Source: Microbispora amethystogenes
GTDB lineage: Bacteria > Actinomycetota > Actinomycetes > Streptosporangiales > Streptosporangiaceae
DNA: 64,000 nucleotides
Direction: 5' to 3'
NCBI RefSeq assembly: GCF_016863015.1
Contig: NZ_BOOB01000041.1
Coordinates: forward strand, 1 to 64,000
The notes under the pieces were generated by a model, which ran no database searches, was not told where the DNA came from, and saw only the letters and a list, made by a program, of their open reading frames with translations. A program made the translations under genes and the position numbers. The first letter of the stretch is position 1, and every line of letters begins with the position of its first letter. Below, piece after piece: positions 1 to 64,000 of the stretch.

Positions 1-90
1 GGGCACGATTGGCGGGGGCACGATTGGCGGGGGCACGATTGGCGGGGGCACGATTGGCGGGGGCACGATTGGCGGGGGCACGATTGGGGC
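1..90 (+). repeat. 15-bp tandem repeat inside adaptor gene
   Basis: Five perfect copies of GGGCACGATTGGCGG and a sixth that diverges in its last bases. In the coding frame each unit encodes GTIGG, so copy-number change keeps the frame. The array may continue to the left of the window. Confidence 0.95.
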
Positions 91-1507
91 TGGTGCCGGA
101 TCGGCGGGGCCGGGTGGTTCCGGCGGCGGTCAGGCGACCTGCCCGACGCCGTCCCCCCGCCCTTCGGCGCACCCGACCACCCGGCCGTCCGCGCATCCCA
201 CCGCACACCCGTCCGCACGCCCGTCCGCCGGGCCCCCGTCCGGCACCCGCGCGCAGGCTGCTTCCTCCCGGGCCGTGGACCAGTTGCCGACGCCCGCCAC
301 GGCCCTGCTCGCGGCGTACGCGCCGACCGGCGGCGGCATGAGCACCGTCCTCGCGATCAGCCCCGGCACTGCCGGCACGGCGAGCACCGAGATCCACGCG
401 AGCAACGGAACGACGGGCACCACGAGCGCCATGCTCGCGGTGTACCGGGGTGGTGAGCATGGTGGTTCCGGGCCCAGGCCCGGTCCCACGCTCGCGTCCT
501 CGCCGAGCCGGCACCCGCATCCACATCCGCACCCGACGGGGACGCACCGCCCGAGCCCCGGACACGATGGCAGGACCGCGCCCGATCCCGAGGTGAGCAT
601 CTCGATTCCACCGACCGCACCGCCTGGGCAGTCACCCGGGCAGCCGTCGGGGAAGCCGTCCTCATCGCCGAGCCCCTCCCCCGGCCGTCCCTCCGGCACC
701 TGCGCGCCCGACCAGGGCGGAAAGGGACAGAACCCGCACGGGCAGGGCGGCCGGGGCCAGGGCACTCCAGGACGTACGGGCTTCGGAGGCGGCCAGGCGG
801 GTCAAGGCGGACAGGGCGGCCGAGGCGGACAGACGGGTCAGGGGGGCGCGCGGCTCACCGAGGCGCAGGCCGAAGCGCAGGTCAGCCAGGCGACGACCGA
901 ACTGGCCGAGGCCAAGGAGGCCCTCGCGGGCATCCGGATCAAGGCCCCGGCGGACGGCACGGTGCTGTCGATCTCGGGAAGCACGGGCTCCCATTACACC
1001 TCGGGCGCCTTCATCACCCTGGGCGACCTCGACAACCTGCAGGTGCAGGCGCTGTTCACGGAGTCGGACATCCGCTTCCTGAAGACCGGTCAGGCCGCCG
1101 TCGTCACGCTGCCCACGCAACCGGGACGGGAGTACGCCGGGACGGTCGCCCACATCGACCCCACCGCGACCACTTCCAACCGGCTCGTCCGCTACGGCGT
1201 ACGCATCGACCTCGCCAGCCGCCCCGCCCGGCTGCTGCTGGGGCAGAGCGCCACCGTCAAGGTGACCACCGACGAGGCGGCCGACGCACTCTACGTCCCC
1301 TCCCAGGCCGTACGCGTCCAGGGCGACGGCACGGCCGTGGTGACGGTGACCGACGGCGGCGGCGCCCAAGTCCAGCGGTCCGTCGAAGTCGGCGTACGCG
1401 GCGACACCAGTGTGGAGGTCGTCACCGGCCTCTCCGAAGGCGACCAGGTCGTCCTCCCCACGACGACCACCGCCTTCCCCGACGAAGGCTTCCCCGCCCC
1501 CCACTGA
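2..1507 (+). CDS. HlyD/RND-type efflux adaptor (membrane fusion protein), 5' truncated by window
   Basis: The frame is open from base 2 to the stop at 1505-1507, so the true start lies upstream. The visible protein begins with six GTIGG-like pentapeptide repeats, then a long His/Pro/Ser/Thr- and Gly/Gln-rich stretch. A short coiled-coil arm (about bases 857-935), a lipoyl-like segment (IKAPADGTVLSI) and beta-barrel strands (DNLQVQALF, ADALYVPSQAV, GLSEGDQVVLP) follow, typical of periplasmic adaptors of MacAB-type or other ABC exporters. In actinobacteria such proteins sit outside the membrane and partner an ABC ATPase/permease. No partner lies downstream here, so it would be upstream. The low-complexity block interrupts the usual helical hairpin. 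Family assignment is firm; substrate unknown. Confidence 0.82.
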   Translation, partial: GTIGGGTIGGGTIGGGTIGGGTIGGGTIGAGAGSAGPGGSGGGQATCPTPSPRPSAHPTTRPSAHPTAHPSARPSAGPPSGTRAQAASSRAVDQLPTPATALLAAYAPTGGGMSTVLAISPGTAGTASTEIHASNGTTGTTSAMLAVYRGGEHGGSGPRPGPTLASSPSRHPHPHPHPTGTHRPSPGHDGRTAPDPEVSISIPPTAPPGQSPGQPSGKPSSSPSPSPGRPSGTCAPDQGGKGQNPHGQGGRGQGTPGRTGFGGGQAGQGGQGGRGGQTGQGGARLTEAQAEAQVSQATTELAEAKEALAGIRIKAPADGTVLSISGSTGSHYTSGAFITLGDLDNLQVQALFTESDIRFLKTGQAAVVTLPTQPGREYAGTVAHIDPTATTSNRLVRYGVRIDLASRPARLLLGQSATVKVTTDEAADALYVPSQAVRVQGDGTAVVTVTDGGGAQVQRSVEVGVRGDTSVEVVTGLSEGDQVVLPTTTTAFPDEGFPAPH

Positions 1508-1577
1508 GCCCCCGGCACCCCAGCACCGCGTACAGCCTGCCCAGCGTTCGACGTGAGCGAGGATGACTTGAGTCAGA

Positions 1578-1640
1578 CAGGCGATCGGCCTGTCGACTTG
1601 GTTCGTGCCGCTGAACCCGAGGCCCGGCGAGTGGACGCAC
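1578..1640 (+). pseudogene. Decayed fragment of the membrane-protein gene found at 3005-3757
   Basis: These 63 bases match 3500-3562 inside the intact membrane-protein gene at 55 of 63 positions and translate in the same frame to QAIGLSTWFVPLNPRPGEWT, against QAIGLSTWFGLLDPGPGLWT in the intact protein. An in-frame stop lies just upstream at 1569-1571 and no start or flanking domain is present. It is therefore a remnant of a paralog or of a partial duplication. The nucleotidyltransferase/HEPN module sits between this fragment and the intact gene. Confidence 0.75.
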
Positions 1641-1706
1641 GCCCACCGCGATGGCCCGGCACGAGCGACCCGCTGTGACACTATGCTGTCAGCTCAGCAC
1701 AGAGGG

Positions 1707-1739
1707 TTGAAGTTCGAAAAAAGCGAAGATATATTCGAA
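1707..1739 (+). promoter_or_regulatory. Promoter of the wHTH-nucleotidyltransferase/HEPN module with paired TTCGAA sites
   Basis: TTGAAG (1707-1712), a 17-bp spacer and TATATT (1730-1735) form a near-consensus vegetative promoter in an AT-rich patch. The start codon at 1742 lies six bases past the -10, so the transcript should be leaderless. Two copies of the palindrome TTCGAA (1713-1718 and 1734-1739) are 21 bp apart, two helical turns, and flank the -10. They are good candidates for an operator bound by the wHTH domain of the first gene product. Confidence 0.7.
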
Positions 1740-1741
1740 GC

Positions 1742-2347
1742 ATGCGAAGCATCGGCCAGCGTGGAGTGCCCATCTTCCGCAGCGACACACAAGCGAGGCT
1801 GCTCGCCGCGCTTTGCTTACAGACTGACCGCACATGGACGTTGGCGTCTCTCGCACGAGAGTTGGGTGTGAGCCCATCCACCCTGCATCCGGAGATTCAT
1901 CGCCTCGAAGAGGCCGGGCTTCTGACTGTAACGGTCGTCGGCCGATCACGGGTCCTTGAGGTCGATACGAGCCACCCGATCACGAACCCACTGACTGAGA
2001 TACTGAGGTATCTCTATGGCCCAGGCGTCGTCATCGCCGAAGAGTTCGGTTCGATCCCGGAAATGGAACTCCTGCTCATCTTCGGTTCGTGGGCGGCCCG
2101 TCACCGTGGCGAGCCTGGCCCTCCCCCCCACGACGTCGACGTTCTCGTGGTCGGTGACGCAGACCGGGCCGAGGTCTACGCGGCAGCAGACCGCGCGCAG
2201 GAGCGTATCGGGCTGCCTGTCAACCCTGTCCTCGCCTCCAGCCGGCGCTGGCAGACGGCATCCGACGCTCTGATCCGCCAAATCAAAGCCAGTCCGACGA
2301 TCGACCTCACCTCCGCCCATGCGGGACGGAAGGGGAGCGAGCACTGA
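1742..2347 (+). CDS. Winged-helix fused to MNT-type nucleotidyltransferase (antitoxin-like)
   Basis: The 201-aa protein has an N-terminal winged helix-turn-helix (about residues 12-75, with SLARELGVSPSTLHPEIHRL) followed by a minimal nucleotidyltransferase domain with Gly115-Ser116 and the metal-binding pair Asp131/Asp133 in DVDVLVVGD. MNT proteins of this kind partner HEPN proteins in type VII-like modules where the MNT enzyme AMPylates and silences the HEPN toxin. Here the HEPN gene follows with a one-base TGATG overlap, indicating coupling. The ATG directly after a strong promoter, without a ribosome-binding site, supports leaderless translation. The fused wHTH suggests autoregulation. The biochemical role is inferred from family and context. 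Confidence 0.8.
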   Translation: MRSIGQRGVPIFRSDTQARLLAALCLQTDRTWTLASLARELGVSPSTLHPEIHRLEEAGLLTVTVVGRSRVLEVDTSHPITNPLTEILRYLYGPGVVIAEEFGSIPEMELLLIFGSWAARHRGEPGPPPHDVDVLVVGDADRAEVYAAADRAQERIGLPVNPVLASSRRWQTASDALIRQIKASPTIDLTSAHAGRKGSEH

Positions 2348-2799
2348 TGCGATGGACACGCGGCGAAGCCGATATCGAACGCATGCTTGCCGCGAAAGAA
2401 CTACAGCGCGTCCACGGCGGTGCCGCTGAGGGAGCAGGCTGGTTGCAGAAGGCCGGCGTCGTCCTGTCCAGCGCGCGAGAACTGATCGAGTCCGATCCGA
2501 TCTCTGCCTATACCCTTGCGTACGACGCCGCCAGATTCGCCTGTGCTGGGCTTTTGGCCCAGCAAGGGCTGCGCGCGACCACTTCCGGCGGCCACTACGC
2601 CGTTCAACAGGCAGTGACCCGCCAGTTCGGGTCCGCCTTCGAGCCCTTCGGGGTGATGCGACGCCGCAGGAACGAACTTGAGTACCCCATGTTCCCCGAC
2701 GAGTCCGTCGAGCGGGAGGAGGCGGAACGCGCGTTGACCGCGGCCGCGTCGATCATCGAGGCGGCCGACAAGATGATCGATCATCCGAGTCTGTTCTGA
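2347..2799 (+). CDS. HEPN-domain protein, toxin-like partner of the MNT gene
   Basis: The 150-aa all-helical protein matches the HEPN fold pattern: SAYTLAYDAARFACAGLLAQQG in the middle and RRRRNELEYP at residues 105-114. Classical HEPN ribonucleases carry R-x4-6-H. Here the expected His position is Tyr113 (RNELEY), so the catalytic His is missing, while a Tyr that could be AMPylated remains. The ATG overlaps the stop of the MNT gene. It may be a toxin with altered chemistry or a non-nucleolytic HEPN. Domain assignment is good; toxicity is untested. Confidence 0.75.
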   Translation: MRWTRGEADIERMLAAKELQRVHGGAAEGAGWLQKAGVVLSSARELIESDPISAYTLAYDAARFACAGLLAQQGLRATTSGGHYAVQQAVTRQFGSAFEPFGVMRRRRNELEYPMFPDESVEREEAERALTAAASIIEAADKMIDHPSLF

Positions 2800-3004
2800 G
2801 CGGCGTTCTCGCGGCTACGGGATCAGGGCCGCACCGCGTACAACTTGCTCCAGCGGAAGGTCGGCTGCGACGAAGCCGGAGAAGGGAGTGCGGCAGCGGC
2901 CATCCCGCACGCTCGGAGATGGCAGGGGTGTCGCACACGGCAATGATCGGGGGAGGGATCACCGGCGTCTGACGGGCCGTAGCGGGCCTGCGGGAGGGAG
3001 CGGC

Positions 3005-3757
3005 ATGAGTCCGATGAGCGTGGAATGGTGGGAGATCGCGGGAGCGGCCGTCCTCCTGGCGTGGGCCGTCGTCATGTGGGGCGCCGTCGCCGTCCTCGCG
3101 TACGCGCAGCGCCACGAGGTGCGGCCTTGGATGTTCCCGGCAGCGGTCGCGGTCATCGGGCTGGGGATAGCGGGGCAGATCGGGCATCTCCAGGAGCACG
3201 TCGCGCAGGCCGCCTACTGGGTCTTCCACCCGAACGCCCAGCCGTGGATGACCCCGCTGGGGACGGGCCTGGCGAACGGGTTCGGCCGGGTCGACCCGTC
3301 CAAGCCATCACTGGGCATGGAGATCCTGCATCTGACCGGCAACTTCGTCTTCCTCGCCGGCCTCGCCGGAGTCATGGTGATCACCCGCTGGGCGGGACGG
3401 ACCCAGGCACGCCGGTGGGGGCGGATGGGAGTGTGGATGCAGGGCATCCACGGTCTGGAACACCTCGCGCTGATGGTGTCCGTCGCGCTGGGAGCCAAGC
3501 AGGCGATCGGCCTGTCGACCTGGTTCGGGCTGCTGGACCCGGGGCCCGGCCTGTGGACGTACCGGATCTGGTGGCACGCCATCGCCAACCTGATCGGCTC
3601 GGTGATTTTCGCGATCGCGCTCTATCACCTGTGGCGGGAACGCGCCGTCGTCCGAGCGGCCTATCAGCGGCCCCGGAGCGTCCCGGACCCGGAAACCACC
3701 GCCCGGCCGCTCGTCGGATCGTCGGCATCGAGCGGACCCGCCCTGCCCAGTTCGTAG
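3005..3757 (+). CDS. Multi-pass membrane protein of unknown function
   Basis: The ATG at 3005 follows GGAGGGAG and gives 250 aa; an upstream in-frame ATG at 2888 lacks these features and adds an Arg/Gly-rich non-conserved leader. Five or so hydrophobic segments are visible (about residues 7-33, 42-70, 100-122, 135-165, 180-205). Several carry His pairs (GHLQEH, GIHGLEHLAL, WWHAIAN, YHLW), suggesting metal or heme binding in the membrane, which is inference only. I do not recognise the family. It runs convergently toward the response-regulator gene. A decayed fragment of the same gene lies at 1578-1640. Confidence 0.75.
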   Translation: MSPMSVEWWEIAGAAVLLAWAVVMWGAVAVLAYAQRHEVRPWMFPAAVAVIGLGIAGQIGHLQEHVAQAAYWVFHPNAQPWMTPLGTGLANGFGRVDPSKPSLGMEILHLTGNFVFLAGLAGVMVITRWAGRTQARRWGRMGVWMQGIHGLEHLALMVSVALGAKQAIGLSTWFGLLDPGPGLWTYRIWWHAIANLIGSVIFAIALYHLWRERAVVRAAYQRPRSVPDPETTARPLVGSSASSGPALPSS

Positions 3758-3781
3758 GCGAGACGCGCCGCCTCGTATGGA

Positions 3782-4504
3782 TCAGGGGCGGGTGGGTGGG
3801 GTGCGCATGACGTAGCCGACGCCGCGCAGGGTGTGGATGAGCCGGGGATGGGCCCGGGAATTGGCGTTGTCGAGTTTGCGGCGGAGCACCGAGACGTACG
3901 ACTCGACGATCCCCGCGTCGCCGCGGAAGTCGTAGTCCCACACGTGGTCGAGGATCTGCGCCTTGGACAGCACCCGGCCGGCGTTGGCCATGAAGTAGCG
4001 CAGCAGCTTGAACTCCGTCGGCGACAGCGACACGACGCGGCCGCCGCGCCAGACCTCGTGGGACTCCTCGTCCAGTTCGATGTCGGCGAAGGTCAGCCGC
4101 GGCGGGGCCGGCAACGGGTCGCCGGCGGTGCGGCGCAGCACGGCCCGGATGCGGGCGATGACCTCCTCCAGGCTGAACGGCTTGGTCACGTAGTCGTCGC
4201 CGCCGAGCGTCAGCCCCCGGATCTTGTCCTCGGTCGCGTCCCGCGCCGTGAGGAAGACGACGGGGGTGTGGGTGCCGCCGCCACGGAGCCTCCGTACGAT
4301 GTCGAACCCGTCCATGTCGGGCAGCATGACGTCGAGCACGATCAGGTCCGGGCGGTGCCGGTAGGCCGCGGCGACCGCCGCGCCGCCGTCGGACGCGGTG
4401 TGCACCTCGAATCCGGCGTAGCGCAGACTGGCCGCGAGCAGTTCGAGGATGTTCGGCTCGTCCTCGACGACCAGCAGCCGGGCTTCGGAAGTTTCAGCGA
4501 CCAT
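3782..4504 (-). CDS. OmpR/PhoB-family response regulator
   Basis: The 240-aa protein has a receiver domain with acidic pocket Glu14/Asp15, phospho-acceptor Asp58 (IVLDVMLPD) and the conserved Thr/Lys switch (FLTARD, TKPFS), then a winged-helix effector (LSPTEFKLLRYFM, VSVLRRKLD, HTLRGVGYVMR). It resembles actinobacterial MprA/TcrX-type regulators that activate transcription when phosphorylated. No histidine kinase is adjacent: the flanking gene at its 3' end is convergent and upstream is lhgO, so it is an orphan in this window. A TAGAGT -10 (4514-4519) lies nine bases before the ATG, giving a very short leader. Confidence 0.93.
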   Translation of the reverse strand: MVAETSEARLLVVEDEPNILELLAASLRYAGFEVHTASDGGAAVAAAYRHRPDLIVLDVMLPDMDGFDIVRRLRGGGTHTPVVFLTARDATEDKIRGLTLGGDDYVTKPFSLEEVIARIRAVLRRTAGDPLPAPPRLTFADIELDEESHEVWRGGRVVSLSPTEFKLLRYFMANAGRVLSKAQILDHVWDYDFRGDAGIVESYVSVLRRKLDNANSRAHPRLIHTLRGVGYVMRTPPTRP

Positions 4505-4522
4505 GGCGCCAGCACTCTAGAC

Positions 4523-5707
4523 CTAGAAGGCTAAGGGAACCGTTAAGGCGATGTGCCGCGCGATGGCCAGGCTGCTCGTGGCGGCGGGCGACGGCGCGTT
4601 GCGCACCAGCACGATCCGCCCGCGCACGTCGATCGCGAAGTCGTCCAGAAGCCTGCCGTCCCTGGTCACCGCCTGGGCCCGTACGCCGGATCCGGCGCGG
4701 ACGAGATCGGCGGGGGTCAGCGCGGGGACGTACCGCCGGGCGGCGGCCGTGAACGCCCGCTTGACCAGCGAGCCGTACACCTCGCGCACGCCGGTCCGCC
4801 AGTGCTCGGCCGCCATCTTCCTGGTGCCCGGCCAGGACAGGATGGCGCGCAGGTCGCGTGGCGAGACGCGCCGCCACGAGTAGCCCTCCAGGGCGAGCGC
4901 GGGGACGGCGTTGGGCCCGGCGAGGACCTCCCCGTCGATCCGGCGGGTCAGGTGGACACCGAGGAAGGGGTAGCGGGGGTCCGGCACGGGATAGATCAGC
5001 CCGCGGACGAGGGCCGCGGCCGGTCCGGCGAGCCGGTAGTACTCCCCCCGGAACGGGACGATGCGCACGTCGCCGTCCGCCCCCGCCAGTTCCGCCACGC
5101 GGTCGGTGCCGAGACCGGCGCAGGAAATCAGCCGGTCGAAGGCGAACCGCTCCCGCCCCGCCGCCACCAGCACGCCGTCCGCGGTCTGCCGGATCGCGCG
5201 TACGGGATGCGAGAGCCGTACGGACCCGCCGGCCTCGGCCACGTCGGCGGCGAGGCGGCGCGCGACGGCCGCGAAGTCGGTGATCGCGGTGTGCGGCGAG
5301 TGGACCGCGGCGACCCCGGCGGCGTACGGCTCGATCTCCCGCAGGCCGATCGCGTCGAGCTCGGCGACGCCGGGCACGCCGTTCTCCCTGGCCCTCTCGG
5401 CGATGCGGCGCAGCCCCGGCAGTTCGGCCCGGGTCGAGGCGACGACGAGCTTGCCCGCCTCCTCGTACGGCAGGCCGTGCTCGGCGCAGTACTCGCGCAG
5501 CATCGCGACGCCCTCCCGGCAGAGCGTGGCCTTGAGCGAGCCCGGCTGGTAGTAGATCCCGGCGTGGACGACCCCGCTGTTGTGCCCGGTCTGGTGGGCG
5601 GCGACCCGGGGTTCCTTCTCCAGGACGGTCACCTCGGCGCCCTCGCGCGCCATCCGCCGGGCCACGGCGAGCCCGAGGATGCCGGCGCCGACGATCCCGA
5701 TTCTCAT
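4523..5707 (-). CDS. lhgO: L-2-hydroxyglutarate oxidase family FAD enzyme
   Basis: The 394-aa protein starts MRIGIVGAGILGL with a dinucleotide-binding GxGxxG at residues 7-12 and shows family landmarks HNSGVVHAGIYYQPGSLKA, EPYAAGVAAVHSP, FRGEYYRL and YPVPDPRYPFLGVHL. This matches LhgO/L2HGDH, a membrane-associated FAD oxidoreductase that converts L-2-hydroxyglutarate to 2-oxoglutarate and repairs a metabolic side product. The ATG at 5707 was chosen because it begins the Rossmann strand; the frame stays open much further upstream but that part is antisense to other genes. The 3' end lies 19 bases from the response-regulator start, so both could share a transcript. Confidence 0.88.
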   Translation of the reverse strand: MRIGIVGAGILGLAVARRMAREGAEVTVLEKEPRVAAHQTGHNSGVVHAGIYYQPGSLKATLCREGVAMLREYCAEHGLPYEEAGKLVVASTRAELPGLRRIAERARENGVPGVAELDAIGLREIEPYAAGVAAVHSPHTAITDFAAVARRLAADVAEAGGSVRLSHPVRAIRQTADGVLVAAGRERFAFDRLISCAGLGTDRVAELAGADGDVRIVPFRGEYYRLAGPAAALVRGLIYPVPDPRYPFLGVHLTRRIDGEVLAGPNAVPALALEGYSWRRVSPRDLRAILSWPGTRKMAAEHWRTGVREVYGSLVKRAFTAAARRYVPALTPADLVRAGSGVRAQAVTRDGRLLDDFAIDVRGRIVLVRNAPSPAATSSLAIARHIALTVPLAF

Positions 5708-5769
5708 GACGTCAGGGCTGTCAGAGGCATGTGTCCCATTGTCGCGCGACCGGAGCCGCCACGTCGTGA

Positions 5770-5785
5770 TCGAACTTCTGTTCGG
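5770..5785. promoter_or_regulatory. LexA/SOS box upstream of the 120-aa gene
   Basis: TCGAACTTCTGTTCGG matches the actinobacterial LexA consensus TCGAAC-N4-GTTCGA with one mismatch. It directly abuts TATGCT (5786-5791), the -10 hexamer of the following gene, so bound LexA would block transcription. lhgO lies divergently, starting 63 bp away. Confidence 0.75.
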
Positions 5786-5797
5786 TATGCTTGCGGG

Positions 5798-6160
5798 GTG
5801 TACGTGCCACCCGGCTGGCCGCCGGAGGTCCGCCCGCCGGGCAGCCCCGACTGGGAGACGTCGGCCGTGTCGTGGCTGCTCGACGCCGTGCCGCCGGACT
5901 ACCGCGCGTACGGCGTGCTGCGCCGGTATCCGCTCGCGCTCGCCCGGATGGCCCGCCAGCAGGTGGGCGCCTCCATCCAGGCGGCCAGGGAGGGATACCG
6001 CGGCGCCGCCGTGGACCTCAAGGAGCACCTGCCGCCGCACGCGGTCGCCTCCGTCCTTGACGCCTACCGGCGGGAGGGTCCCCGCCTGGTACGGCTGGCC
6101 GAGTCGATCACGCTGGTGGAGCGCGCGCTGCGCGGGGAGCACTTCCTGCCTCGACTGTGA
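5798..6160 (+). CDS. Conserved-type hypothetical protein, putatively SOS-induced
   Basis: A GTG at 5798, six bases after a TATGCT -10, begins a 120-aa protein, so a leaderless start is likely. It is Pro-rich at the N-terminus (VYVPPGWPPEVRPPGSPDW) and helical afterwards, with no membrane segment or recognisable catalytic motif. I do not know its function. The LexA box overlapping its promoter places it in the DNA-damage regulon by inference. Another in-frame GTG at 5804 is possible but further from the -10. Confidence 0.72.
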   Translation: MYVPPGWPPEVRPPGSPDWETSAVSWLLDAVPPDYRAYGVLRRYPLALARMARQQVGASIQAAREGYRGAAVDLKEHLPPHAVASVLDAYRREGPRLVRLAESITLVERALRGEHFLPRL

Positions 6161-6183
6161 AGCATTCCGGATAAACGGGGCAT

Positions 6184-6211
6184 AACCCCCCAAAAGAGGG
6201 AATCGGGGGTT
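6184..6211 (+). promoter_or_regulatory. Hairpin around the ribosome-binding site of the CBS gene
   Basis: AACCCCC (6184-6190) can pair with GGGGGTT (6205-6211), enclosing GAGGG, which is a possible Shine-Dalgarno element for the ATG at 6216. The structure ends four bases before the start codon and could limit initiation. Confidence 0.4.
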
Positions 6212-6215
6212 AGCT

Positions 6216-6650
6216 ATGACCACAGAGGGAGTGAACAAGACCGCGGGCCAGGTCATGCACGAGGGCGCCCAGTGCGTCGGCGAGCACGAGAGCCTGCGCA
6301 CGGCCGCGGAGATGATGCGCGACATGAACGTCGGCGCGCTCCCCATCTGCGGGGACGACGACCGGCTCAAGGGCATCATCACCGACCGCGACATCGTCAT
6401 CAAGTGCGTCGCGGAGGGCAAGGACCTCGACCAGACCACGGCGAGCGAACTCGCCCGCGGCCTGGTCTGGGTGGACGCCGGCGCCAGCGTCGAGGAGGCC
6501 CTGGCGAAGATGGAGGAGCACCAGATCAAGCGGATGCCGGTGATCGACAACCACCGCATCGTCGGGATGATCAGCGAGGCCGACCTCGCCAAGGAGCTGC
6601 CCGACAGCAAGCTCGCCGAGTTCGTCCACCGCGTGTACGCGCGAGGCTGA
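6216..6650 (+). CDS. Tandem CBS-domain protein
   Basis: The 144-aa protein consists of two CBS motifs and little else: residues about 10-68 (VMHEGAQCVGEHESLRTAAEMM, GIITDRDIVI) and 78-135 (LVWVDAGASVEEALAKM, IVGMISEADL). Stand-alone CBS pairs bind adenine nucleotides or related ligands and act as energy or redox sensors for partner proteins; DRDIV and EADL mark the ends of the two units. No partner is adjacent, so its target cannot be named. Confidence 0.92.
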   Translation: MTTEGVNKTAGQVMHEGAQCVGEHESLRTAAEMMRDMNVGALPICGDDDRLKGIITDRDIVIKCVAEGKDLDQTTASELARGLVWVDAGASVEEALAKMEEHQIKRMPVIDNHRIVGMISEADLAKELPDSKLAEFVHRVYARG

Positions 6651-6660
6651 CACTCGCGGC

Positions 6661-6873
6661 GCCGGGGAGTCCGGCGGACGCCGCCCGGGCCGCGCGCGGC
6701 AGGGCGTGATCCGCCGGACGCTCCCGGAGGGGCCGGGCGCCGTCGGCGCCCGGCCCCCAAGGTCGGCCGTCAGCCAGCCGATCCGCTGGCCACCAGCCAG
6801 CCCCTCAGCCGGCCCGTCAGCTGACCATCAGCCGACCCGCATCAGCCGGCCCGTCAACCGGCGGGGAGCGGCT
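6661..6873. other. Intergenic region with imperfect CAGCCGGCCCGTCA-like repeats
   Basis: No gene was recognised. From about 6770 to 6860 the sequence cycles through variants of CAGCC-N-GCC-N-TCAG, a degenerate short repeat. It lies between convergent genes and may act in transcription termination, although no clean hairpin with a T-tract is present. Confidence 0.5.
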
Positions 6874-7968
6874 TCAGCGGCCCGTGCGGTAGGCGAGGAA
6901 CGCGATGCCACCGGTCGCTCCCAGGGCGGCCGCGGCCCATAACAACGGCATGGGCACGCCCAGCCCGTCCTTCCCGGCGGGCTCCTCACCCCGCGCCGCG
7001 ACCGCACGCGGCCGGGCGGAGGTTCGAATCGGGGTCGGGGAGGGGCTCGGACGCGCGACGGCGGGCAGCGGCACCCGGTAGACCGGGCTCTTCTCGCCTT
7101 CGCTCCCGGTCAGCAGGGCCATGCCGTCCTTGGTGTACGTGATCGACTCGGCCTGTTCGAGCGGGGGCATCGCGACGCGCGTGAGCGGTTTCCCGGGCGC
7201 GCGGTAGACGGTCGCGGAGAAGTACGTGCGGATGACGAAGCTCGACCCGTCGGGGGCGTACGCCGCGTCGGTGGCCATGAGGGGCGCCTCCCCGACCCGC
7301 CGCAGGACGTTCACCCTGTCCGTACGGAGCTTCGCGGGGGCGGCGTAGACGTTCCCGGAGAACTCCTTGCTGACGACGTAGAGCCGTCCGGTGCGGGGAT
7401 GGACCATCAGCCCTTCGGCGTTGCGCGGGCCGTCGGCGTAGCGGAAGCGGTACCGGACGGCCCGCAGCGTCGCATCCGCCATCGTCCGGGGCTCGACGAC
7501 CTTGTAGACGGACACGTCCGGCCAGCCGTTCTTCCCGCCGTCCGCGAGGTTGTCCCCGATGTCGCCGATCCACAGCACGCCGCGGCCGGTGGCGGGATCG
7601 ACGGAGGCCGCCATGGCCTCCCAGTCCCTGGCCTCGGCGTTCCCGATCGTGAAGGTGGCGCGGGTGCGGCCGTCCGGCCCGACCGCGAAGATCTGCCCCA
7701 GGTGGGCGCTGTCGTTGTGGGTGTAGACGATGCCCTTGTGGGTGGGCGAGACGGCCAGGCCGCTCGACTCGGTGATGCGCTGGTCCCGGAACCGGAACAG
7801 CAGGCGCTCCCCGTCGTCGGCCCGCGCCGCCGTTCCCGGCAGCACCGTCCCCGGCAGCGCTGTTCCCGCCAGCGCCGTGCCCGGCAGCGCCATGCCCGCG
7901 ACCGCGAGGAGCGCTAGGACGGCCCGCGGAATCCATCTCGTCCGCGTCCGCCCCGTTGCTCGCCCCAT
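6874..7968 (-). CDS. Exported membrane-anchored beta-propeller-like protein
   Basis: The ATG at 7968 gives 364 aa starting MGRATGRTRTRWIPRAVLALL, a signal peptide that runs into a repeated LPGTALAGT-type segment. The extracellular part has propeller-like strands (ESSGLAVSPTHKGIVYTHNDS, GVLWIGDIGDN, NAEGLMVHPRTGRLYVVSKE, QAESITYTKDGMALLTGSEG) as in esterase-like phytase or SdiA-type repeat families. A Pro-rich linker and a C-terminal transmembrane helix with an Arg tail anchor it. Ligand or enzymatic activity is unknown. It is separated from the epoxide hydrolase gene by about 90 bases on the same strand. Confidence 0.75.
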   Translation of the reverse strand: MGRATGRTRTRWIPRAVLALLAVAGMALPGTALAGTALPGTVLPGTAARADDGERLLFRFRDQRITESSGLAVSPTHKGIVYTHNDSAHLGQIFAVGPDGRTRATFTIGNAEARDWEAMAASVDPATGRGVLWIGDIGDNLADGGKNGWPDVSVYKVVEPRTMADATLRAVRYRFRYADGPRNAEGLMVHPRTGRLYVVSKEFSGNVYAAPAKLRTDRVNVLRRVGEAPLMATDAAYAPDGSSFVIRTYFSATVYRAPGKPLTRVAMPPLEQAESITYTKDGMALLTGSEGEKSPVYRVPLPAVARPSPSPTPIRTSARPRAVAARGEEPAGKDGLGVPMPLLWAAAALGATGGIAFLAYRTGR

Positions 7969-8060
7969 GTGGTCATCATTCCCGATGCCCGCTCCGCGTG
8001 CGGCGACCGGCATTCCCCCGCACGCCCCGGATCAGGTCAAGAAACCGGATACGCCCCGCT

Positions 8061-9182
8061 TCACCGCAGGGTGTCGTAGAAGTCGCGCAGATCGGCGGCG
8101 AGCACGTCCGGCCGGAGATGGGCGGCGTAGTGGCCGCCCGCGTCGTAGGACCGCCAGTGGACGATGTTCTTGTGGTCGCGCTCGGCGAAGGTGCGCATGG
8201 ACACGAAGTCGCCCTCGAACATCGCCAGGCCGAGCGGGACCGTCGTCGGCTCCGTCGGATGTTCGGCGTGCGCGTCCTCGTAGTAGAAGCGGGTGGCCGA
8301 GGTGGCGGTGCCGGTCGCCCAGTAGAGCATCGTGTTGGTCAGGACGAAGTCGTCGTCGACGTCCTCGCCGAGCAACTGGGCGTTCCAGCCGAGCAGCCCG
8401 GCCGGCGAGTCGAAGATCCCGTACGACAGCGTCTGCGGCTGCTGCGAGTGGACCATGTTGAACGACATCTTGTTCTCGTAGAACCACTGCAGCACCTCCA
8501 GGCCTCGCCGGTCCTCGTCGGTGAGGTTCGCCATCTCCGCCGGGTCGCCGGAGGGGAAGGAGTAGATCTGCGTGACGTGGACGCCGACGACGTGCCCGGG
8601 GTCCACCCGGCCGACCTCGGGCGAGACGAACGACCCGCCGTCGTTGCCCACCGCGCCGTACCGGTCGTAGCCGAGCCGCCGCATGAGCTCCGCCCAGGCC
8701 CGCGCCGTACGGTAGCGGTTCCAGCCCTTCTCCCTCGTCGGGCCGGAGAAGCCGAAGCCGGGCAGCGAGGGGATCACCAGGTGGAACGCCCGCGCCGGGT
8801 CCTCGGGGTTCGTCAGCGGCTCGATGACGTTGAGATACTCGGCGATCGAGCCCGGCCAGCCGTGCGTGAGGATCAGCGGGAGGGCGTCCTCGTGCGGCGA
8901 CCGCACGTGCAGGAAGTGGATGTTCTGCCCGTCGATCTCGGTGGTGAACTGGGGATACCGGTTGATCTCGGCCTCGTGGGCCCGCCAGTCGTACCCGTCG
9001 CGCCAGTAGTCGGCCAGCCGCTTCACGCGCTCGACCGGCACGCCGTACTCCGCCCCCGTGCCGGGGATCTCGTCGGGCCAGCGGGTCCGGGCGAGCCGGT
9101 CCTTCAGGTCGTCCAGGTCGGCCTGCGGGACATCGATGCGGAAGGGCCTGATCAGAGACGCGGTCTGTGTGTTCTCGCTCAT
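8061..9182 (-). CDS. Epoxide hydrolase (alpha/beta-hydrolase with EHN domain)
   Basis: The 373-aa protein begins with the epoxide-hydrolase N-terminal region (PFRIDVPQADLDDLKDRLARTRWP), then an alpha/beta-hydrolase core with oxyanion motif HGWPGS, nucleophile Asp within GNDGGS, and the catalytic His in GGHYAAHLRPD. Such enzymes open epoxides to diols. A TACCGT -10 (plus-strand ACGGTA, 9190-9195) lies seven bases before the ATG, indicating a leaderless message. The gene is divergent from a WYL regulator 62 bp away with a shared palindrome between them, so it is the likely regulatory target. Confidence 0.9.
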   Translation of the reverse strand: MSENTQTASLIRPFRIDVPQADLDDLKDRLARTRWPDEIPGTGAEYGVPVERVKRLADYWRDGYDWRAHEAEINRYPQFTTEIDGQNIHFLHVRSPHEDALPLILTHGWPGSIAEYLNVIEPLTNPEDPARAFHLVIPSLPGFGFSGPTREKGWNRYRTARAWAELMRRLGYDRYGAVGNDGGSFVSPEVGRVDPGHVVGVHVTQIYSFPSGDPAEMANLTDEDRRGLEVLQWFYENKMSFNMVHSQQPQTLSYGIFDSPAGLLGWNAQLLGEDVDDDFVLTNTMLYWATGTATSATRFYYEDAHAEHPTEPTTVPLGLAMFEGDFVSMRTFAERDHKNIVHWRSYDAGGHYAAHLRPDVLAADLRDFYDTLR

Positions 9183-9202
9183 GAAGAAGACGGTACGGAC
9201 CC

Positions 9203-9225
9203 TTCCGGACAGGTTCTGTCCTGAA
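9203..9225. promoter_or_regulatory. Palindromic operator between epoxide hydrolase and WYL regulator genes
   Basis: TTC-c-GGACAG-gtt-CTGTCC-t-GAA is a nearly perfect 23-bp inverted repeat in a 62-bp divergent intergenic space. It lies just upstream of the epoxide-hydrolase -10. Its position suits control of both genes by the adjacent WYL regulator. Confidence 0.6.
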
Positions 9226-9244
9226 GTGCCGTCAGACTGAGAAC

Positions 9245-10360
9245 ATGCTGGAAACCTCGGCGCGGCTGCTGCGCCTGCTGTCGTTGCTCCAGGCCAGACG
9301 CGACTGGCCCGGCGCGACCCTGGCCGACCGGCTCGGCGTGAGCGAGCGGACGGTGCGCCGCGACGTCGACCGGCTGCGCGAGCTCGGCTATCCGGTGGAG
9401 TCCACCCGGGGCACGGACGGCGGCTACCGGCTGGTCGCCGGGGCCGCGATGCCGCCCCTGCTCCTGGACGACGACGAGGCGGTGGCCGCGGCGATCGGGC
9501 TCCGGGCCGCCGCCGGGGTGACGGGGATCGAGGAGGCGGCCGAGCGCGCCGCCGTCAAGCTCGAACAGGTGCTGCCCTCACGCCTGCGCCGCCGGGTCGG
9601 GGCCCTGCAGACGCACACCGAGCCGGTGCCGCCGGACCGGCCGGGCCCGGTGATCGACCCCGCGGTGCTGAGCGTGCTCGCGGCGGCCTGCCGCGACCGC
9701 GAACGGCTGCGCTTCGACTACCGGGCGCACGACGGCTCCTCCGGCGTCCGGGTCGTCGAGCCATACCGGCTCGTGTCCTGGGGCCGCCGCTGGTATCTGG
9801 TGGCCTGGGACACCGGCCGGGACGACTGGCGCACGTTCCGGGTGGACCGTGTCGCGCCGCGCACGCCCACCGGCCCCCGCTTCCCGCCCCGGGACCCGCC
9901 CGAGGGCGGCGCGGCGGCGTACGTCGCCCGGGGCGTGTCGGCGGCGGCCTGGCGGCACCACGCCCGGGTGCTCGTCCACGCCCCCGCCGAGGTGGTCGCT
10001 GAGCGGATCAACCCCGCCGTCGGCGTCGTGGAGGACGTCGACGGCCGCACCTGCGTGCTGGTCACCGGGTCCGACACCCTGAACAGCCTCGCCGTCCACC
10101 TCGGCCTGCTCGACCTCGACTTCGAGGTCACCGGCCCGCCCGAGCTGGTCGACCACCTGCGCGTGCTGACCACCCGCTACGCCCGCGCCGTCGCGGGAGG
10201 GTCACGCCGAGGCGCCGCCGTCGATCACCAGGTCGAGCCCCACGGCGAAGCCGGCGTCGTCGGAGGCGAGCCAGAGCACGGTCCCGGTGATCTCGTCGAG
10301 GGCGCCGACCCGGCCGATCGGCAGCGCGTCCGCCAGCCGGGCGGCCCGGTCGGCCGCTGA
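9245..10360 (+). CDS. HTH-WYL transcriptional regulator with antisense C-terminal extension
   Basis: The 371-aa protein has an N-terminal HTH (DRLGVSERTVRRDVDRLRELGYPV, residues 28-52), a WYL domain (RVVEPYRLVSWGRRWYLVAWD) and a WCX-like C-terminal part ending near RYARAVAGG (residue 318). WYL proteins sense ligands and regulate adjacent genes, here probably the divergent epoxide hydrolase. The family usually ends about there. In this copy the frame runs on for 159 bases across the 3' end of the convergent SDR gene, adding about 52 Gly/Glu/Pro-rich residues that look like antisense reading. Loss of the original stop is the simplest explanation. Confidence 0.88.
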   Translation: MLETSARLLRLLSLLQARRDWPGATLADRLGVSERTVRRDVDRLRELGYPVESTRGTDGGYRLVAGAAMPPLLLDDDEAVAAAIGLRAAAGVTGIEEAAERAAVKLEQVLPSRLRRRVGALQTHTEPVPPDRPGPVIDPAVLSVLAAACRDRERLRFDYRAHDGSSGVRVVEPYRLVSWGRRWYLVAWDTGRDDWRTFRVDRVAPRTPTGPRFPPRDPPEGGAAAYVARGVSAAAWRHHARVLVHAPAEVVAERINPAVGVVEDVDGRTCVLVTGSDTLNSLAVHLGLLDLDFEVTGPPELVDHLRVLTTRYARAVAGGSRRGAAVDHQVEPHGEAGVVGGEPEHGPGDLVEGADPADRQRVRQPGGPVGR

Positions 10361-10954
10361 CTCCCCGGGGCGCAGGGACATCGCCGTGTCCAGCGGGCCC
10401 GGGCTGACCGCGTTGATCCTGATGCCCGCCCGAATCTCCTCCAGCGCGGCCGTACGGGTGAGCGCGCTGACGGCGGCCTTGGACGCGGCGTACGCGCCGA
10501 GACCGGGATAGCGGACGTGGGCCCCGATGTTCGAGGCGACGTTCACGATCACCCCGGAACCCTGCGCGCGCATCACGGCGATCTCGTGTTTCATGGCGAG
10601 GAAGACGCCCGTCGTGTTGACGTGGAGGGCCCGCGCCCAGTCCTCCTCCGGCAGGTCCGCGACGGCGCCGCCCACGAAGATCCCGGCGTTGTTGACCGCG
10701 ACGTCGAGGCGGCCGAACCGGGTGACGATCTGCCGGACGAGCCGGGCCACATCCGGCGAGTCGGTCACGTCGGCCGTGACGGCGGCGGCCCGGCCGCCCT
10801 CGGCCTCGATGAGCTTGACGGTCTGCTCCAGCGCCTCCCGCCCCCGCGAGGCCGCCACCACCACCGCGCCCTCCCGGGCGAACCCCCGGGCGACCGCCCG
10901 GCCGGCCCCGGAACCCGCTCCGGTGACCAGCACCACCTTGTCCGCGAACCTCAT
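10202..10954 (-). CDS. Short-chain dehydrogenase/reductase (SDR)
   Basis: The ATG at 10954 follows AAGGAG and gives 250 aa. Classical SDR motifs are present: cofactor loop TGAGSGAG, NNAG, the active-site Ser in VNVASN, YAASK (Tyr and Lys), and the C-terminal LVIDGGA. It uses NAD(P)H on an unknown hydroxyl or keto substrate. It lies downstream of a TetR gene on the same strand, and the intergenic region carries a copy of the motif found at the tetR promoter, so it is probably controlled by that repressor. Its 3' end overlaps the WYL gene by 159 bp tail to tail. Confidence 0.9.
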   Translation of the reverse strand: MRFADKVVLVTGAGSGAGRAVARGFAREGAVVVAASRGREALEQTVKLIEAEGGRAAAVTADVTDSPDVARLVRQIVTRFGRLDVAVNNAGIFVGGAVADLPEEDWARALHVNTTGVFLAMKHEIAVMRAQGSGVIVNVASNIGAHVRYPGLGAYAASKAAVSALTRTAALEEIRAGIRINAVSPGPLDTAMSLRPGESAADRAARLADALPIGRVGALDEITGTVLWLASDDAGFAVGLDLVIDGGASA

Positions 10955-11008
10955 CCGCACTCCTTGCCGGGTCGACGCGGCGGCGACCGTCGCGGCCGCG
11001 ATCCAATT

Positions 11009-11028
11009 GGAACGAATGGTCAAAAATT
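11009..11028. promoter_or_regulatory. Putative TetR operator upstream of the SDR gene
   Basis: GGAACGAATGGTCAAAAATT shares GAACGA-NN-GGTCAA with the site at 11662-11680 in the tetR promoter. It is AT-rich relative to its surroundings and sits between the tetR stop and the SDR start. Confidence 0.5.
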
Positions 11029-11056
11029 ACGGCGCGTGAACTCACCCGCCGCAAGA

Positions 11057-11638
11057 TCAGCGCAGGAGCGCGAGGGCCTGGGCGGCGGCGTCGCGGAGGC
11101 GGGCGGGGTCTCCGTGGCTCTTCCCCATCACCCGCATCCCCTGCAGGAAGACGAGCAGGAACCGCGCCAGCGCCCGGGGGTCGGCCTCGGCGGAGATCTC
11201 CCCCTGGGCCCGAGCGCGGATCAGCGCCGAGGTCAGCGCCGTCTCCAGGCCGGTCCAGCTCGCCTCGACGAACCGGGCCACCGGCTGGTCGTCCGGCAGC
11301 AGCTCGGCCGCGGCGTTCACGACCATGCAGCCGCGCCGGTCGCGGTCGCCCGCCGCGTCCTCGGCGTACAGCTCGACCAGGGCGCGTACGGCCGGCAGGG
11401 CGGGACCGGGCTGGGACAGCAGCTCCACGAGGCTCGGGTCGCGGGTCTGGACGTACCGCTCCAGGGCCTTCAGGTAGAGGTCGTGCTTGCCGCCGAAGGT
11501 GGCGTAGATGCTGGCGCGGCCGATGCCGAGATGCTCGACCAGGTCGGCCATCGACGTGGCCTCGTATCCGCGCCGCCAGAACAGGTCGAGTGCCCGCTCC
11601 AGCACCGCGCCGGGGTCGAACTCCTTGGTCCTGGGCAT
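11057..11638 (-). CDS. TetR/AcrR-family repressor
   Basis: The 193-aa protein has a typical N-terminal TetR HTH (residues 9-55; ATSMADLVEHLGIGRASIYATFGGK) and a helical ligand domain containing GCMVVNAAAEL and FLLVFLQGMRVM, as in regulators controlling oxidoreductases. A TAGGGT -10 (plus ACCCTA, 11646-11651) seven bases before the ATG predicts a leaderless message. A candidate operator overlaps the upstream promoter region. The SDR gene follows after about 100 bp. Confidence 0.92.
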   Translation of the reverse strand: MPRTKEFDPGAVLERALDLFWRRGYEATSMADLVEHLGIGRASIYATFGGKHDLYLKALERYVQTRDPSLVELLSQPGPALPAVRALVELYAEDAAGDRDRRGCMVVNAAAELLPDDQPVARFVEASWTGLETALTSALIRARAQGEISAEADPRALARFLLVFLQGMRVMGKSHGDPARLRDAAAQALALLR

Positions 11639-11661
11639 GGCCCCGACCCTAGAACATTCGA

Positions 11662-11680
11662 GAACGATCGGTCAATTAAA
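11662..11680. promoter_or_regulatory. Putative autoregulatory TetR operator
   Basis: GAACGATCGGTCAATTAAA lies 24-42 bases upstream of the tetR start, around the expected -35 region. It shares the GAACGA-NN-GGTCAA core with the site before the SDR gene. It also overlaps the stop codon of the flavin monooxygenase gene. Confidence 0.5.
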
Positions 11681-12848
11681 CCGCGACGCGGTCGTCCCAG
11701 GCGATGCGGTGGTCGTGCAGCCAGGCCAGGGCGTCACGCTTCTCGACCTGCCGCAGGACCACCGGGAGGAACAGGTCGCGGACGAAGGCCCCGGCGGCGC
11801 CCGGCGCCTTGCCGTCGCCGTTGCGCTTGCCGTGCGCCACGACCCGCTCGACCCGCTCACGCCGCAGGCGCTCGAAGGCGGCGAACGCGCCCCGCGTGTC
11901 CGGCACGTCGCGCAGGCATCTCGCCAGCACCACGGCGTCCTCGACGGCCATCGACGCACCTTGCCCTGAGGACGGCGAGGTCGCGTGCGCGGCGTCGCCG
12001 ACGATCACCATGCGGTCGCCTGACCAGGTCGGCACGGTCGGGAAGTCGTAGGTGTTCCAGGCCGGCAGGATGTGCGGGGTGGCCGCGACGATCTCCCGCA
12101 TCGGCCCGGCGTCGCCCTCGAACAGGTCCAGAAGCCTCGCCCGCCACTGCTCGGGCGAGATCGCCGCGAGCTCCTCCGGGGAGAGCTCCCGGCGGCTCGG
12201 CGGGTTGGCGAACCACCACACCTGCCCCTCCGGATGGATGAGATAGCCGAAGAAGCACCGCCTGCCGAAGACGAAGTAGGACACTCCCGGCCGGCCCGGC
12301 ACCTGGACGCCGCCGGCGAAGCCGCCCGTGTTCAGCAGCCCGACGTACCGGGGGCGCGGCGCCTGAGGGTCGATCAGGGCACGGGTGCGCGAGCCCAGGC
12401 CGTCCGCGCCGACCAGCAGGTCACCCTCGGCCTCGCTGCCGTCGGCGAAGATCGCGCGGACGCCGCCACCGGCGACCTTCGCGTCCACGAGCCGCCTGCC
12501 GTAGTGGACCCGCACACCCCGCCGTACGGCCTCGTCGCGCAGCGCCTGGTAGAGATCGGCGCGCTTCAGCGTGCGGCTCGGCTGCCGCACAGTGGCCAGA
12601 TGCCTGCCCCGCGCGTTGCGGATCTCCATGATCGGCGTGTCCATGCCGAGATCGCGGACGAGGTCGTGCAGGTCGAGCACCCGCAGGGCCTCCAGTCCGT
12701 TGACCGCCAGCGTGAGGAAGGCGCCGACCCCGTCGGCTCCCCGGTCGTACGCCTCGAAGACCTCGGCGTCGAGGCCCGCGCGCCGCAGTGCCATGGCCGT
12801 GACGGGACCCGCGATCCCGCCGCCGATGATAATGGCTTTCTTGGTCAT
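11676..12848 (-). CDS. FAD-dependent aromatic-type monooxygenase
   Basis: The 390-aa protein starts MTKKAIIIGGGIAGPVTAM with a Rossmann GxGxxG, has the DG motif (LLVGADGLGSRTR) and the FAD-ribityl GD motif (MVIVGDAAHATSPSSGQGASMA), defining the PheA/UbiH-type single-component hydroxylases. Substrate unknown. The ATG at 12848 is preceded by TTGTCG and TATAGT with an 18-bp spacer, six bases before the start, hence leaderless. It is divergent from a PadR gene, the probable repressor. Confidence 0.88.
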   Translation of the reverse strand: MTKKAIIIGGGIAGPVTAMALRRAGLDAEVFEAYDRGADGVGAFLTLAVNGLEALRVLDLHDLVRDLGMDTPIMEIRNARGRHLATVRQPSRTLKRADLYQALRDEAVRRGVRVHYGRRLVDAKVAGGGVRAIFADGSEAEGDLLVGADGLGSRTRALIDPQAPRPRYVGLLNTGGFAGGVQVPGRPGVSYFVFGRRCFFGYLIHPEGQVWWFANPPSRRELSPEELAAISPEQWRARLLDLFEGDAGPMREIVAATPHILPAWNTYDFPTVPTWSGDRMVIVGDAAHATSPSSGQGASMAVEDAVVLARCLRDVPDTRGAFAAFERLRRERVERVVAHGKRNGDGKAPGAAGAFVRDLFLPVVLRQVEKRDALAWLHDHRIAWDDRVAV

Positions 12849-12851
12849 GCC

Positions 12852-12884
12852 ATGACTATACATATTATGACTATAAGCCGACAA
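12852..12884. promoter_or_regulatory. AT-rich divergent promoter with ATGACTATA direct repeats
   Basis: Two copies of ATGACTATA (12852-12860 and 12867-12875) occupy the 43-bp gap between the monooxygenase and padR genes. On the minus strand the -35 is TTGTCG (12879-12884) and the -10 TATAGT (12855-12860), so the repeats overlap the core promoter and are a plausible PadR operator. Confidence 0.55.
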
Positions 12885-12891
12885 GAATACG

Positions 12892-13470
12892 ATGGAGCCC
12901 ATGCCCACGCGCCGTTCTCCCCTGGCCATGGCGCTGTTGTCGCTGGTCTGCGAGGCGCCGATGCACGCGTACCGGATGCAGCAGATGATCAAGGAGCGGC
13001 ACAAGGACGACGTGGTCAACGTCGCGCAGCGCAACAGCGTCTACCAGACGATCGAGCGCCTGCTCCGCGACGGGCTCCTGGCCGTACGCGAGACGGCCCG
13101 CGAGGAGAACCGGCCGGAACGCACCGTCTACGAGGCCACCGAGACCGGCCGCGAGACGCTGCGGCAGTGGATGCACGCCATGCTGTCCACCCCGGCCCGC
13201 GAGTTCCCCGAGTTCCCCGCCGCGCTCGCCTTCCTGCCCGTGCTGCCGCCCCAGGAGGCGCTGGCGGCGCTGCGGCAGCGGATCGCCGCGCTGGAGGCCC
13301 GGCTGTCCGCGCTCGACACCGAGATCGCGGACGGCCGGACCTTCCTCGCCCCGCTGTTCCTCGTGGAGAGCGAGTATCAGCGGGTTCAGATCGCGGCCGA
13401 GCTCGACTTCGTCCGCGGCCTCGCCGACGATCTCGGCGAGGGCCGCCTCGACTGGGACTACCGCATCTGA
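12892..13470 (+). CDS. PadR-family transcriptional regulator
   Basis: The 192-aa protein carries the PadR winged helix (ALLSLVCEAPMHAYRMQQMI, NSVYQTIERLLRDGLL, YEATETGRETL) and a C-terminal coiled-coil dimerisation helix (AALRQRIAALEARLSALDTE). PadR repressors usually control an adjacent efflux or detoxification gene, here the divergent monooxygenase. Start is ATG 12892 or 12901; no clear Shine-Dalgarno element precedes either. Confidence 0.9.
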   Translation: MEPMPTRRSPLAMALLSLVCEAPMHAYRMQQMIKERHKDDVVNVAQRNSVYQTIERLLRDGLLAVRETAREENRPERTVYEATETGRETLRQWMHAMLSTPAREFPEFPAALAFLPVLPPQEALAALRQRIAALEARLSALDTEIADGRTFLAPLFLVESEYQRVQIAAELDFVRGLADDLGEGRLDWDYRI

Positions 13471-13503
13471 CCCGGCCGAGGCCGGCCGCGCTCATAAGGC
13501 GGC

Positions 13504-14610
13504 TCAGAAGTTCGAGATGACGTGGGTCAGCACCCCCGCGATCGAGTTGGGGTCGCTCGCCTCGTACGCGCGGGCGTGGGTGGCCTCGGCGATCTGCCGC
13601 AGCGCGCCGGTGTCGGCCTTGCCGCCGTAGGCGATGGTGAACACGCGTACGGGATTGTCCAGGCCACCGATGGCGCGCTTGAGCTCGTCGAGCGTGGGAC
13701 CGCCGGCGGTCTCGTTGCGGCCGTCGGTCAGCACGACGACGGCGTTGATGGCCTTGTCGTCGTAGTGGTCGCGCAGCGACTTCACGGCGTCGCCGATGGT
13801 CTGGTACAGCGCGGTGGCCGCTCGGGGCCGAAGGGCCCTGATGTGCGCTTCGAGGTGCTCACTGTGAGTCCTGCCGTCGGCGGCCCGGGCGCCCATCTCG
13901 GCGATCTCGTCGTCGACGACGTGCGTGCTGGAGAAGTGCCACAGCCCGACCCGGTCACGTTCGGTGAACCCGTCGAGCAGGGGGCCGTGCGCCTTCTTGA
14001 CCAGGTCGAGCTTGCTCGGCTCGCTGGGCGCTCGATTGGGATTGTCCTTGGCGTCGTAGTTCATCGAACCGGAGGTGTCGATCAGCACCAGCACGTTGGC
14101 CGACTTTCTCAGCTCCCGCCAGGCGGTCAGGAGCCCGTCCACGAAGTCGGCGGGGGGATCGGCGAGCGGTTTGGGCAGGGGGACGCCCGGGGCGCCGTTC
14201 TCCTTGGTGATGTTCTCGGTGAGCTCGTGGGACGGGCCGCGGAACCCCAGCTCGGTGAAGCGGTCCCGGGCGCCCGCCCACGTGGTGAGGACGCGGAGGA
14301 AGTCGGCCGCCACGGCGCTCTGCGCGGAAGACAACCCGTTCAACGGGATGTAGGGGTGGTCGGAGTACATCGTGCCGACGTCGCTGCCGTCGCTGGGATC
14401 GATGTCGGTTGGATAGAAGGCGACGAGCTGTTCTTTCGGCGCTTCTCTCTTCGCGCAGCCGGGCTCGTCCGACCGGCTGCCGCAGGGATAACCCTCGTTG
14501 TAGGCGACGACGCTGTTCTCCTCGACGGTGACCGCGGAGATGTAGCCGGCCGCGTGCCCGGCGTCGTCGGCGCGGCGCAGGTTGGCGAGGAAGGTCAGGG
14601 TCGTGTCGCC
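13504..14610 (-). pseudogene. C-terminal half (VWA domain) of the amber-split membrane protein
   Basis: This stretch is open and in the same frame as the upstream half, separated only by one TAG codon at 14611-14613. It resumes with GDTTLTFLANLRRADDAGHA and continues to FYPTDIDPSD, then a von Willebrand A domain with an intact MIDAS motif (IDTSGSM), Thr/Ser metal ligands and VVLTDG. The first internal ATG is at 14370, which would yield a 288-aa protein lacking any signal. Known actinobacterial homologs are single substrate-binding-VWA fusions, so this is the downstream part of one gene, a pseudogene unless the amber is read through or is a sequencing error. Metal-dependent adhesion is the expected VWA role. 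Confidence 0.75.
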
Positions 14611-16038
14611 CTAGTGGACCACGGCCTTCTCGATGGCCTGCACCTTCTTCCGGTTCTCCCTGTCGGTGAGGTCGCCCGGGACCAGTTCCGCGACGGTGCC
14701 GACCCGCGTGTAGAACGCGGCCACGGTGGCGTTCAGGCCCGAGGTGGAGTATTCGGGGTTGGTCTTGCCGAGCGTCAGTGGGTGGTCGTCGTCCCCGGCC
14801 AGCGTGGCCAGGTCCTTCCAGCCGAGCTTCCTGTCGGGCCAGCCGAGGCCCTCGGCGGTCTTCTTGGGCATGGCGATGGTCAGCGGGCTGGTGACGATCG
14901 AGTGGTCCGCGGACTCAGGAAGCAGCTTCAGGGAGTCCTTCCCGGCGGCCCGCTGCCGGGCGACCTGCAGCCACAGCCGCGCGGCGGGCGCCCACACGTC
15001 CGGGCGCGGGCCGTCGGTCGCGGGATTCCACCCTCGGGCCAGCGCCCGCATGGCGATGCCCGAGTCGACGCTGTCCACGACGACGGTCACGCAGCCGCCG
15101 TGGCTGGAGCGTGGCCCATAACGCTGCGCGATCTCGCGGAGGATCGCGGACTTGTCGGTCGAGGAGGCGATCCGCAGCTGCGCGGTGGGCTGCCCGCAGG
15201 CCGCGAGCGCCGAGTTCGGCGACTCGGAGTCCGGCGACACCGGGACCACCGATGTGGAGACCCGCGCCGCGGCGTCATCGCCGTGCGCCCGGAGGCTGAT
15301 GACGGTGACGGTGACGGCGACCACCACGACCAGCCCGGCCGCGACGCCCGCCGTCCACCACAACCGCGCCACCGGTCCGCCGCCCGAACCCTTCCCCTCT
15401 CCGGACCCCGAACCACCCGTTCCCGATGTGTCCGAGCCCGACCCCTCCGAGCCCGACCCCTCCGAGCCTGAACCGCTGCTTCCCTCCTTGGTGGAGACGC
15501 CGTCCTCTCCCTGCCCGCTCGGCCGTACGGACCCGGGGTCGTCGTCTTCTTCCTCTTCGAGGGAGGCGGGAGGGGTCCAGGAGGCGAGGAGGTCCTCCGC
15601 GGTTCCCACCTGTTGCGCGGCGAACTGCTCCGGCAGGCCGGCGGTGCACAGCTCGACGAAGGCCTCCGCGAACCGCCGGCGCTCGTCCGTCCCCTCGCCG
15701 GCCTTCTCGTTGCCGGCCTTCTCGGTGTCGGCCTTCTCCTTGCCGGCCTTCCCCGCGAGGTCGCGCAGCCGCTCCCACGGCCCGGTGTCCTCGACGCCGT
15801 AAAGCTTGAGATACAGCTTCATCGGTTCCAGAGACGGCAGATCCCTGCCACTGGTCAGCCGGGAGACCCCGCTCTTGTCGTACTGGATGAGGCGGCCGAT
15901 CTCCTCCAGAGTCCGGTAGCCCTTGTGCCCACGCGGGGGACGCAGGACGAACAGGGCCCACGCGAGCGCCACGAGCGGGCCCCTGTGCGGGTCGAGGTGG
16001 GGGGCCGGACGACCCCGGCCGGCCTGCTCAGGGCTCAT
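14611..16038 (-). CDS. HTH - transmembrane - solute-binding domain protein, ends at an in-frame amber codon
   Basis: The 475-aa product has an XRE-like HTH (about residues 40-85; TLEEIGRLIQYDKSGVSRLTSGRDLP), a Lys/Glu repeat linker, an acidic and then Ser/Gly-repeat linker, one transmembrane helix (about 228-251), and an extracellular periplasmic-binding-like domain (LRIASSTDKSAILREIAQRYG, DVWAPAARLWLQ, LTIAMPKK). It stops at TAG directly before in-frame VWA coding sequence. The start codon overlaps the stop of a 73-aa membrane protein (ATGA), implying coupling. A cytoplasmic HTH on a membrane-spanning binding protein suggests signalling or RodZ-like anchoring, which is inference. Confidence 0.8.
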   Translation of the reverse strand: MSPEQAGRGRPAPHLDPHRGPLVALAWALFVLRPPRGHKGYRTLEEIGRLIQYDKSGVSRLTSGRDLPSLEPMKLYLKLYGVEDTGPWERLRDLAGKAGKEKADTEKAGNEKAGEGTDERRRFAEAFVELCTAGLPEQFAAQQVGTAEDLLASWTPPASLEEEEDDDPGSVRPSGQGEDGVSTKEGSSGSGSEGSGSEGSGSDTSGTGGSGSGEGKGSGGGPVARLWWTAGVAAGLVVVVAVTVTVISLRAHGDDAAARVSTSVVPVSPDSESPNSALAACGQPTAQLRIASSTDKSAILREIAQRYGPRSSHGGCVTVVVDSVDSGIAMRALARGWNPATDGPRPDVWAPAARLWLQVARQRAAGKDSLKLLPESADHSIVTSPLTIAMPKKTAEGLGWPDRKLGWKDLATLAGDDDHPLTLGKTNPEYSTSGLNATVAAFYTRVGTVAELVPGDLTDRENRKKVQAIEKAVVH

Positions 16039-16256
16039 CGCGTTTCCCGGCCGGGAAGCAGGGGCCCGAACACCTGGCGGATGACGTGCCCGGCGGCGAG
16101 GCCGGTGCCCACGACCACGGCCAGCGTGGTCGGCAGGTCGTAACCCGCCACCAGCAGGACGACCACCACGATCTGGGTCACGACGAACACGCCCGCCCGC
16201 CAGTTCGGCGACACGGCGGCAGACTCCCGTACGTCGTTGTGCTGTGCCTTGCTCAC
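16035..16256 (-). CDS. Small two-helix membrane protein coupled to the HTH-SBP-VWA gene
   Basis: GTG at 16256 follows AGGAG at a seven-base spacing and yields 73 aa: a polar N-terminus (SKAQHNDVRESAAVSPNW), two hydrophobic helices (VFVVTQIVVVVLLVAGY and LAVVVGTGLAAGHVIR) and a basic tail. The stop overlaps the next ATG by four bases, so translation of the two is coupled. Function unknown; a membrane partner or assembly factor of the downstream protein is likely. Confidence 0.75.
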   Translation of the reverse strand: MSKAQHNDVRESAAVSPNWRAGVFVVTQIVVVVLLVAGYDLPTTLAVVVGTGLAAGHVIRQVFGPLLPGRETR

Positions 16257-16309
16257 GACGAACTCCTCAGGTCCGGACTGCGCTGCGGTGAGCCGCGGGC
16301 CGTGTGCGG

Positions 16310-16335
16310 CGGCCGGGAGCTGCAACTCCCGGCCG
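16310..16335. promoter_or_regulatory. Strong hairpin in the leader of the 73-aa gene
   Basis: GGCCGGGAG (16311-16319) pairs with CTCCCGGCC (16326-16334) across a six-base loop, with one further flanking pair. It lies about 55 bp upstream of the GTG start, so it may form in the 5' leader. No T-tract follows, so attenuation is possible but unproven. Confidence 0.45.
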
Positions 16336-16767
16336 GGCCCGGCGGATGCCTCAAGCGTGGGCCACGGCGCCACCACACACGAGCAGTAAATCGTCAAAAG
16401 CAACATGTAGCGGGCGGTTCGCAATATCACGGGGCCCATCCGCCGGTGTCTCCTCGGCCGGCGGGCCTCCGGTCCGCGCCGTGGGCGGCACCTCGCCGTG
16501 ACGACCGTCCGCCTTCCGGAATCACCGCAGGTCAGGCGGGAGGCGAATTGTTGCGGCCCCCGTCGCGCAACAAAGCGCGGACCACATTCCACGACGGCTC
16601 GGCGACACTGGGGGGCGGTCCCGGCACGCCGGGACCGGTCACAGCGGAGGTCCTCTGGTCCGGACGCCGCGACGCCGGGGCCGGCCCGCCGCTGCAACGG
16701 AGGGCCGGCCCTCCACCCGTTCCGGCGACAATTCCCCGCGCCGCGCCGAGCGTGGACGTGCCGGTAC
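16336..16767. other. Divergent intergenic region with an AT-rich island
   Basis: No gene was supported. An AT-rich patch at about 16376-16432 is the probable promoter area for the leftward operon. Around 16675-16712 two GGGCCGGCCC palindromes bracket CGCCGCTGCAACGGA and could form a strong stem. Confidence 0.5.
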
Positions 16768-16798
16768 TCGACTGGAGTCCACTCCAGGTTCCTAGGGT
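16768..16798 (+). promoter_or_regulatory. MerR-type promoter (19-bp spacer) of the aldo/keto reductase gene
   Basis: TCGACT (16768-16773) and TAGGGT (16793-16798) are separated by 19 bp. Between them lies the inverted repeat CTGGAGT-CC-ACTCCAG (16772-16787). A long spacer with a dyad inside it is the hallmark of promoters activated by MerR-family proteins through DNA distortion. No merR gene is adjacent, so the regulator acts from elsewhere. The ATG lies seven bases after the -10. Confidence 0.7.
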
Positions 16799-16805
16799 GG
16801 AGGGC

Positions 16806-17774
16806 ATGGAATACGGACATCTCGGCCGCACCGGCCTGCTGGTCAGCAAGCTCTGCCTGGGGACCATGAACTTCGGTCCGCAGACCACGGAGGACGACTC
16901 CTTCGCGATCATGGATCGCGCGCACGACCTCGGGATCAACTTCTTCGACACGGCCAACGTCTACGGCTGGAAGAAGGGCGAGGGGATCACCGAGAACATC
17001 ATCGGCCGCTGGTTCGCCCAGGGCGGAGGCCGCCGCGAGAAGACGGTCATCGCCACCAAGCTGTACGGCTCGATGGGCGACTGGCCGAACGAGGAGAAGC
17101 TCTCGGCGCTGAACATCCGGCGGGCCGCGGAGGCCTCCCTGCGCCGGATGCAGACCGACTACATCGACGTCTACCAGGCCCACCACATCGACCGGGACAC
17201 CCCGTTCGAGGAGTTCTGGGAGGCCATGGACATCCTCAAGCAGCAGGGCAAGATCCTGTACGTCGGCTCGTCGAACTTCGCGGGCTGGCACATCGCCAAG
17301 GCCCAGGAGTCGGCCCGGCGCAGGAACACCCTCGGCCTGGTCAGCGAGCAGTCCCACTACAACCTGCTCGTCCGCGCCCCCGAGCTGGAGGTCATCCCGG
17401 CCTGCGAGGACTACGGCCTCGGCCTGATCCCGTGGAGCCCGCTCGCGGGCGGCCTGCTCGGCGGCATCCTCCGCAAGATCGACAAGGGCCGGTCCGCGGA
17501 CGACCGCATCGTCGCGCAGCTCGACAAGCACCGCGACAAGATCGAGGCGTACGAGGCGTTCTGCGACGAGCTCGGTGAGGACCCGGCCAACGTGGGGCTG
17601 GCCTGGTTGCTGCACCAGCGGGCGGTCACCGCGCCGATCATCGGTCCCCGTACGGTCGAGCAGCTCGACGGGACACTGCGGGCACTGGAGATCAAGCTGG
17701 ACGACAAGGCGCTCGCCCGGCTCGACGAGATCTTCCCCGGCTTCCGGACCGCCCCGGAGGAGTACGCCTGGTGA
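16806..17774 (+). CDS. Aldo/keto reductase
   Basis: The 322-aa protein has the AKR catalytic tetrad: Asp48 (FFDTA), Tyr53 (NVYG), Lys85 (ATKLYG) and a His at 126 or 127 (QAHHID), with the NADPH-binding end IIGPRTVEQLD. It reduces aldehydes or ketones; the substrate is unknown. Expression from a MerR-type promoter suggests induction by a metal, oxidant or toxic organic compound. The start at 16806 is fixed by the promoter position and by the MEYGHLGRTGL family N-terminus. Confidence 0.92.
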   Translation: MEYGHLGRTGLLVSKLCLGTMNFGPQTTEDDSFAIMDRAHDLGINFFDTANVYGWKKGEGITENIIGRWFAQGGGRREKTVIATKLYGSMGDWPNEEKLSALNIRRAAEASLRRMQTDYIDVYQAHHIDRDTPFEEFWEAMDILKQQGKILYVGSSNFAGWHIAKAQESARRRNTLGLVSEQSHYNLLVRAPELEVIPACEDYGLGLIPWSPLAGGLLGGILRKIDKGRSADDRIVAQLDKHRDKIEAYEAFCDELGEDPANVGLAWLLHQRAVTAPIIGPRTVEQLDGTLRALEIKLDDKALARLDEIFPGFRTAPEEYAW

Positions 17775-17786
17775 TCAGGGCGCTGA

Positions 17787-17876
17787 TCAGGCGTTGTTGA
17801 GCAGCGCGCCGACGATCACGATGAGCACGAGCAGCGCGAGCACCGTGGGCAGCAGCCAGCGACGAGGACGATCCAC
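17787..17876 (-). CDS. 29-aa single-pass membrane microprotein
   Basis: GTG at 17876 starts a 29-aa product with a basic N-terminus (DRPRRW) and a hydrophobic helix (LLPTVLALLVLIVIVGALL). It begins ten bases after the stop of the thpR gene on the same strand. No good Shine-Dalgarno element is visible, so the call rests on composition and position. An alternative ATG two codons upstream is in another frame and encodes a Cys-rich, less convincing peptide. Confidence 0.45.
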   Translation of the reverse strand: MDRPRRWLLPTVLALLVLIVIVGALLNNA

Positions 17877-17886
17877 GTCATGGAGC

Positions 17887-18459
17887 CTAGCCGCGGACCG
17901 TCAATGCGTACGCCTCGACCTGTTCGTACCGCACGGTCGCGCCGGTGTGGCTGCGCACGAGGTGGACCGACGACGCCTCCCAGCGCCGCCCGCCGAAGGC
18001 GCCCAGCGCGCCGCCGACCAGGGGGCGCAGGTCGTCGCCGTGGCCTGAGCGGGTCCTTGAGCGGGCCAGGGTGAGATGGGGATGGAACCGCTTGCGGTCC
18101 GTCTCCTCCGCCCCGGCCCGCCGCGCGCCGGCCGTCACCGACTGGGCCAGTCTCGTCAGGGCCGGGCCGGCGTCGAGGCCCAGCCAGAAGATGCGGCCCC
18201 GGGCCGGGGAGGGGAAGGCTCCGGCGCCGCCGAACGACACGGTCTGCGCGGGGTGCCGGGCCGCCGCCCGGGCCAGCCGTACGCGCAGCTCGGGCAAGAC
18301 CTCGTCGGGTACCTCGCCGAGGAAGGCCACGGTCACGTGCCACAGGGCGGGATCGACCCAGCGCAGCTCCGGCCACTCGGCCCGTACGGGGCCGACCGCC
18401 GTGGCGATCTCCGCCAGCGCCTCAGGCGGCGGCAACAACGCCACGAACAGTCTGCTCAC
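17887..18459 (-). CDS. thpR: RNA 2',3'-cyclic phosphodiesterase (2H family)
   Basis: The 190-aa protein opens RLFVALLPP and carries both HxTx motifs, HVTV (in LWHVTVAFLG) and HLTL (in FHPHLTLAR), that define the 2H phosphoesterase active site. ThpR hydrolyses RNA 2',3'-cyclic phosphates to 2'-phosphates and was formerly called 2'-5' RNA ligase. The GTG start at 18459 lies within the last 38 bases of the MFS gene, so it is in the marR-MFS operon. Confidence 0.92.
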   Translation of the reverse strand: MSRLFVALLPPPEALAEIATAVGPVRAEWPELRWVDPALWHVTVAFLGEVPDEVLPELRVRLARAAARHPAQTVSFGGAGAFPSPARGRIFWLGLDAGPALTRLAQSVTAGARRAGAEETDRKRFHPHLTLARSRTRSGHGDDLRPLVGGALGAFGGRRWEASSVHLVRSHTGATVRYEQVEAYALTVRG

Positions 18460-19675
18460 GCGTCGATTCTTCCCTGCGCTCCACCCGGGCCGCGACCATG
18501 CGGGTGACCAGCACGGCCAGGCAGACCCCGCACATGCTCAGCACGCCCGCGGCGGCCACCGCGAGTCGGGGCCCGGTCACCTCGGCGAGCCAGCCCACCA
18601 GCGGCGCTCCGATCGGGGCTCCCCCGGTGAAGACCAGCACGTAGATGCCCATCACCCGGCCGCGCATCTCGGGTGAGGCGCCGAGCTGGACGATCGTGTT
18701 CGCGGTCGTGTTCACGGTGATCATCGCCATGCCCGCCGGGACCAGCAGCAGCAGGAAGGCCGGATAGCCGGGGGCGAGCCCGGAGGCGATCTGGAACAGC
18801 CCGAAGCACAGCGCGCCGGCGATCAGGAACCGGCGGCTCGGCTTGACCCGCCGGGCGGCCAGCAGCGCGCCGCCGAACGCCCCGACGGCGAAGGCGCTGG
18901 ACGCGATGCCGAACGAGGACGCCCCCGCGCCGAACACCTGCTTCGCCATCAGCGCGATGCTCGTCGAGAAGCTCTGCGCGAAGATCGCCATGAACGCCAC
19001 CATCAGCAGCGGCAGCAACAGGTCGGGCCGGCCGCCGACGTACCGCAGGCCCTCCCGCAGCTGTCCCTTGCCCCGCGGCACCGGCTCCGGCGAGCGCAGT
19101 TCGGAGGAGCGCATCAGCGCGAGCCCGGTGATCACGGCGGCGAACGACACGGCGTTCAGCACGAAGATCGGGCCGGTGCCCATCCAGTAGATCAGCAGCC
19201 CGGCCAGGGCCGGGCCGACGACCCGCGCGAGGTTGAAGGTCGAACTGTTCAGCGCGATCGCGTTGGGCAGGTCGCGCCTGCCCACCATCTCGACCACGAA
19301 CGACTGCCGCGTCGGCACCTCGACACAGGACACCAGACCGAGCGTGAACGCCATGACGTACACGTGCCAGACCTGGGCCGTTCCGGTGAGGACCAGCGCG
19401 CCCATGGTGAGCGCGAGCAGGCCCATGAGCGTCTGGGCGATCATGAGCACCCTGCGCTTGGGATAGCGGTCGGCGATCACGCCGCCGAACATCCCGAACA
19501 GCATCGTGGGCAGGAACTGCAGCGCGACGGTCACGCCGAGGGCCGTACCGCTGCCCCGGGCGAGGTCGAGGACGAGCCAGTCCTGGGCGGTGCGCTGCAT
19601 CCAGGTGCCGACGTTGGAGACGACCCCACCGACGGCGAACAGCCGGTAGTTGTGGTTCCGCAGCGAGCGGAACAT
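18422..19675 (-). CDS. MFS drug-efflux-type transporter
   Basis: The 417-aa protein starts MFRSLRNHNYRLFAVGGVVSNVGTWMQ and shows about twelve hydrophobic segments, the loop GGVIADRYPKRRVL between helices 2 and 3, and LNSSTFNLARVVGPALAGLL. This is the enterobactin-exporter/EntS-like DHA3 subgroup. It begins five bases after the stop of a marR gene, the usual repressor-exporter pairing, so export of a MarR ligand is likely. Substrate unknown. Confidence 0.9.
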   Translation of the reverse strand: MFRSLRNHNYRLFAVGGVVSNVGTWMQRTAQDWLVLDLARGSGTALGVTVALQFLPTMLFGMFGGVIADRYPKRRVLMIAQTLMGLLALTMGALVLTGTAQVWHVYVMAFTLGLVSCVEVPTRQSFVVEMVGRRDLPNAIALNSSTFNLARVVGPALAGLLIYWMGTGPIFVLNAVSFAAVITGLALMRSSELRSPEPVPRGKGQLREGLRYVGGRPDLLLPLLMVAFMAIFAQSFSTSIALMAKQVFGAGASSFGIASSAFAVGAFGGALLAARRVKPSRRFLIAGALCFGLFQIASGLAPGYPAFLLLLVPAGMAMITVNTTANTIVQLGASPEMRGRVMGIYVLVFTGGAPIGAPLVGWLAEVTGPRLAVAAAGVLSMCGVCLAVLVTRMVAARVERREESTREQTVRGVVAAA

Positions 19676-19680
19676 GCCGC

Positions 19681-20124
19681 CTACATCGTCGACAGTTTCT
19701 CCAGGATCGGCGCCGCCGCCCGCAGTGCCGCCCTCTCCTCCGGCGTCAGGTCCCTGAGCCGCTGCGCCAGCCAGGCTTCCTTCGTTCGGCGCTCCTCCTT
19801 GAGCAGCGCCGCCCCCTGCGGCGTCACGCTGACCGTCACCTGCCGGCGGTCGGTCGGATGCGGAGCGCGTTCCAGCAGGCCCCGGGCCTCCAGCTTGGCG
19901 ATCACGCGGGTCATCGAAGGCGGCTGCACCTTCTCGTGCTCCGCGAGCTCGCCGGGGGTCATCGCGGTGTGGCGCTCGACGGCGACGAGCGTCGCGAGCT
20001 GCGTGGGTGTCAGTGAGTGGTGCGCGGCCTGCTTGCGCATCCTCCGCGTCAGCCGCGCGAGGGACACGCGCAGGGCGGACGCGAGAGCGGCGTCGCTGCG
20101 CAAGTTCTGGGTGTTCGTTAGCAT
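19681..20124 (-). CDS. MarR-family transcriptional regulator
   Basis: The 147-aa protein has the MarR winged helix (LTPTQLATLVAVERH, MTPGELAEHEKVQPPSMTRVIAKLEARGLL, HPTDRRQVTVSVTPQG) with flanking dimerisation helices. It is first in an operon with an MFS exporter, thpR and possibly a microprotein. A near-palindrome between its -10 and start codon suggests autorepression relieved by a small phenolic or drug-like ligand. Confidence 0.93.
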   Translation of the reverse strand: MLTNTQNLRSDAALASALRVSLARLTRRMRKQAAHHSLTPTQLATLVAVERHTAMTPGELAEHEKVQPPSMTRVIAKLEARGLLERAPHPTDRRQVTVSVTPQGAALLKEERRTKEAWLAQRLRDLTPEERAALRAAAPILEKLSTM

Positions 20125-20130
20125 GAGTCA

Positions 20131-20172
20131 TTACCTTTGCTAACTATATGTCGCATGTCGCCATTCCTCCAA
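20131..20172 (-). promoter_or_regulatory. marR promoter and candidate MarR operator
   Basis: On the minus strand TTGGAG (plus 20167-20172), an 18-bp spacer and TATAGT (plus 20143-20148) form a promoter. The imperfect palindrome TTAGCAAAGGTAA (plus 20131-20143) abuts the -10 in the transcribed leader, a usual place for a MarR operator. Confidence 0.6.
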
Positions 20173-20275
20173 ACGGTCCCCATCTGGGGTGATTCACGTG
20201 GACCGACCGTACCGGCAGCGGACCGGTGTTGATCACGGGCCCGGCCGTGGAGGACGCAGTCTGTCAGGTGACGGA

Positions 20276-20308
20276 GAGGCCCGGCCCCCACACCGGGGAC
20301 CGGGCCTC
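20276..20308. terminator. Hairpin terminator after the AraC-VOC operon
   Basis: GAGGCCCGG (20276-20284) pairs with CCGGGCCTC (20300-20308), 42 bases beyond the VOC stop. No T-tract is present, which is common in high-GC actinomycetes. Confidence 0.55.
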
Positions 20309-20349
20309 GACGAGCCGTGCCGTCGTACCGTCGCGCCGTCCTGCAGTCG

Positions 20350-20775
20350 TCAGGCGAAGTCCTCCGGCGTGAACCGCCTCGGCTCCACGAGGACGAGCCA
20401 GTTGCCCTGGTTGTCACGCATCACGGCCTCGATCCCGTACGGCCGCTCCGCCGGCTCCTGCAGGAACGTCACCCCCTTGGCGGTGAGCTCCTCGTAGGTC
20501 TTCCGGCAGTCGTCCACGGCGAGCCCCAGCCCGCCGGCCTGTCCCTTGTCGAGCTGCCTGCGGTGGAAGTCGGCGCCCTCCTCGTCCAGCGGAGGTCCCG
20601 GCTTCATCAGCGTGATCTCCAGCTCCGGACGATCGGGAAGGCCGACGGTCAGCCAGCGATATCCGTCCAGCGTGACGTCGGTCCTCGTGACGAAGCCGAG
20701 GACGTCCACGTAGAAGTCGCGGGCCTCGTCCTGGTCCTTGCAGTAGACGGTGACCAGAGAGACGTTCGTAATCAT
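20350..20775 (-). CDS. VOC/glyoxalase-superfamily protein
   Basis: The 141-aa protein has two beta-alpha-beta-beta-beta units: VSLVTVYCKDQDEARDFYVDVLGF and GLGLAVDDCRKTYEELTAKGV, ending DNQGNWLVLVEP. VOC proteins bind metals or ligands and serve as lyases, dioxygenases or resistance proteins. It starts ten bases after an AraC-type regulator gene, a common pairing; its substrate cannot be assigned. Confidence 0.9.
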   Translation of the reverse strand: MITNVSLVTVYCKDQDEARDFYVDVLGFVTRTDVTLDGYRWLTVGLPDRPELEITLMKPGPPLDEEGADFHRRQLDKGQAGGLGLAVDDCRKTYEELTAKGVTFLQEPAERPYGIEAVMRDNQGNWLVLVEPRRFTPEDFA

Positions 20776-20784
20776 GCGAAAACG

Positions 20785-21261
20785 CTACTGCTGCCCCGCT
20801 GACCTGGGCTTCTCCAAAATTGCAGAGTCGGAGACGCGATGCGCGGCGAGGTCGAGCACGCCGGACATGAACAGATAGCAGCCGGGGACGTGCGGGCCGC
20901 CGCGCGCCGCCCACCTGTCGCGGTACTCGCTCGGGCTCTCCCCCACCAGCCGCCGGAACTTGGCCGAGAACGACCCGAGACTGGTGAACCCGACCGCCAT
21001 GCAGATCTCGGTGACCGTCAGGTTGGCCCCGCGCAGCAGTTCCTGCGCGCGCTCCAGCCTGCGCCGGGTGAGGTATCGCATCGGTGTCTCGCCGTACGCC
21101 GCCTCGAAACAGCGGACGAAGTAGAACTTGGAGATCCCGGCGACCGCGGCGAGCCCGTCGAGATCGAGATCGCTCCGGTAGTCGCGGTCGATGCGGTCAC
21201 GGGCCAGGCGCAGCCGAGGCACCAGGTCCGCCGGCACCGCCCCGCCTCCTCTGCACGCCAC
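20785..21261 (-). CDS. AraC-family regulator consisting of a DNA-binding domain
   Basis: The 158-aa protein is nearly all AraC HTH: LDGLAAVAGISKFYFVRCFEAAYGETPMRYL, then AQELLRGANLTVTEICMAVGFTSLGSFSAKFRRLVGESPSEYR, with a short C-terminal tail. The GTG at 21261 lies six bases after TAGTGT (plus ACACTA, 21268-21273), supporting a leaderless start. It is cotranscribed with the VOC gene. Its promoter lies within the 5' edge of a TetR remnant read from the other strand. Confidence 0.9.
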   Translation of the reverse strand: MACRGGGAVPADLVPRLRLARDRIDRDYRSDLDLDGLAAVAGISKFYFVRCFEAAYGETPMRYLTRRRLERAQELLRGANLTVTEICMAVGFTSLGSFSAKFRRLVGESPSEYRDRWAARGGPHVPGCYLFMSGVLDLAAHRVSDSAILEKPRSAGQQ

Positions 21262-21630
21262 GTCACGACACTACCGCCCCAGCGTCTTGCACCACCCTTT
21301 CTGCTCGCGGACGTCGCCCAGGGGCTGCGCCGGACATTGCGGGCCCACCCCGGCGCGGCCGCCGTCGTCGCCGTACGGCACGCGTCTCCGCAGGTGTTCG
21401 AGCGGGCCGTCCCGACGGTGCTGGCCGCCATGAACGCGGGCCTGCGGGTGACCGACGAGGAGGCGCTGTATCTCGTGCAGTCCCTCTACATCCTCGTGAC
21501 CGGCCACGCCCTCGCCGAGTTCGGCGACACCCCCGAGCCGCCGGCCGCGCCCACCGCGTACTACGACGCCTGGTTCGACATCGCCGTCTCGACGTTCCTC
21601 GCGGGCGTCGAGGCGCGCTACGGCGCCTGA
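21262..21630 (+). pseudogene. TetR-family regulator remnant lacking the DNA-binding domain
   Basis: The frame ending at 21630 encodes DVAQGLRRTLRAHPGAAAVVA, ALYLVQSLYILVTGHALAEFGD and YDAWFDIAVSTFLAGVEARYGA, the typical ligand-binding half of a TetR repressor. Upstream the frame enters the AraC gene, and no HTH is found. The gene has therefore lost its N-terminal third, probably when the AraC-VOC unit moved in. A membrane-protein gene follows after 30 bases, suggesting the original regulator-target pair. Confidence 0.65.
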
Positions 21631-21660
21631 ACCCCCCCTGCCGTACGGAAAGGAAGCCTC

Positions 21661-22131
21661 ATGGTCTCCGTCGCGCTCGTCCTCCTTGTCCTGGCCGACG
21701 CCTACTTCGTTCTCACCACGCTCGTGGACCTGTTCCCGTTCAACAACGTGCGGGAGGCGAGGCGGTCGGAGCAGGTCGCCGAGGTGGCGATCAACGCACC
21801 GGTCATGGCGCTCCCGGCCGTGCTTCTCGCCTGGGCGGCCGGCGCCGGGCTGCCCGCCCTGGCGTACGCCGGCGGGGCGCTGGAACTGCTCGCCGCCTTC
21901 AACGGCCTCGCGCTGTGGTGGCTTCCCTACCTGGCGGCCGTGACGGTCCCCTGGGCGACGGCGGGCACCGGGGAGAGCTGGGCCGCGTTGCACGCCCGGA
22001 CCTACGCCAAGACCGTCATCGTGCTGCCGCGCCGCGGCGATCGCCCGCGCCCCAACCTGGAGCACATGGTCCTCCACGCGCTCATGCTCGCGGCCGCGAT
22101 CTGCACGTTCGCCGCCGCCCGTACGCTCTGA
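21661..22131 (+). CDS. Four-helix membrane protein of unknown function
   Basis: The 156-aa protein follows AAAGGAAG at a good spacing. Hydrophobic helices cover about residues 3-25, 44-72, 78-100 and 135-153, with a basic cytoplasmic loop containing HARTYAKTVIVLPRRGDRPRPNLEH. I do not recognise a catalytic motif. It lies directly downstream of the TetR remnant and ends at a strong terminator. Confidence 0.75.
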   Translation: MVSVALVLLVLADAYFVLTTLVDLFPFNNVREARRSEQVAEVAINAPVMALPAVLLAWAAGAGLPALAYAGGALELLAAFNGLALWWLPYLAAVTVPWATAGTGESWAALHARTYAKTVIVLPRRGDRPRPNLEHMVLHALMLAAAICTFAAARTL

Positions 22132-22140
22132 GACGCGAAA

Positions 22141-22174
22141 GAGGCCGCCGCGACCGGGTGGTCGCGGCGGCCTC
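22141..22174. terminator. Bidirectional hairpin terminator
   Basis: GAGGCCGCCGCGACC (22141-22155) pairs perfectly with GGTCGCGGCGGCCTC (22160-22174) around the loop GGGT. It stands between the convergent ends of the membrane-protein and purine-permease genes. Confidence 0.85.
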
Positions 22175-22192
22175 TCGGCACCGAACCGACGG

Positions 22193-23662
22193 TCAGCCCA
22201 GGCCGAGCAGGTTCTTGATGGGCTCCAGGGCGAAGTAGACGACGAACAGCGCCCCGACCAGCCACAGCAGGGGGTGGAGCTCCCTCGCCTTGCCGCGGAA
22301 GACCTTGATCACGATGTAGCTCACGAAGCCCGCGCCGATTCCGGCGGTGATCGAGTACGTGAACGGCATCAGCACGATGGTCAGGAACGCGGGGATCGCG
22401 GTCTCGAAGTCGCTGAAGTCGATCTCCTTGACCTGCGTCATCATCAGGAAGCCGACGACCACGAGAGCCGGGGTCGCCGCCTCGAACGGCACGATCTCCG
22501 TCAGCGGGGCGAAGAACATGGCCAGCAGGAAGAGCAGGCCGGTGACGATGCTCGCGAGACCCGTACGCGCGCCCTCGCCGACACCGGCCGCCGACTCGAT
22601 GTAGGTGGTGTTGGACGACACGCTCGCCGCGCCGCCGGCCGCCGCCGCGAGCGAGTCGACCAGCAGGATCTCCCGGGTGCGCTCGACCGTCCCGTCCTCC
22701 TGGACCAGGTTCGCCTGCCGGCCCACGCCGACGATGGTGCCCATGGTGTCGAAGAAGTCGGCGAGCATGAGCGTGAAGACGAACATCACGGCAGCCAGGC
22801 CGCCGATCTTGGCGAAGCCGCCGAACAGGCTGAACTGACCGAGCAGCGACAGATCGGGTAGCTCGATGAACCTGGCCGGCCAGGCGGGCACGTTGAGCGA
22901 CCAGCCGTCGGGGTTCGCGGGCTGACCCGGAGCCACCTGCGGCCCGATCTTGCCGATCGCCTCCACGATCATGGCCAGCACGGTGGTGCCGATGATGCCG
23001 ATCAGGATGGCGCCCTTGACCTTGCGGGCGACGAGGAAGGCCGTCATGAGCAGGCCGACGACGAACACGAGGGTCGGCCATCCGGTCAGCGAGCCGTTGC
23101 CCAGGGCGCCGAGCTTGACCGGGACGGTGGTGCCGCCCGCGTCGGGTATCCGCCGGACGAACCCGGCGTCGACGAACCCGATCAGTGCGATGAACAAGCC
23201 GATGCCGACGCTGATCGCGGTCTTGAGCTGCGCCGGGATCGCGTGGAACACCGCCACTCTGAAGCCCGTCACCACGAGGATCGCGATGACGACACCTTCG
23301 AGCACCACCAGGCCCATCGCGTCCTCCCACGACATCTGACTGGCGATGCCGAAAGCGAGGAAGGCGTTCAGGCCGAGCCCGGTGGCCAGGGCGAACGGCA
23401 CCCGGCCGAAGACGCCCATCAGGATCGTGAGGATGCCCGCGGCGAACGCGGTGGCCGCGGCGACCAGCGGGATGTTGGGGTTGGAGCCGTCACCGAGGAA
23501 CTGGCCCGTCTTGTCGGCGACAGTGCCGATGATGAGCGGGTTGAGCACCACGATGTAGGCCATCGTGAAGAACGTGGCGAAGCCGCCGCGGACCTCCTGG
23601 CCGACGGTGGAACCACGAGCTGAGATGGAAAAGTATCGATCGAGGAAATTTGGGGAATTCAT
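22193..23662 (-). CDS. NCS2 purine permease (guanine/hypoxanthine type)
   Basis: The ATG at 23662 gives 489 aa with MNSPNFLDRYFSI followed by the AzgA/PbuG signature GSTVGQEVRGGFATFFTMAY, GLGLNAFLAF, MLADFFDTMGTIVGV and SSNTTYIESAAG. Such proton symporters take up adenine, guanine or hypoxanthine. An ATG 42 bases upstream (23704) is in frame, but its extension is not family-like. The leader from the AT-rich promoter area near 23755 is about 90 nt; I could not match it to a known purine riboswitch. A DUF2530 gene is divergent, a usual neighbour. Confidence 0.9.
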   Translation of the reverse strand: MNSPNFLDRYFSISARGSTVGQEVRGGFATFFTMAYIVVLNPLIIGTVADKTGQFLGDGSNPNIPLVAAATAFAAGILTILMGVFGRVPFALATGLGLNAFLAFGIASQMSWEDAMGLVVLEGVVIAILVVTGFRVAVFHAIPAQLKTAISVGIGLFIALIGFVDAGFVRRIPDAGGTTVPVKLGALGNGSLTGWPTLVFVVGLLMTAFLVARKVKGAILIGIIGTTVLAMIVEAIGKIGPQVAPGQPANPDGWSLNVPAWPARFIELPDLSLLGQFSLFGGFAKIGGLAAVMFVFTLMLADFFDTMGTIVGVGRQANLVQEDGTVERTREILLVDSLAAAAGGAASVSSNTTYIESAAGVGEGARTGLASIVTGLLFLLAMFFAPLTEIVPFEAATPALVVVGFLMMTQVKEIDFSDFETAIPAFLTIVLMPFTYSITAGIGAGFVSYIVIKVFRGKARELHPLLWLVGALFVVYFALEPIKNLLGLG

Positions 23663-23798
23663 AGAGTTCGTTTTCACGCGCGCAGAGTCGCAGGCCCCTA
23701 CCATCGGCGGGAAGAGCCAGGGGAGCAGCGTTGTCCTTTCGTGACGGGTTTGTCATAAAAATACCGGGTCGCTGCACTGCCCTTCTAAGCTGGCCTAC

Positions 23799-24059
23799 GT
23801 GAGCGAACGCCGGCCGGACCCCCCGCCCCTCAGAACCCGGGACACCCTGACGATCCTGACCGGAACGGTGTTGTGGGCGGTCGCCCTGGTCGTGGTGCTG
23901 GTGGTCGTGCGCCCGGCCGACACGCGGCTCGTCTGGACCTGCGTGGCCGGCGTCGGCCTCGGCCTGTTCGGTCTCCTCTTCGTCCGCCGCCGCGACGCCC
24001 GCGTGCGCGACGCCGCCCCCGCCTCCGGACTGCCCGGGTCGGAGCCGCACCGTCCCTGA
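23799..24059 (+). CDS. DUF2530-type small membrane protein
   Basis: GTG at 23799, seven bases after TAAGCT (23786-23791), begins an 86-aa protein with two hydrophobic helices (LTGTVLWAVALVVVLVVVR and VWTCVAGVGLGLFGLLFV) and a basic RRRDARVRD tail. It resembles DUF2530, typically encoded beside NCS2 permeases in actinobacteria. Function is unknown; leaderless translation is likely. Confidence 0.8.
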   Translation: MSERRPDPPPLRTRDTLTILTGTVLWAVALVVVLVVVRPADTRLVWTCVAGVGLGLFGLLFVRRRDARVRDAAPASGLPGSEPHRP

Positions 24060-24068
24060 CCCGCGGCC

Positions 24069-24089
24069 CCGTACGACGGCTCCGTACGG
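24069..24089. terminator. Hairpin between convergent genes
   Basis: CCGTACG (24069-24075) pairs with CGTACGG (24083-24089) over a seven-base loop, in the 39-bp gap between the DUF2530 gene and the GntR-TetR gene. Confidence 0.5.
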
Positions 24090-24098
24090 CGGGTGCGC

Positions 24099-25280
24099 TC
24101 AGGGAGCGTCGGTGAGGAGCATCGCGATGCCGTCGAGAAGGCGCTGCAGGCCGAACTCGAACAACTCGTCGATGTCGAAGTCGTAACCGCTCGCGCTGAG
24201 CGCCTCGAACATCGGCAGCCGGCGCCCGGCCATGATCGCCTTGAAGGCGGGCTCCTGGGCGTCCATCCACTCGTCGACGCTCATCCCCGTGATCGCCTCG
24301 GCCTCCGCCTCCACCTCCAGGTTGACCGCCGTGCCCCGCACGTGGTTGAACACGGTGATGTACGCGGTGAAGACCGTCCCCAGGTCGAGACCGAGACCGT
24401 CGAGAGCGGTGAGCACCCACTCGGTGAAGGGCAGCGCGGCGGCGATCGGCTGGGGCCGCGTCACCGACATGGCCGGCGCGAGCCACGGATGCCGTCGGAA
24501 CGTCGACCACAGCAGACGCGCGGCCAGTTCGATCCGGCCGCGCCAGTCGCCAGGCGGTTCGCCGGGGAACCGCATCCGGCCGAAGACCTCCTCCATCATC
24601 CGCAGCACCAGGGCGTCCTTGTCCGCGACATGGCGGTAGAGGGACATGGTCGCCACCCCGAGCTCGGTGGCCACCCGGCGCATCGAGACCGCGCCGAGCC
24701 CCTCCGCGTCGGCGACCGCGACGGCCGCCGAGGTGATCCGCGCCGGAGTGAGCGCGCCGTCCGGGGCGCCCCGCCGCCGGGAACCGGCCGGCTCACCCGG
24801 CCGCCCGGCGGAGGGCTCCCCCGCGCCCGCCGCACGCGACGGCACGCCCGGGCGGGCACCGGCCTCACGTGCGGGTACGGCGGAGTCCCGGCCACCGGCG
24901 GCGTCCGGCGACCCGCCCGGCATGACACCGGCCGCACGTGAGGGCATTGCGGGATCCGGGCCACCGCCGGCACCGGGCGAGCCGGCGGACACCGGACCGC
25001 CACCAGCGGCCTTCCCCTGCGGCGCAACGGCGGATGACGACCGGCTTCCGGTGTCGACGACCGCGTCGACGACCGTGCCGACGCCGGGCACGGCACGGAC
25101 GAGTCCCTCCCGGCGCAGCTCGGTGAGCACCTTCGTCGCGGTCGCCATGGCGACGCCCCAGCGCCGGATGATCTCCCGGGTGGACGGCACCCGGTCGCCC
25201 GGCCTGAGCTCGCCTGCCTCGATCCGCCTCCGCAGCTCGGCGGCGATCTCCTGGTAGCGTCCCGCGCCCGAACCGTCCAC
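24099..25280 (-). CDS. GntR-HTH / TetR fusion transcriptional regulator
   Basis: The 393-aa protein has an N-terminal GntR winged helix (residues 8-75; RIEAGELRPGDRVPSTREIIRRWGVA), a Gly/Ala/Pro-rich linker of about 95 residues, a second complete HTH of TetR type (about 175-225; VSMRRVATELGVATMSLYRHVADKD) and a TetR ligand-binding domain. Two DNA-binding domains in one chain are unusual; family members with this order occur in actinobacteria. The GTG start follows GGGAGG. The TACAGT -10 (plus 25306-25311) is next to a GCACTAGTGC site, suggesting autoregulation. The divergent flavin monooxygenase is the likely target. Confidence 0.88.
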   Translation of the reverse strand: MDGSGAGRYQEIAAELRRRIEAGELRPGDRVPSTREIIRRWGVAMATATKVLTELRREGLVRAVPGVGTVVDAVVDTGSRSSSAVAPQGKAAGGGPVSAGSPGAGGGPDPAMPSRAAGVMPGGSPDAAGGRDSAVPAREAGARPGVPSRAAGAGEPSAGRPGEPAGSRRRGAPDGALTPARITSAAVAVADAEGLGAVSMRRVATELGVATMSLYRHVADKDALVLRMMEEVFGRMRFPGEPPGDWRGRIELAARLLWSTFRRHPWLAPAMSVTRPQPIAAALPFTEWVLTALDGLGLDLGTVFTAYITVFNHVRGTAVNLEVEAEAEAITGMSVDEWMDAQEPAFKAIMAGRRLPMFEALSASGYDFDIDELFEFGLQRLLDGIAMLLTDAP

Positions 25281-25292
25281 GCCCGACCTCCC

Positions 25293-25302
25293 GCACTAGT
25301 GC
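25293..25302. promoter_or_regulatory. GCACTAGTGC operator copy 1
   Basis: A perfect 10-bp palindrome located just downstream of the gntR-tetR -10 hexamer, at about its transcription start. An identical copy lies at 25362-25371, 69 bp away. Confidence 0.7.
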
Positions 25303-25361
25303 ACCACTGTAGCCCAGCACGCTGCCACGACGGCCCCGGCCCGATCCGGTGCCACCTCAGC

Positions 25362-25371
25362 GCACTAGTGC
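25362..25371. promoter_or_regulatory. GCACTAGTGC operator copy 2
   Basis: An identical palindrome 29 bp upstream of the -35 of the monooxygenase promoter. A degenerate half site, GCACTATGCG, lies at 25406-25415 within that promoter's spacer. The spacing suits repression of both divergent genes by the fusion regulator. Confidence 0.7.
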
Positions 25372-25399
25372 TCCAAAAACATCTACCCAGCTTATCGCC

Positions 25400-25428
25400 T
25401 TGCGTGCACTATGCGTACGCCGTACAGT
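25400..25428 (+). promoter_or_regulatory. Promoter of the flavin monooxygenase gene
   Basis: TTGCGT (25400-25405), a 17-bp spacer and TACAGT (25423-25428), seven bases before the ATG at 25436, predict a leaderless transcript. Confidence 0.65.
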
Positions 25429-25435
25429 GCGGTGT

Positions 25436-26641
25436 ATGCAGAACACCGACATCCTCGTCTCCGGCGGCGGCATCGCCGGGCCCGCACTGGCGTACTGGCT
25501 GGGCCGGGCGGGTTTCACCGTCACCGTCGTCGAGCGCGCGCCCGCGCCCCGCCCGGGCGGCCAGACCGTGGACCTGCGCGGCGCGGGCCGCACCGTGGCC
25601 GCCCGGATGGGCCTGCTCGACCGGGCCCGGGAGGTCTCCGTCGAACAGAACGGCGTCGCCCTGGTCGACGGGAAGGGCCGCTTCACGGCCACTCTGCCGG
25701 TCGACGCCTTCGGCGGCGAGGGAATCGTCTCCGAGATCGAGATCCTCCGCGGCGACCTGGCCGATCTCCTCTACCAGGCGTCCCTCCCCGGCACCGAGTA
25801 TCTGTTCGACGACACCGTCACCGCCCTGGAGCAGGACGACGATGGAGTGACCGTCACCTTCGAGAAGTCCGCGCCGCGCCGGTTCGGGCTGGTCGTCGGC
25901 GCGGACGGGCCGCACTCGGCCGTCCGCGCGCTGGCCTTCGGCCCCGAGGCGGACTTCGTCCGCCCGCTCGGCCTCTACACCTCGTGGTTCACCACCACGC
26001 TGCCGCTGGACCTCGGCGGCTGGTACCAGATGTACAACGCCCCGGGCGGCCTGGTCGTCTCGGCGCGGCCGGGACGCCTGCCCGGGGAGGTCAAGGCGGG
26101 CCTGAGCTTCCGGTCGGGGCCGATCGCCTACGACCGGCGTGACGTCGCCGCCCAGAAGCAGATCATCGCCGACCGCTTCGCGGGCGCCGGATGGGAGACC
26201 CCGCGGCTGCTGGCCGCGATGGCCGACGCGCCGGACTTCTTCTTCGACCCCATGGGACAGGTGCGCCTCGACCGGTGGTCGCGCGGCCGGGTGGCGCTGC
26301 TCGGCGACGCGGGTTACTGCGCCACGCCGCTGACCGGCCTCGGCACCAGTCTCGCCCTGGTCGGGGCGTACGTCCTGGCCGGCGAACTGGCCGCGACCGG
26401 CGACCACCGGGTCGCGTTGCGCCGCTACGAACAGGTCATGCGGCCCTACGTGATGGAGGCGCAGAAACTGCCTCCCGGGGGCGCCGGCGGCTTCGCGCCG
26501 TCCTCCGCGCTCGCGATCCGGCTGCGGGCCGCCTCGATGCGGTCCATGACCCGCTGGCCCATGCGCGGCATCCTGGCCGCCCAGTTCGCCAAGGCCGGGA
26601 ACATCGCCCTGCCCGACTACCCCCTCCCCGCCATGCGGTGA
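25436..26641 (+). CDS. FAD-dependent monooxygenase
   Basis: The 401-aa protein has the Rossmann start ILVSGGGIAGPALAYWLGRAG, an Arg-rich PGGQTVDLRGAGR segment, the DG motif (VVGADGPHSAVRAL) and the GD motif (VALLGDAGYCATPLTGLGTS), as in TetX-like and rifampicin-monooxygenase-like hydroxylases. The substrate is unknown; antibiotic modification is possible given the family but unproven. The start was set by the promoter. It is divergent from the GntR-TetR regulator with paired operators. Confidence 0.88.
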   Translation: MQNTDILVSGGGIAGPALAYWLGRAGFTVTVVERAPAPRPGGQTVDLRGAGRTVAARMGLLDRAREVSVEQNGVALVDGKGRFTATLPVDAFGGEGIVSEIEILRGDLADLLYQASLPGTEYLFDDTVTALEQDDDGVTVTFEKSAPRRFGLVVGADGPHSAVRALAFGPEADFVRPLGLYTSWFTTTLPLDLGGWYQMYNAPGGLVVSARPGRLPGEVKAGLSFRSGPIAYDRRDVAAQKQIIADRFAGAGWETPRLLAAMADAPDFFFDPMGQVRLDRWSRGRVALLGDAGYCATPLTGLGTSLALVGAYVLAGELAATGDHRVALRRYEQVMRPYVMEAQKLPPGGAGGFAPSSALAIRLRAASMRSMTRWPMRGILAAQFAKAGNIALPDYPLPAMR

Positions 26642-26645
26642 GGGG

Positions 26646-29600
26646 TCAGAGGGACGTGACGGGGTCGAGGTCGGCCTCGGCGAGGAGGAGGGGGACCCGG
26701 GCCGGGTCGCGCAGCAGCGCGGCGACGGCGAGGCGGTCGCCCCACTGGCCGGACGCCCAGGCCAGCCCTCTCGCCAGCCCCTCCACGCCGGTGGCGTGGA
26801 CCACGCCCTCGGAGAACCGCCACGGCACCGGAGTGCCGTCCACGAGAAGCTCGTCGTGCTCGACATACGTCGCGGGGGCGCCGGGCAGCAGCGAGCGCAC
26901 CTCGGGCGGCACCGGCTTCTCCGCGCCGTGCGAGGTGACCACGCCCGTGACCGTCTCTCCGGCCAGCGGCAGGTCGAGCACGTCCGACAACGCCTCGGCG
27001 AGGTCGAACGGCGCCAGCACCAGCGGGCGGTCCTCCACCAGGGGCAGCAGGTCGGGCGCCTCCACCACGACCGGGCCGTCCTCGACGTCCGCGACCGTGA
27101 CCATGCCCTTCCGCACGGCCCGTACGGCCTCCGGCGGGCCGACGCGGTCCGGGTCGACGGCGGCGAGCGCGATCCACAGCGACCGCAGCTGGGCGCGGTC
27201 CACCTCCAGGGACGCGTCGGCCAGCAGGTCGAGCAGCTCCTCGGGGCCGCCGCGCGCGTCCAGCAGCCCGGCCAGGGTCGACCGGACGCCCATCATCGTG
27301 AGCGCGTCCTCGTCGATCCCCGCCGGCGCCTCGGCGTACAGGCCGAACAGCAGCGGGTCGCCCGTCGGAAGCCGCAGCTCGACCGGCCTGCGCCCGCCGA
27401 GCACCGGGTGCCGCGACAGCCACCAGGCGGTGTACGACGGCACCTCGACGGTCTCGCCCGCCGCGAGCACCCGCATCGGCCGCAGCGCGGCGCGCAGCGG
27501 CGGCCGCGACAGCAGCGCGAGCGCGTTCGGCCAGTCCGCGACGTACTCCAGGTCGCGTACGGCGGTGAACTCCCGGACCACCGGGGGCACGTCGAGGTCG
27601 GGGAGCAGGTCGAGCACCGCCTCCAGCCACTCGTCCTCGAGATCGAGGTCGTGGTCGCACTCGGCGGGGTCGAGCAGCACGTCGGAGTCGTTGACCACGG
27701 CGAAGCCGTCGAGCACCCCGGTCGCCGCGAGCACGTGCGGCCCGTACTTCTCGACCAGGTCGGGCGCGGCGACGCCGAACGGCACCTCCGGGTCGATCAG
27801 CCCGGCCAGGGAGCCCTGGGCCAGCAGCAGCTCACCCGCGGCGTACCGCTCGCCGTCCGCGCCGCGCAGGGCCAGCTCGGCCAGCCAGGGCGCCTCTCCC
27901 GCCGTCAGGCCCGCCGCGTCCACCAGGGCCAGCACGGCCTGGGCCACCGGCTCGGGGTCGGCGCTGTTCAGCGACTCGGCCACGGCCGCGTGGGTGAGCG
28001 GGTCCTCCAGCACCGTACGCGGAGTCGCCTCGGCCGCGCCCAGGCGCAGCAGCAGCGGGTGGACGGCGTCGGGGTGGACGATCCGCAGCCCGAGCGGGGC
28101 CAGCAGAGCAGGGTCCAAGGGGGCGGGGTCCAGCGAGCCCGGGCCGGACGGCCCGCCGCCAGCGCCGCTGGACAAGACGCCGGACGACAAGACCCCGGAC
28201 GAGGCGCCGGACGTGGCGGCGGCGCCGCCGTCCGGTGACAGCACCAGCGTGCCACGCGGGCCGCGAACCAGGCGGCCGTCGGCGAGCGGCACGGGGATCG
28301 CCCCGATCGCCTCCGGGTCGTCGGCGGGCAGCGCCTCGTAAAGCGACCGCCACCACGCCGGGTCCTTGTCCTCCACGGCCTCGCCGGACAGCATGTCCAC
28401 GACGTCGGCCAGCTCGACCCGGCGTACGCCGAGCGTGGTCAGGGCCGGATGCCGGGAGGCCCATCCGGCGGGCAGCAGCCCGGGGACGATGCCGGCGATC
28501 TTCGCCAGGAACTCGGCCGGCCCCTCGACCGCCCGCGCCTCGTTGCCGGGGATGACGCCGCCCGGGACGCCGTCGGCGTCGCCGGAGATCGACGGCAGCA
28601 GCGGCGTTTCCGGCAGCGCCGCGATGATCTCCCGCCTGATCGCCGCGTCGAGCGCGCCGCTGCCCATGAGGCCGGGGACGAGGTCGAGCAGGGCGGGGGT
28701 GGCCGGAAGCTCCCCCAGCAGCCGCACGTACGCCTCGGCGGCCCTGGCGACCAGGAAGTCGGTGAGCGGCCCCGGCGCGACGTGCCGCCGGTCGGTGGTC
28801 ATCGGGAACGACGCGATCAGCAGCGCGGGCAGGTCGAGCGGCTCGTCGCTCGGCGTCGGCGCGTGGACCACCCGGGGGACGCCGTCGCGGCGGCCGGCGG
28901 GACGGCCGGCGGGAACGGCCCAGCGGACCTCCCAGTAGGGCCGGGCCCGCTCCTCGGTCGGCCGGTCCGCGAACAGTTCGCTGACCTGCGCGGGGGTGAA
29001 CGTGCCCGACTCGGCGACGACGTGCCAGCCCTCGGCCGAGATCGTGCGGCTCCGCCCGTCGACCTCGATCTCGACGGTCTCCAGCGCCGGCATCGACAGC
29101 GGCAGCGCCGGTCCGGCCTCCTCCAGCATCCGCCGTACGGCCTCCTCGGCGGCCTGGTCGCGCAGCGGCAGCCGGACGAGCGTGTCGAAGCCCTCGGGGA
29201 CGCCCGGGGCGTCGTCGCCGAACGGCAGCCGCAGCAGCGGGACGTGGCCCTCGCGGCCCTTCAGCTCCCCGGCCAGCACCGGCGTGGCGGCGACCAGCGC
29301 GGCGGTCTCCGCACGCGACCAGCGCACTCCCCGGATCTCGCCGGACGGCAGCCGGGAGGCGACCGACGGCTCGTCGGTCACCGACACCACGGCGGCGAAG
29401 CCGACGCCGAAACGTCCGGCCGCTCCCGTCTCGTCCTTCTTGCCGGAGACCCGCAGCGTGCTCAGGCCCTCGACGCCGGCCTCGTCGAGCGGAGCGCCGG
29501 TGTTGGCGGCGAGCAGCACGCCGTCGGCGAGCGTCAGCCGCAGGCGGCCGGGCACGCCCGCCCGCAGCGCCGCGTCGGCGGCGTTCTGGGCGAGCTCCAC

Positions 29601-29726
29601 GACCAGCCGGTCGCGGTAGCCGCCGAGGGCGAAGTCCTCCTCGGCGTTGGCGTCCTCGCGGAAGCGGGCGGGCGAGGCCGCCCAAGCCGCGAGAACCGTG
29701 TCACGCAGGCGCGCGGTGTCGAACAT
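26646..29726 (-). CDS. Sacsin/Hsp90-like GHKL ATPase protein
   Basis: The 1026-aa protein begins with an Hsp90-type ATP pocket: YRDRLVVELAQNAADAALRAG (N-box), LTLADGVLLAANTGAPLDEAGV (G1 box) and GAAGRFGVGFAAV (G2 box). The rest is a long alpha/beta sacsin-like repeat region without other named domains, broken by a Ser/Gly-rich insert at about bases 28140-28235. The start at 29726 is three bases from the stop of a DUF3027 gene, so they are cotranscribed. Actinobacterial proteins of this type are poorly characterised; a chaperone-like role is inference from the ATPase fold. Confidence 0.82.
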   Translation of the reverse strand: MFDTARLRDTVLAAWAASPARFREDANAEEDFALGGYRDRLVVELAQNAADAALRAGVPGRLRLTLADGVLLAANTGAPLDEAGVEGLSTLRVSGKKDETGAAGRFGVGFAAVVSVTDEPSVASRLPSGEIRGVRWSRAETAALVAATPVLAGELKGREGHVPLLRLPFGDDAPGVPEGFDTLVRLPLRDQAAEEAVRRMLEEAGPALPLSMPALETVEIEVDGRSRTISAEGWHVVAESGTFTPAQVSELFADRPTEERARPYWEVRWAVPAGRPAGRRDGVPRVVHAPTPSDEPLDLPALLIASFPMTTDRRHVAPGPLTDFLVARAAEAYVRLLGELPATPALLDLVPGLMGSGALDAAIRREIIAALPETPLLPSISGDADGVPGGVIPGNEARAVEGPAEFLAKIAGIVPGLLPAGWASRHPALTTLGVRRVELADVVDMLSGEAVEDKDPAWWRSLYEALPADDPEAIGAIPVPLADGRLVRGPRGTLVLSPDGGAAATSGASSGVLSSGVLSSGAGGGPSGPGSLDPAPLDPALLAPLGLRIVHPDAVHPLLLRLGAAEATPRTVLEDPLTHAAVAESLNSADPEPVAQAVLALVDAAGLTAGEAPWLAELALRGADGERYAAGELLLAQGSLAGLIDPEVPFGVAAPDLVEKYGPHVLAATGVLDGFAVVNDSDVLLDPAECDHDLDLEDEWLEAVLDLLPDLDVPPVVREFTAVRDLEYVADWPNALALLSRPPLRAALRPMRVLAAGETVEVPSYTAWWLSRHPVLGGRRPVELRLPTGDPLLFGLYAEAPAGIDEDALTMMGVRSTLAGLLDARGGPEELLDLLADASLEVDRAQLRSLWIALAAVDPDRVGPPEAVRAVRKGMVTVADVEDGPVVVEAPDLLPLVEDRPLVLAPFDLAEALSDVLDLPLAGETVTGVVTSHGAEKPVPPEVRSLLPGAPATYVEHDELLVDGTPVPWRFSEGVVHATGVEGLARGLAWASGQWGDRLAVAALLRDPARVPLLLAEADLDPVTSL

Positions 29727-29728
29727 GA

Positions 29729-30535
29729 TCAGGCGTGGCCCAGGGCTTCGGAGCTCGCCTCGTCGGCGGAGCCGGACTCGGTCAGGTCGTATTCCAGGTC
29801 GTCCAGGATCGGCGGCGCGGCGTCCGTGACCATGGAGGGCACGGTGGTCGCCTCGGAGTGGGCGCCGCAGCCGTGGTCGGCCGACACCACCCGGCCGTCG
29901 TCCGGCGCGTACTCGTTGGCGCAGACGCCGAAGCCCAGCCCCAGCGTCCCGGCGAGCGGCCAGTAGAAGCCGCAGGTGGAGCACTGCGCGGGCGCGGCGT
30001 GCGCGATCGGGGCGTGCGGGCCCGGCTCGCCGGACCGCCAGCGGTGCGCGGCGAGGTCGCGGCCGAGTGCCGACAGGACGCGGGCCCGGCCCAGGCCGAG
30101 CTCGAGGACGGCCTGCGCGTCGATCGCCTCGTCCGGGGAGGCGAACCCGGGCACGAGCCGGTCGTCGTCGGCCTCGGTCGGCAGCAGGTCGCCCACGCCG
30201 AGGTCGCCGGGGAGCAGCCGCTCGTTCCAGGGCACCCATCGGGGGGCGAGCAGCGCGCGGGCTCCGGGCAGGAGCACGGTCTCGCTCACGGTCACCACGC
30301 GGGCGCGGGAGGCCCGGGTCACGGTGACCGCCCAGCGCCAGCCCAGGTAGGCCCGGTCAAGGCACTCGAAGTAGTGGGTGACGACCCGGTCGCCCTCGTT
30401 GTCGAAGCCCAGGTGCTCTCCCACCTCCCCGGGGCGCGCGATCTCTTCCGCCGCGCCGCGGGCGAGGCCGACCGCCGCCGCACAGGCCTGGTCGACTGGA
30501 GTGCTACGGATTCGGGTACGACTCACACTCTCCAT
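29729..30535 (-). CDS. DUF3027-family protein
   Basis: The 268-aa protein starts MESVSRTRIRSTPVDQACAAAVGLAR and carries GWRWAVTVTRASRARVVTVSE and LAPRWVPWNERLLPGDLGVGDLLP, the conserved core of DUF3027. A C-terminal Cys cluster (CSTCGFYWPL, GVCANEY, HGCGAHSE) could bind zinc. It immediately precedes the sacsin-like ATPase gene, and this pairing suggests a joint function not yet known. The MFS gene is divergent, 67 bp away. Confidence 0.85.
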   Translation of the reverse strand: MESVSRTRIRSTPVDQACAAAVGLARGAAEEIARPGEVGEHLGFDNEGDRVVTHYFECLDRAYLGWRWAVTVTRASRARVVTVSETVLLPGARALLAPRWVPWNERLLPGDLGVGDLLPTEADDDRLVPGFASPDEAIDAQAVLELGLGRARVLSALGRDLAAHRWRSGEPGPHAPIAHAAPAQCSTCGFYWPLAGTLGLGFGVCANEYAPDDGRVVSADHGCGAHSEATTVPSMVTDAAPPILDDLEYDLTESGSADEASSEALGHA

Positions 30536-30602
30536 TTTCACCCACGCCGGGAGCGGACCGCACCGGCTTGATGGGCAAATCATGAGAGGACCCTCGGGGC
30601 CT

Positions 30603-32012
30603 ATGGTGAACATTTGGGCGAACGTTATGCATGTTGTGGGCGCGCCCGCCCGGGCGACCCGCCGGCTCACGCACGCCCAGGGAGCGGACCGCACCGGGCT
30701 CGGCCGCCTGATCGAGCTGACCGCCGCCCACTCGGCCGGGGACGCGCTGGTCACGGTGGCCCTCGCCGGGGCGCTGCTGTTCCGGCTCCCGGTCGGCCAG
30801 GCCCGCGGGCAGGTCGCGGCATATCTGCTGGTCACGATGCTGCCGTTCACGGTCGTGGCGCCCTTCGTCGGGCCGGTGCTCGACCGGCTGCGCTCGGGCC
30901 GCCGCTACATCATGGCGGGCACCCTGCTCGCGCGGGGCCTGCTGTGCTGGGGCATGGCCGGCGCCGTGCACACCTCCGACGCCGTCACGCTGTTCCCGTC
31001 CGCGCTCGCCGTCCTGGTGCTGTCGAAGGCCTACAACGTCTCCCGGGCGGCAATCATGCCGAGCCTGCTGCCCGCCGACATCCCCCTGGTGACCGCGAAC
31101 GCCCGGGTGGCGTTGTTCGCGCTGGTGTCCGCCGGGGCCGGGGCGGGCCTGGCCACCGGCCTGTCCGCCGCCGCCGGGCCCGACTGGGTGCTGCGCGCCG
31201 CCGTGCCGGTGTTCCTGCTGTGCGGGGTGTTCGCCGTAAGGCTGCCGCGGCACGTGGACGCGCCCGACCCCGAGGACGACGAGCCGCGCCCGCGCTGGCG
31301 CACACTGCTCGGCCTGCGCCCGGAGGCGAACCCGGGCGCGGGACCGGACACGGGACCGGACACGGGCGCGGGTGCGGGTGCGGGTGCGGGCCGCGCGGCG
31401 CACCCCGGCGCGGGGCCGGGCGTGGGATCCGTGGTGGGCTCGGTAGTGGGCGAGGCCATGGGCGCCAACGCCGCGATCCGGGTCCAGTCGGGCTTCCTTG
31501 TGTTCTTCCTGCTGTTCCTCGTCCAGGACGGCCACCTGCGCGGCCTCGACCCAACGGTGGCGCTGGCGCTGCTGGCCGCCGCCGCGGGCGCGGGCGGCCT
31601 GGCGGGGGCGGCCGCCGGATCCTGGACCCGGTCCCGCTCGCCGCAACTGACCGTGCTGGCCACGCTCGCGCTCGCGACGGTCGCCACCGTCGCGGCGGCG
31701 TTCGTCTTCACCATCTGGACCGCCGCCGCCGTCGCCCTCGTGGGCGCGTTCGCCCAGGGCCTCGGCAAGCTCGCCTTCGACGCGATCGTGCAACGCGAGA
31801 TCGGCGAGGAGGTGCGCTCGTCGGCCTTCGGGGTCGCCGAGACGCTGCTGCAGATCGCCTGGGTGTCCGGCGGCCTGCTCGGCCTGGTGCTCTCCCTGTT
31901 CGTGGCCGGCCCCGCCGGGCTCGGCGTGATGTCCGCGGCCCTCGCGCTGTCCTTCGGCCGCCTGCTCACGCTGCGCCGCCGAAGGCTCGCCGCCCGGCCC
32001 GCCACCGCCTGA
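30603..32012 (+). CDS. MFS-type membrane protein
   Basis: The ATG at 30603, preceded by GAGAGGA, gives 469 aa. The N-terminal half has six helices (VAAYLLVTMLPFTVVAPFVGPVLDRLRSGRR, ALVSAGAGAGLATGLSAA), a cytoplasmic loop of Gly/Ala/Pro repeats coded at about 31330-31450, and six more helices with AIVQREIGEEVRSSAFGVAETLLQ. It looks like a transporter-fold protein of unknown substrate. The stop codon lies inside the first unit of a downstream repeat array. Confidence 0.82.
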   Translation: MVNIWANVMHVVGAPARATRRLTHAQGADRTGLGRLIELTAAHSAGDALVTVALAGALLFRLPVGQARGQVAAYLLVTMLPFTVVAPFVGPVLDRLRSGRRYIMAGTLLARGLLCWGMAGAVHTSDAVTLFPSALAVLVLSKAYNVSRAAIMPSLLPADIPLVTANARVALFALVSAGAGAGLATGLSAAAGPDWVLRAAVPVFLLCGVFAVRLPRHVDAPDPEDDEPRPRWRTLLGLRPEANPGAGPDTGPDTGAGAGAGAGRAAHPGAGPGVGSVVGSVVGEAMGANAAIRVQSGFLVFFLLFLVQDGHLRGLDPTVALALLAAAAGAGGLAGAAAGSWTRSRSPQLTVLATLALATVATVAAAFVFTIWTAAAVALVGAFAQGLGKLAFDAIVQREIGEEVRSSAFGVAETLLQIAWVSGGLLGLVLSLFVAGPAGLGVMSAALALSFGRLLTLRRRRLAARPATA

Positions 32013-32114
32013 GCCCGCCTGAGCCCGCACCGCCTGAGCCCGCACCGCCTGAGCCCGCCTGAGCCCGCCCGGCCCGCCACCGCCTGAGCCCACACCGCCT
32101 GAGCCCGCCAGAGC
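32001..32114. repeat. CCGCCTGAGCCCGC-type tandem repeat spanning the MFS stop codon
   Basis: Units of 10 and 15 bp built on GCCTGAGCCC recur about eight times. The TGA of the first unit is the stop of the MFS gene. The remaining space to 32228 contains no recognised gene. Confidence 0.85.
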
Positions 32115-32228
32115 ACAGCAGCCCCGCCAGAGCCGCGCCTGAGAAGAGCGCCGCAGGTCCCGGCCCGAGCCTGCGGCCCGACACCCGGCCCCTCGGCCGC
32201 ACCTCGCGCCCGTACGCCGGGCCGCGCG

Positions 32229-32627
32229 CTACGCGTCGAGGTCGTCGGCGACCGCGCGCAGCACAGCCGCGATCTTCTTGGCGTGCGGCACGTCGGGGTG
32301 CTTGCCCCGCTGGTAGGAGTTCGAGATGTCGTCGAGCAGCTTGATCAGGTCCTCGACGATGACGACCATCTCGTCCGGGTTCTTCCGCTTCGCCTTGGGC
32401 TTCACGGTCTTCGCCAGCGTCGGAGGCTGGTCGATCACCCGCACCGAGAGCGCCTGCTGCCCGCGACGGCTCTCGGCCACCCCGAACTCGACCTTATGCC
32501 CGGGCTTGAGGGCCTCGACGCCTTTGGGCAGCGCGGAGGAATGGACGAAGACCTCACCGCCGTCGTCGCGGGTGAGGAAGCCGAAACCCTTGTCAGCGTC
32601 GTACCACTTGACCTTGCCACTCGGCAC
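32229..32627 (-). CDS. Cold-shock-domain protein with C-terminal helical domain
   Basis: The GTG at 32627 gives 132 aa: an N-terminal cold-shock domain with RNP1-like KGFGFLTRDD and RNP2-like EVFVHSSAL, then a Lys-rich linker and a helical domain (VVIVEDLIKLLDDISNSYQRG, KIAAVLRAVADDL). It should bind single-stranded nucleic acid. The longer in-frame reading to 32702 adds a sequence unlike the family. The helical extension distinguishes it from the 67-aa CspA-type protein at 42630. Confidence 0.85.
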   Translation of the reverse strand: MPSGKVKWYDADKGFGFLTRDDGGEVFVHSSALPKGVEALKPGHKVEFGVAESRRGQQALSVRVIDQPPTLAKTVKPKAKRKNPDEMVVIVEDLIKLLDDISNSYQRGKHPDVPHAKKIAAVLRAVADDLDA

Positions 32628-32812
32628 AGGGGTGACCTCGTTCAGACTGTCGTGAAGGTGATGGATGTAGGTTATGCCCACAGACAGGCCCCGTGGACCC
32701 ACTAAGGGGCCACTGAAGCGTCGCGTCTCCGGATTCCCGTGGATCTTCCGTCAACCCCTGCCGCGCGGGCGGTCCCGCGATCCCCAAGATGCGTCGCCCT
32801 ACCATGGAGACG

Positions 32813-35242
32813 ATGACGGGCACGGACTTCAGCGAGTGGCTGCGCGGCCGTTCCGACGAGCACCTGCGAGCGCTCGTGACGGCACGGCCCGAACTCGTCA
32901 CGCCCGTCCCCGCCCACCTCGACGGCCTCGCCGCCCGCGCCTGCAGTCCGTCCGCCCTCGGCCGGGCCCTGGACCGGCTCGACCGCTTCCAGCTCGCCGT
33001 GCTGGAGACGCTGGCGCTGCGCGAAGGCCCTTCCTCCCGCGCGGCCCTGCTCTCCATGATCGTACGCGCGGCTCCCGGCACGGCCGCCGAGGAGGAGACC
33101 GGGGCCGCTCTCGACGCGGCGCTCGACACGCTGGTCACCCGCGGCCTGGTCTACGGGCCCCCGGACGCCCTGCTGCCCGCGCCCGGAGTGCCCGCGGCCC
33201 TCGAACCCCCGGCCGCGCTCGGCCCGCCGGCCGCCGAGGTCTTCCGTCATCATCCGCCCGAACGGCTCGACGTCCTCCTGCGCGACATCGACCCCGCGTA
33301 CGACGGCGGCGGGCAGGCGGACGCGGGCAGGCCGGCCAGGCAGCGGCTCGCGGCGCTGCTGTCCGATCCCGCGACCGTCGCGCGCCTGCTGGAGGAGGTG
33401 TCTCCCCAGGCGAGGGCGGCGCTGGACGAGCTCGTCTGGGGTCCGCCGAGCGGACGGCTGCCGAGCGCCCGCCGGGAGGTCGACACCGCGACCGCGCAGT
33501 CGCCCATCGAGCAACTGCTGGCCCGCGGGCTGCTGGGAGCGACCGGGGAGGAGAGCGTCGCGCTGCCCCGGGAGGTCGCCCTGGTCCTGCGCGGGGGCCG
33601 GGTGCACCGCGACCTGTCCCCCGGGCCGCCCGCCCTGGACGGGCCCGTGCGCGACCAGGAGCTGGCCGACCGGACGGCCGCCGGGCAGGCGTTCATGTTC
33701 GTCCGCATGGTGGAGGAGCTGTGCGAGCTGTGGAGCGTCGACCCGCCCGGCGTGCTGCGCGCCGGCGGCCTGTCCGTACGGGACCTGCGGCGCGCCGCCC
33801 AGCTTCTCGACCTGCCGGAATGGGCGGCCGGGCTGGTCGCCGAGGTGGCGCACGCGGCCGGGCTGGTCGCGGCGGGCGAGGGTGAGTGGCTGCCGACCGG
33901 CGGCTACGACGGCTGGCGGATCAAGGCGACCGAGGACCGGTGGGCCGTGCTCGCCGCCGCCTGGGCCGCGATGGACCGCGCGCCCGGCCTGATCGGCGAA
34001 CGCGACGACCGCGACCGCCCGCTGAACGCGCTCCACCCCGACCTGCGCCGGTCCGGCGCGGCCCAGACGCGGGCGCGCACGCTGGCCGTGCTGGAGGCGG
34101 CGCCGCCCGGCCTCGCGCCGACGCCCGAGTCGGTGCTCGCCCGGCTCGCCTGGGAGCAGCCCCGGCGCCGGTCCGCGCCACGCGAGCCGCTCGTCCGGTT
34201 CGCCCTGCGCGAGGCCGAGCACATCGGCGTGACGGGCCTCGGCGTGCCGGCCGCGCACGGCCGCGCGGCGGCCCGCGGCGACGGCCGGGCGGCGGCGGAC
34301 CTGCTCGCGCCGCTGCTGCCGCAGGCGGTCGACCACGTGCTGCTGCAGGCCGACCTGACGGCCGTGGCGCCCGGGCCGCTGACCACCGACCTCGGCCGGC
34401 GGCTCGCGCTCACAGCCGACGTCGAGAGCAAGGGCGGCGCGACCGTCTACCGCTTCTCCGAGCAGTCGGTCCGCCGGGCGCTCGACGCCGGGCACTCCGC
34501 CGGCGACCTGCTCGCCATGCTGGAGCGCCACTCGGCCACGCCGGTCCCCCAGCCGCTGGCCTACCTGGTGACCGACGTCGCCCGCCGCCACGGCCGCATC
34601 CGGGTCGGCGTGGCGTCGTCCTACGTCCGGTGCGACGATCCGGCCCTTCTCGACGAGGTGCTCGCCGACAAGCGGGCCCACCTGCTGCGGCTGCGGCGGC
34701 TCGCGCCCACCGTGCTCGCCTCGAAGACGTCCCGGGCGGCGCTGGTCGACACGCTGCGGGCGATGGGATACGCGCCGGTCGCCGAGTCGCTGGAGGGCGA
34801 CGTCGTCGTCGCGCGGGCCGACGCCCGGCGGACCGAGGGGCCGCCCGCCGCCCGCGCGCCCGCGAACCCCGGCCTCGGCCCCGAGGCCGCCGCCGGGGCC
34901 GTACGGGCGATGCGCGCGGGGGACTCCGCACACCGGTCCCGCCGCCCGCCCGCCGAGACGCCCGAGGGGCAGGTGCCCCGCTCCCCCAGCACCGCGACGA
35001 TCAGCGCGCTGGAGGAGGCCATCCGGCAGGGGTCGCGGGTGTGGATCGGCTACACCGACTCGCAGGGGCACGCCACCAGCCGTATCCTCGAACCGGCCCG
35101 CATGGAGGGCGGTTACCTCACGGCGTACGACGAGACCCGGGCGACCGTCCACCGCTTCGTCCTCAGCCGCATCACCGGCGTCGCCGGCTACGACTCCGAG
35201 CGGTCCGAGACGCCCGGGGAGCGCGCCGCCGGAGTCGACTGA
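32813..35242 (+). CDS. Helicase-associated protein, partner of XPB
   Basis: The 809-aa protein has an N-terminal helical region and a C-terminal domain (FVLSRITGVAGYD region, WIGYTDSQGHATSRILEPARM) with WYL-like features; homologs are annotated as helicase C-terminal or XPB-associated and lie next to XPB in mycobacteria (Rv0862c-like). No Walker motifs were seen, so it is unlikely to be a helicase alone. ATG 32813 was preferred over 32789 and 32804 because TACCAT (32800-32805) lies seven bases before it. XPB follows after 103 bp. Confidence 0.8.
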   Translation: MTGTDFSEWLRGRSDEHLRALVTARPELVTPVPAHLDGLAARACSPSALGRALDRLDRFQLAVLETLALREGPSSRAALLSMIVRAAPGTAAEEETGAALDAALDTLVTRGLVYGPPDALLPAPGVPAALEPPAALGPPAAEVFRHHPPERLDVLLRDIDPAYDGGGQADAGRPARQRLAALLSDPATVARLLEEVSPQARAALDELVWGPPSGRLPSARREVDTATAQSPIEQLLARGLLGATGEESVALPREVALVLRGGRVHRDLSPGPPALDGPVRDQELADRTAAGQAFMFVRMVEELCELWSVDPPGVLRAGGLSVRDLRRAAQLLDLPEWAAGLVAEVAHAAGLVAAGEGEWLPTGGYDGWRIKATEDRWAVLAAAWAAMDRAPGLIGERDDRDRPLNALHPDLRRSGAAQTRARTLAVLEAAPPGLAPTPESVLARLAWEQPRRRSAPREPLVRFALREAEHIGVTGLGVPAAHGRAAARGDGRAAADLLAPLLPQAVDHVLLQADLTAVAPGPLTTDLGRRLALTADVESKGGATVYRFSEQSVRRALDAGHSAGDLLAMLERHSATPVPQPLAYLVTDVARRHGRIRVGVASSYVRCDDPALLDEVLADKRAHLLRLRRLAPTVLASKTSRAALVDTLRAMGYAPVAESLEGDVVVARADARRTEGPPAARAPANPGLGPEAAAGAVRAMRAGDSAHRSRRPPAETPEGQVPRSPSTATISALEEAIRQGSRVWIGYTDSQGHATSRILEPARMEGGYLTAYDETRATVHRFVLSRITGVAGYDSERSETPGERAAGVD

Positions 35243-35345
35243 GGGGCGTCCCGCGACACGGCGGGCGACCCGGTCTCGGTGAAACGGGACTCATCGGGCC
35301 TGGTCTCTTGTTGGATAAGGGACAGCCGTACCAAGGGAGCAGGCA

Positions 35346-37001
35346 TTGAGTGACGGGCCGCTGATCGTTCAGTCGGACAAGACGCTGCTGCTGGAGGTGG
35401 ATCACCCAAGAGCCGGCGAGTGCCGCAAGGCGATCGCCCCGTTCGCCGAGCTCGAACGCGCTCCCGAGCACGTCCACACCTACCGGGTCACCCCGCTCGC
35501 GCTGTGGAACGCCCGCGCCGCCGGGCACGACGCCGAGCAGGTCGTCGACGCCCTCATCGGGTTCAGCCGCTACCCCGTGCCGCACGCGCTGCTCGTGGAC
35601 GTCGCGGAGACCATGGCGCGGTACGGCCGCCTGCGGCTGGAGAAGCACCCGGTGCACGGCCTGGTGCTCACCACCAGCGACCGCGCGGTGCTGGAGGAGG
35701 TGCTGCGGTCCAAGAAGATCCAGCCCCTGGTCGGGGATCGTCTCGGCGCCGACTCGGTGGCCGTGCATCCCTCCGAACGCGGCAACATCAAGCAGACGCT
35801 GCTCAAGCTCGGCTGGCCGGCCGAGGACCTGGCCGGATACGTCGACGGCGAGCATCACCCGATCGACCTGCGCGAGGACGGCTGGGAGCTCCGGCCGTAC
35901 CAGAAGGAGGCGGCGGACGCGTTCTGGCACGGCGGTTCCGGCGTCGTCGTCCTGCCCTGCGGCGCGGGCAAGACGATCGTGGGCGCGGCGGCGATGGCGC
36001 ACGCGCGGGCGACCACGCTGATCCTGGTCACCAACACGGTCTCGGCCCACCAGTGGAAGCAGGAGCTGCTGCGGCGCACCTCGCTGACCGAGGACGAGAT
36101 CGGTGAGTACACCGGCACCAAGAAGGAGATCCGCCCGGTCACCATCGCCACCTACCAGGTCATGACCACCCGGAGGCAGGGCACCTACCGGCACCTCGAA
36201 CTCTTCGACGCCCGCGACTGGGGGCTCGTCGTGTACGACGAGGTCCACCTGCTGCCCGCGCCGATCTTCCGGATGACCGCCGACCTGCAGGCGCGCCGCC
36301 GCCTGGGGCTGACCGCCACGCTGGTGCGCGAGGACGGCCGGGAGGGCGACGTCTTCTCGCTCATCGGGCCAAAGCGGTACGACGCGCCCTGGAAGGAGAT
36401 GGAGAACCAGGGCTACATCGCCCCGGCCGAGTGCGTGGAGGTCCGGGTGACGCTCCGCGACGACGAGCGGCTGGCCTACGCGATGGCCGAGAGCGACGAG
36501 CGCTATCGGTTCTGCTCCACCACTCCCGCCAAGATCAGGGTCACCGAGGCGCTGGTGCGGCGGCACGAGGGCGAGCAGGTGCTGGTCATCGGGCAGTACA
36601 TCGACCAGCTCGACGAGCTGGGCGAGCACCTCGACGCGCCGGTCATCAAGGGAGAGACCAAGGTCAAGGAGCGCGAGCGGCTGTTCCAGGCGTTCCGCGA
36701 CAAGGAGATCCAGGTGCTGGTGGTCTCGAAGGTCGCCAACTTCTCCATCGACCTGCCCGAGGCGGCCGTGGCGATCCAGGTCTCCGGCACGTTCGGCTCA
36801 CGCCAGGAGGAGGCCCAGCGGCTCGGCCGGGTGCTGCGCCCCAAGGCCGACGGCGGGGGCGCGCTGTTCTACTCCGTCGTAAGCCGGGACACCGTCGACC
36901 AGGAGTTCGCCGCGCACCGGCAGCGCTTCCTGGCAGAGCAGGGGTACGCGTATCACATCATCGACGCCGACGACGTGGGCCAGGAGGACCCGGCGAGGTG
37001 A
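35346..37001 (+). CDS. XPB/Ercc3-family DNA repair helicase
   Basis: The 551-aa protein starts at TTG 35346 after GGGAG. It has the XPB damage-recognition N-terminus (GPLIVQSDKTLLLEVDH), Walker A PCGAGKT, DEVH box (VVYDEVHLLP), motif III TATLVRED and motif VI QRLGRVLRPK, plus a C-terminal XPB helicase domain. Bacterial XPB is a 3'-5' helicase implicated in DNA repair. The upstream helicase-associated gene is probably cotranscribed. Confidence 0.95.
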   Translation: MSDGPLIVQSDKTLLLEVDHPRAGECRKAIAPFAELERAPEHVHTYRVTPLALWNARAAGHDAEQVVDALIGFSRYPVPHALLVDVAETMARYGRLRLEKHPVHGLVLTTSDRAVLEEVLRSKKIQPLVGDRLGADSVAVHPSERGNIKQTLLKLGWPAEDLAGYVDGEHHPIDLREDGWELRPYQKEAADAFWHGGSGVVVLPCGAGKTIVGAAAMAHARATTLILVTNTVSAHQWKQELLRRTSLTEDEIGEYTGTKKEIRPVTIATYQVMTTRRQGTYRHLELFDARDWGLVVYDEVHLLPAPIFRMTADLQARRRLGLTATLVREDGREGDVFSLIGPKRYDAPWKEMENQGYIAPAECVEVRVTLRDDERLAYAMAESDERYRFCSTTPAKIRVTEALVRRHEGEQVLVIGQYIDQLDELGEHLDAPVIKGETKVKERERLFQAFRDKEIQVLVVSKVANFSIDLPEAAVAIQVSGTFGSRQEEAQRLGRVLRPKADGGGALFYSVVSRDTVDQEFAAHRQRFLAEQGYAYHIIDADDVGQEDPAR

Positions 37002-37021
37002 CCCCGCCGGGTGGGCGCCGT

Positions 37022-37046
37022 GTCCCGGGGCGCGTTTCCCCGGGAC
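37022..37046 (+). terminator. Terminator hairpin after XPB
   Basis: GTCCCGGGG (37022-37030) and CCCCGGGAC (37038-37046) form a perfect 9-bp stem 20 bases beyond the XPB stop. Confidence 0.75.
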
Positions 37047-37189
37047 CACGTCCACGGTGGAGATCGGCCGTCTGGAGATCGAACGATGAAGACCGAACGG
37101 TGAAGATCGACGGGCACCTGTCAGATCCAGGAAATGCCTGCGGGCCGTGTCACCACATCACCCCCTCGCTCCTATACCGACATCGCGGT

Positions 37190-37370
37190 GCCGTGATGGC
37201 GGCAATACCCACTCAGTACGGCGAATCACGCAATATGCGCATTTTTCACCTTGTCCCTGGTTTGTCGCAAAAAAGCGGAGAGTGTTACCAATTCTCCGGT
37301 GAGTGAGCAAATCACTACCGAACGCGGTTATATAAACGCGACACACAGCAATAAATCACCCCGGCATCAC
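37190..37370. other. AT-rich non-coding island
   Basis: This stretch is markedly AT-rich for the window. It contains CGCGGTTATATAAACGCG, an imperfect palindrome at about 37324-37341, and GGAGAGTGTTACCAATTCTCC. Short open frames exist on both strands but show none of the codon bias of this genome and no start signals. It could be a promoter cluster, a protein-binding region or recently acquired DNA. Confidence 0.5.
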
Positions 37371-37403
37371 CGCGCCTGAGCAGCGCAACGCGCAGCACGC
37401 AAG

Positions 37404-37459
37404 GCAGCACCGTGCCGAGCACGCTCAGCAGCACCGTGCCGAGGCACGCTCGGCAGCAC
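37404..37459. repeat. 24/25-bp tandem repeat
   Basis: GCAGCACCGTGCCGAG(G)CACGCTC(A/G) occurs twice (37404-37427 and 37428-37452) followed by a partial unit. It lies in the non-coding region between XPB and the next genes. Confidence 0.8.
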
Positions 37460-37588
37460 AGCACCCGGCATGCTCGGCGGCCACAGTGGCCAGGCGCCTC
37501 GCAGCACCGTGTCCGGCGCGCCGGACGCGCCGGGCAGGCGTCCGGAACTCAGCGCCTCAGACCCTCCGGCGGTCCGGGCACCCGCGGC

Positions 37589-37894
37589 TCAGCGGACGGC
37601 CAGGCCGCCGAAGAACAGCACCGCCAGCGCCGCGATCCACGCCGCCACGGCCACGCCGTACAGGGACTCGCGACGGGCGAACCAGGCGAACCCCGTCGTC
37701 CCCGCCGCGACGAGCGCGACCAGTTCGGACAGCGAGGCCACCGGCGCCAGCCGATCCGCGCAGTCCGGCGCCGGTTCCAGACCGGCGCAGAAGGCCAGCC
37801 GGCTCCAGCCGCCGAAGACCGCGAAACCCCACAGCGTGGCGAGCAACAGGCTCACCGCCGCCGGGATCGCGGGAGGAACCCAGGTGCGCGTCAC
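37589..37894 (-). CDS. Small membrane protein, three helices
   Basis: A GTG at 37894 starts a 101-aa protein with hydrophobic helices at about residues 8-28, 50-72 and 78-99 and an extracellular-looking loop with two Cys (AFCAGLEPAPDCADR). TATCTC lies just upstream, compatible with a leaderless start. An ATG at 37954 would add 20 residues. I do not recognise the family. It is divergent from the helD gene. Confidence 0.65.
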   Translation of the reverse strand: MTRTWVPPAIPAAVSLLLATLWGFAVFGGWSRLAFCAGLEPAPDCADRLAPVASLSELVALVAAGTTGFAWFARRESLYGVAVAAWIAALAVLFFGGLAVR

Positions 37895-38023
37895 CCGCGT
37901 AGAGATACCCAGGCAGGTGAACGGCGACACGCTAGAGAAATACCGTTTCGGCATCAGGGCGCCCGTCGCTAAGCTCTTGTCCTTCCGCCTCTCATCCTTA
38001 CCGCCTGCAGCCTGTCCGCTGCC

Positions 38024-38075
38024 CGTCTTCAGTCCTGTCCTCGGTCCTGTCTTCGGTCCGGTCCTTGTCGTGTCC
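38024..38075 (+). repeat. Short pyrimidine-rich repeats in the helD leader
   Basis: Variants of CGGTCCTGTCTT recur about three to four times immediately upstream of the helD ribosome-binding site. They lie in the expected 5' untranslated region. Confidence 0.6.
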
Positions 38076-38101
38076 TCGTCGTGTACGGAGGAGTTTTCCG
38101 C

Positions 38102-40087
38102 ATGCCTGAGAATGTGCTCGAAGCCGAGCGCGCCCATCTCGCGGCCTCCCGCGCCGCGTTGCGGACGATGCGCGAACACGCGCAGTCGCTGTCCGCGGAC
38201 GCCGCCGGCGACTGGGTGTCGCAGCAGGTGCTCCAGGGCCTGCTCGACCAGCGCGTGGCCGCCCTGGCCGACCACCCCGACACACCGCTGTTCTTCGGCC
38301 GCCTCGACCGGTCGGCCGGCGACGACCTGCCGGACACCATCCACGTCGGCCGCCGGCACGTCCACGACGACAGCAGCCGGCCCCTCGTCATCGACTGGCG
38401 CGCACCGATCTCCCGCGCCTTCTACCAGGCGAGCCCGTCCGACCCGATGGGCGTCGCGTTGCGCCGCCGGTTCGGCTACCGGGGCGGCGATCTCACGGCG
38501 TACGAGGACGAACCGCTGGACGGCCGGGCGCTCGGGCAGAGCAGGCTCCTCACCGAGGAGATCGAGCGGCCCCGCACCGGCCCCATGCGCGACATCGTCG
38601 CCACCATCCAGCCCGACCAGGACGAGATCGTCCGCGCGGACCTCGGCGTGACCGTCTGCGTGCAGGGCGCCCCCGGCACCGGCAAGACCGCCGTCGGCCT
38701 GCACCGCGCGGCCTACCTCCTGTTCACCCACCGCGAGAAGCTGGCGAGGTCGGGCGTGACGATCGTCGGCCCCAACCGCGCCTTCCTCGCGTACATCTCC
38801 TCGGTCCTCCCGGCTCTCGGCGAGGTGAAGGTCGACCAGACGACCGTGGCGGGCGTCCTCGGCGAGCACGCGCATCCCGAGGAGCCGGCGGTGGCGGCCG
38901 TGAAGGGCGACGCCCGGATGGCCGAGGTCCTGCGCCGCGCCCTGTGGCTGCACGTCGTCAAGCCGGTCGAGGGCGTGCTCGTCACCAAGGGCGTGAACCG
39001 CTACCGCGTGCCCGACCACGAGGTCCGGGAGATCGTCGCCTCGCTGCGCGGCACGACGAGGTACGGCCCGGGCCGCACGATGCTGGCCCAGCGGCTCGCG
39101 CACGCCGTGCTCGTGCAGATGGAGCGCCGCGGCGAGTCGCCCGACGACCGTACGCAGGACGCGGTGGCCCGCTCGAAGCCGGTCAGGGCCGTCCTCGACG
39201 CCGTGTGGCCCAAACTGACTCCTCAGCAGGTGCTGCACCGCCTGCTGTCGGACGCCGAGTTCCTCGCGAAGGCCGCCCGGTCGGATCTCACCGCGGAGGA
39301 GCAGGAACTGCTCCTGTGGCGCAAGCCGTACAAGTCGCACCGGTCGGCGAAGTGGACGGCCGCCGACGCCGCCCTGCTGGACGAACTCGGCGACCTCGTC
39401 GAGCGCACCCCTTCCCAGGGCCACCTGGTGGTGGACGAGGCGCAGGACCTGTCGGCCATGCAGCTGCGCGCGCTCGGGCGGCGCTGCCGCACCGGTTCGG
39501 CGACCGTGCTCGGCGACCTCGCCCAGGGCACCACCCCCTGGTCGGCGCGGTCGTGGAAGACCGTGCTCGACCACCTCGGCCAGCCTTCGGGGGAGGTCAC
39601 CGAGCTCACGCTCGGCTTCCGCGTGCCCCGCGAGATCCTCGACTTCGCCGCGCGGCTGCTGCCCTCCGTCGCGCCCGATCTCGCCCCGCCCCGCTCTCTG
39701 CGTCCCGGTGCCGGATCGCTGTCCGTACGGCACGTGCCCGACGTCGCCGCGGCCCTTCCCGAGGCCCTGCGGCGGACGCTCGACCGCGAGGGCTCGATCG
39801 GCGTGATCGCGGCGGACGCCGCCGTACCGGCCCTCTCGGCCGCCCTGGACACCGCAGGCGTGCCGCACGCGGTGCTCGGCCCCGACGCGACGGGCGACGA
39901 CCGGGTGCTGCTGGTGCCGGCCACGCTCGCCAAGGGACTGGAGTACGACCACGTGATCGTGACCGAGCCCGCCGGCATCGTGGCCGCCGAGGACCGGGGG
40001 CTCGCCCGTCTCTACGTCGTCCTCACTCGGGCCGTGACGTCCCTGACCATCCTGCACGCCCACGATCTGCCCCCCAACTTGACATGA
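38102..40087 (+). CDS. helD: HelD-like RNA polymerase-remodelling ATPase
   Basis: The ATG at 38102 follows GGAGGAG and gives 661 aa. An N-terminal helical arm (LEAERAHLAASRAALRTMREHAQ) precedes a UvrD-like core with Walker A GAPGTGKT, Walker B VVDEAQDLS and C-terminal motifs ATLAKGLEYDHVIV and LYVVLTRAV. The arm plus helicase core is the hallmark of HelD, which removes stalled RNA polymerase and, in some actinobacteria (HelR), confers rifamycin tolerance. I found no rifamycin-associated element upstream. A GNAT gene follows 13 bases later. Confidence 0.88.
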   Translation: MPENVLEAERAHLAASRAALRTMREHAQSLSADAAGDWVSQQVLQGLLDQRVAALADHPDTPLFFGRLDRSAGDDLPDTIHVGRRHVHDDSSRPLVIDWRAPISRAFYQASPSDPMGVALRRRFGYRGGDLTAYEDEPLDGRALGQSRLLTEEIERPRTGPMRDIVATIQPDQDEIVRADLGVTVCVQGAPGTGKTAVGLHRAAYLLFTHREKLARSGVTIVGPNRAFLAYISSVLPALGEVKVDQTTVAGVLGEHAHPEEPAVAAVKGDARMAEVLRRALWLHVVKPVEGVLVTKGVNRYRVPDHEVREIVASLRGTTRYGPGRTMLAQRLAHAVLVQMERRGESPDDRTQDAVARSKPVRAVLDAVWPKLTPQQVLHRLLSDAEFLAKAARSDLTAEEQELLLWRKPYKSHRSAKWTAADAALLDELGDLVERTPSQGHLVVDEAQDLSAMQLRALGRRCRTGSATVLGDLAQGTTPWSARSWKTVLDHLGQPSGEVTELTLGFRVPREILDFAARLLPSVAPDLAPPRSLRPGAGSLSVRHVPDVAAALPEALRRTLDREGSIGVIAADAAVPALSAALDTAGVPHAVLGPDATGDDRVLLVPATLAKGLEYDHVIVTEPAGIVAAEDRGLARLYVVLTRAVTSLTILHAHDLPPNLT

Positions 40088-40100
40088 GCGAGGAGCTGGC

Positions 40101-40523
40101 ATGAACGAGGTCATCCTGCGGTACGGCGGTCTCGACGACGTCGAGGCCGTGCTGCGGTTCTGGCTGGAGTCCGCGGAGAACACCGACCGGCACGACGACG
40201 CCGCCAAGGTGACGGCGCTGGTCGAGCGTGACCCCGAGGCGCTGATCGTCGCCGAGATCGGCGGCCGCGTGGTCGGCACGCTGATCGCGGGCTGGGACGG
40301 CTGGCGGGCGAGCCTCTACCGGCTCGCCGTCGACCCGGCGGAGCGGCGCAAGGGCATCGGATCACAGCTGATCCGGGCCGCCGAGGAGCGGTTCCGGAAG
40401 TACGGCGCGTTCCGGGTCGACGCGATGGTCCTCAACGACAACGCCCTGGCGCACCACGCCTGGACGGCGGCGGGATACACGATGCAGACCGACTGCGCCC
40501 GCTGGGTCAGGCGCCTCACCTGA
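40101..40523 (+). CDS. GNAT-family N-acetyltransferase
   Basis: The 140-aa protein has the GNAT core: VAEIGGRVVGTLIAGWDG (beta strands), the acetyl-CoA loop LAVDPAERRKGIGSQLIRAAE (RRKGIG), and NDNALAHHAWTAAGY. The acceptor is unknown. AGGAG lies nine bases before the ATG, and the gap to helD is 13 bases, so the two are an operon. Confidence 0.92.
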   Translation: MNEVILRYGGLDDVEAVLRFWLESAENTDRHDDAAKVTALVERDPEALIVAEIGGRVVGTLIAGWDGWRASLYRLAVDPAERRKGIGSQLIRAAEERFRKYGAFRVDAMVLNDNALAHHAWTAAGYTMQTDCARWVRRLT

Positions 40524-40581
40524 GCCGTGTGAGATCAGAGTCAGGCGGCGACGGCGGAGCCCGGCGCCCGCGGGACCCGAG

Positions 40582-40648
40582 CGCGCAGGGAAACGTGGGC
40601 GCGCAGGGAAACGTGGGCGCGCAGGGAAACGTGGGCGCGCAGGGAAAA
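40582..40648. repeat. 18-bp tandem repeat before a terminator
   Basis: CGCGCAGGGAAACGTGGG is repeated three times without change (40582-40635), plus a 13-base partial unit. It is non-coding and leads directly into the hairpin at 40647-40678. Confidence 0.95.
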
Positions 40649-40678
40649 GGGCGGCTCCCCCGAGGGGGAACCGCCCTT
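40647..40678. terminator. Bidirectional terminator between GNAT and groEL genes
   Basis: AAGGGCGG (40647-40654) pairs with CCGCCCTT (40671-40678), with an inner CCCCC/GGGGG stem. A- and T-rich edges make it suitable for both the GNAT and the convergent groEL transcripts. Confidence 0.85.
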
Positions 40679-40702
40679 CCTGGTGAAGCGGGAGAGCAGG
40701 AC

Positions 40703-42355
<1,653 letters not shown>

Positions 42356-42432
42356 TCAACGGACCGAGCCGACGCCCGCGACGGCGTGGACCCGCTATCC
42401 CTGCGCGAGCCCCATCGCCCCGATCCCGGTTG

Positions 42433-42459
42433 TTGTCACTCTCGACCTCAGAGTGCCAA
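42433..42459. promoter_or_regulatory. CIRCE element 2 (HrcA operator), promoter-proximal to groEL
   Basis: TTGTCACTC-N9-GAGTGCCAA, the CIRCE inverted repeat with two departures from the consensus TTAGCACTC-N9-GAGTGCTAA. It lies downstream of the -10 in the leader. Confidence 0.85.
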
Positions 42460-42467
42460 ACAAGTAT

Positions 42468-42494
42468 TTAGCACTCTACCCCCGAGAGTGCAAG
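42468..42494. promoter_or_regulatory. CIRCE element 1 overlapping the groEL promoter
   Basis: TTAGCACTC-N9-GAGTGCAAG is a close CIRCE match. On the minus strand the -35 TTGCAC (plus 42488-42493) and -10 TAAATA (plus 42465-42470), spaced 17 bp, overlap it, so HrcA binding would occlude the promoter. The leader from here to the groEL start is about 130 nt. Confidence 0.88.
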
Positions 42495-42579
42495 CGGAAG
42501 CCACTCTGACCAGCTTGGACGAGGTTCCCGAACACCCTTACGAGGACAAACGAGGACCGACGGGCACGGACGAGCCGAA

Positions 42580-42608
42580 GGCCCGGTCCGCGGATCGCGG
42601 ACCGGGCC
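42580..42608 (-). terminator. Terminator after the cold-shock gene
   Basis: GGCCCGGTCCGCG (42580-42592) and CGCGGACCGGGCC (42596-42608) form a perfect 13-bp stem with a three-base loop, 21 bases past the csp stop. Confidence 0.85.
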
Positions 42609-42629
42609 TCCAATGGTCGCTTGACGGGA

Positions 42630-42833
42630 TCAGGCGACGGCCCGTACGGCCTCCGCCTGCGGGCCCTTCTGCCCCTGCGTGATGTCGAACTCAACCCGCT
42701 GACCCTGCTCGAGGGCCTTGTAGCCGTCCATCATGATTGCCGAGTAATGGACGAACACATCCTTCCCACCGTCTACCGCGATGAAGCCGTAGCCCTTGTC
42801 CGCGTTAAACCATTTGACGGTGCCCTGCGCCAC
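42630..42833 (-). CDS. CspA-type cold shock protein
   Basis: The GTG at 42833 follows AGGAG and gives a 67-aa single cold-shock domain: [20 protein letters not shown] (RNP1) and DVFVHYSAI (RNP2). It acts as an RNA chaperone. The leader includes a likely promoter (TTGTTC, 16 bp, TATGGT near 42900-42930) and is about 65 nt or more. An upstream in-frame ATG at 42866 gives a non-conserved extension. Confidence 0.93.
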
Positions 42834-43089
42834 TTCCGACTCCTCTTGCTGGGCTGGGGACCACACCCAAGAAGCCCCCGGTTTCGTCGATCGTCTTCGA
42901 CCATACCCGTGTCAAGGCGTAGAACAACAGAGTCAATCCGCAAACTACTACGTCGCGTTCGCTCAAAGCGGTACAGACGATTATTCACTTTTCTACCGAA
43001 AGGTTGAGCGCTTCACCTTTCGCCGCCGTGACGCCCCACTTCCCCGGTGAAAGAAGCGCATGTCAGGTGCACGGCGGCGGTGCCGCGGC

Positions 43090-43365
43090 TCAGCCCCCGG
43101 CGACGGCGGGGATGACCGAAATCTGTACCCCGTCCGGCGTGGCGGTGTCCAGCCCATCGGCGAAACGGACGTCCTCTTCTCCGACATAGACGTTGACAAA
43201 ACGCCGAATCTTGCCCGTCTCATCCAGGATTCGACCTCCGATGCCCGGATAGTCCGCATCCAGCTTCTGCAGGACCTCGCGGAGCGTTCCCCCCTCCCCG
43301 CTCACCTCCGCGACGCCGTTGGTGTACGTCCGCAGAATCGTCGGAATCCGCACGGAAACGCTCAT
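43090..43365 (-). CDS. CysO/MoaD/ThiS-like sulfur carrier protein
   Basis: The 91-aa ubiquitin-fold protein (VRIPTILRTYTNG, RFVNVYVGEEDVRF, ISVIPAVAGG) ends in the diglycine needed for C-terminal thiocarboxylation. It closely resembles mycobacterial CysO, the sulfur donor for cysteine synthase CysM. It begins 45 bases after the stop of the threonine-synthase-like gene on the same strand, downstream of a SAM riboswitch. This points to delivery of sulfur to that enzyme for homocysteine rather than cysteine. No JAMM protease or adenylating enzyme is adjacent; these must be encoded elsewhere. Confidence 0.9.
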   Translation of the reverse strand: MSVSVRIPTILRTYTNGVAEVSGEGGTLREVLQKLDADYPGIGGRILDETGKIRRFVNVYVGEEDVRFADGLDTATPDGVQISVIPAVAGG

Positions 43366-43410
43366 TGCTCACTCGCTTTCGTTGCTGCCGATGGGCCTGT
43401 GATAACGCTT

Positions 43411-44679
43411 TCAGTTGGCGAATGCCGCACGGAAGGCGTCGAGGGAGGGACGGATGACCGCGGACGGGCGGGCCTGCGCGGCCACCGCGTCAAGTGTCTT
43501 GAGACCGTCGCCGGTGTTCAGCACGACGGTTTCGGCCTCGGGGTCGAGGCGCCCCTCGCGCACGAGCTTGCGCAGCACGCCGACCGTGACGCCGCCCGCG
43601 GTCTCGGCGAAGATTCCCTCGGTCCTGGCCAGCAGGCGGATCGCCTCGACCACCTCGCCGTCGTTCACGTCCTCCACCGCACCGCCCGTGCGCCGGGCGA
43701 TGTCGAGCACGTACGGGCCGTCCGCCGGGTTGCCGATGGCCAGCGACTTGGCGATGGTGTCGGGCTTGACCGGCTGCACCACGTCCTGCCCGGCCTTGAA
43801 GGCGCGGGAGACCGGCGAGCAGCCCTCGGCCTGCGCGCCGAAGATCCGGTACGGCCGCTCCTCGACCAGGCCGAGCTTGATCAGCTCGCGGAAGCCCTTG
43901 TCGATCTTCGTGAGCTGCGAGCCGGAGGCCACCGGGACGACGATCTGCTCGGGCAGCCGCCAGCCGAGCTGTTCGGCGATCTCGTACGCCAGCGTCTTGG
44001 AACCCTCGGCGTAGTAGGGCCGGAGGTTGACGTTGACGAATCCCCACTTCTCGCCCAGCTCGTCGCCGATGAGCTCGGAGCAGAAGCGGTTCACCTCGTC
44101 GTAGGTGCCGTCGATGCCGACCAGCCGGCCGCCGTACACCGCGGCCATGGTGACCTTGGCCGCCTCCAGGTCGGCGGGGATGAACACGCAGGAGTCCAGC
44201 CCGGCCCTGGCCGCCGCGGCGCCCACCGCGCCGGCGAGGTTGCCGGTGGACGAGCACGACAGGGTGTGGAAGCCGAAGGCGCGCGCGGCCTCGACCGCGA
44301 TCGCGACGACCCGGTCCTTGAAGGAGTGGGTCGGGTTGCCGGAGTCGTCCTTGACGTGCAGCGACCGCAGCCCGAGCTCGGCCGCCAGCCGGTCGGCCCG
44401 CACGAGCTTGGTCCAGCCGGGCTGCAGGTTGGGCTTGTCCGCCACCCCGGCGGGGACGGGAAGCAGGGAGCGGTACCGCCAGATGTTCGTCGGGCCCGCC
44501 GCGATGTCCTCCCGGCGGACCTCTCCGAAGTCGTACGCCACCTCAAGGGGGCCGAAACACTCCGTACAGGCGAAGACCGGGCCGAGCTCGTAGTGAGCGC
44601 CGCACTCCCGGCAGGACAGACCGGTGGCGGGGCCGAAGTCGGTGGTGGTGGTGGGGGCCGCAGTGCTGCTGTGCGCCAT
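43411..44679 (-). CDS. thrC: Threonine synthase-family PLP enzyme, probably a MetM-like homocysteine synthase
   Basis: The 422-aa protein has an N-terminal four-Cys zinc-ribbon-like segment (Cys23, 26, 38, 41), the PLP lysine Lys121 in PTHSFKDR, and SCSSTGNLAGAVGA phosphate-binding residues. By family it is threonine synthase acting on O-phosphohomoserine. A SAM riboswitch lies in its leader and a CysO-like carrier gene follows, which instead suggests use of a thiocarboxylate to make homocysteine from O-phosphohomoserine. I recall a Streptomyces MetM/MetO route of this kind, from memory. Threonine synthase activity is the alternative. Start ATG 44679 follows GGGAAAGG. Confidence 0.85.
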   Translation of the reverse strand: MAHSSTAAPTTTTDFGPATGLSCRECGAHYELGPVFACTECFGPLEVAYDFGEVRREDIAAGPTNIWRYRSLLPVPAGVADKPNLQPGWTKLVRADRLAAELGLRSLHVKDDSGNPTHSFKDRVVAIAVEAARAFGFHTLSCSSTGNLAGAVGAAAARAGLDSCVFIPADLEAAKVTMAAVYGGRLVGIDGTYDEVNRFCSELIGDELGEKWGFVNVNLRPYYAEGSKTLAYEIAEQLGWRLPEQIVVPVASGSQLTKIDKGFRELIKLGLVEERPYRIFGAQAEGCSPVSRAFKAGQDVVQPVKPDTIAKSLAIGNPADGPYVLDIARRTGGAVEDVNDGEVVEAIRLLARTEGIFAETAGGVTVGVLRKLVREGRLDPEAETVVLNTGDGLKTLDAVAAQARPSAVIRPSLDAFRAAFAN

Positions 44680-44695
44680 GAAGCGAGGCCTTTCC

Positions 44696-44831
44696 CTCAT
44701 CTTCGCTCGCGACCACCCTGGCCGCGAGCCGGAATTGGCACCTGTCCCGGCCGGGCCTCGTGGGCACGAGTTCGACACCGGGGAGGTTGCCGGGGCTTCG
44801 CAGGGCCGGTCCCTCCACCCCTCTGGATGAG
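44696..44831 (-). promoter_or_regulatory. SAM riboswitch (S-box, SAM-I type)
   Basis: On the minus strand the leader has P1 strands CTCATC and GATGAG (plus 44826-44831 and 44696-44701), then AGAGGGGTGGAGGGACCGGC, GAAGCCCCGGCAACC and GGTGCCAATTCCGGC in the conserved S-box order. The ribosome-binding site GGGAAAGG directly follows P1 and overlaps its end, so SAM binding probably blocks translation rather than terminating transcription. It precedes the threonine-synthase-like gene by 16 bases. Confidence 0.92.
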
Positions 44832-44845
44832 CATCTTCAGTTGTG

Positions 44846-44864
44846 GGACCTTCGAAAAAGGTCC
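44846..44864 (-). terminator. Hairpin between the sigma-factor gene and the riboswitch
   Basis: GGACCTT (44846-44852) pairs with AAGGTCC (44858-44864) around five bases. It lies about 65 bases past the sigma-factor stop and just before the riboswitch, so it may end the sigma transcript. Confidence 0.5.
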
Positions 44865-44929
44865 TCCAGCACTGTACCCCGGCGTCCCCTGTGTCCGTTC
44901 CGTTGTCTCAGATGGTGAGAAGGTTTGTA

Positions 44930-45481
44930 TCAGCCGTAGGCCTCGCCGAGCGCGCTCTGCACGTATTTGCGTGCCTGGTGTATCCGGGACTTGACGGTGC
45001 CGAGGGGAATGCCGAGCTGTTCGGCGACCTGGGAGTAGTCGAGCTGGCAGATGTCGCGCAGCACGAGTGCCTGGGCGAGGTCGGGCCGCTCGGCCTCCAG
45101 CGCCTCCATCGCGTCGAGCAGGTCGAGCCGCGACCCGGCGATGACGCTCACCCGCCGCGGGTCCGGCCGCTGCTCGGGCAGCTCCTCCGCCTGCTCCGAC
45201 GAGCGCCGCTTGAGCGACCGGTAGGTCGTCCTGGCGCAGTTCACGGTCACGATGTGCAGCCACGTGCTGAACTTGGCCCGGCCCTCGAACCGGGCGATGT
45301 TGCGGGCCACGGCGAGCAGCGTGTCCTGCGCCGCCTCCTCCGCGTCCTGCCGGTACGGTAGAAGCCGCTCGCAGTGCCGCAGCACGTCGGGCTCGATGCG
45401 CCGCAGCAGCTCGCCGAGGGCGCGGTGATCTCCCCGGGCGGCCGATCCGGCCAGCTCCTCGGTGACGTCGTCCAGTGCCAT
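44930..45481 (-). CDS. ECF-type RNA polymerase sigma factor
   Basis: The 183-aa protein has region 2 (PYRQDAEEAAQDTLLAVARNIARFEGRAKFSTWLHIVTVNCARTTYR read in part) and region 4 (ALVLRDICQLDYSQVAEQLGIPLGTVKSRIHQAR), without region 1 or 3. It belongs to the RpoE-like ECF class controlling stress or envelope responses. No anti-sigma gene is adjacent. Start ATG 45481 follows GGGAGGG. It is divergent from otsA. Confidence 0.94.
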   Translation of the reverse strand: MALDDVTEELAGSAARGDHRALGELLRRIEPDVLRHCERLLPYRQDAEEAAQDTLLAVARNIARFEGRAKFSTWLHIVTVNCARTTYRSLKRRSSEQAEELPEQRPDPRRVSVIAGSRLDLLDAMEALEAERPDLAQALVLRDICQLDYSQVAEQLGIPLGTVKSRIHQARKYVQSALGEAYG

Positions 45482-45583
45482 CCCGTTCCAGCCCTCCCGC
45501 GATCGGTTGACATCCTATTGATGGAGGTCCGCTTTTATTAATCTTCCGGCATGCGCGCCCGCTCTGATCGAGGGGAAACCCCA

Positions 45584-47008
45584 ATGAGCAGCTCCGTTCT
45601 GATCGCGTCCAACCGGGGCCCGGTGTCCTTCACCCTGTCGGAGGACGGCGGCCTGACCATGCGCAGGGGCGGCGGCGGGCTCGTGTCCGGGCTGTCGGAC
45701 GTGGTCAGGGACACCGACGTGCTCTGGGTCTGCGCGGCGCTGTCGGACGGCGACCGCGGGGCGGTGCGGCAGGCGCCGGGGGGCCGGCTCGACGAGGCGT
45801 TCGACACGGGGCCCATCCGCATGCTGGACATCCCGCCCGCGGTCTTCCACCGCGCCTACAACGCCGTGGCGAACTCGACCCTGTGGTTCGTCAACCACCT
45901 GCTCTACAACACGCCCTTCTCCCCCGAGTTCGGCACCCGGTTCGCCCGCGAGTGGGAGTCGTACCGCACCTACAACGGCGCGTTCGCGCTGGCGCTGGCG
46001 GAGGAGGCCACGGCCCGGGCCCGGGTGATGGTGCAGGACTACCACCTGACGCTCACCCCCGCGATGCTCCGGGTCGAACGGCCCGACCTGCGCATCGCGC
46101 ACTTCTCACACACGCCCTGGGCCCCGCCGGAATACTTCGCGCTGCTGCCCGAGGACGTCGCGGCGGAGGTGCTGTCGGGCATCCTCGGCGCCGACCACGC
46201 CGGCTTCCTCACCGCCCGCTGGGCGCGCGCCTTCATGGACTGCTGCGCCGCCCTGCTCGGGGCCCGCGTGGACCACGCGGACCGTACGGTGACCTGGGCC
46301 GGCAGGATCACCCGGATCGGCGTGCACCCGCTCGGGGTGGACGGCGAGGCGCTGCGGGCGCGGGCGGCCGAGCCGGACGTCGAGTCGCACATGGCGGCGA
46401 TCAGGGACCACGTCGGCGACCGCAGGCTGATCGTGCGGATCGACCGCACGGAGCTGTCCAAGAACATCGTCCGCGGCCTGCGGGCCTACCAGGCGTTCCT
46501 GGCGGGGCATCCCGAGTGGCACGGACGGGTGGTCCACCTGGCCTTCGCCTACCCCTCCCGGCACGACCTGCCCGAGTACCGCGAGTACACGGCGGCCGTG
46601 CAGCGGTGCGCCCAGGAGATCGAGGACGAGTACGCCACCGAGGACTGGGACCCGCTGATCCTCAACGTCAACGACGACTACCCGCGCTCGCTCGCGGCGT
46701 ACCGGCTGGCCGACGTGCTGCTCGTCAACCCGGTCCGGGACGGCATGAACCTGGTGGCCAAGGAGGGCCCGATCCTGTCGCCCCGGTGCGCGCTCGTGCT
46801 GTCCCGCGAGGCGGGCGCGGCGGCCGAGCTCGGCGCCGACTCCCTGCTGGTCAACCCGTTCGACGTCACCGCCACGGCGGCGGCGCTGCACGAGGCGCTG
46901 ACGCTGCCCGAGGAGGAGCGCCTCAAGCGCGGCCTGCGGCTGCGGGAGGCGGCCACCGCGCTGCCGCCCCGCCGCTGGTTCGACGACCAGATCGCCGCGC
47001 TGCGCTGA
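45584..47008 (+). CDS. otsA: Trehalose-6-phosphate synthase (GT20)
   Basis: The 474-aa protein opens SSVLIASNRGPVSF and has GGGGLVSGL, QDYHLTL, HFSHTPWAPPEYF, RIDRTELSKN and NPVRDGMNLVAKE, the donor- and acceptor-site motifs of GT20. It couples a nucleotide glucose with glucose-6-phosphate. GGGGA precedes ATG 45584. otsB lies about 1.3 kb downstream on the other strand, with two secreted-protein genes between. Confidence 0.94.
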   Translation: MSSSVLIASNRGPVSFTLSEDGGLTMRRGGGGLVSGLSDVVRDTDVLWVCAALSDGDRGAVRQAPGGRLDEAFDTGPIRMLDIPPAVFHRAYNAVANSTLWFVNHLLYNTPFSPEFGTRFAREWESYRTYNGAFALALAEEATARARVMVQDYHLTLTPAMLRVERPDLRIAHFSHTPWAPPEYFALLPEDVAAEVLSGILGADHAGFLTARWARAFMDCCAALLGARVDHADRTVTWAGRITRIGVHPLGVDGEALRARAAEPDVESHMAAIRDHVGDRRLIVRIDRTELSKNIVRGLRAYQAFLAGHPEWHGRVVHLAFAYPSRHDLPEYREYTAAVQRCAQEIEDEYATEDWDPLILNVNDDYPRSLAAYRLADVLLVNPVRDGMNLVAKEGPILSPRCALVLSREAGAAAELGADSLLVNPFDVTATAAALHEALTLPEEERLKRGLRLREAATALPPRRWFDDQIAALR

Positions 47009-47026
47009 CCGGCCGCGCCGGAGGCG

Positions 47027-47102
47027 GTGGTCAGCCCCGAGTGGTCAGCGCCAGGTGGTCAGCGCCAGGTGGTCAGCGCCGGGTGGTCAGCGCCAGGTGG
47101 CC
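47027..47102. repeat. 14-bp tandem repeat array containing a stop codon
   Basis: Five copies of GTGGTCAGCGCCAG or close variants run from 47027 to 47096. The last unit contains the TCA (47087-47089) that is the stop codon of the leftward secreted-protein gene. The unit equals that gene's 3' end, so the array grew from the coding end outward. Confidence 0.9.
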
Positions 47103-47677
47103 TTCTTGAGGATCCCGTCCAGGCCCGGGGTGTTCCACTGGTCGACGATCAGGATCTTCGACGAGGGCAGATACCACTCGCGCTGGCTGTAGCGCATCTT
47201 CACCCTGAACTTCTTGTCGACGCAGGTGCCCGCCCACACGTGGTATTCCGCCCGGTGACCCGCCCCGACCTTCCGCAGGCCCTTGCCGGCGAGCTTGAAG
47301 GTGCCCTTGTACAGGCGCACGGTCCTCGGGCAGACGCTGACGTCGGTCGCGGGATCGAACTCGTACCTGGGGTTGTAGCGCTGGAACGTGTGACCGCCGA
47401 TTTCGAGTGCCTTCGGGCCCAGCACCCAGAAACCGTGGCACCCCGCGTCGCGGAAACCGAAGTCCATGGTGCCGAGGCTGGGACACGGGCCGGTGATGAC
47501 TCGGGTCCAGTCCGAGCCGGCCTGGACCGCCTTCCACGACGCGGGGATGGTCAGGGTCAGGCCCTTGCGCAGGTGGACCTGCTTGGTGCCGCCCGCGGAC
47601 GCCGCGGAAGGAGCCGCCAGGGTGGTTGTCAGCACGGCCAGACCGGCCGCCGTGGTCGCAATGGTCTTTCCGATCAT
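47087..47677 (-). CDS. Secreted protein of unknown function, paralog A
   Basis: The 196-aa product begins MIGKTIATTAAGLAVLTTTLAAPSAASA, a signal peptide. The mature part has LHLRKGLTLTIPASW-like strands, paired Cys (PCPSLGTMDFGFRDAGCHGF, VCPRTV, GTCVDKK) and the end WNTPGLDGILKKATWR. It is about half identical to the neighbouring paralog B, and its last 72 coding bases match B exactly. I do not recognise a family. Confidence 0.82.
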   Translation of the reverse strand: MIGKTIATTAAGLAVLTTTLAAPSAASAGGTKQVHLRKGLTLTIPASWKAVQAGSDWTRVITGPCPSLGTMDFGFRDAGCHGFWVLGPKALEIGGHTFQRYNPRYEFDPATDVSVCPRTVRLYKGTFKLAGKGLRKVGAGHRAEYHVWAGTCVDKKFRVKMRYSQREWYLPSSKILIVDQWNTPGLDGILKKATWR

Positions 47678-47735
47678 GTTCCGTACGTTATGCCCTGCCA
47701 CTTGGAGACGGCTTGGGGAGCGGTGCAGCGAGAGG

Positions 47736-48344
47736 TCAGTGCCAGGTGGCCTTCTTGAGGATCCCGTCCAGGCCCGGGGTGTTCCACTGGTCGACGATCA
47801 GGATCTTCGACGTGGGCAGGAACCACTCCCGCTGGTGGTAGTGGGCCTTCACCTTGAACGTCGTCATCGTCACGCACGTCCCCGCCCAGTCGCGGTAGTA
47901 GGCCTTGTGCCCCGGCCCGACCGGGCGCAGCCCCTTCGCGCCGAGCTTGGACTGGCCGATGTAGAGGTTCTTCCGCACCGGGCAGGGCCCGACGTCGGTG
48001 GCGGGATAGAACGGCCCGTCCGGCGTGTACGCCTTGAACAGCTCATGGCCGATCTTGATGGCCTTGGGACCCAGGACCCAGAAGCTGTGGCACCCCGAGT
48101 CGCGGAAACCGTAGTCCACGGTGCCGCGGGTGGGGCACGAGCCGGTGATGACGCGGGTCCAGTCCTTGTGGGCGGTGTCGACCCGCCACGACGCGGGGAT
48201 GGTGAGCGTGAGGCCCTTGCGCAGGTGCAGCTGCCTGGTGCCGCCGAGGTCGCTCGCGGAGGCCGCCGCGGGAGCCGCCAGGGTGGCGGCCGCGAGGGCG
48301 GCGGTCAGCACGGCGAGCCCGGCCGGGATCGTCTTCCGGTTCAT
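47736..48344 (-). CDS. Secreted protein of unknown function, paralog B
   Basis: The 202-aa protein starts MNRKTIPAGLAVLTAALAAATLAAPAAASA (signal peptide) and has the same layout as paralog A, with conserved Cys (SCPTRGTVDYGFRDSGCHSF, PCPVRK, GTCVTM) and the shared end WNTPGLDGILKKATWH. It lies between otsB and paralog A on the same strand. The tandem pair arose by local duplication; function unknown. Confidence 0.82.
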   Translation of the reverse strand: MNRKTIPAGLAVLTAALAAATLAAPAAASASDLGGTRQLHLRKGLTLTIPASWRVDTAHKDWTRVITGSCPTRGTVDYGFRDSGCHSFWVLGPKAIKIGHELFKAYTPDGPFYPATDVGPCPVRKNLYIGQSKLGAKGLRPVGPGHKAYYRDWAGTCVTMTTFKVKAHYHQREWFLPTSKILIVDQWNTPGLDGILKKATWH

Positions 48345-48354
48345 GCCACGGACG

Positions 48355-49176
48355 TTAGACCTGCCCGCTTGCAGACCGCTTGCCAAGCGATTCGACCAGG
48401 TCGCCGAGGAGGGCCACGACGCCGTCGGGGCCGTCCACCACCAGGTCGGCGCGTTCCGCCAGCGCCGTCACCTCGGCGGACCCGCTGCACACCCGCACGC
48501 CGGGCAGGCCGGACTCCTCCACCGCGGCGAAGGCCGCGAGGTCGCCGAGGTCGTCGCCGACGAACATGACCGAGCGGGCGCCGCGCTCGGCGAGGAAGGC
48601 GGAGAGGGCCTGGCCCTTGTCCATGCCGGCGGGCCGCAGTTCCAGCACCATGCGGCCCGGCTCCACCGCGAGCCCGGCCTCCGCGGCCAGCGCCGCGACC
48701 GGTTCGCGCAACGCCTCCAGGGCGGCGGCGGGGTCGGCGCACCGCCGGGTGTGCACGGCGACGGCGTGGCCCTTGTCCTCGATCCACGCGCCCGCGAGGC
48801 CGGCGGCGATCACGGGCAGCCGGGTCCGTACGAGGTCGAGCCCCGGCGGCGGTGGCGGGGCCGTCACGCGGCCGTCCTCCCAGCGTTCGAGGCCGTAGTG
48901 GCCGAGGATCACCAGGCCGGGCACGTCCCCGAGCGACGGCCCGCCGGGCACCTCTCCCAGGCCGATGGCCGTCAGGGGAGGCCGGCCCGTGACGACGACC
49001 ACGGCGCGTACGAGCGGGGCGAGCGCGGCCAGCACGCCCGGCACGGCGGGGTGCACGCGGGCGGCGGCGGGGTCGGCGACGATCGGGGAGAGCGTGCCGT
49101 CGTAGTCGAGCCCGATCACGGCGCCTGCCGGATCGGCGACGATCGCGTCGAGTCCTGGGTGCGCGGGCAGAGTCAT
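48355..49176 (-). CDS. otsB: Trehalose-6-phosphate phosphatase
   Basis: The 273-aa protein has HAD motif I (Asp24 and Asp26 in LDYDGTLSPI), motif III region MDKGQALSAF and motif IV GDDLGDLAAF. It completes the OtsAB route to trehalose, a compatible solute. The start at 49176 precedes the HAD core; further upstream reading in frame covers the DUF3263 gene antiparallel frame and is not family-like. It ends 11 bases before paralog B. Confidence 0.93.
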   Translation of the reverse strand: MTLPAHPGLDAIVADPAGAVIGLDYDGTLSPIVADPAAARVHPAVPGVLAALAPLVRAVVVVTGRPPLTAIGLGEVPGGPSLGDVPGLVILGHYGLERWEDGRVTAPPPPPGLDLVRTRLPVIAAGLAGAWIEDKGHAVAVHTRRCADPAAALEALREPVAALAAEAGLAVEPGRMVLELRPAGMDKGQALSAFLAERGARSVMFVGDDLGDLAAFAAVEESGLPGVRVCSGSAEVTALAERADLVVDGPDGVVALLGDLVESLGKRSASGQV

Positions 49177-49307
49177 GGCCTCGTTCCGGAGAGGTGGGCG
49201 GGACGCCCGGGCGGTGCCGGGCGGACGACCGGTGATCGGAGCCCCGGCTGTCTCGTCCGGGGACGCGGCTGTGTGGAAACCGGCGGGGGTAGCCGCGGCA
49301 GGGGGTC

Positions 49308-49589
49308 TCAGGAGTGCATGCCGAACCTGCGGGCGGAGCGGTCGCGCCGCCGGCCGGCCCTCATCCGGCGCAGCCGCTTGACCAGCATGGGGTCGTGCTC
49401 CAGCGCCTCCGGCCGGTCGATCAGCTCCCCGAGTAACTGGTAGTACCGGGTGGCGGAGACGTCGAAGGCCTCCCTGATCGCCTGCTCCTTGGCGCCCGCG
49501 TACCGCCACCACTGACGCTCGAACGCGAGCATCTCGCGGTCGCGGTCGGAGAGGTCGAGCCCGTCGCCGCCGGTCGGTTCGGTGTCCAT
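49308..49589 (-). CDS. DUF3263-family protein
   Basis: The 93-aa protein matches DUF3263: LSDRDREMLAFERQWWRYAGAKEQAIREAF followed by an HTH-like VSATRYYQLLGELIDRPEALEHDPMLVKRLRRMR. ATG 49589 follows GAGGAGGAG. It is likely a small DNA-binding protein; its function is not established. It lies 131 bases before otsB on the same strand. Confidence 0.88.
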   Translation of the reverse strand: MDTEPTGGDGLDLSDRDREMLAFERQWWRYAGAKEQAIREAFDVSATRYYQLLGELIDRPEALEHDPMLVKRLRRMRAGRRRDRSARRFGMHS

Positions 49590-49698
49590 CCGCTCCTCCT
49601 CGATCGGCCGCGAGCCCGTCCCTCATGGTAAAGGGACGCACGACGTTGGACGACCCTGGGTGTGCAGAGGGACGGAGGCCGACGTAGTGTCACGTGGT

Positions 49699-50505
49699 GT
49701 GAGCTCTGTAATCACGCTTCTGACCGACTACGGGCTGGAGGACGGCTTCGTCGCCGCGTGCCACGGCGTGATCGCGGGCATCGCACCGCAGGCTCGGATC
49801 ATCGACGTGGGCCATCTCGTTCCCGCCGGGGACGTGCGGCGCGGCGCGGCCATCCTGGCGCAGACCCTGCCCTATCTCCCGGCCGGCGTCCACCTCGCCG
49901 TCGTCGATCCCTCCGTCGGCGGCAACCGCCGCCCGGTCGCGGTCGAGGCGGGCGGGCGGGTGTTCGTCGGCCCGGACAACGGCGTCCTGTCGTGGGCCGT
50001 CCGGGCCGCTGGCGGCGCCGACGCGGCCTACGAGATCACCAACAGGGAGCTGTTCCTGGCCAACGTCTCGCCGACCTTCCAGGGACGCGACCTGTTCGCC
50101 CCGGTGGCCGCGCACCTGTGCGCCGGCCGGGCGGTGGCCGATGTGGGACCGCCGATGCCGGTGGACCGCCTGGTGAGCCTGCCCGCGCCGACCTGCCGCC
50201 TGCGGGACGGCGCGGCCGAGGGCGAGGTGCTGTCGGTGGACCGGCACGGCAACGTCCAGTTCTCGATCACCGCGACCGACCTGGCCGAGATCGGCGTACG
50301 GCTCGGCGACACCCTGGCCGTGTGGCTGGGGCGCCGCCAGGTCGCGGTGCCGTACCGCGAGACCTTCACCGCCGTGCCGCCCGGCGACCTCGTGGCGTTC
50401 GCCGACTCCGCCGGCCTGGTCGCGATGGCGATCAACGCCGGGGACGCCGCCGACCGCCTGGGCCTGCCCCCGGGCGCGCACGTACGGCTGTCGCCCGGGC
50501 GCTGA
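49699..50505 (+). CDS. SAM hydroxide adenosyltransferase/hydrolase (DUF62 family)
   Basis: The 268-aa protein has ITLLTDYGLEDGFVAACHGVIAGIAPQ, VDPSVGGNRRPVAV, FVGPDNGVLSW and DRHGNVQFSI, the active-site motifs of duf62/SAM hydrolase enzymes, which hydrolyse SAM to adenosine and methionine. GTG 49699 lies eight bases after TAGTGT (49685-49690), so it is probably leaderless. It is notable that another SAM-linked locus lies 5 kb away. Confidence 0.9.
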   Translation: MSSVITLLTDYGLEDGFVAACHGVIAGIAPQARIIDVGHLVPAGDVRRGAAILAQTLPYLPAGVHLAVVDPSVGGNRRPVAVEAGGRVFVGPDNGVLSWAVRAAGGADAAYEITNRELFLANVSPTFQGRDLFAPVAAHLCAGRAVADVGPPMPVDRLVSLPAPTCRLRDGAAEGEVLSVDRHGNVQFSITATDLAEIGVRLGDTLAVWLGRRQVAVPYRETFTAVPPGDLVAFADSAGLVAMAINAGDAADRLGLPPGAHVRLSPGR

Positions 50506-50521
50506 CCCGGCGGCGGGGCTC

Positions 50522-51538
50522 CTATTCGGCGTTGACCACGTCGCGGACCTCCGCGAAGTGGCAGGCGCTCGGATGCGCGCTGCCCGGGCGGACCTCCAGC
50601 GCGGGCTCCTGCTCGGCGCAGACGTCCTGCGCCTTCCAGCAGCGGGTGCGGAAGTGGCAGCCCGACGGCGGGTTGGCCGGCGAGGGCGGGTCGCCCTGCA
50701 GGATGATCCGCTGGCGGGTCTCCCGGCCCTCCGGGTCGGGCACCGGCACCGCCGACAGCAGCGCCTGCGTGTACGGATGCGTCGGGTTGTCGTAGATCTC
50801 GGTGTCGTTCCCGAGCTCGACGATCTTGCCGAGGTACATCACCGCGATCCGGTCGGAGATGTGGCGGACCACCGACAGGTCGTGCGCGATGAAGATGTAG
50901 GCGAGGTTGAACTCGTTCTGCAGCCGCTCCAGCAGGTTCATCACCTGGGCCTGGATCGACACGTCGAGCGCGGAGACCGGCTCGTCGCAGATGATGATCT
51001 CCGGCTGGAGCGCCAAGCCGCGGGCGATGCCGATGCGCTGGCGCTGGCCGCCGGAGAACTGGTGCGGGTAGCGGTTGATGTGGTCGGGGTTGAGGCCCAC
51101 GACCTCCAGCAGCTCCTGCACCCGCTGCCGCCGGCCGCCCTTCGGCGCGACGTCCGAGTGGATCTCGAACGGCTCGCCGACGATGTCGCCGACCGTCATC
51201 CGCGGGTTCAGCGAGGTGTACGGGTCCTGCATCACCATCTGGATGTTGCGGCGCATCCGCTTGAGCTCGGCGCCCCTGGCGGTGGTGATGTCCCTGCCGT
51301 TGATCCGCACCGAGCCCGACGTGGGCCGCTCCAGTGCCATCAGCAGCTTGGCCAGCGTGGACTTGCCGCAGCCCGACTCGCCCACGACGCCGAGCGTCTC
51401 GCCCCTGCGCAGGTCGAAGGAGACGCCGTCCACCGCCTTGATGGCGCCGACCTGCCGCTTGAAGACGACGCCGTAGTTCAGCGGGAAGTGCTTCACCAGG
51501 TCGCGGACCTCGAGGATGGACTCAGTTGGAGCCGTCAT
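50522..51538 (-). CDS. oppF: Oligopeptide ABC transporter ATPase, OppF-type
   Basis: The 338-aa protein has Walker [10 protein letters not shown], the Q-loop, signature [16 protein letters not shown], Walker [13 protein letters not shown] and the oligo-HPY C-terminus with [14 protein letters not shown] (Cys-rich). It is last in the opp operon; its start overlaps the oppD stop by 17 bases. It powers peptide uptake together with OppD. Confidence 0.95.
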
Positions 51539-52562
51539 CGAGAACCTCCCTCCAGTAGTGGCAGGCGCTGCCGCGGGTGTCGCTGACCGTGTACAGCGGT
51601 GGGGCGTCGGTCACGCAGTTCTCCTTGCGGTACGGGCACCGCGGGTGGAAGGCGCAGCCGGTGGGCATGTCGAGCAGGTTCGGCGGCATGCCCTTGATGG
51701 CGTACAACTCCTGGCCCTTGAGGTCCACCCGGGGGATCGACTCCAGCAGGCCCTTGGTGTAGGGGTGGGCGGGAGCGCGGTACCCGTCGAAGACCGAGGC
51801 GTTCTCGACGATGCGCCCGCCGTACATGACCGCGATCTTGTCTGCCACGTCGGCGACGACGCCGAGGTCGTGGGTGATCAGGATCAGGCCCATGTCGCTT
51901 TCCTGCTGCAGCTCCGCCAGCAGTCCCATGATCTGCGCCTGCACGGTCACGTCCAGGGCGGTGGTGGGCTCGTCGGCGATCAGGATCTCCGGGTCGAGCG
52001 CGATCGCCATCGCGATCATGATGCGCTGCCGCATGCCGCCGGAGAACTGGTGCGGGAAGTCGTCGACCCTGGACTTGGCGCCCGGGATCCTGACCCGGTC
52101 CATGAGCTCCACGGCCTTCCTGCGGGCGTCCCGCTTGGACATGCCCTGGTGGACGCGGAACATCTCGCCGATCTGCCAGCCCACGGTGAACACGGGGTTG
52201 AGCGCGGACAGCGCGTCCTGGAAGATCATGGCGATCCGCCGCCCGCGGATCTGGCCGCGGGCGTCGTCCGGCATGGTGAGCAGGTCGGTGCCGTGGAACC
52301 GGACCTCGCCCTTGGGGATGCGCGCCGGCGGCATGTCGAGGATGCCCATGATCGCCTGCGCGGTGACCGACTTGCCGGAGCCCGACTCCCCGAGCACCGC
52401 GAGCGTCTCTCCGGCGTCGACCGAGTAGGAGACGCCGTTCACGGCCCGTACGACGCCCTGGCGGGTCTGGAACTCGACGTGCAGGTTGTCCACGGCGAGA
52501 AGGGGTTCGTCGCCCGCGCGCTCCGCCGGGAGCAGATGCGTGTCGACAGATGGGTTCTTCAC
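51522..52562 (-). CDS. oppD: Oligopeptide ABC transporter ATPase, OppD-type
   Basis: The 346-aa protein has Walker [10 protein letters not shown], signature [17 protein letters not shown], Walker [14 protein letters not shown] and the C-terminal [14 protein letters not shown] oligo-HPY segment. It is encoded between oppC and oppF in a five-gene importer operon. Confidence 0.95.
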
Positions 52563-52574
52563 TTGCCGCCCCTC

Positions 52575-53498
52575 TTATCGAAGCTTCGGGTCGAGCGCGT
52601 CGCGGACGGCGTCACCCAGCATGACGAACGCCAGCACGGTGATGCTCAGGAAGATCGCGGGGAAGATGAGCGGTTCCGGCGCCTCCAGGAACCGGCGCCG
52701 GGCGTCTCCGATCATCAGGCCCCACGAGATCGTCGGCGGCTGGACGCCCACCCCCAGGAAGGACAGGCCGGCCTCGGCGGCGATGAACACGCCGAGGTTG
52801 AGGGTGGCCGTCACGATCACCGGGGCGATCGCGTTGGGCATGATGTGCCGCAGCATGATGCGCCCGGGCCCCGCACCCAACGCCCGGGCCGCGGTGACGT
52901 AGTCCTGGTTCTTCGCCGAGATGACCGCGGCCCGCATGATGCGCAGGATCAGGGGCCAGGCGAGCACGGCGAGCGAGAGGACCACGGTGAAGGCTCCGGC
53001 GTTCTCCCGGCCGATGGCCGACAGGAACAGCAGCGCGCCGAGCACCGAGGGGATCGCGAAGAAGATCTCGGCGAGCCGCGACAGCAGCACGTCGACCCAG
53101 CGGCTGTAGTAGCCCGCCAGCAGTCCGAGCCCGCCCCCGACGACGGCGCTGATCAGCGAGGTGGCGATGCCGACGATGACCGAGACCCGGGCGCCGTAGA
53201 TGACCCGGGAGTAGGTGTCGCAGCCGAGGTTGTCGGTGCCGAACCAGTGCTTCGAGGTGATGCCCTCCCGCGCGTTGCTCAGGTCGCACGTGGAGGGGTC
53301 GTAGGCGTTGACGGAGGAGAACAACGACGGGAAGGCCGCCATCAGGAGCAGGATCAACACGAGGATCGACCCCAGGATGAAGACCTTGTTCCGCCGGAGG
53401 TCGTGCCAGGCGTCCGACCACAGGCTGGCCGGCCGGCGGGCCTTCTCGGGCCTGGCGTCCTTGTCCTTGGCCGATTCGGCCACAGTCGCGTTACTCAT
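52575..53498 (-). CDS. oppC: Oligopeptide ABC transporter permease, OppC-type
   Basis: The 307-aa permease has one N-terminal transmembrane segment (VFILGSILVLILLLMAAF), an extracellular loop, and the five-helix BPD-transp core with the EAA loop (YVTAARALGAGPGRIMLRHIMPN). Its start overlaps the oppB stop by eight bases. Confidence 0.95.
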   Translation of the reverse strand: MSNATVAESAKDKDARPEKARRPASLWSDAWHDLRRNKVFILGSILVLILLLMAAFPSLFSSVNAYDPSTCDLSNAREGITSKHWFGTDNLGCDTYSRVIYGARVSVIVGIATSLISAVVGGGLGLLAGYYSRWVDVLLSRLAEIFFAIPSVLGALLFLSAIGRENAGAFTVVLSLAVLAWPLILRIMRAAVISAKNQDYVTAARALGAGPGRIMLRHIMPNAIAPVIVTATLNLGVFIAAEAGLSFLGVGVQPPTISWGLMIGDARRRFLEAPEPLIFPAIFLSITVLAFVMLGDAVRDALDPKLR

Positions 53499-54432
53499 AG
53501 CGGATCCGGGGGTCGAGGACGGCGTACAGCAGGTCGACGATCAGGTTGGCCAGGACGTAGACCAGGACCAGCACCGTCACGATACCGACCACCACCGCGT
53601 TCTCGCGCAGGTAGACGGACTGGAAGAGCTGCTGGCCGATGCCGGGCAGGTTGAAGATGGTCTCGGTGATGATCGCCCCGCCCATCAGCGTGCCCAGGTC
53701 GGCGCCCAGATAGGTGATCAGCGGGATGAGCGAGTTGCGCAACGCGTGCCGGCCGAGCACCCGCCGGCGGGACATGCCCTTGGCCACGGCGGTGCGGATG
53801 TAGTCGGCGCGGAGCGTCTCCATCAGGCTCGTCCGGGTGAGCCGGGTGAGGTAGGCGATCGAGAGCCCGGCCAGCACCAGGCCGGGCACGATGTAGCTCC
53901 GCATGCCGTCCTGGATCCCGGCGACGGGGAAGAAGTCGACGCCGGTGTTCTGCTTCAGCTTCACGCCGAGCACGAGCTGCAGGACGAACCCGCTCACCAG
54001 CGTCGGGATCGAGACCAGCAGCAGGGTGACCGCGAGCACGGCCTGGTCCTGCCACCTGCCCCGGCGGAGCGCCGCCCACAGGCCCAGCCCCACGCCGATG
54101 ATCGCCTCGAACACGAGGGCGGTGATCGCGAGCTGGAAGGTCACCTGGAACTTGCCCTCGAACAGCGAGGACACCGGCACCCCTCGGAAGGTGGTGCCAA
54201 AATCACCGGACAGGATGTCGCGGATGTAGTACCAATACTGGACGAGCAGCGGATCGTTCAGGTGGAACTGTTCCCGCATGCGCGACACGAGCTGGGGGTC
54301 GAGACGCCGGTCCCCGCCCAGGGCCGCGATGGGATCACCCGGCAGCGCGTAGACGGTGGCGAAGAGCAGGAACGTGGTCCCCACCAGTACAGGGATCGCC
54401 TGCAGTAGGCGTCTGATCACGTAGCGACCCAT
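53491..54432 (-). CDS. oppB: Oligopeptide ABC transporter permease, OppB-type
   Basis: The 313-aa permease starts MGRYVIRRLLQAIPVLVGTTFLLF and has the OppB EAA loop (YIRTAVAKGMSRRRVLGRHALRNSLIP). It follows oppA after two hairpins that may lower its expression relative to the binding protein. Confidence 0.95.
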   Translation of the reverse strand: MGRYVIRRLLQAIPVLVGTTFLLFATVYALPGDPIAALGGDRRLDPQLVSRMREQFHLNDPLLVQYWYYIRDILSGDFGTTFRGVPVSSLFEGKFQVTFQLAITALVFEAIIGVGLGLWAALRRGRWQDQAVLAVTLLLVSIPTLVSGFVLQLVLGVKLKQNTGVDFFPVAGIQDGMRSYIVPGLVLAGLSIAYLTRLTRTSLMETLRADYIRTAVAKGMSRRRVLGRHALRNSLIPLITYLGADLGTLMGGAIITETIFNLPGIGQQLFQSVYLRENAVVVGIVTVLVLVYVLANLIVDLLYAVLDPRIRYE

Positions 54433-54451
54433 GAGGTCTCCCGGTCATGAA

Positions 54452-54531
54452 CAGGGGCAGCCCATTCTGTCGTCATGGACTGCCCCTGAGGATGGTCGAC
54501 TACCGGGGGGCAGATCAAGGACCACCCCCCG
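54452..54531 (-). terminator. Two hairpins between oppA and oppB
   Basis: CAGGGGCAG (54452-54460) pairs with CTGCCCCTG (54480-54488), and CGGGGGG (54504-54510) pairs with CCCCCCG (54525-54531). Both lie in the 112-bp oppA-oppB gap and could act as a leaky terminator or mRNA stabiliser giving excess OppA. Confidence 0.65.
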
Positions 54532-54544
54532 AATAGCTCGTCGG

Positions 54545-56212
54545 TCAGGCCCGCTCGACGTTGAAGACGTCGATGCGCTCGAACGGGTCGATCTTGACGT
54601 TCTTCACGTTCGAGGAGAACGCGCCGTTCGTGGTGTAGAAGTAGATCGGCACGTACGCCATCTCCTTCAGCGCCAGGTCGTCGGCCTGCTGGTAGAACTG
54701 CACGCCCTCGTCGAGGGACGCGGCCGAGTCACCCTTGTTGAGCAGCTCGTCGAACTCCTTGTTGGAGTACTGGACGTAGTTGGAGCTGCCGCCGGTCCCG
54801 AAGATCGGGCGGAGGTAGTTCTCCGGGGACGGGTAGTCCATGATCCACGCCATCCGGAAGGCGCCCTTGACCTTGCCGTCACCGAGGTCGTTGAGGATGT
54901 CGGCGAACTTCTCGTACGGCTTGACGTTGACCTCGACCTGGAGGTTGGTGCGGATGTTGTTGGCGACCGCCTCCATCCACTCCTTGTGGGCGCCGTCGGC
55001 GTTGTAGCTCAGGTCGATGGACTTGACGTCCTTGCCGCCGTTGGACTCCCAGAGCGACTTGGCCTTCGCGGGGTCGAAGGTGCACGCCTCGCCGCAGGCG
55101 CCCTTGCGGTAACCGGCGACGACCGGGCTGATGTTGTCGTCGGCCGGGACGCGGGTGCCGGAGAAGACCTTGTCGGTGATGGTCGCCCGGTCGATCGACA
55201 TCGAGATCGCGGTGCGCAGCTCGCGGCTCTTGGCGTACGTGTCACCGGTCTTGATGTTGAACCCGAGCCAGCCGATGCCGGAGGAGGGCTGCTCGATGTA
55301 GCGGTCGCCGAACTCGGCCTTGGCGCCGCCGATCTGCTCCGGCGGCAGCTGGTCCATGATGTCCAGGTTGCCGGCCCGCAGGTCGTTGTACGCGGTGTTC
55401 AGGTCCGTGTAGATCTTGTACTGGAGCGCGTCGACCTTGGCCTTGCCCTCCTTGAAGCCGTCGAAGCGGACCATCTCGACCGTCTGGTCGGTGCCACGCT
55501 TGTACGGCTTGCTCATCTTGAAGGGGCCGTCACCGATCGGGTTCGAGCCGTAGTCGGCCTTCATCTTGCCCTCGGACTCGAAGGCGGCCTTCGGCAGCGG
55601 GTAGAAGGCGGTGTAGCCCAGCATCGTCGGGAAGCCCGAGTAGGGGTGGGTGAGCTCGACCGAGATGGTCTTGTCGTCGACCGCCTTGAGTCCCGACAGC
55701 GTGGTCGCGGTGGGCTCCGCGGCCTTCTTCGGGCCCTCCTCGCCGTCCGGGTCCTGCGGGTTCATGGCGTCGTAGCCCTTGAACACCGAGAAGAAGTAGT
55801 TGGACTGCTGCTGGTTCGGCCCGTAAGCCGTGAAGTTCCAGGAGTCCACGAAGTTCTGGGCGGTGACCGGCGTGCCGTCGTGCCAGGTGTAGCCGTCCTT
55901 GAGTTTGATCGTCCAGGTGGTCTGGTCGGTCGATTCGATGGACTCGGCGATCCGGTTGACCGGCTTCTTCTGGTCGTCGTAGTCGACGAGGCCGATGAAG
56001 AGCGCGTTCAGCACCTCCGCGCCGCTGGTCTCACCGGTGTTGCCGGGGATCAGGTCGTTCTGCGGCTCGGCGATCTCGATGCGGACCGGCTGCGCGGCGG
56101 AGCCGGAGCCTGAGCCGGAGTTGTCGGACCCTCCACCACCGCCACAGGCGGCCACGGCGAGCGCCAGCAGCGCTGCTCCGGCGGTAATCCTTACGCCCCT
56201 AGTCACACGCAT
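54545..56212 (-). CDS. oppA: Oligopeptide-binding lipoprotein, OppA-type
   Basis: The 555-aa protein has a lipoprotein signal (LALAVAACGG, lipid-modified Cys) and the SBP family 5 fold: IELKDGYTWHDGTPVTAQNFVDSW-type region, RELRTAISMSIDRATI and ALQYKIYTDLN. It binds peptides outside the membrane for the OppBCDF pump. A ribosome-binding site GGGAGG lies about 15 bases upstream; GTG at codon 3 is an alternative start. Confidence 0.94.
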   Translation of the reverse strand: MRVTRGVRITAGAALLALAVAACGGGGGSDNSGSGSGSAAQPVRIEIAEPQNDLIPGNTGETSGAEVLNALFIGLVDYDDQKKPVNRIAESIESTDQTTWTIKLKDGYTWHDGTPVTAQNFVDSWNFTAYGPNQQQSNYFFSVFKGYDAMNPQDPDGEEGPKKAAEPTATTLSGLKAVDDKTISVELTHPYSGFPTMLGYTAFYPLPKAAFESEGKMKADYGSNPIGDGPFKMSKPYKRGTDQTVEMVRFDGFKEGKAKVDALQYKIYTDLNTAYNDLRAGNLDIMDQLPPEQIGGAKAEFGDRYIEQPSSGIGWLGFNIKTGDTYAKSRELRTAISMSIDRATITDKVFSGTRVPADDNISPVVAGYRKGACGEACTFDPAKAKSLWESNGGKDVKSIDLSYNADGAHKEWMEAVANNIRTNLQVEVNVKPYEKFADILNDLGDGKVKGAFRMAWIMDYPSPENYLRPIFGTGGSSNYVQYSNKEFDELLNKGDSAASLDEGVQFYQQADDLALKEMAYVPIYFYTTNGAFSSNVKNVKIDPFERIDVFNVERA

Positions 56213-56605
56213 AGTGGATCTTGGTCCTCCCTCTAGGATGGGCGTTCACGCTGGTGCGACCCCGGGTTTGCGGGCACCGTCAAACCAGCTGACGTCCTGC
56301 CAGTCGTCCGGAGCATCCCTTACCGCTCGCACCAGAGGTATCTCTGGCGCGTTGCAGTTCGGTCACACGTGCGCGAGTCGGGCGTCACACACGCAGTCCC
56401 GCGAGCCAACCCTAAACGCCCAGCAGGGCACTAAAACCCCCTTTAGCGTACATTCACCAGCGGAGTGCGAGTCCTTGACCCGCGGTGTCGGCGACACTCC
56501 TTCCCCGGTCCTCCTGTCACGATGTCCTGGGCTACCTTTGACCAGTCGCAGCCACGTCCGGTGCGACAGCCGTCCCACCGACCTCCATCCAATAGAGTCA
56601 CTGCC
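56213..56605. other. Divergent intergenic region upstream of oppA and the exporter genes
   Basis: No gene was recognised. It includes the oppA leader (GAGGGAGG near 56228-56236 on the minus strand), an A/T-rich patch around 56430-56455 that may be the oppA promoter, and TAGAGT (56593-56598), the -10 of the exporter permease gene. Confidence 0.6.
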
Positions 56606-57511
56606 ATGAGCCAGCCGGAATCCGCGGTCGCGGAGGCCCAGGGTGGCGGCCGAGCCCCGGAGTCGCTGGCCGCGCTCGCCGAGCGTCACGGACTACGACG
56701 CGCCATCGCACGCCCCAGCATGCCCGCCTACCTGCGCCAACTGTGGGACCGGCGGCACTTCATCCTCACGTACGCCACGTCGCGCAACGTGTCGAAGTAC
56801 TCCGAGTCGATGCTCGGTCAGCTCTGGCAGGTGCTGACGCCTCTGCTCAACGCCGCGGTCTACTGGCTGATGTTCGGCGTGATCCTCGGGCAGAGCAAGT
56901 CGATCCACAACTACCCCGCGTTCCTCATCACCGGGGTCATGGTGTTCACCTTCACCCAGCGCACGGTGATCAGCGGCGCCAAGTCGATCTCCTCGAACCT
57001 GTCCCTGATCCGCGCGCTGCACTTCCCCCGCGCCTCGCTCCCGCTCGCGTACACCATGCAGGAGCTGCAGCAGCTCGGCTACTCGATGGGCGTGCTGCTC
57101 CTGCTGGTGCTCGTCACGGGGGAGCCGATCACCTGGCTCTGGCTCCTGGTCCCGGTCACGCTGGCGATGCAGACCGTGTTCAACATCGGCCTCGGCCTGT
57201 TCATGGCCCGCGTCGGCGCGTTCATGCGGGACATGAACCAGCTCCTGCCGTTCATCACCCGCACCTGGCTGTACGCCTCGGGCGTCTTCTACGCGATCGA
57301 CGACAAGACCCGGGAGCTCCCCGACATCCTCCGCTGGGTGCTGGAGTTCAACCCGGCGGCCGCCTACATCGAGTTCATGCGCGACCTGCTGATCTACCAG
57401 CGTTTCCCGGAGCGCTGGGCGTGGGTGACTTGCGTATTCTGGGCAGTGTTCGCGGTGATCGTCGGCTTCTGGTACTTCTGGCGGGCCGAGGAGAGGTACG
57501 GCCGTGGCTGA
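56606..57511 (+). CDS. Wzm-type ABC polysaccharide/teichoic acid export permease
   Basis: The 301-aa protein has six helices in the ABC-2 permease pattern: SESMLGQLWQVLTPLLNAAVYWLMFGVIL, VMVFTFTQRTVISGAKSI, LLLLVLVTGEPITWLWLLVP and YASGVFYAID. It pairs with the following ATPase (eight-base overlap) to move a lipid-linked glycan across the membrane. TAGAGT seven bases before the ATG supports a leaderless start. No glycosyltransferase is adjacent. Confidence 0.9.
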   Translation: MSQPESAVAEAQGGGRAPESLAALAERHGLRRAIARPSMPAYLRQLWDRRHFILTYATSRNVSKYSESMLGQLWQVLTPLLNAAVYWLMFGVILGQSKSIHNYPAFLITGVMVFTFTQRTVISGAKSISSNLSLIRALHFPRASLPLAYTMQELQQLGYSMGVLLLLVLVTGEPITWLWLLVPVTLAMQTVFNIGLGLFMARVGAFMRDMNQLLPFITRTWLYASGVFYAIDDKTRELPDILRWVLEFNPAAAYIEFMRDLLIYQRFPERWAWVTCVFWAVFAVIVGFWYFWRAEERYGRG

Positions 57512-58349
57512 GCTGACCGAGGAGCTGTCCCAGGTGGCGCCCCAAGACCCCAAGACGCAGACCCCCTCCGAGACCCGGGAGCCCGAGTCGCACGACTCCA
57601 CGACCGGGACGCCGACCGTCATCGTCGACGACCTCCACATCGTCTACAAGGTGTACGGCTCGGCCGGCGACGCCGAGAAGGGCAACGCGGCCAACGCGCT
57701 CATGCGCCTTCTGCGGCGCCAGGGACGGCCGCAGATGAAGGAGGTCCACGCCGTCAAGGGCGTGAGCTTCGTGGCCCACCACGGCGACGCCATCGGCATC
57801 ATCGGCCGCAACGGCTCGGGCAAGTCGACCCTGCTGCGCGCGATCGCCGGTCTCCTGCCGCCGCACAAGGGCGCCGTCTACACGAACGGCCAGCCCTCCC
57901 TCCTCGGCGTCAACGCGGCCCTCATGAAGGAGCTGACCGGCGAGCGCAACATCATCCTCGGCTGTTACGCCATGGGGATGACCCCCGCCGAGGTCCGCGA
58001 GAAGTACGACGAGATCGTCGACTTCTCCGGCATCGGGGAGTTCGTCCAGTTCCCCATGTCGACCTACTCGTCCGGCATGGGCGCCCGGCTGCGCTTCGCC
58101 ATCTCGTCGGCCAAGACGCACGACGTGCTGCTGATCGACGAGGCGCTCGCGACCGGCGACCGCGAGTTCAAGCGCAAGAGCCAGGACCGCATCAAGCAGA
58201 TGCGCCAGTCCGCCGGCACCGTCTTCCTGGTCGCCCACAACCTCGACGTGATCGAGGAGACGTGCAACCGCGTTATCTGGCTGCACAAGGGGAAGATCAG
58301 AATGCAGGGCGACCCCCAGGAAGTCCTGGAGGCGTACAACAAAGCCTGA
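57504..58349 (+). CDS. Wzt-type ABC export ATPase
   Basis: The 281-aa protein has Walker [10 protein letters not shown] at residues 101-109, signature [12 protein letters not shown] and Walker [13 protein letters not shown], with an H-loop LVAHNLDVI. The [33 protein letters not shown]-like region (seen in part) marks the polysaccharide/teichoic acid subfamily. The GTG start overlaps the permease by eight bases. An N-terminal tail of about 35 polar residues is not typical of the fold. Confidence 0.92.
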
Positions 58350-58369
58350 GAGAAACGGAGGGGCCGAAC

Positions 58370-58906
58370 GTGCCGACGCCGCCACCGATCCCGTACGACC
58401 ACCTGCCCGAGGTGCCCGCGCTGACCGTCGAGAGCGACGACGTGCGGGACGGCGAGAGGCTGCCCGAGGCCCACGTGTTCGACGACTGGGGCATGGGCGG
58501 GCAGAACGTCTCCCCGCACCTGCGCTGGTCGGGCGCCCCCGAGGGCACCCTGAGCTACGCCGTCACCTGCTTCGACCCGGACGCCCCAACGGGCAGCGGC
58601 TTCTGGCACTGGGTGCTGTTCGACATCCCGGCCTCCGTCACGGAGCTGCCGGCCGGGGCGGGCAACGGCCCCGACTTCAAGGGCCTCCCCGAAGGCGCCA
58701 GGCACGCCCGCAACGACTTCAGCACGAAGGAGTACGGCGGCGCGGCCCCTCCGCCCGGACACCCGCACCGCTACCTCTTCGCCGTGCACGCGCTGAGCGT
58801 GGAGTCCCTCGGCGTGGACGGCGACACGCCGCCCGCCGTGGTCGGCTTCAACGTCACGGCCAACACGCTCGCCCGCGGCTACATCGCACCGGTGTACGAA
58901 ACCTGA
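58370..58906 (+). CDS. YbhB/YbcL (PEBP-like) protein
   Basis: The GTG at 58370 follows GGAGGGG and gives 178 aa. The PEBP signature is clear: [21 protein letters not shown], then [22 protein letters not shown]. The DPDAP and GHPHR residues form the phosphate/ligand pocket. The cellular role in bacteria is not defined. It follows the exporter genes on the same strand by 20 bases. Confidence 0.92.
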
Positions 58907-58935
58907 TGCAGGAGGGCCCGGCGTTCCACTATGAT

Positions 58936-58951
58936 TCGAACGGAGATTCGA
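58936..58951. promoter_or_regulatory. LexA/SOS box upstream of the 56-aa gene
   Basis: TCGAACGGAGATTCGA matches TCGAAC-N4-GTTCGA with one mismatch. It lies 17 bases before the ATG at 58969, which has its own GGAGGG. A direct repeat GATTCGA is also part of it. Confidence 0.65.
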
Positions 58952-58968
58952 CATAGCGGAGGGCCGGG

Positions 58969-59139
58969 ATGAGCGACCTCGCGTCGGCGATCGACAGTCT
59001 CGCCGCCGAAGATCCCTCGGAGCTGCCCGTCGGGCTGGTCGCCGAGCAGCTCATCGACCTGCACTGGCAGATGGCCCGCCTGCAGGCCCAGATCGCCCGG
59101 CGCACCTACCTGCGCGTCTCCTCCGAGTCGCCCAACTGA
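58969..59139 (+). CDS. 56-aa helical protein, putatively SOS-controlled
   Basis: The ATG follows GGAGGG and encodes a small, mostly helical protein (SDLASAIDSLAAEDPSELP, then AEQLIDLHWQMARLQAQIARR). The helical part resembles the beginning of DUF222 HNH-nuclease proteins, so it may be a remnant or a stand-alone relative. The LexA box suggests damage induction. A strong terminator follows. I cannot assign a function. Confidence 0.65.
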   Translation: MSDLASAIDSLAAEDPSELPVGLVAEQLIDLHWQMARLQAQIARRTYLRVSSESPN

Positions 59140-59140
59140 C

Positions 59141-59179
59141 GCGAACGGCCGGCGCCCTCAGCGGGTGCCGGCCGTTCGC
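59141..59179 (+). terminator. Terminator after the 56-aa gene
   Basis: GCGAACGGCCGGC (59141-59153) pairs perfectly with GCCGGCCGTTCGC (59167-59179). It begins two bases after the stop codon. Confidence 0.85.
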
Positions 59180-59192
59180 CGCGGCCTAGGGA

Positions 59193-59344
59193 GTGTCTGA
59201 CAAATGCTGCCCGTCGCGAGCGGGGATCCAGGTGGATGCGTCGCAAGGCGGAGGAGGAGGTCGGAGCGGAGCCTCCGGCCGACGACGACAACGCAGCGAG
59301 GCGCCGCCTGGGCCCCGCGCAGCAGGGCATGATTTGTCAGACAC
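59193..59344. mobile_element. MITE-like element with 20-bp terminal inverted repeats
   Basis: GTGTCTGACAAAT... (59193-59212) and ...ATTTGTCAGACAC (59325-59344) are inverted repeats matching at 18 of 20 positions. The 152-bp interior has no gene but contains imperfect inverted segments (CCAGGTGG near 59230, CCGCCTGG near 59306). No transposase is present, so movement would need one in trans. No clear target-site duplication was found. Confidence 0.75.
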
Positions 59345-59373
59345 GACCTAAGCCGGAGTGTTCGATTCGCGGG

Positions 59374-60462
59374 TCAGTTGCCGTACCCGCGCATGCGCCC
59401 CGACGGGACGGCGCCGGACACCAGGCCCGGTGCGGACGACACCGCGCCCGACAGGGCCGCGTCGGCGGTGACGGCCACGGAGGAGGCGGCCTGGGACGCC
59501 GTGGCGGCGGCCGCGCCGGTCCCCCGCGCCGGCACGCTTGTGACGGTCCCCGTGGCCCCGACGACCGCGCGGACGTCCGCGTTCACGAGGGCCGCGGCGT
59601 CGACGGCCGTCGTACGGGTGCCGCTCGTGAGGCCGCCGGCCGGGTCGGCGCACGGAACCAGCGTCAGCAGGCCGCCCGCGCTGCCGGCGGTCGCCGCGGC
59701 GGCGCCGTTCAGGTTGAGCAGTGCCTTGAGCCTGGCGGTGACGTCGAGCGCGGCGCTCACGTCGGCGCCCGCGGCGGCGACGGTCGCGGCCGAGGCGTCC
59801 ACGGCGTCGGCGGTCCGGCCTGACGTCGTGACGACCGGCCGGCCGACCTGGGCGGTGAGAGCCGCGGCGGCCTTCGCTTTGGCGCTCACGGCCGCGTCCA
59901 CGGTGGCCGTGGCGTCGACGACCGCCTGAAGGGCGGCGCGCAGGTGCGCCTCCAGTGCGGCGACCACGGTGGCGTCGACGGTGACCGTCGCGTCGGCGGT
60001 CGCGGTGGCGGCGGCGTCGGCCGTGGCGTCGACCACGGCGTCCGCCGTGATGTCGGCGGCGATATCGGCCGCGATGGCGGCCGCGGCGTTGATCTGCGCG
60101 TTCGCCTTCGCGGTGAGAGCGGCCGTGGTGGTGCCGGCGAGGTCCGCGACGGCGACGAGGTCGGCCCGGAGCGCGGCGGTCACGTTCACCGCCACCTGGG
60201 CGGCGGCGTCGGCCTGCGCGACGGCGTCACCCGCCGCGGCGCTCGTCGTGCTGCTCGTCGCGCCGCTTGCCGTTCCGCTCCTCGTGCCGGCCACCGCACC
60301 GGCGACCACGCCGGCCCGCAGGTCGGCCAGCAGGCTCGCCACCGCCGCGACCCGGGTGTTCGTGCACTTGACCGCGCACCCCTGGGCCTGCGCCGGCGCG
60401 GCGACCATGCCGGCGACGCCGATAGCGACGGCGACGACGGCTGTCCTAACCAGTCGTTTCAT
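59374..60462 (-). CDS. Secreted alanine-rich low-complexity protein
   Basis: The 362-aa protein has a clear signal peptide (KRLVRTAVVAVAIGVAGMVAAPAQA) and a mature part in which well over a third of residues are Ala, with Val, Thr and Asp; stretches such as AAIAADIAADITADAVVDA place Asp every four residues, predicting a long amphipathic helix. Cys occur only near the start (GCAVKC) and once later (PCADP). No known domain was recognised. It may be a surface or cold-/desiccation-related structural protein; that is speculation. The opposite strand also has open frames, but only this one has a signal peptide. Confidence 0.68.
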   Translation of the reverse strand: MKRLVRTAVVAVAIGVAGMVAAPAQAQGCAVKCTNTRVAAVASLLADLRAGVVAGAVAGTRSGTASGATSSTTSAAAGDAVAQADAAAQVAVNVTAALRADLVAVADLAGTTTAALTAKANAQINAAAAIAADIAADITADAVVDATADAAATATADATVTVDATVVAALEAHLRAALQAVVDATATVDAAVSAKAKAAAALTAQVGRPVVTTSGRTADAVDASAATVAAAGADVSAALDVTARLKALLNLNGAAAATAGSAGGLLTLVPCADPAGGLTSGTRTTAVDAAALVNADVRAVVGATGTVTSVPARGTGAAAATASQAASSVAVTADAALSGAVSSAPGLVSGAVPSGRMRGYGN

Positions 60463-60878
60463 TTGACTTGCCCCCGGTTCATATTCCTTTTCACGAGAGT
60501 GGGAATGACGAACCCAAGAACCCCCGTGCGTCGGCGGGCACGCCGACAAAGACGTCGGCATTTCTATCACCGGGGTTCGCGGCGGAAGGCCCGGTGAAGT
60601 GGGGGATCCAGGCCGGACGACGCGCCGGAAAAGTCGGGATATCGAGCATCGGACGACCACTTCACGGTCGCCCCAATCCCCTCGCAGCAGAAAGCTACGG
60701 TAAACACCGTGCCCGGTCGCGGCGGTGAATTTTTCCGCGCGCTTTTGGCGACGCGCGCGTGGCGTCCGTGACAACCTCCGCCTGGCGCCCCCGGCGGGCG
60801 CCGGTCCGCAACCCCTGGGACCCGCTGTTCCCGACCGGCGCTATCGCGACATATCTCGTTAGGAGTTACGCTGTCGAG
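60463..60878. other. Structured intergenic region
   Basis: No gene was recognised. GTGAAGTGG (60594-60602) and CCACTTCAC (60657-60665) form a long-range inverted repeat, and GCCGAC/GTCGGC (60542-60559) a short hairpin. It precedes the alanine-rich gene on the minus strand and the DUF1707 gene on the plus strand; I compared it with the c-di-AMP riboswitch pattern and found no match. Confidence 0.55.
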
Positions 60879-61448
60879 GTGACCTACCTCACCCCGTACG
60901 CGGGCGACGACCCCGCGCAGCGCGCCTCCGACGCGGACCGCGACAGGATCGCGGCCGTGCTCGGCGAGGCGCTGGCCACCGGCCGCCTGACGAGCCTCGA
61001 ACACGCCGACCGGCTCGACGCCGTCTACCACGCCGTGACGCTGGGCGAGCTCGTGCCGCTGATCAGGGATCTGCCGGACGTGTCCGGCCAGGCGTCCGCG
61101 CTGCCCGCCGACCGGCTCCGGATCTCGGCGGTGTTCAGCAAGATCATACGGCGCGGGCGCTGGATCGCCGGGCGGCACACCGAGCTCACCGCGGTCTTCG
61201 GAGCGCTGATCGTCGACCTCGACGAGGCGGTCCTGCCCGGCCGGGAGGTGACGCTGGAGGTGAACTCGTTCTGCGGAAAGATCATCATCACCGTCCCCCC
61301 GAACGCCAGGGTGATCGACCAGGGCGGCACCGTGTTCTCCAAGCGCGCGATCAGCGGCGGGGACGGCGCCGAGGACGGCCCGCTGATCCGCCTCACCGGC
61401 AACGCGCGCTTCGGCAAGATCGTGGTGTACCGGGGGACGCGCCGCTGA
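60879..61448 (+). CDS. DUF1707 protein with LiaF-like C-terminal domain
   Basis: The GTG at 60879 gives 189 aa: an N-terminal DUF1707 (RASDADRDRIAAVLGEALATGRLTSLEHADRLDAVYHA) and a C-terminal beta-rich region (AVFGALIVDLDEAVLPGREVTLEVNSFCGKIIITVP) like the cell-wall stress LiaF C-terminus. TACGCT (60867-60872) lies six bases upstream. Cell-envelope sensing is the likely role. plsX follows by 17 bases. Confidence 0.85.
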   Translation: MTYLTPYAGDDPAQRASDADRDRIAAVLGEALATGRLTSLEHADRLDAVYHAVTLGELVPLIRDLPDVSGQASALPADRLRISAVFSKIIRRGRWIAGRHTELTAVFGALIVDLDEAVLPGREVTLEVNSFCGKIIITVPPNARVIDQGGTVFSKRAISGGDGAEDGPLIRLTGNARFGKIVVYRGTRR

Positions 61449-61465
61449 CGGCCTACGATTCGGCC

Positions 61466-62494
61466 ATGCAACCCACCGGCCGTGCGCTGCCCGTGGCCCT
61501 CGACGCCATGGGCGGCGACCACGCGCCCGGCGAGATCGTCGCGGGAGCCGTCCGGGCGGTGCGCGAGCGCGGCGTGCCCGTCGTGCTCGTCGGCCATCCC
61601 CGGGTGCTCTATCAGGAGCTGGCCGGGCACGACGCGGTCACCGAGATCCCCATCGTCCGCGCCGAGGAGGCGCTGGCGATGAACGAGGGGGCGCTGGCGA
61701 GCCTGCGGCGCCCGCGGTCCAGCATCGCCGTCGCGTGCCACCTGGTCCGGCGTGGCGACGCCTGCGCGGTGGTGTCCGCCGGTTCGACCGCCGGCGTCGT
61801 CGCCACCGGACGGCTGCGCCTGCGGGCCCAGCAGGGCGTCGTACGGCCCGCCATCGCGGTCGGCCTGCCGACGCTCCCCCAGCCCACCGTGCTGCTCGAC
61901 GCGGGGGCCACGGCGGACGCCAAGCCAGAGATGCTGGTGCAGTTCGCCCACCTCGGGGTGGCGTACGCCGAGGCCGTGCTCGCCACGCGGCGTCCGCGCG
62001 TCGGCCTGCTCACGATCGGAGCCGAGCCCGAGAAGGGCAACAAGCTCGCCAAGCGCGCGCACGAACTGCTCGACGCCACCCCCGGCATCGACTTCGTCGG
62101 CAACGTCGAGGGGCACGACCTGCTCACCGGGAAGGCCGACGTCGTCGTCACCGACGGGTTCACCGGCAACGTCGCGCTGAAGACCGTGGAGGGCACCGTA
62201 CGGTACGCCTTCGACCAGTTCCGGGAGGCGATCGCGGACAGCCGCCTGGCCCGGATCGGCGGGATGCTGCAACGGGCCCGGCTGCGCGAGCTGGCCGGCC
62301 GGCTCGACCCCGAGGCGCACGGCGGGGCCGTGCTGCTCGGGCTGAACGGCACGGTGGTGATCGCCCACGGCTCGTCCCGGGCCCGCGGCGTGGCCGCCGC
62401 CTGCGAGCTCGCGGCCCGCCTGTCGGCCCAGGGGGTCGTCGCCAGGATCGGCGAGCGGATCGCCTCGGGCAACCGGTCGCACCGCCGCCGCTGA
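61466..62494 (+). CDS. plsX: Phosphate acyltransferase PlsX
   Basis: The 342-aa protein begins VALDAMGGDHAPGEIVAGAV, with SAGSTAGVVATGRLRLR, NVEGHDLLTGKADVVVTDGFTGNVALKT and GGAVLLGLNGTVVIAHGSS, the PlsX motifs. It converts acyl-ACP to acyl-phosphate for phospholipid synthesis. TACGAT (61454-61459), six bases before the ATG, suggests a leaderless message. The family normally runs about 330-345 residues, so it is complete. Confidence 0.95.
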   Translation: MQPTGRALPVALDAMGGDHAPGEIVAGAVRAVRERGVPVVLVGHPRVLYQELAGHDAVTEIPIVRAEEALAMNEGALASLRRPRSSIAVACHLVRRGDACAVVSAGSTAGVVATGRLRLRAQQGVVRPAIAVGLPTLPQPTVLLDAGATADAKPEMLVQFAHLGVAYAEAVLATRRPRVGLLTIGAEPEKGNKLAKRAHELLDATPGIDFVGNVEGHDLLTGKADVVVTDGFTGNVALKTVEGTVRYAFDQFREAIADSRLARIGGMLQRARLRELAGRLDPEAHGGAVLLGLNGTVVIAHGSSRARGVAAACELAARLSAQGVVARIGERIASGNRSHRRR

Positions 62495-62601
62495 CCGTGC
62501 GAGTCGACCGTCAGGCGGACGGCGGGTGACGGCCGGGCGGCGGCGGGGTGGCCGCCGATTATGGCAGGCGGGCGTGAGTCGCGCGCCGATAAGCTTGACG
62601 C

Positions 62602-64000
62602 ATGACCGACCCGCAGCTCGTGCTCACCGAGCGGGTCCAGCAGGCGCTGGGCTCCGCCTTCGGCTCGGAGTACGCCACCGAAGACCCGCTGATCAGGCCC
62701 TCACAGTTCGCCGACTACCAGGCGAACGTCGCGCTCAGCCTGGCCAAGCGGCTCCGACGTGCGCCGCGGGAGGTCGCCCAGGCCGTCGCCGACCACCTCG
62801 ACACCTCCGACGTGAGCGTCGAGGTCAGCGGGCCCGGGTTCCTCAACCTGACGCTGCGCGACGGCTGGATCGCCGAGCAGGCCGGGCAGCGGCTGCTCGA
62901 CGACCGCCTGGGCGTGCCGCAGGCGGCTCCGCAGACCGTGATCGTCGACTACTCGGCGCCGAACGCCGCCAAGGAGATGCACGTCGGTCACCTGCGCACC
63001 ACGATCGTCGGCGACACCCTCGCGCGTACCCACGAGCACGTCGGCAACCAGGTGATCCGGCAGAACCACCTCGGCGACTGGGGCACGCAGTTCGGCATGC
63101 TCATCGAGCACCTCCTCGACATCGGCGAGGAGCAGGCGCTCGGCATGCTGGCCGCCGGCGACGGCAACGCGTTCTACCAGGCGGCGCGGCACAAGTTCGA
63201 CAACGACTCCGCGTTCCAGCAGCGGTCGCGCGGCCGGGTGCCGCTGCTGCAGGGCGGCGACCCGGAGACCCTGCGCCTGTGGCGCGAGTTCGTCGACTAC
63301 AGCAACCGCTACTTCACGAAGGTCTACCGGACGCTCGGCGTCACGCTGACCGACGACGACATCGCGGGCGAGAGCAAGTACAACCCCATGCTCGCCGACG
63401 TCTGCGACGAGCTCGAGCGCATGGGCGTGGCCGAGATGAGCGAGGGCGCGCTGTGCGTGTTCCCGCCCGGCTTCACCGGCCGCGACGACCAGCCGCTGCC
63501 GCTCATCGTCCGCAAGAGCGACGGCGGGTACGGCTACGCCACGACCGACCTCGCCGCGATCCGCTACCGGGTCCGCGACCTCAAGGCCGACCGCGTCCTG
63601 TACGTCGTGGGCGCGACCCAGTCGCTGCACTTCCAGATGGTCTTCGCGGCGGCCCGGATGGCCGGCTGGCTGCACGACGAGGTCAGGGCGGAGCACGTCC
63701 AGATCGGCAGCGTGCTCGGCAGCGACGGCAAGATGTTCAAGACCCGCAGCGGCGAGTCGGTCAAGCTCACCGACCTCCTCGAAGAGGCGGTCGTCCGGGC
63801 CGAGGCGGTCATCGCCGACCGCGGCTACGAGCCGGAGGCCCGGCGGCAGATCGCCCGCCAGGTCGGCATGGGCGCCGTCAAGTACGCCGACCTGTCGGTC
63901 AGCCACGACAGCGAGTACGTCTTCGACTTCGACCGCATGCTCGCGCTGACCGGCAACACGGGGCCGTACCTCCAGTACGCCACGGCCCGCATCCGGTCGA
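62602..64000 (+). CDS. argS: Arginyl-tRNA synthetase, 3' truncated by window
   Basis: From ATG 62602 the frame is open to the window end, about 466 codons. The N-terminal additional domain (residues 1-110) is followed by the class I HIGH-like HVGH in PNAAKEMHVGHLRTT, HLGDWGTQFGML, and GSDGKMFKTRSG in the usual KMSKS position. It charges tRNA-Arg. TAAGCT (62590-62595) lies six bases before the ATG, so leaderless. The remaining C-terminal anticodon-binding part is outside the window. Confidence 0.96.
   Translation, partial: MTDPQLVLTERVQQALGSAFGSEYATEDPLIRPSQFADYQANVALSLAKRLRRAPREVAQAVADHLDTSDVSVEVSGPGFLNLTLRDGWIAEQAGQRLLDDRLGVPQAAPQTVIVDYSAPNAAKEMHVGHLRTTIVGDTLARTHEHVGNQVIRQNHLGDWGTQFGMLIEHLLDIGEEQALGMLAAGDGNAFYQAARHKFDNDSAFQQRSRGRVPLLQGGDPETLRLWREFVDYSNRYFTKVYRTLGVTLTDDDIAGESKYNPMLADVCDELERMGVAEMSEGALCVFPPGFTGRDDQPLPLIVRKSDGGYGYATTDLAAIRYRVRDLKADRVLYVVGATQSLHFQMVFAAARMAGWLHDEVRAEHVQIGSVLGSDGKMFKTRSGESVKLTDLLEEAVVRAEAVIADRGYEPEARRQIARQVGMGAVKYADLSVSHDSEYVFDFDRMLALTGNTGPYLQYATARIRS

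Follow-up and report, generated by a model that had tools for sequence, protein, structure and literature searches.

A SAM-I riboswitch upstream of a threonine-synthase-like gene and a sulfur carrier gene in Microbispora: a probable homocysteine synthase operon

Why would a gene that a standard family model calls a threonine synthase lie behind a riboswitch for S-adenosylmethionine (SAM)? The question is raised by a minus-strand locus in a 64,000-nucleotide stretch of DNA (the window) from the soil actinobacterium Microbispora amethystogenes, where an S-box leader, a thrC-like gene and a gene for a small sulfur carrier follow one another. Our answer, to which we assign a probability of about 0.9 on the strength of sequence comparisons, is that the locus is a SAM-repressed metM-metO operon, encoding a PLP enzyme and a thiocarboxylated carrier that together would convert O-phosphohomoserine to homocysteine. 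The features on which the argument draws are listed here in the direction of transcription.

44871..44876, minus strand: possible -10 hexamer TACAGT of a metM promoter, a weak assignment from resemblance to relatives
44694..44833, minus strand: SAM-I (S-box) riboswitch aptamer, from cmscan with RF00162
44685..44701, minus strand: putative expression platform, from a pattern in 81/81 leaders and ViennaRNA folding
43411..44679, minus strand: metM, threonine-synthase-like PLP enzyme of 422 aa, predicted O-phosphohomoserine-dependent homocysteine synthase (TIGR00260, PF00291)
43090..43365, minus strand: metO, ubiquitin-like sulfur carrier protein of 91 aa with C-terminal ...IPAVAGG (PF02597)

The earlier note on this DNA had placed an S-box in the leader of the thrC-like gene, with a P1 stem formed by CTCATC and GATGAG, and had suggested a search with the SAM-I model. 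Such a search, run with cmscan over the whole window, returned a strong minus-strand match to RF00162 (SAM-I, S-box) at 44833-44694 (72.9 bits, E 3.8e-15; gathering score 44.4 bits), the sole Rfam match above the gathering score in the window. The match is full length (model positions 1-108), and the P1 strands, CUCAUC at 44831-44826 and GAUGAG at 44701-44696, agree with the note in sequence and coordinates. The metM ATG at 44679 begins 14 bases past the 3´ end of the S-box. Both by its score and by its place in the leader of a methionine, SAM or sulfur gene, the element is a member of the S-box class, for which SAM binding is predicted. The search of the host genome (8.13 Mb in 167 contigs; nearest named relatives by MetM are Microbispora) gave no further RF00162 match.

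The metM reading frame (stop at 43411) encodes a protein with a Pfam PALP domain (PF00291) and a TIGR00260 score of 281.1 bits, above the cut-off of 167.1 bits. The score makes threonine synthase activity compatible with the sequence, and the nearest solved structures of the protein are threonine synthases, so that metM could be read as a second ordinary threonine synthase gene whose neighbouring carrier serves some other pathway. However, TIGR00260 does not separate MetM from ThrC, and the genome holds a second, better-scoring canonical ThrC (C27:91047-92000, about 306-307 bits) whose gene adjoins thrB and rho. The expectation of a separate thrC near hom and thrB was thus borne out for thrB; hom was not found beside this thrC in the 15 kb read. 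Against M. tuberculosis ThrC, the canonical host protein scores 490.9 bits and MetM 155.6 bits, and the two host proteins share 33% identity. MetM resembles canonical ThrC in sequence family, in the catalytic lysine motif SFKDR and in substrate class, but differs in several active-site motifs, in an additional N-terminal ribbon of four cysteines and in its linkage to an S-box and MetO.

These differences hold throughout the family. Where the ThrC sequences compared have the active-site motifs NPTGSFKDRGM, STGNTS, NPHR and GNAG (within GNAGN), MetM has NPTHSFKDRVV, STGNLA, RPYY and ASG (within ASGSQ) in their place. The histidine of the first motif is found in 117/119 MetM sequences, the second tyrosine of RPYY is invariant in the 119 orthologues, as is the cysteine ribbon (C-x2-C...C-x2-C), and STGNLA and ASG are invariant or nearly so. 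The protein is thrC-like, distinct from canonical ThrC and followed by metO, as is expected of a MetM orthologue. In addition, SAM repression of threonine synthesis would make little sense, the thrC-like gene is co-inherited with MetO and the S-box, and for the Streptomyces MetM, PMC12172450 relates the finding of Hasebe et al. that it is a homocysteine synthase. We consider a second ordinary threonine synthase very improbable.

The gene that follows metM after a gap of 45 bases had been taken for a CysO-like carrier ending in diglycine, and it has the properties of one. MetO matches Pfam ThiS (PF02597) with 52.6 bits, ends in AVAGG, lies beside metM, and has M. tuberculosis CysO as its closest solved structure (3dwg, E 3.3e-25). 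CysO acts as a thiocarboxylated carrier, and in the CysO-CysM-Mec system of Mycobacterium tuberculosis, as predicted here, a ubiquitin-like protein hands its thiocarboxylate sulfur to a PLP enzyme; there, however, the product is cysteine rather than homocysteine. The window pair is not CysO/CysM, since the Microbispora genome holds its own CysM-CysO-Mec cluster elsewhere, with a CysO that is only 52% identical to MetO. An enzyme that activates such carriers and transfers sulfur to them is also encoded: MoeZ, at C30 (NF005902, 727.5 bits; cut-off 647), is a candidate partner for MetO. Many MetO orthologues (L051-L098 and others) end in ...PAVAGGC, or in GGAR or GGQ, and would need C-terminal trimming before thiocarboxylation, which the window MetO, ending in GG, would not.

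Whether the host needs this pair depends on its other means of making homocysteine. The best MetX match in the genome, 24.8 bits, is not credible (the model does find its C. glutamicum control), and MetA gave no match in the genome; no homoserine acyl ester can therefore be predicted. With homoserine acylation apparently missing, MetM/MetO is probably the only de novo route to homocysteine in this host. A strong match to the cystathionine gamma-synthase model PRK07811 (678.7 bits, cut-off 513), from a MetB-like gene at C42, raises the alternative that MetM is real but secondary, with the C42 enzyme making most of the homocysteine from O-phosphohomoserine and cysteine in the manner of plant cystathionine gamma-synthase. 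Yet the gene immediately upstream of the C42 gene encodes a cystathionine beta-synthase (TIGR01137, 653.6 bits). This is the usual layout for reverse transsulfuration, and it points to a flow from homocysteine to cysteine. Moreover, the sole SAM-I riboswitch of the genome is not over the C42 gene, and no acyl-homoserine synthase was found in the genome to feed its enzyme. We give a main role for the C42 enzyme very little credence. A second PF01053 protein, at C2, scores below every equivalog cut-off listed. Taken with the S-box, the second thrC and the distinct carrier, the lack of a credible MetX or MetA supports the reading of the locus as a homocysteine synthase operon that the earlier note had put forward.

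In the route that we propose, MetO would be adenylated and thiocarboxylated on its C-terminal glycine, probably by MoeZ. Hasebe et al. are said to have described the thiocarboxylate chemistry of MetO. MetM would take O-phospho-L-homoserine from the threonine pathway and, by orthology with the Streptomyces albulus enzyme, would exchange its phosphate for the sulfur of MetO-COSH, giving homocysteine and, from it, methionine and SAM.

A MetM/MetO route in Streptomyces, which the note had mentioned, does exist in the literature: it is the S. albulus system of Hasebe et al. (2024; AEM 90:e01247-24), as cited in PMC12172450. The riboswitch, in contrast, is not the new detail that the note had thought it might be. 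A SAM riboswitch upstream of S. albulus metM has been reported (PMC12172450, 2025), and an RF00162 S-box has been placed over the two-gene unit SLIV_16930-SLIV_16925 of S. lividans TK24 (PMC8079986, 2021). The metM-metO-S-box system is thus already known, and what is new here is its Microbispora member and the comparative evidence. The S. albulus system shares with our locus a thrC-like gene followed by a carrier gene, an upstream SAM riboswitch and the O-phosphohomoserine route, and differs in that ours belongs to another family, the Streptosporangiaceae. The S. lividans unit likewise has an RF00162 leader over two genes, but comes from another genus and is annotated as threonine biosynthesis. 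The Streptomyces loci in our set have the same layout as the Microbispora locus, although many of their carriers end in GGC whereas the Microbispora carrier has no residue beyond GG. MetM is 77-81% identical to these Streptomyces orthologues and 91-92% identical to those of Microbispora.

The association of the three elements extends well beyond this host. An S-box core lies at the same place, 5´ of metM, in all 80 related loci recovered from named genomes (Microbispora, Streptosporangium, Nonomuraea, Nocardiopsis, Streptomyces, Kitasatospora, Catenulispora and others), and in each of 78 checked cases from other genomes the S-box and the MetM match share a strand, with the S-box 9-101 bases 5´ of the match. 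With 80/80 and 78/78 loci in agreement, the linkage of S-box and metM is not due to chance. The carrier gene adjoins metM in 112/118 loci. Six loci (L126, L129, L132, L138, L141 and L148) have metM with no metO in the downstream stretch, which indicates that the carrier need not be linked to metM; in these, it may be encoded elsewhere, or CysO may take its place.

We also surveyed 297 Actinomycetes genomes, drawn evenly, which share ancestry and are not independent, so that Fisher values computed from them are not true probabilities. MetM was found in 192 of the 297; an S-box was present in 191/192 genomes with MetM compared with 11/105 without it. MetX was absent from 100/192 MetM genomes and from 4/105 of the others; MetM and MetX are partly alternative in the Actinomycetes. 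The 11 genomes that have an S-box and lack MetM are G002, G021, G027, G056, G071, G227, G234, G244, G251, G259 and G275. In about two thirds of the sampled Actinomycetes genomes, a gene called threonine synthase by the standard family model is probably a SAM-controlled methionine gene, a reading that corrects routine annotation and also the metabolic models of antibiotic-producing bacteria, for which SAM supply is important.

How SAM would act on the operon is suggested by an element shared among the leaders. In the window, the 3´ strand of P1 continues as GAUGAGG, followed by a purine loop, GAAAGG, that contains the likely Shine-Dalgarno sequence (44694-44689), and then by CCUC (44688-44685), which is able to pair with GAGG at 44698-44695. 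The pattern GAUGAGG-N5-8-CCUC-N3-7-AUG, with GAUGAGG or a one-base variant accepted, occurs in 81/81 leaders of the close set, with a spacer that is purine-rich and holds the likely Shine-Dalgarno. Coding constraint was considered as a cause of the conserved GAGG...CCTC and rejected, because no fixed reading frame could be kept across a spacer whose length ranges over 5-8 bases. In ViennaRNA partition-function folding, P1 and the GAGG/CCUC hairpin are mutually exclusive. For the free window RNA the hairpin is predicted with probability 0.999 and the spacer is 86% unpaired; with P1 forced, the hairpin is gone and the unpaired fraction of the spacer falls to 45%. The mean over the 81 leaders is weaker than for the window, with the spacer 72% unpaired in the free RNA and 58% with P1. 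In more distant families P1 still adjoins the Shine-Dalgarno, and the CCUC is not always kept.

P1 and a small hairpin enclosing the Shine-Dalgarno are in competition in the 81 leaders, from which we propose translational control. When SAM is plentiful, it would bind the S-box, and the stabilised P1 would take up the GAUGAG beside the Shine-Dalgarno and block the GAGG/CCUC hairpin, so that metM-metO translation falls; when SAM is scarce, sequence and folding suggest that P1 would open and translation go ahead. The shared leader element offers a simple model of how the switch works. Most S-boxes of Bacillota act by transcription termination, and Rho is present in this genome, so the S-box might instead act on transcription, through attenuation or Rho access. 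But the start codon comes just 14 bases after the aptamer, a terminator would not fit between it and P1, the Shine-Dalgarno abuts P1, and P1, Shine-Dalgarno and start codon are equally crowded across the class. Control of transcription is, in our judgement, unlikely, and repression of metM-metO translation through P1 is the model we infer. An ATG within the P1 strand (GATGAG; window 44700-44698) is in frame with metM here and not in the Nonomuraea or Nocardiopsis relatives.

Upstream of the aptamer, a TAnAGT-like hexamer stands 5´ of the S-box in most of the related Streptosporangiaceae leaders shown. The window also has an inverted repeat, GGACCTT-TTTCG-AAGGTCC (44864-44846), 3´ of the putative promoter and 5´ of the S-box. 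Hairpins at this place with stems of at least 6 bp occur in 25% of the 81 leaders compared with 9% of mononucleotide shuffles; as the stem sequence varies among relatives and the excess over shuffled expectation is weak, conservation of an upstream hairpin is suggestive only.

A second riboswitch class may bear on the sulfur supply. In MetX-bearing genomes, SAM-IV was found before metX or metY-metX in 47/47 checked pairs, at 79-269 or about 1,450-1,670 bases upstream (metY-metX being judged by distance and downstream frames); the pairs were chosen for both matches on the same contig and strand, and so show that the arrangement exists rather than its frequency. In several MetM genomes, SAM-IV precedes a class V aminotransferase gene that is cysteine-desulfurase-like by eye. 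The host is one of them, its SAM-IV riboswitch lying at G000:C63:48071-48186 (L152). SAM-IV has been reported over a cysteine desulfurase in S. lividans (PMC8079986). Judged by eye, SAM-IV also has a desulfurase-type gene after it in a few genomes that lack MetM, and the co-occurrence with MetM is not exclusive. The idea that SAM-IV itself is specific to MetM genomes was unsupported, since it occurs in 61/100 genomes with MetM only, 58/92 with both and 85/101 with MetX only. A tentative proposal, which we put forward as a possibility rather than an expectation, is that in Actinomycetes SAM-I guards almost exclusively MetM/MetO and SAM-IV guards metY-metX, and that in MetM lineages SAM-IV has control of a class V aminotransferase (cysteine desulfurase), from which the sulfur of MetO may come. 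If this were true, SAM would turn off the two halves of a single sulfur-transfer route.

Downstream of metM-metO, genes for a cold-shock protein and groEL follow on the same strand (window 40703-42866), and in most loci of Streptosporangiaceae and Streptomyces both lie close to metM.
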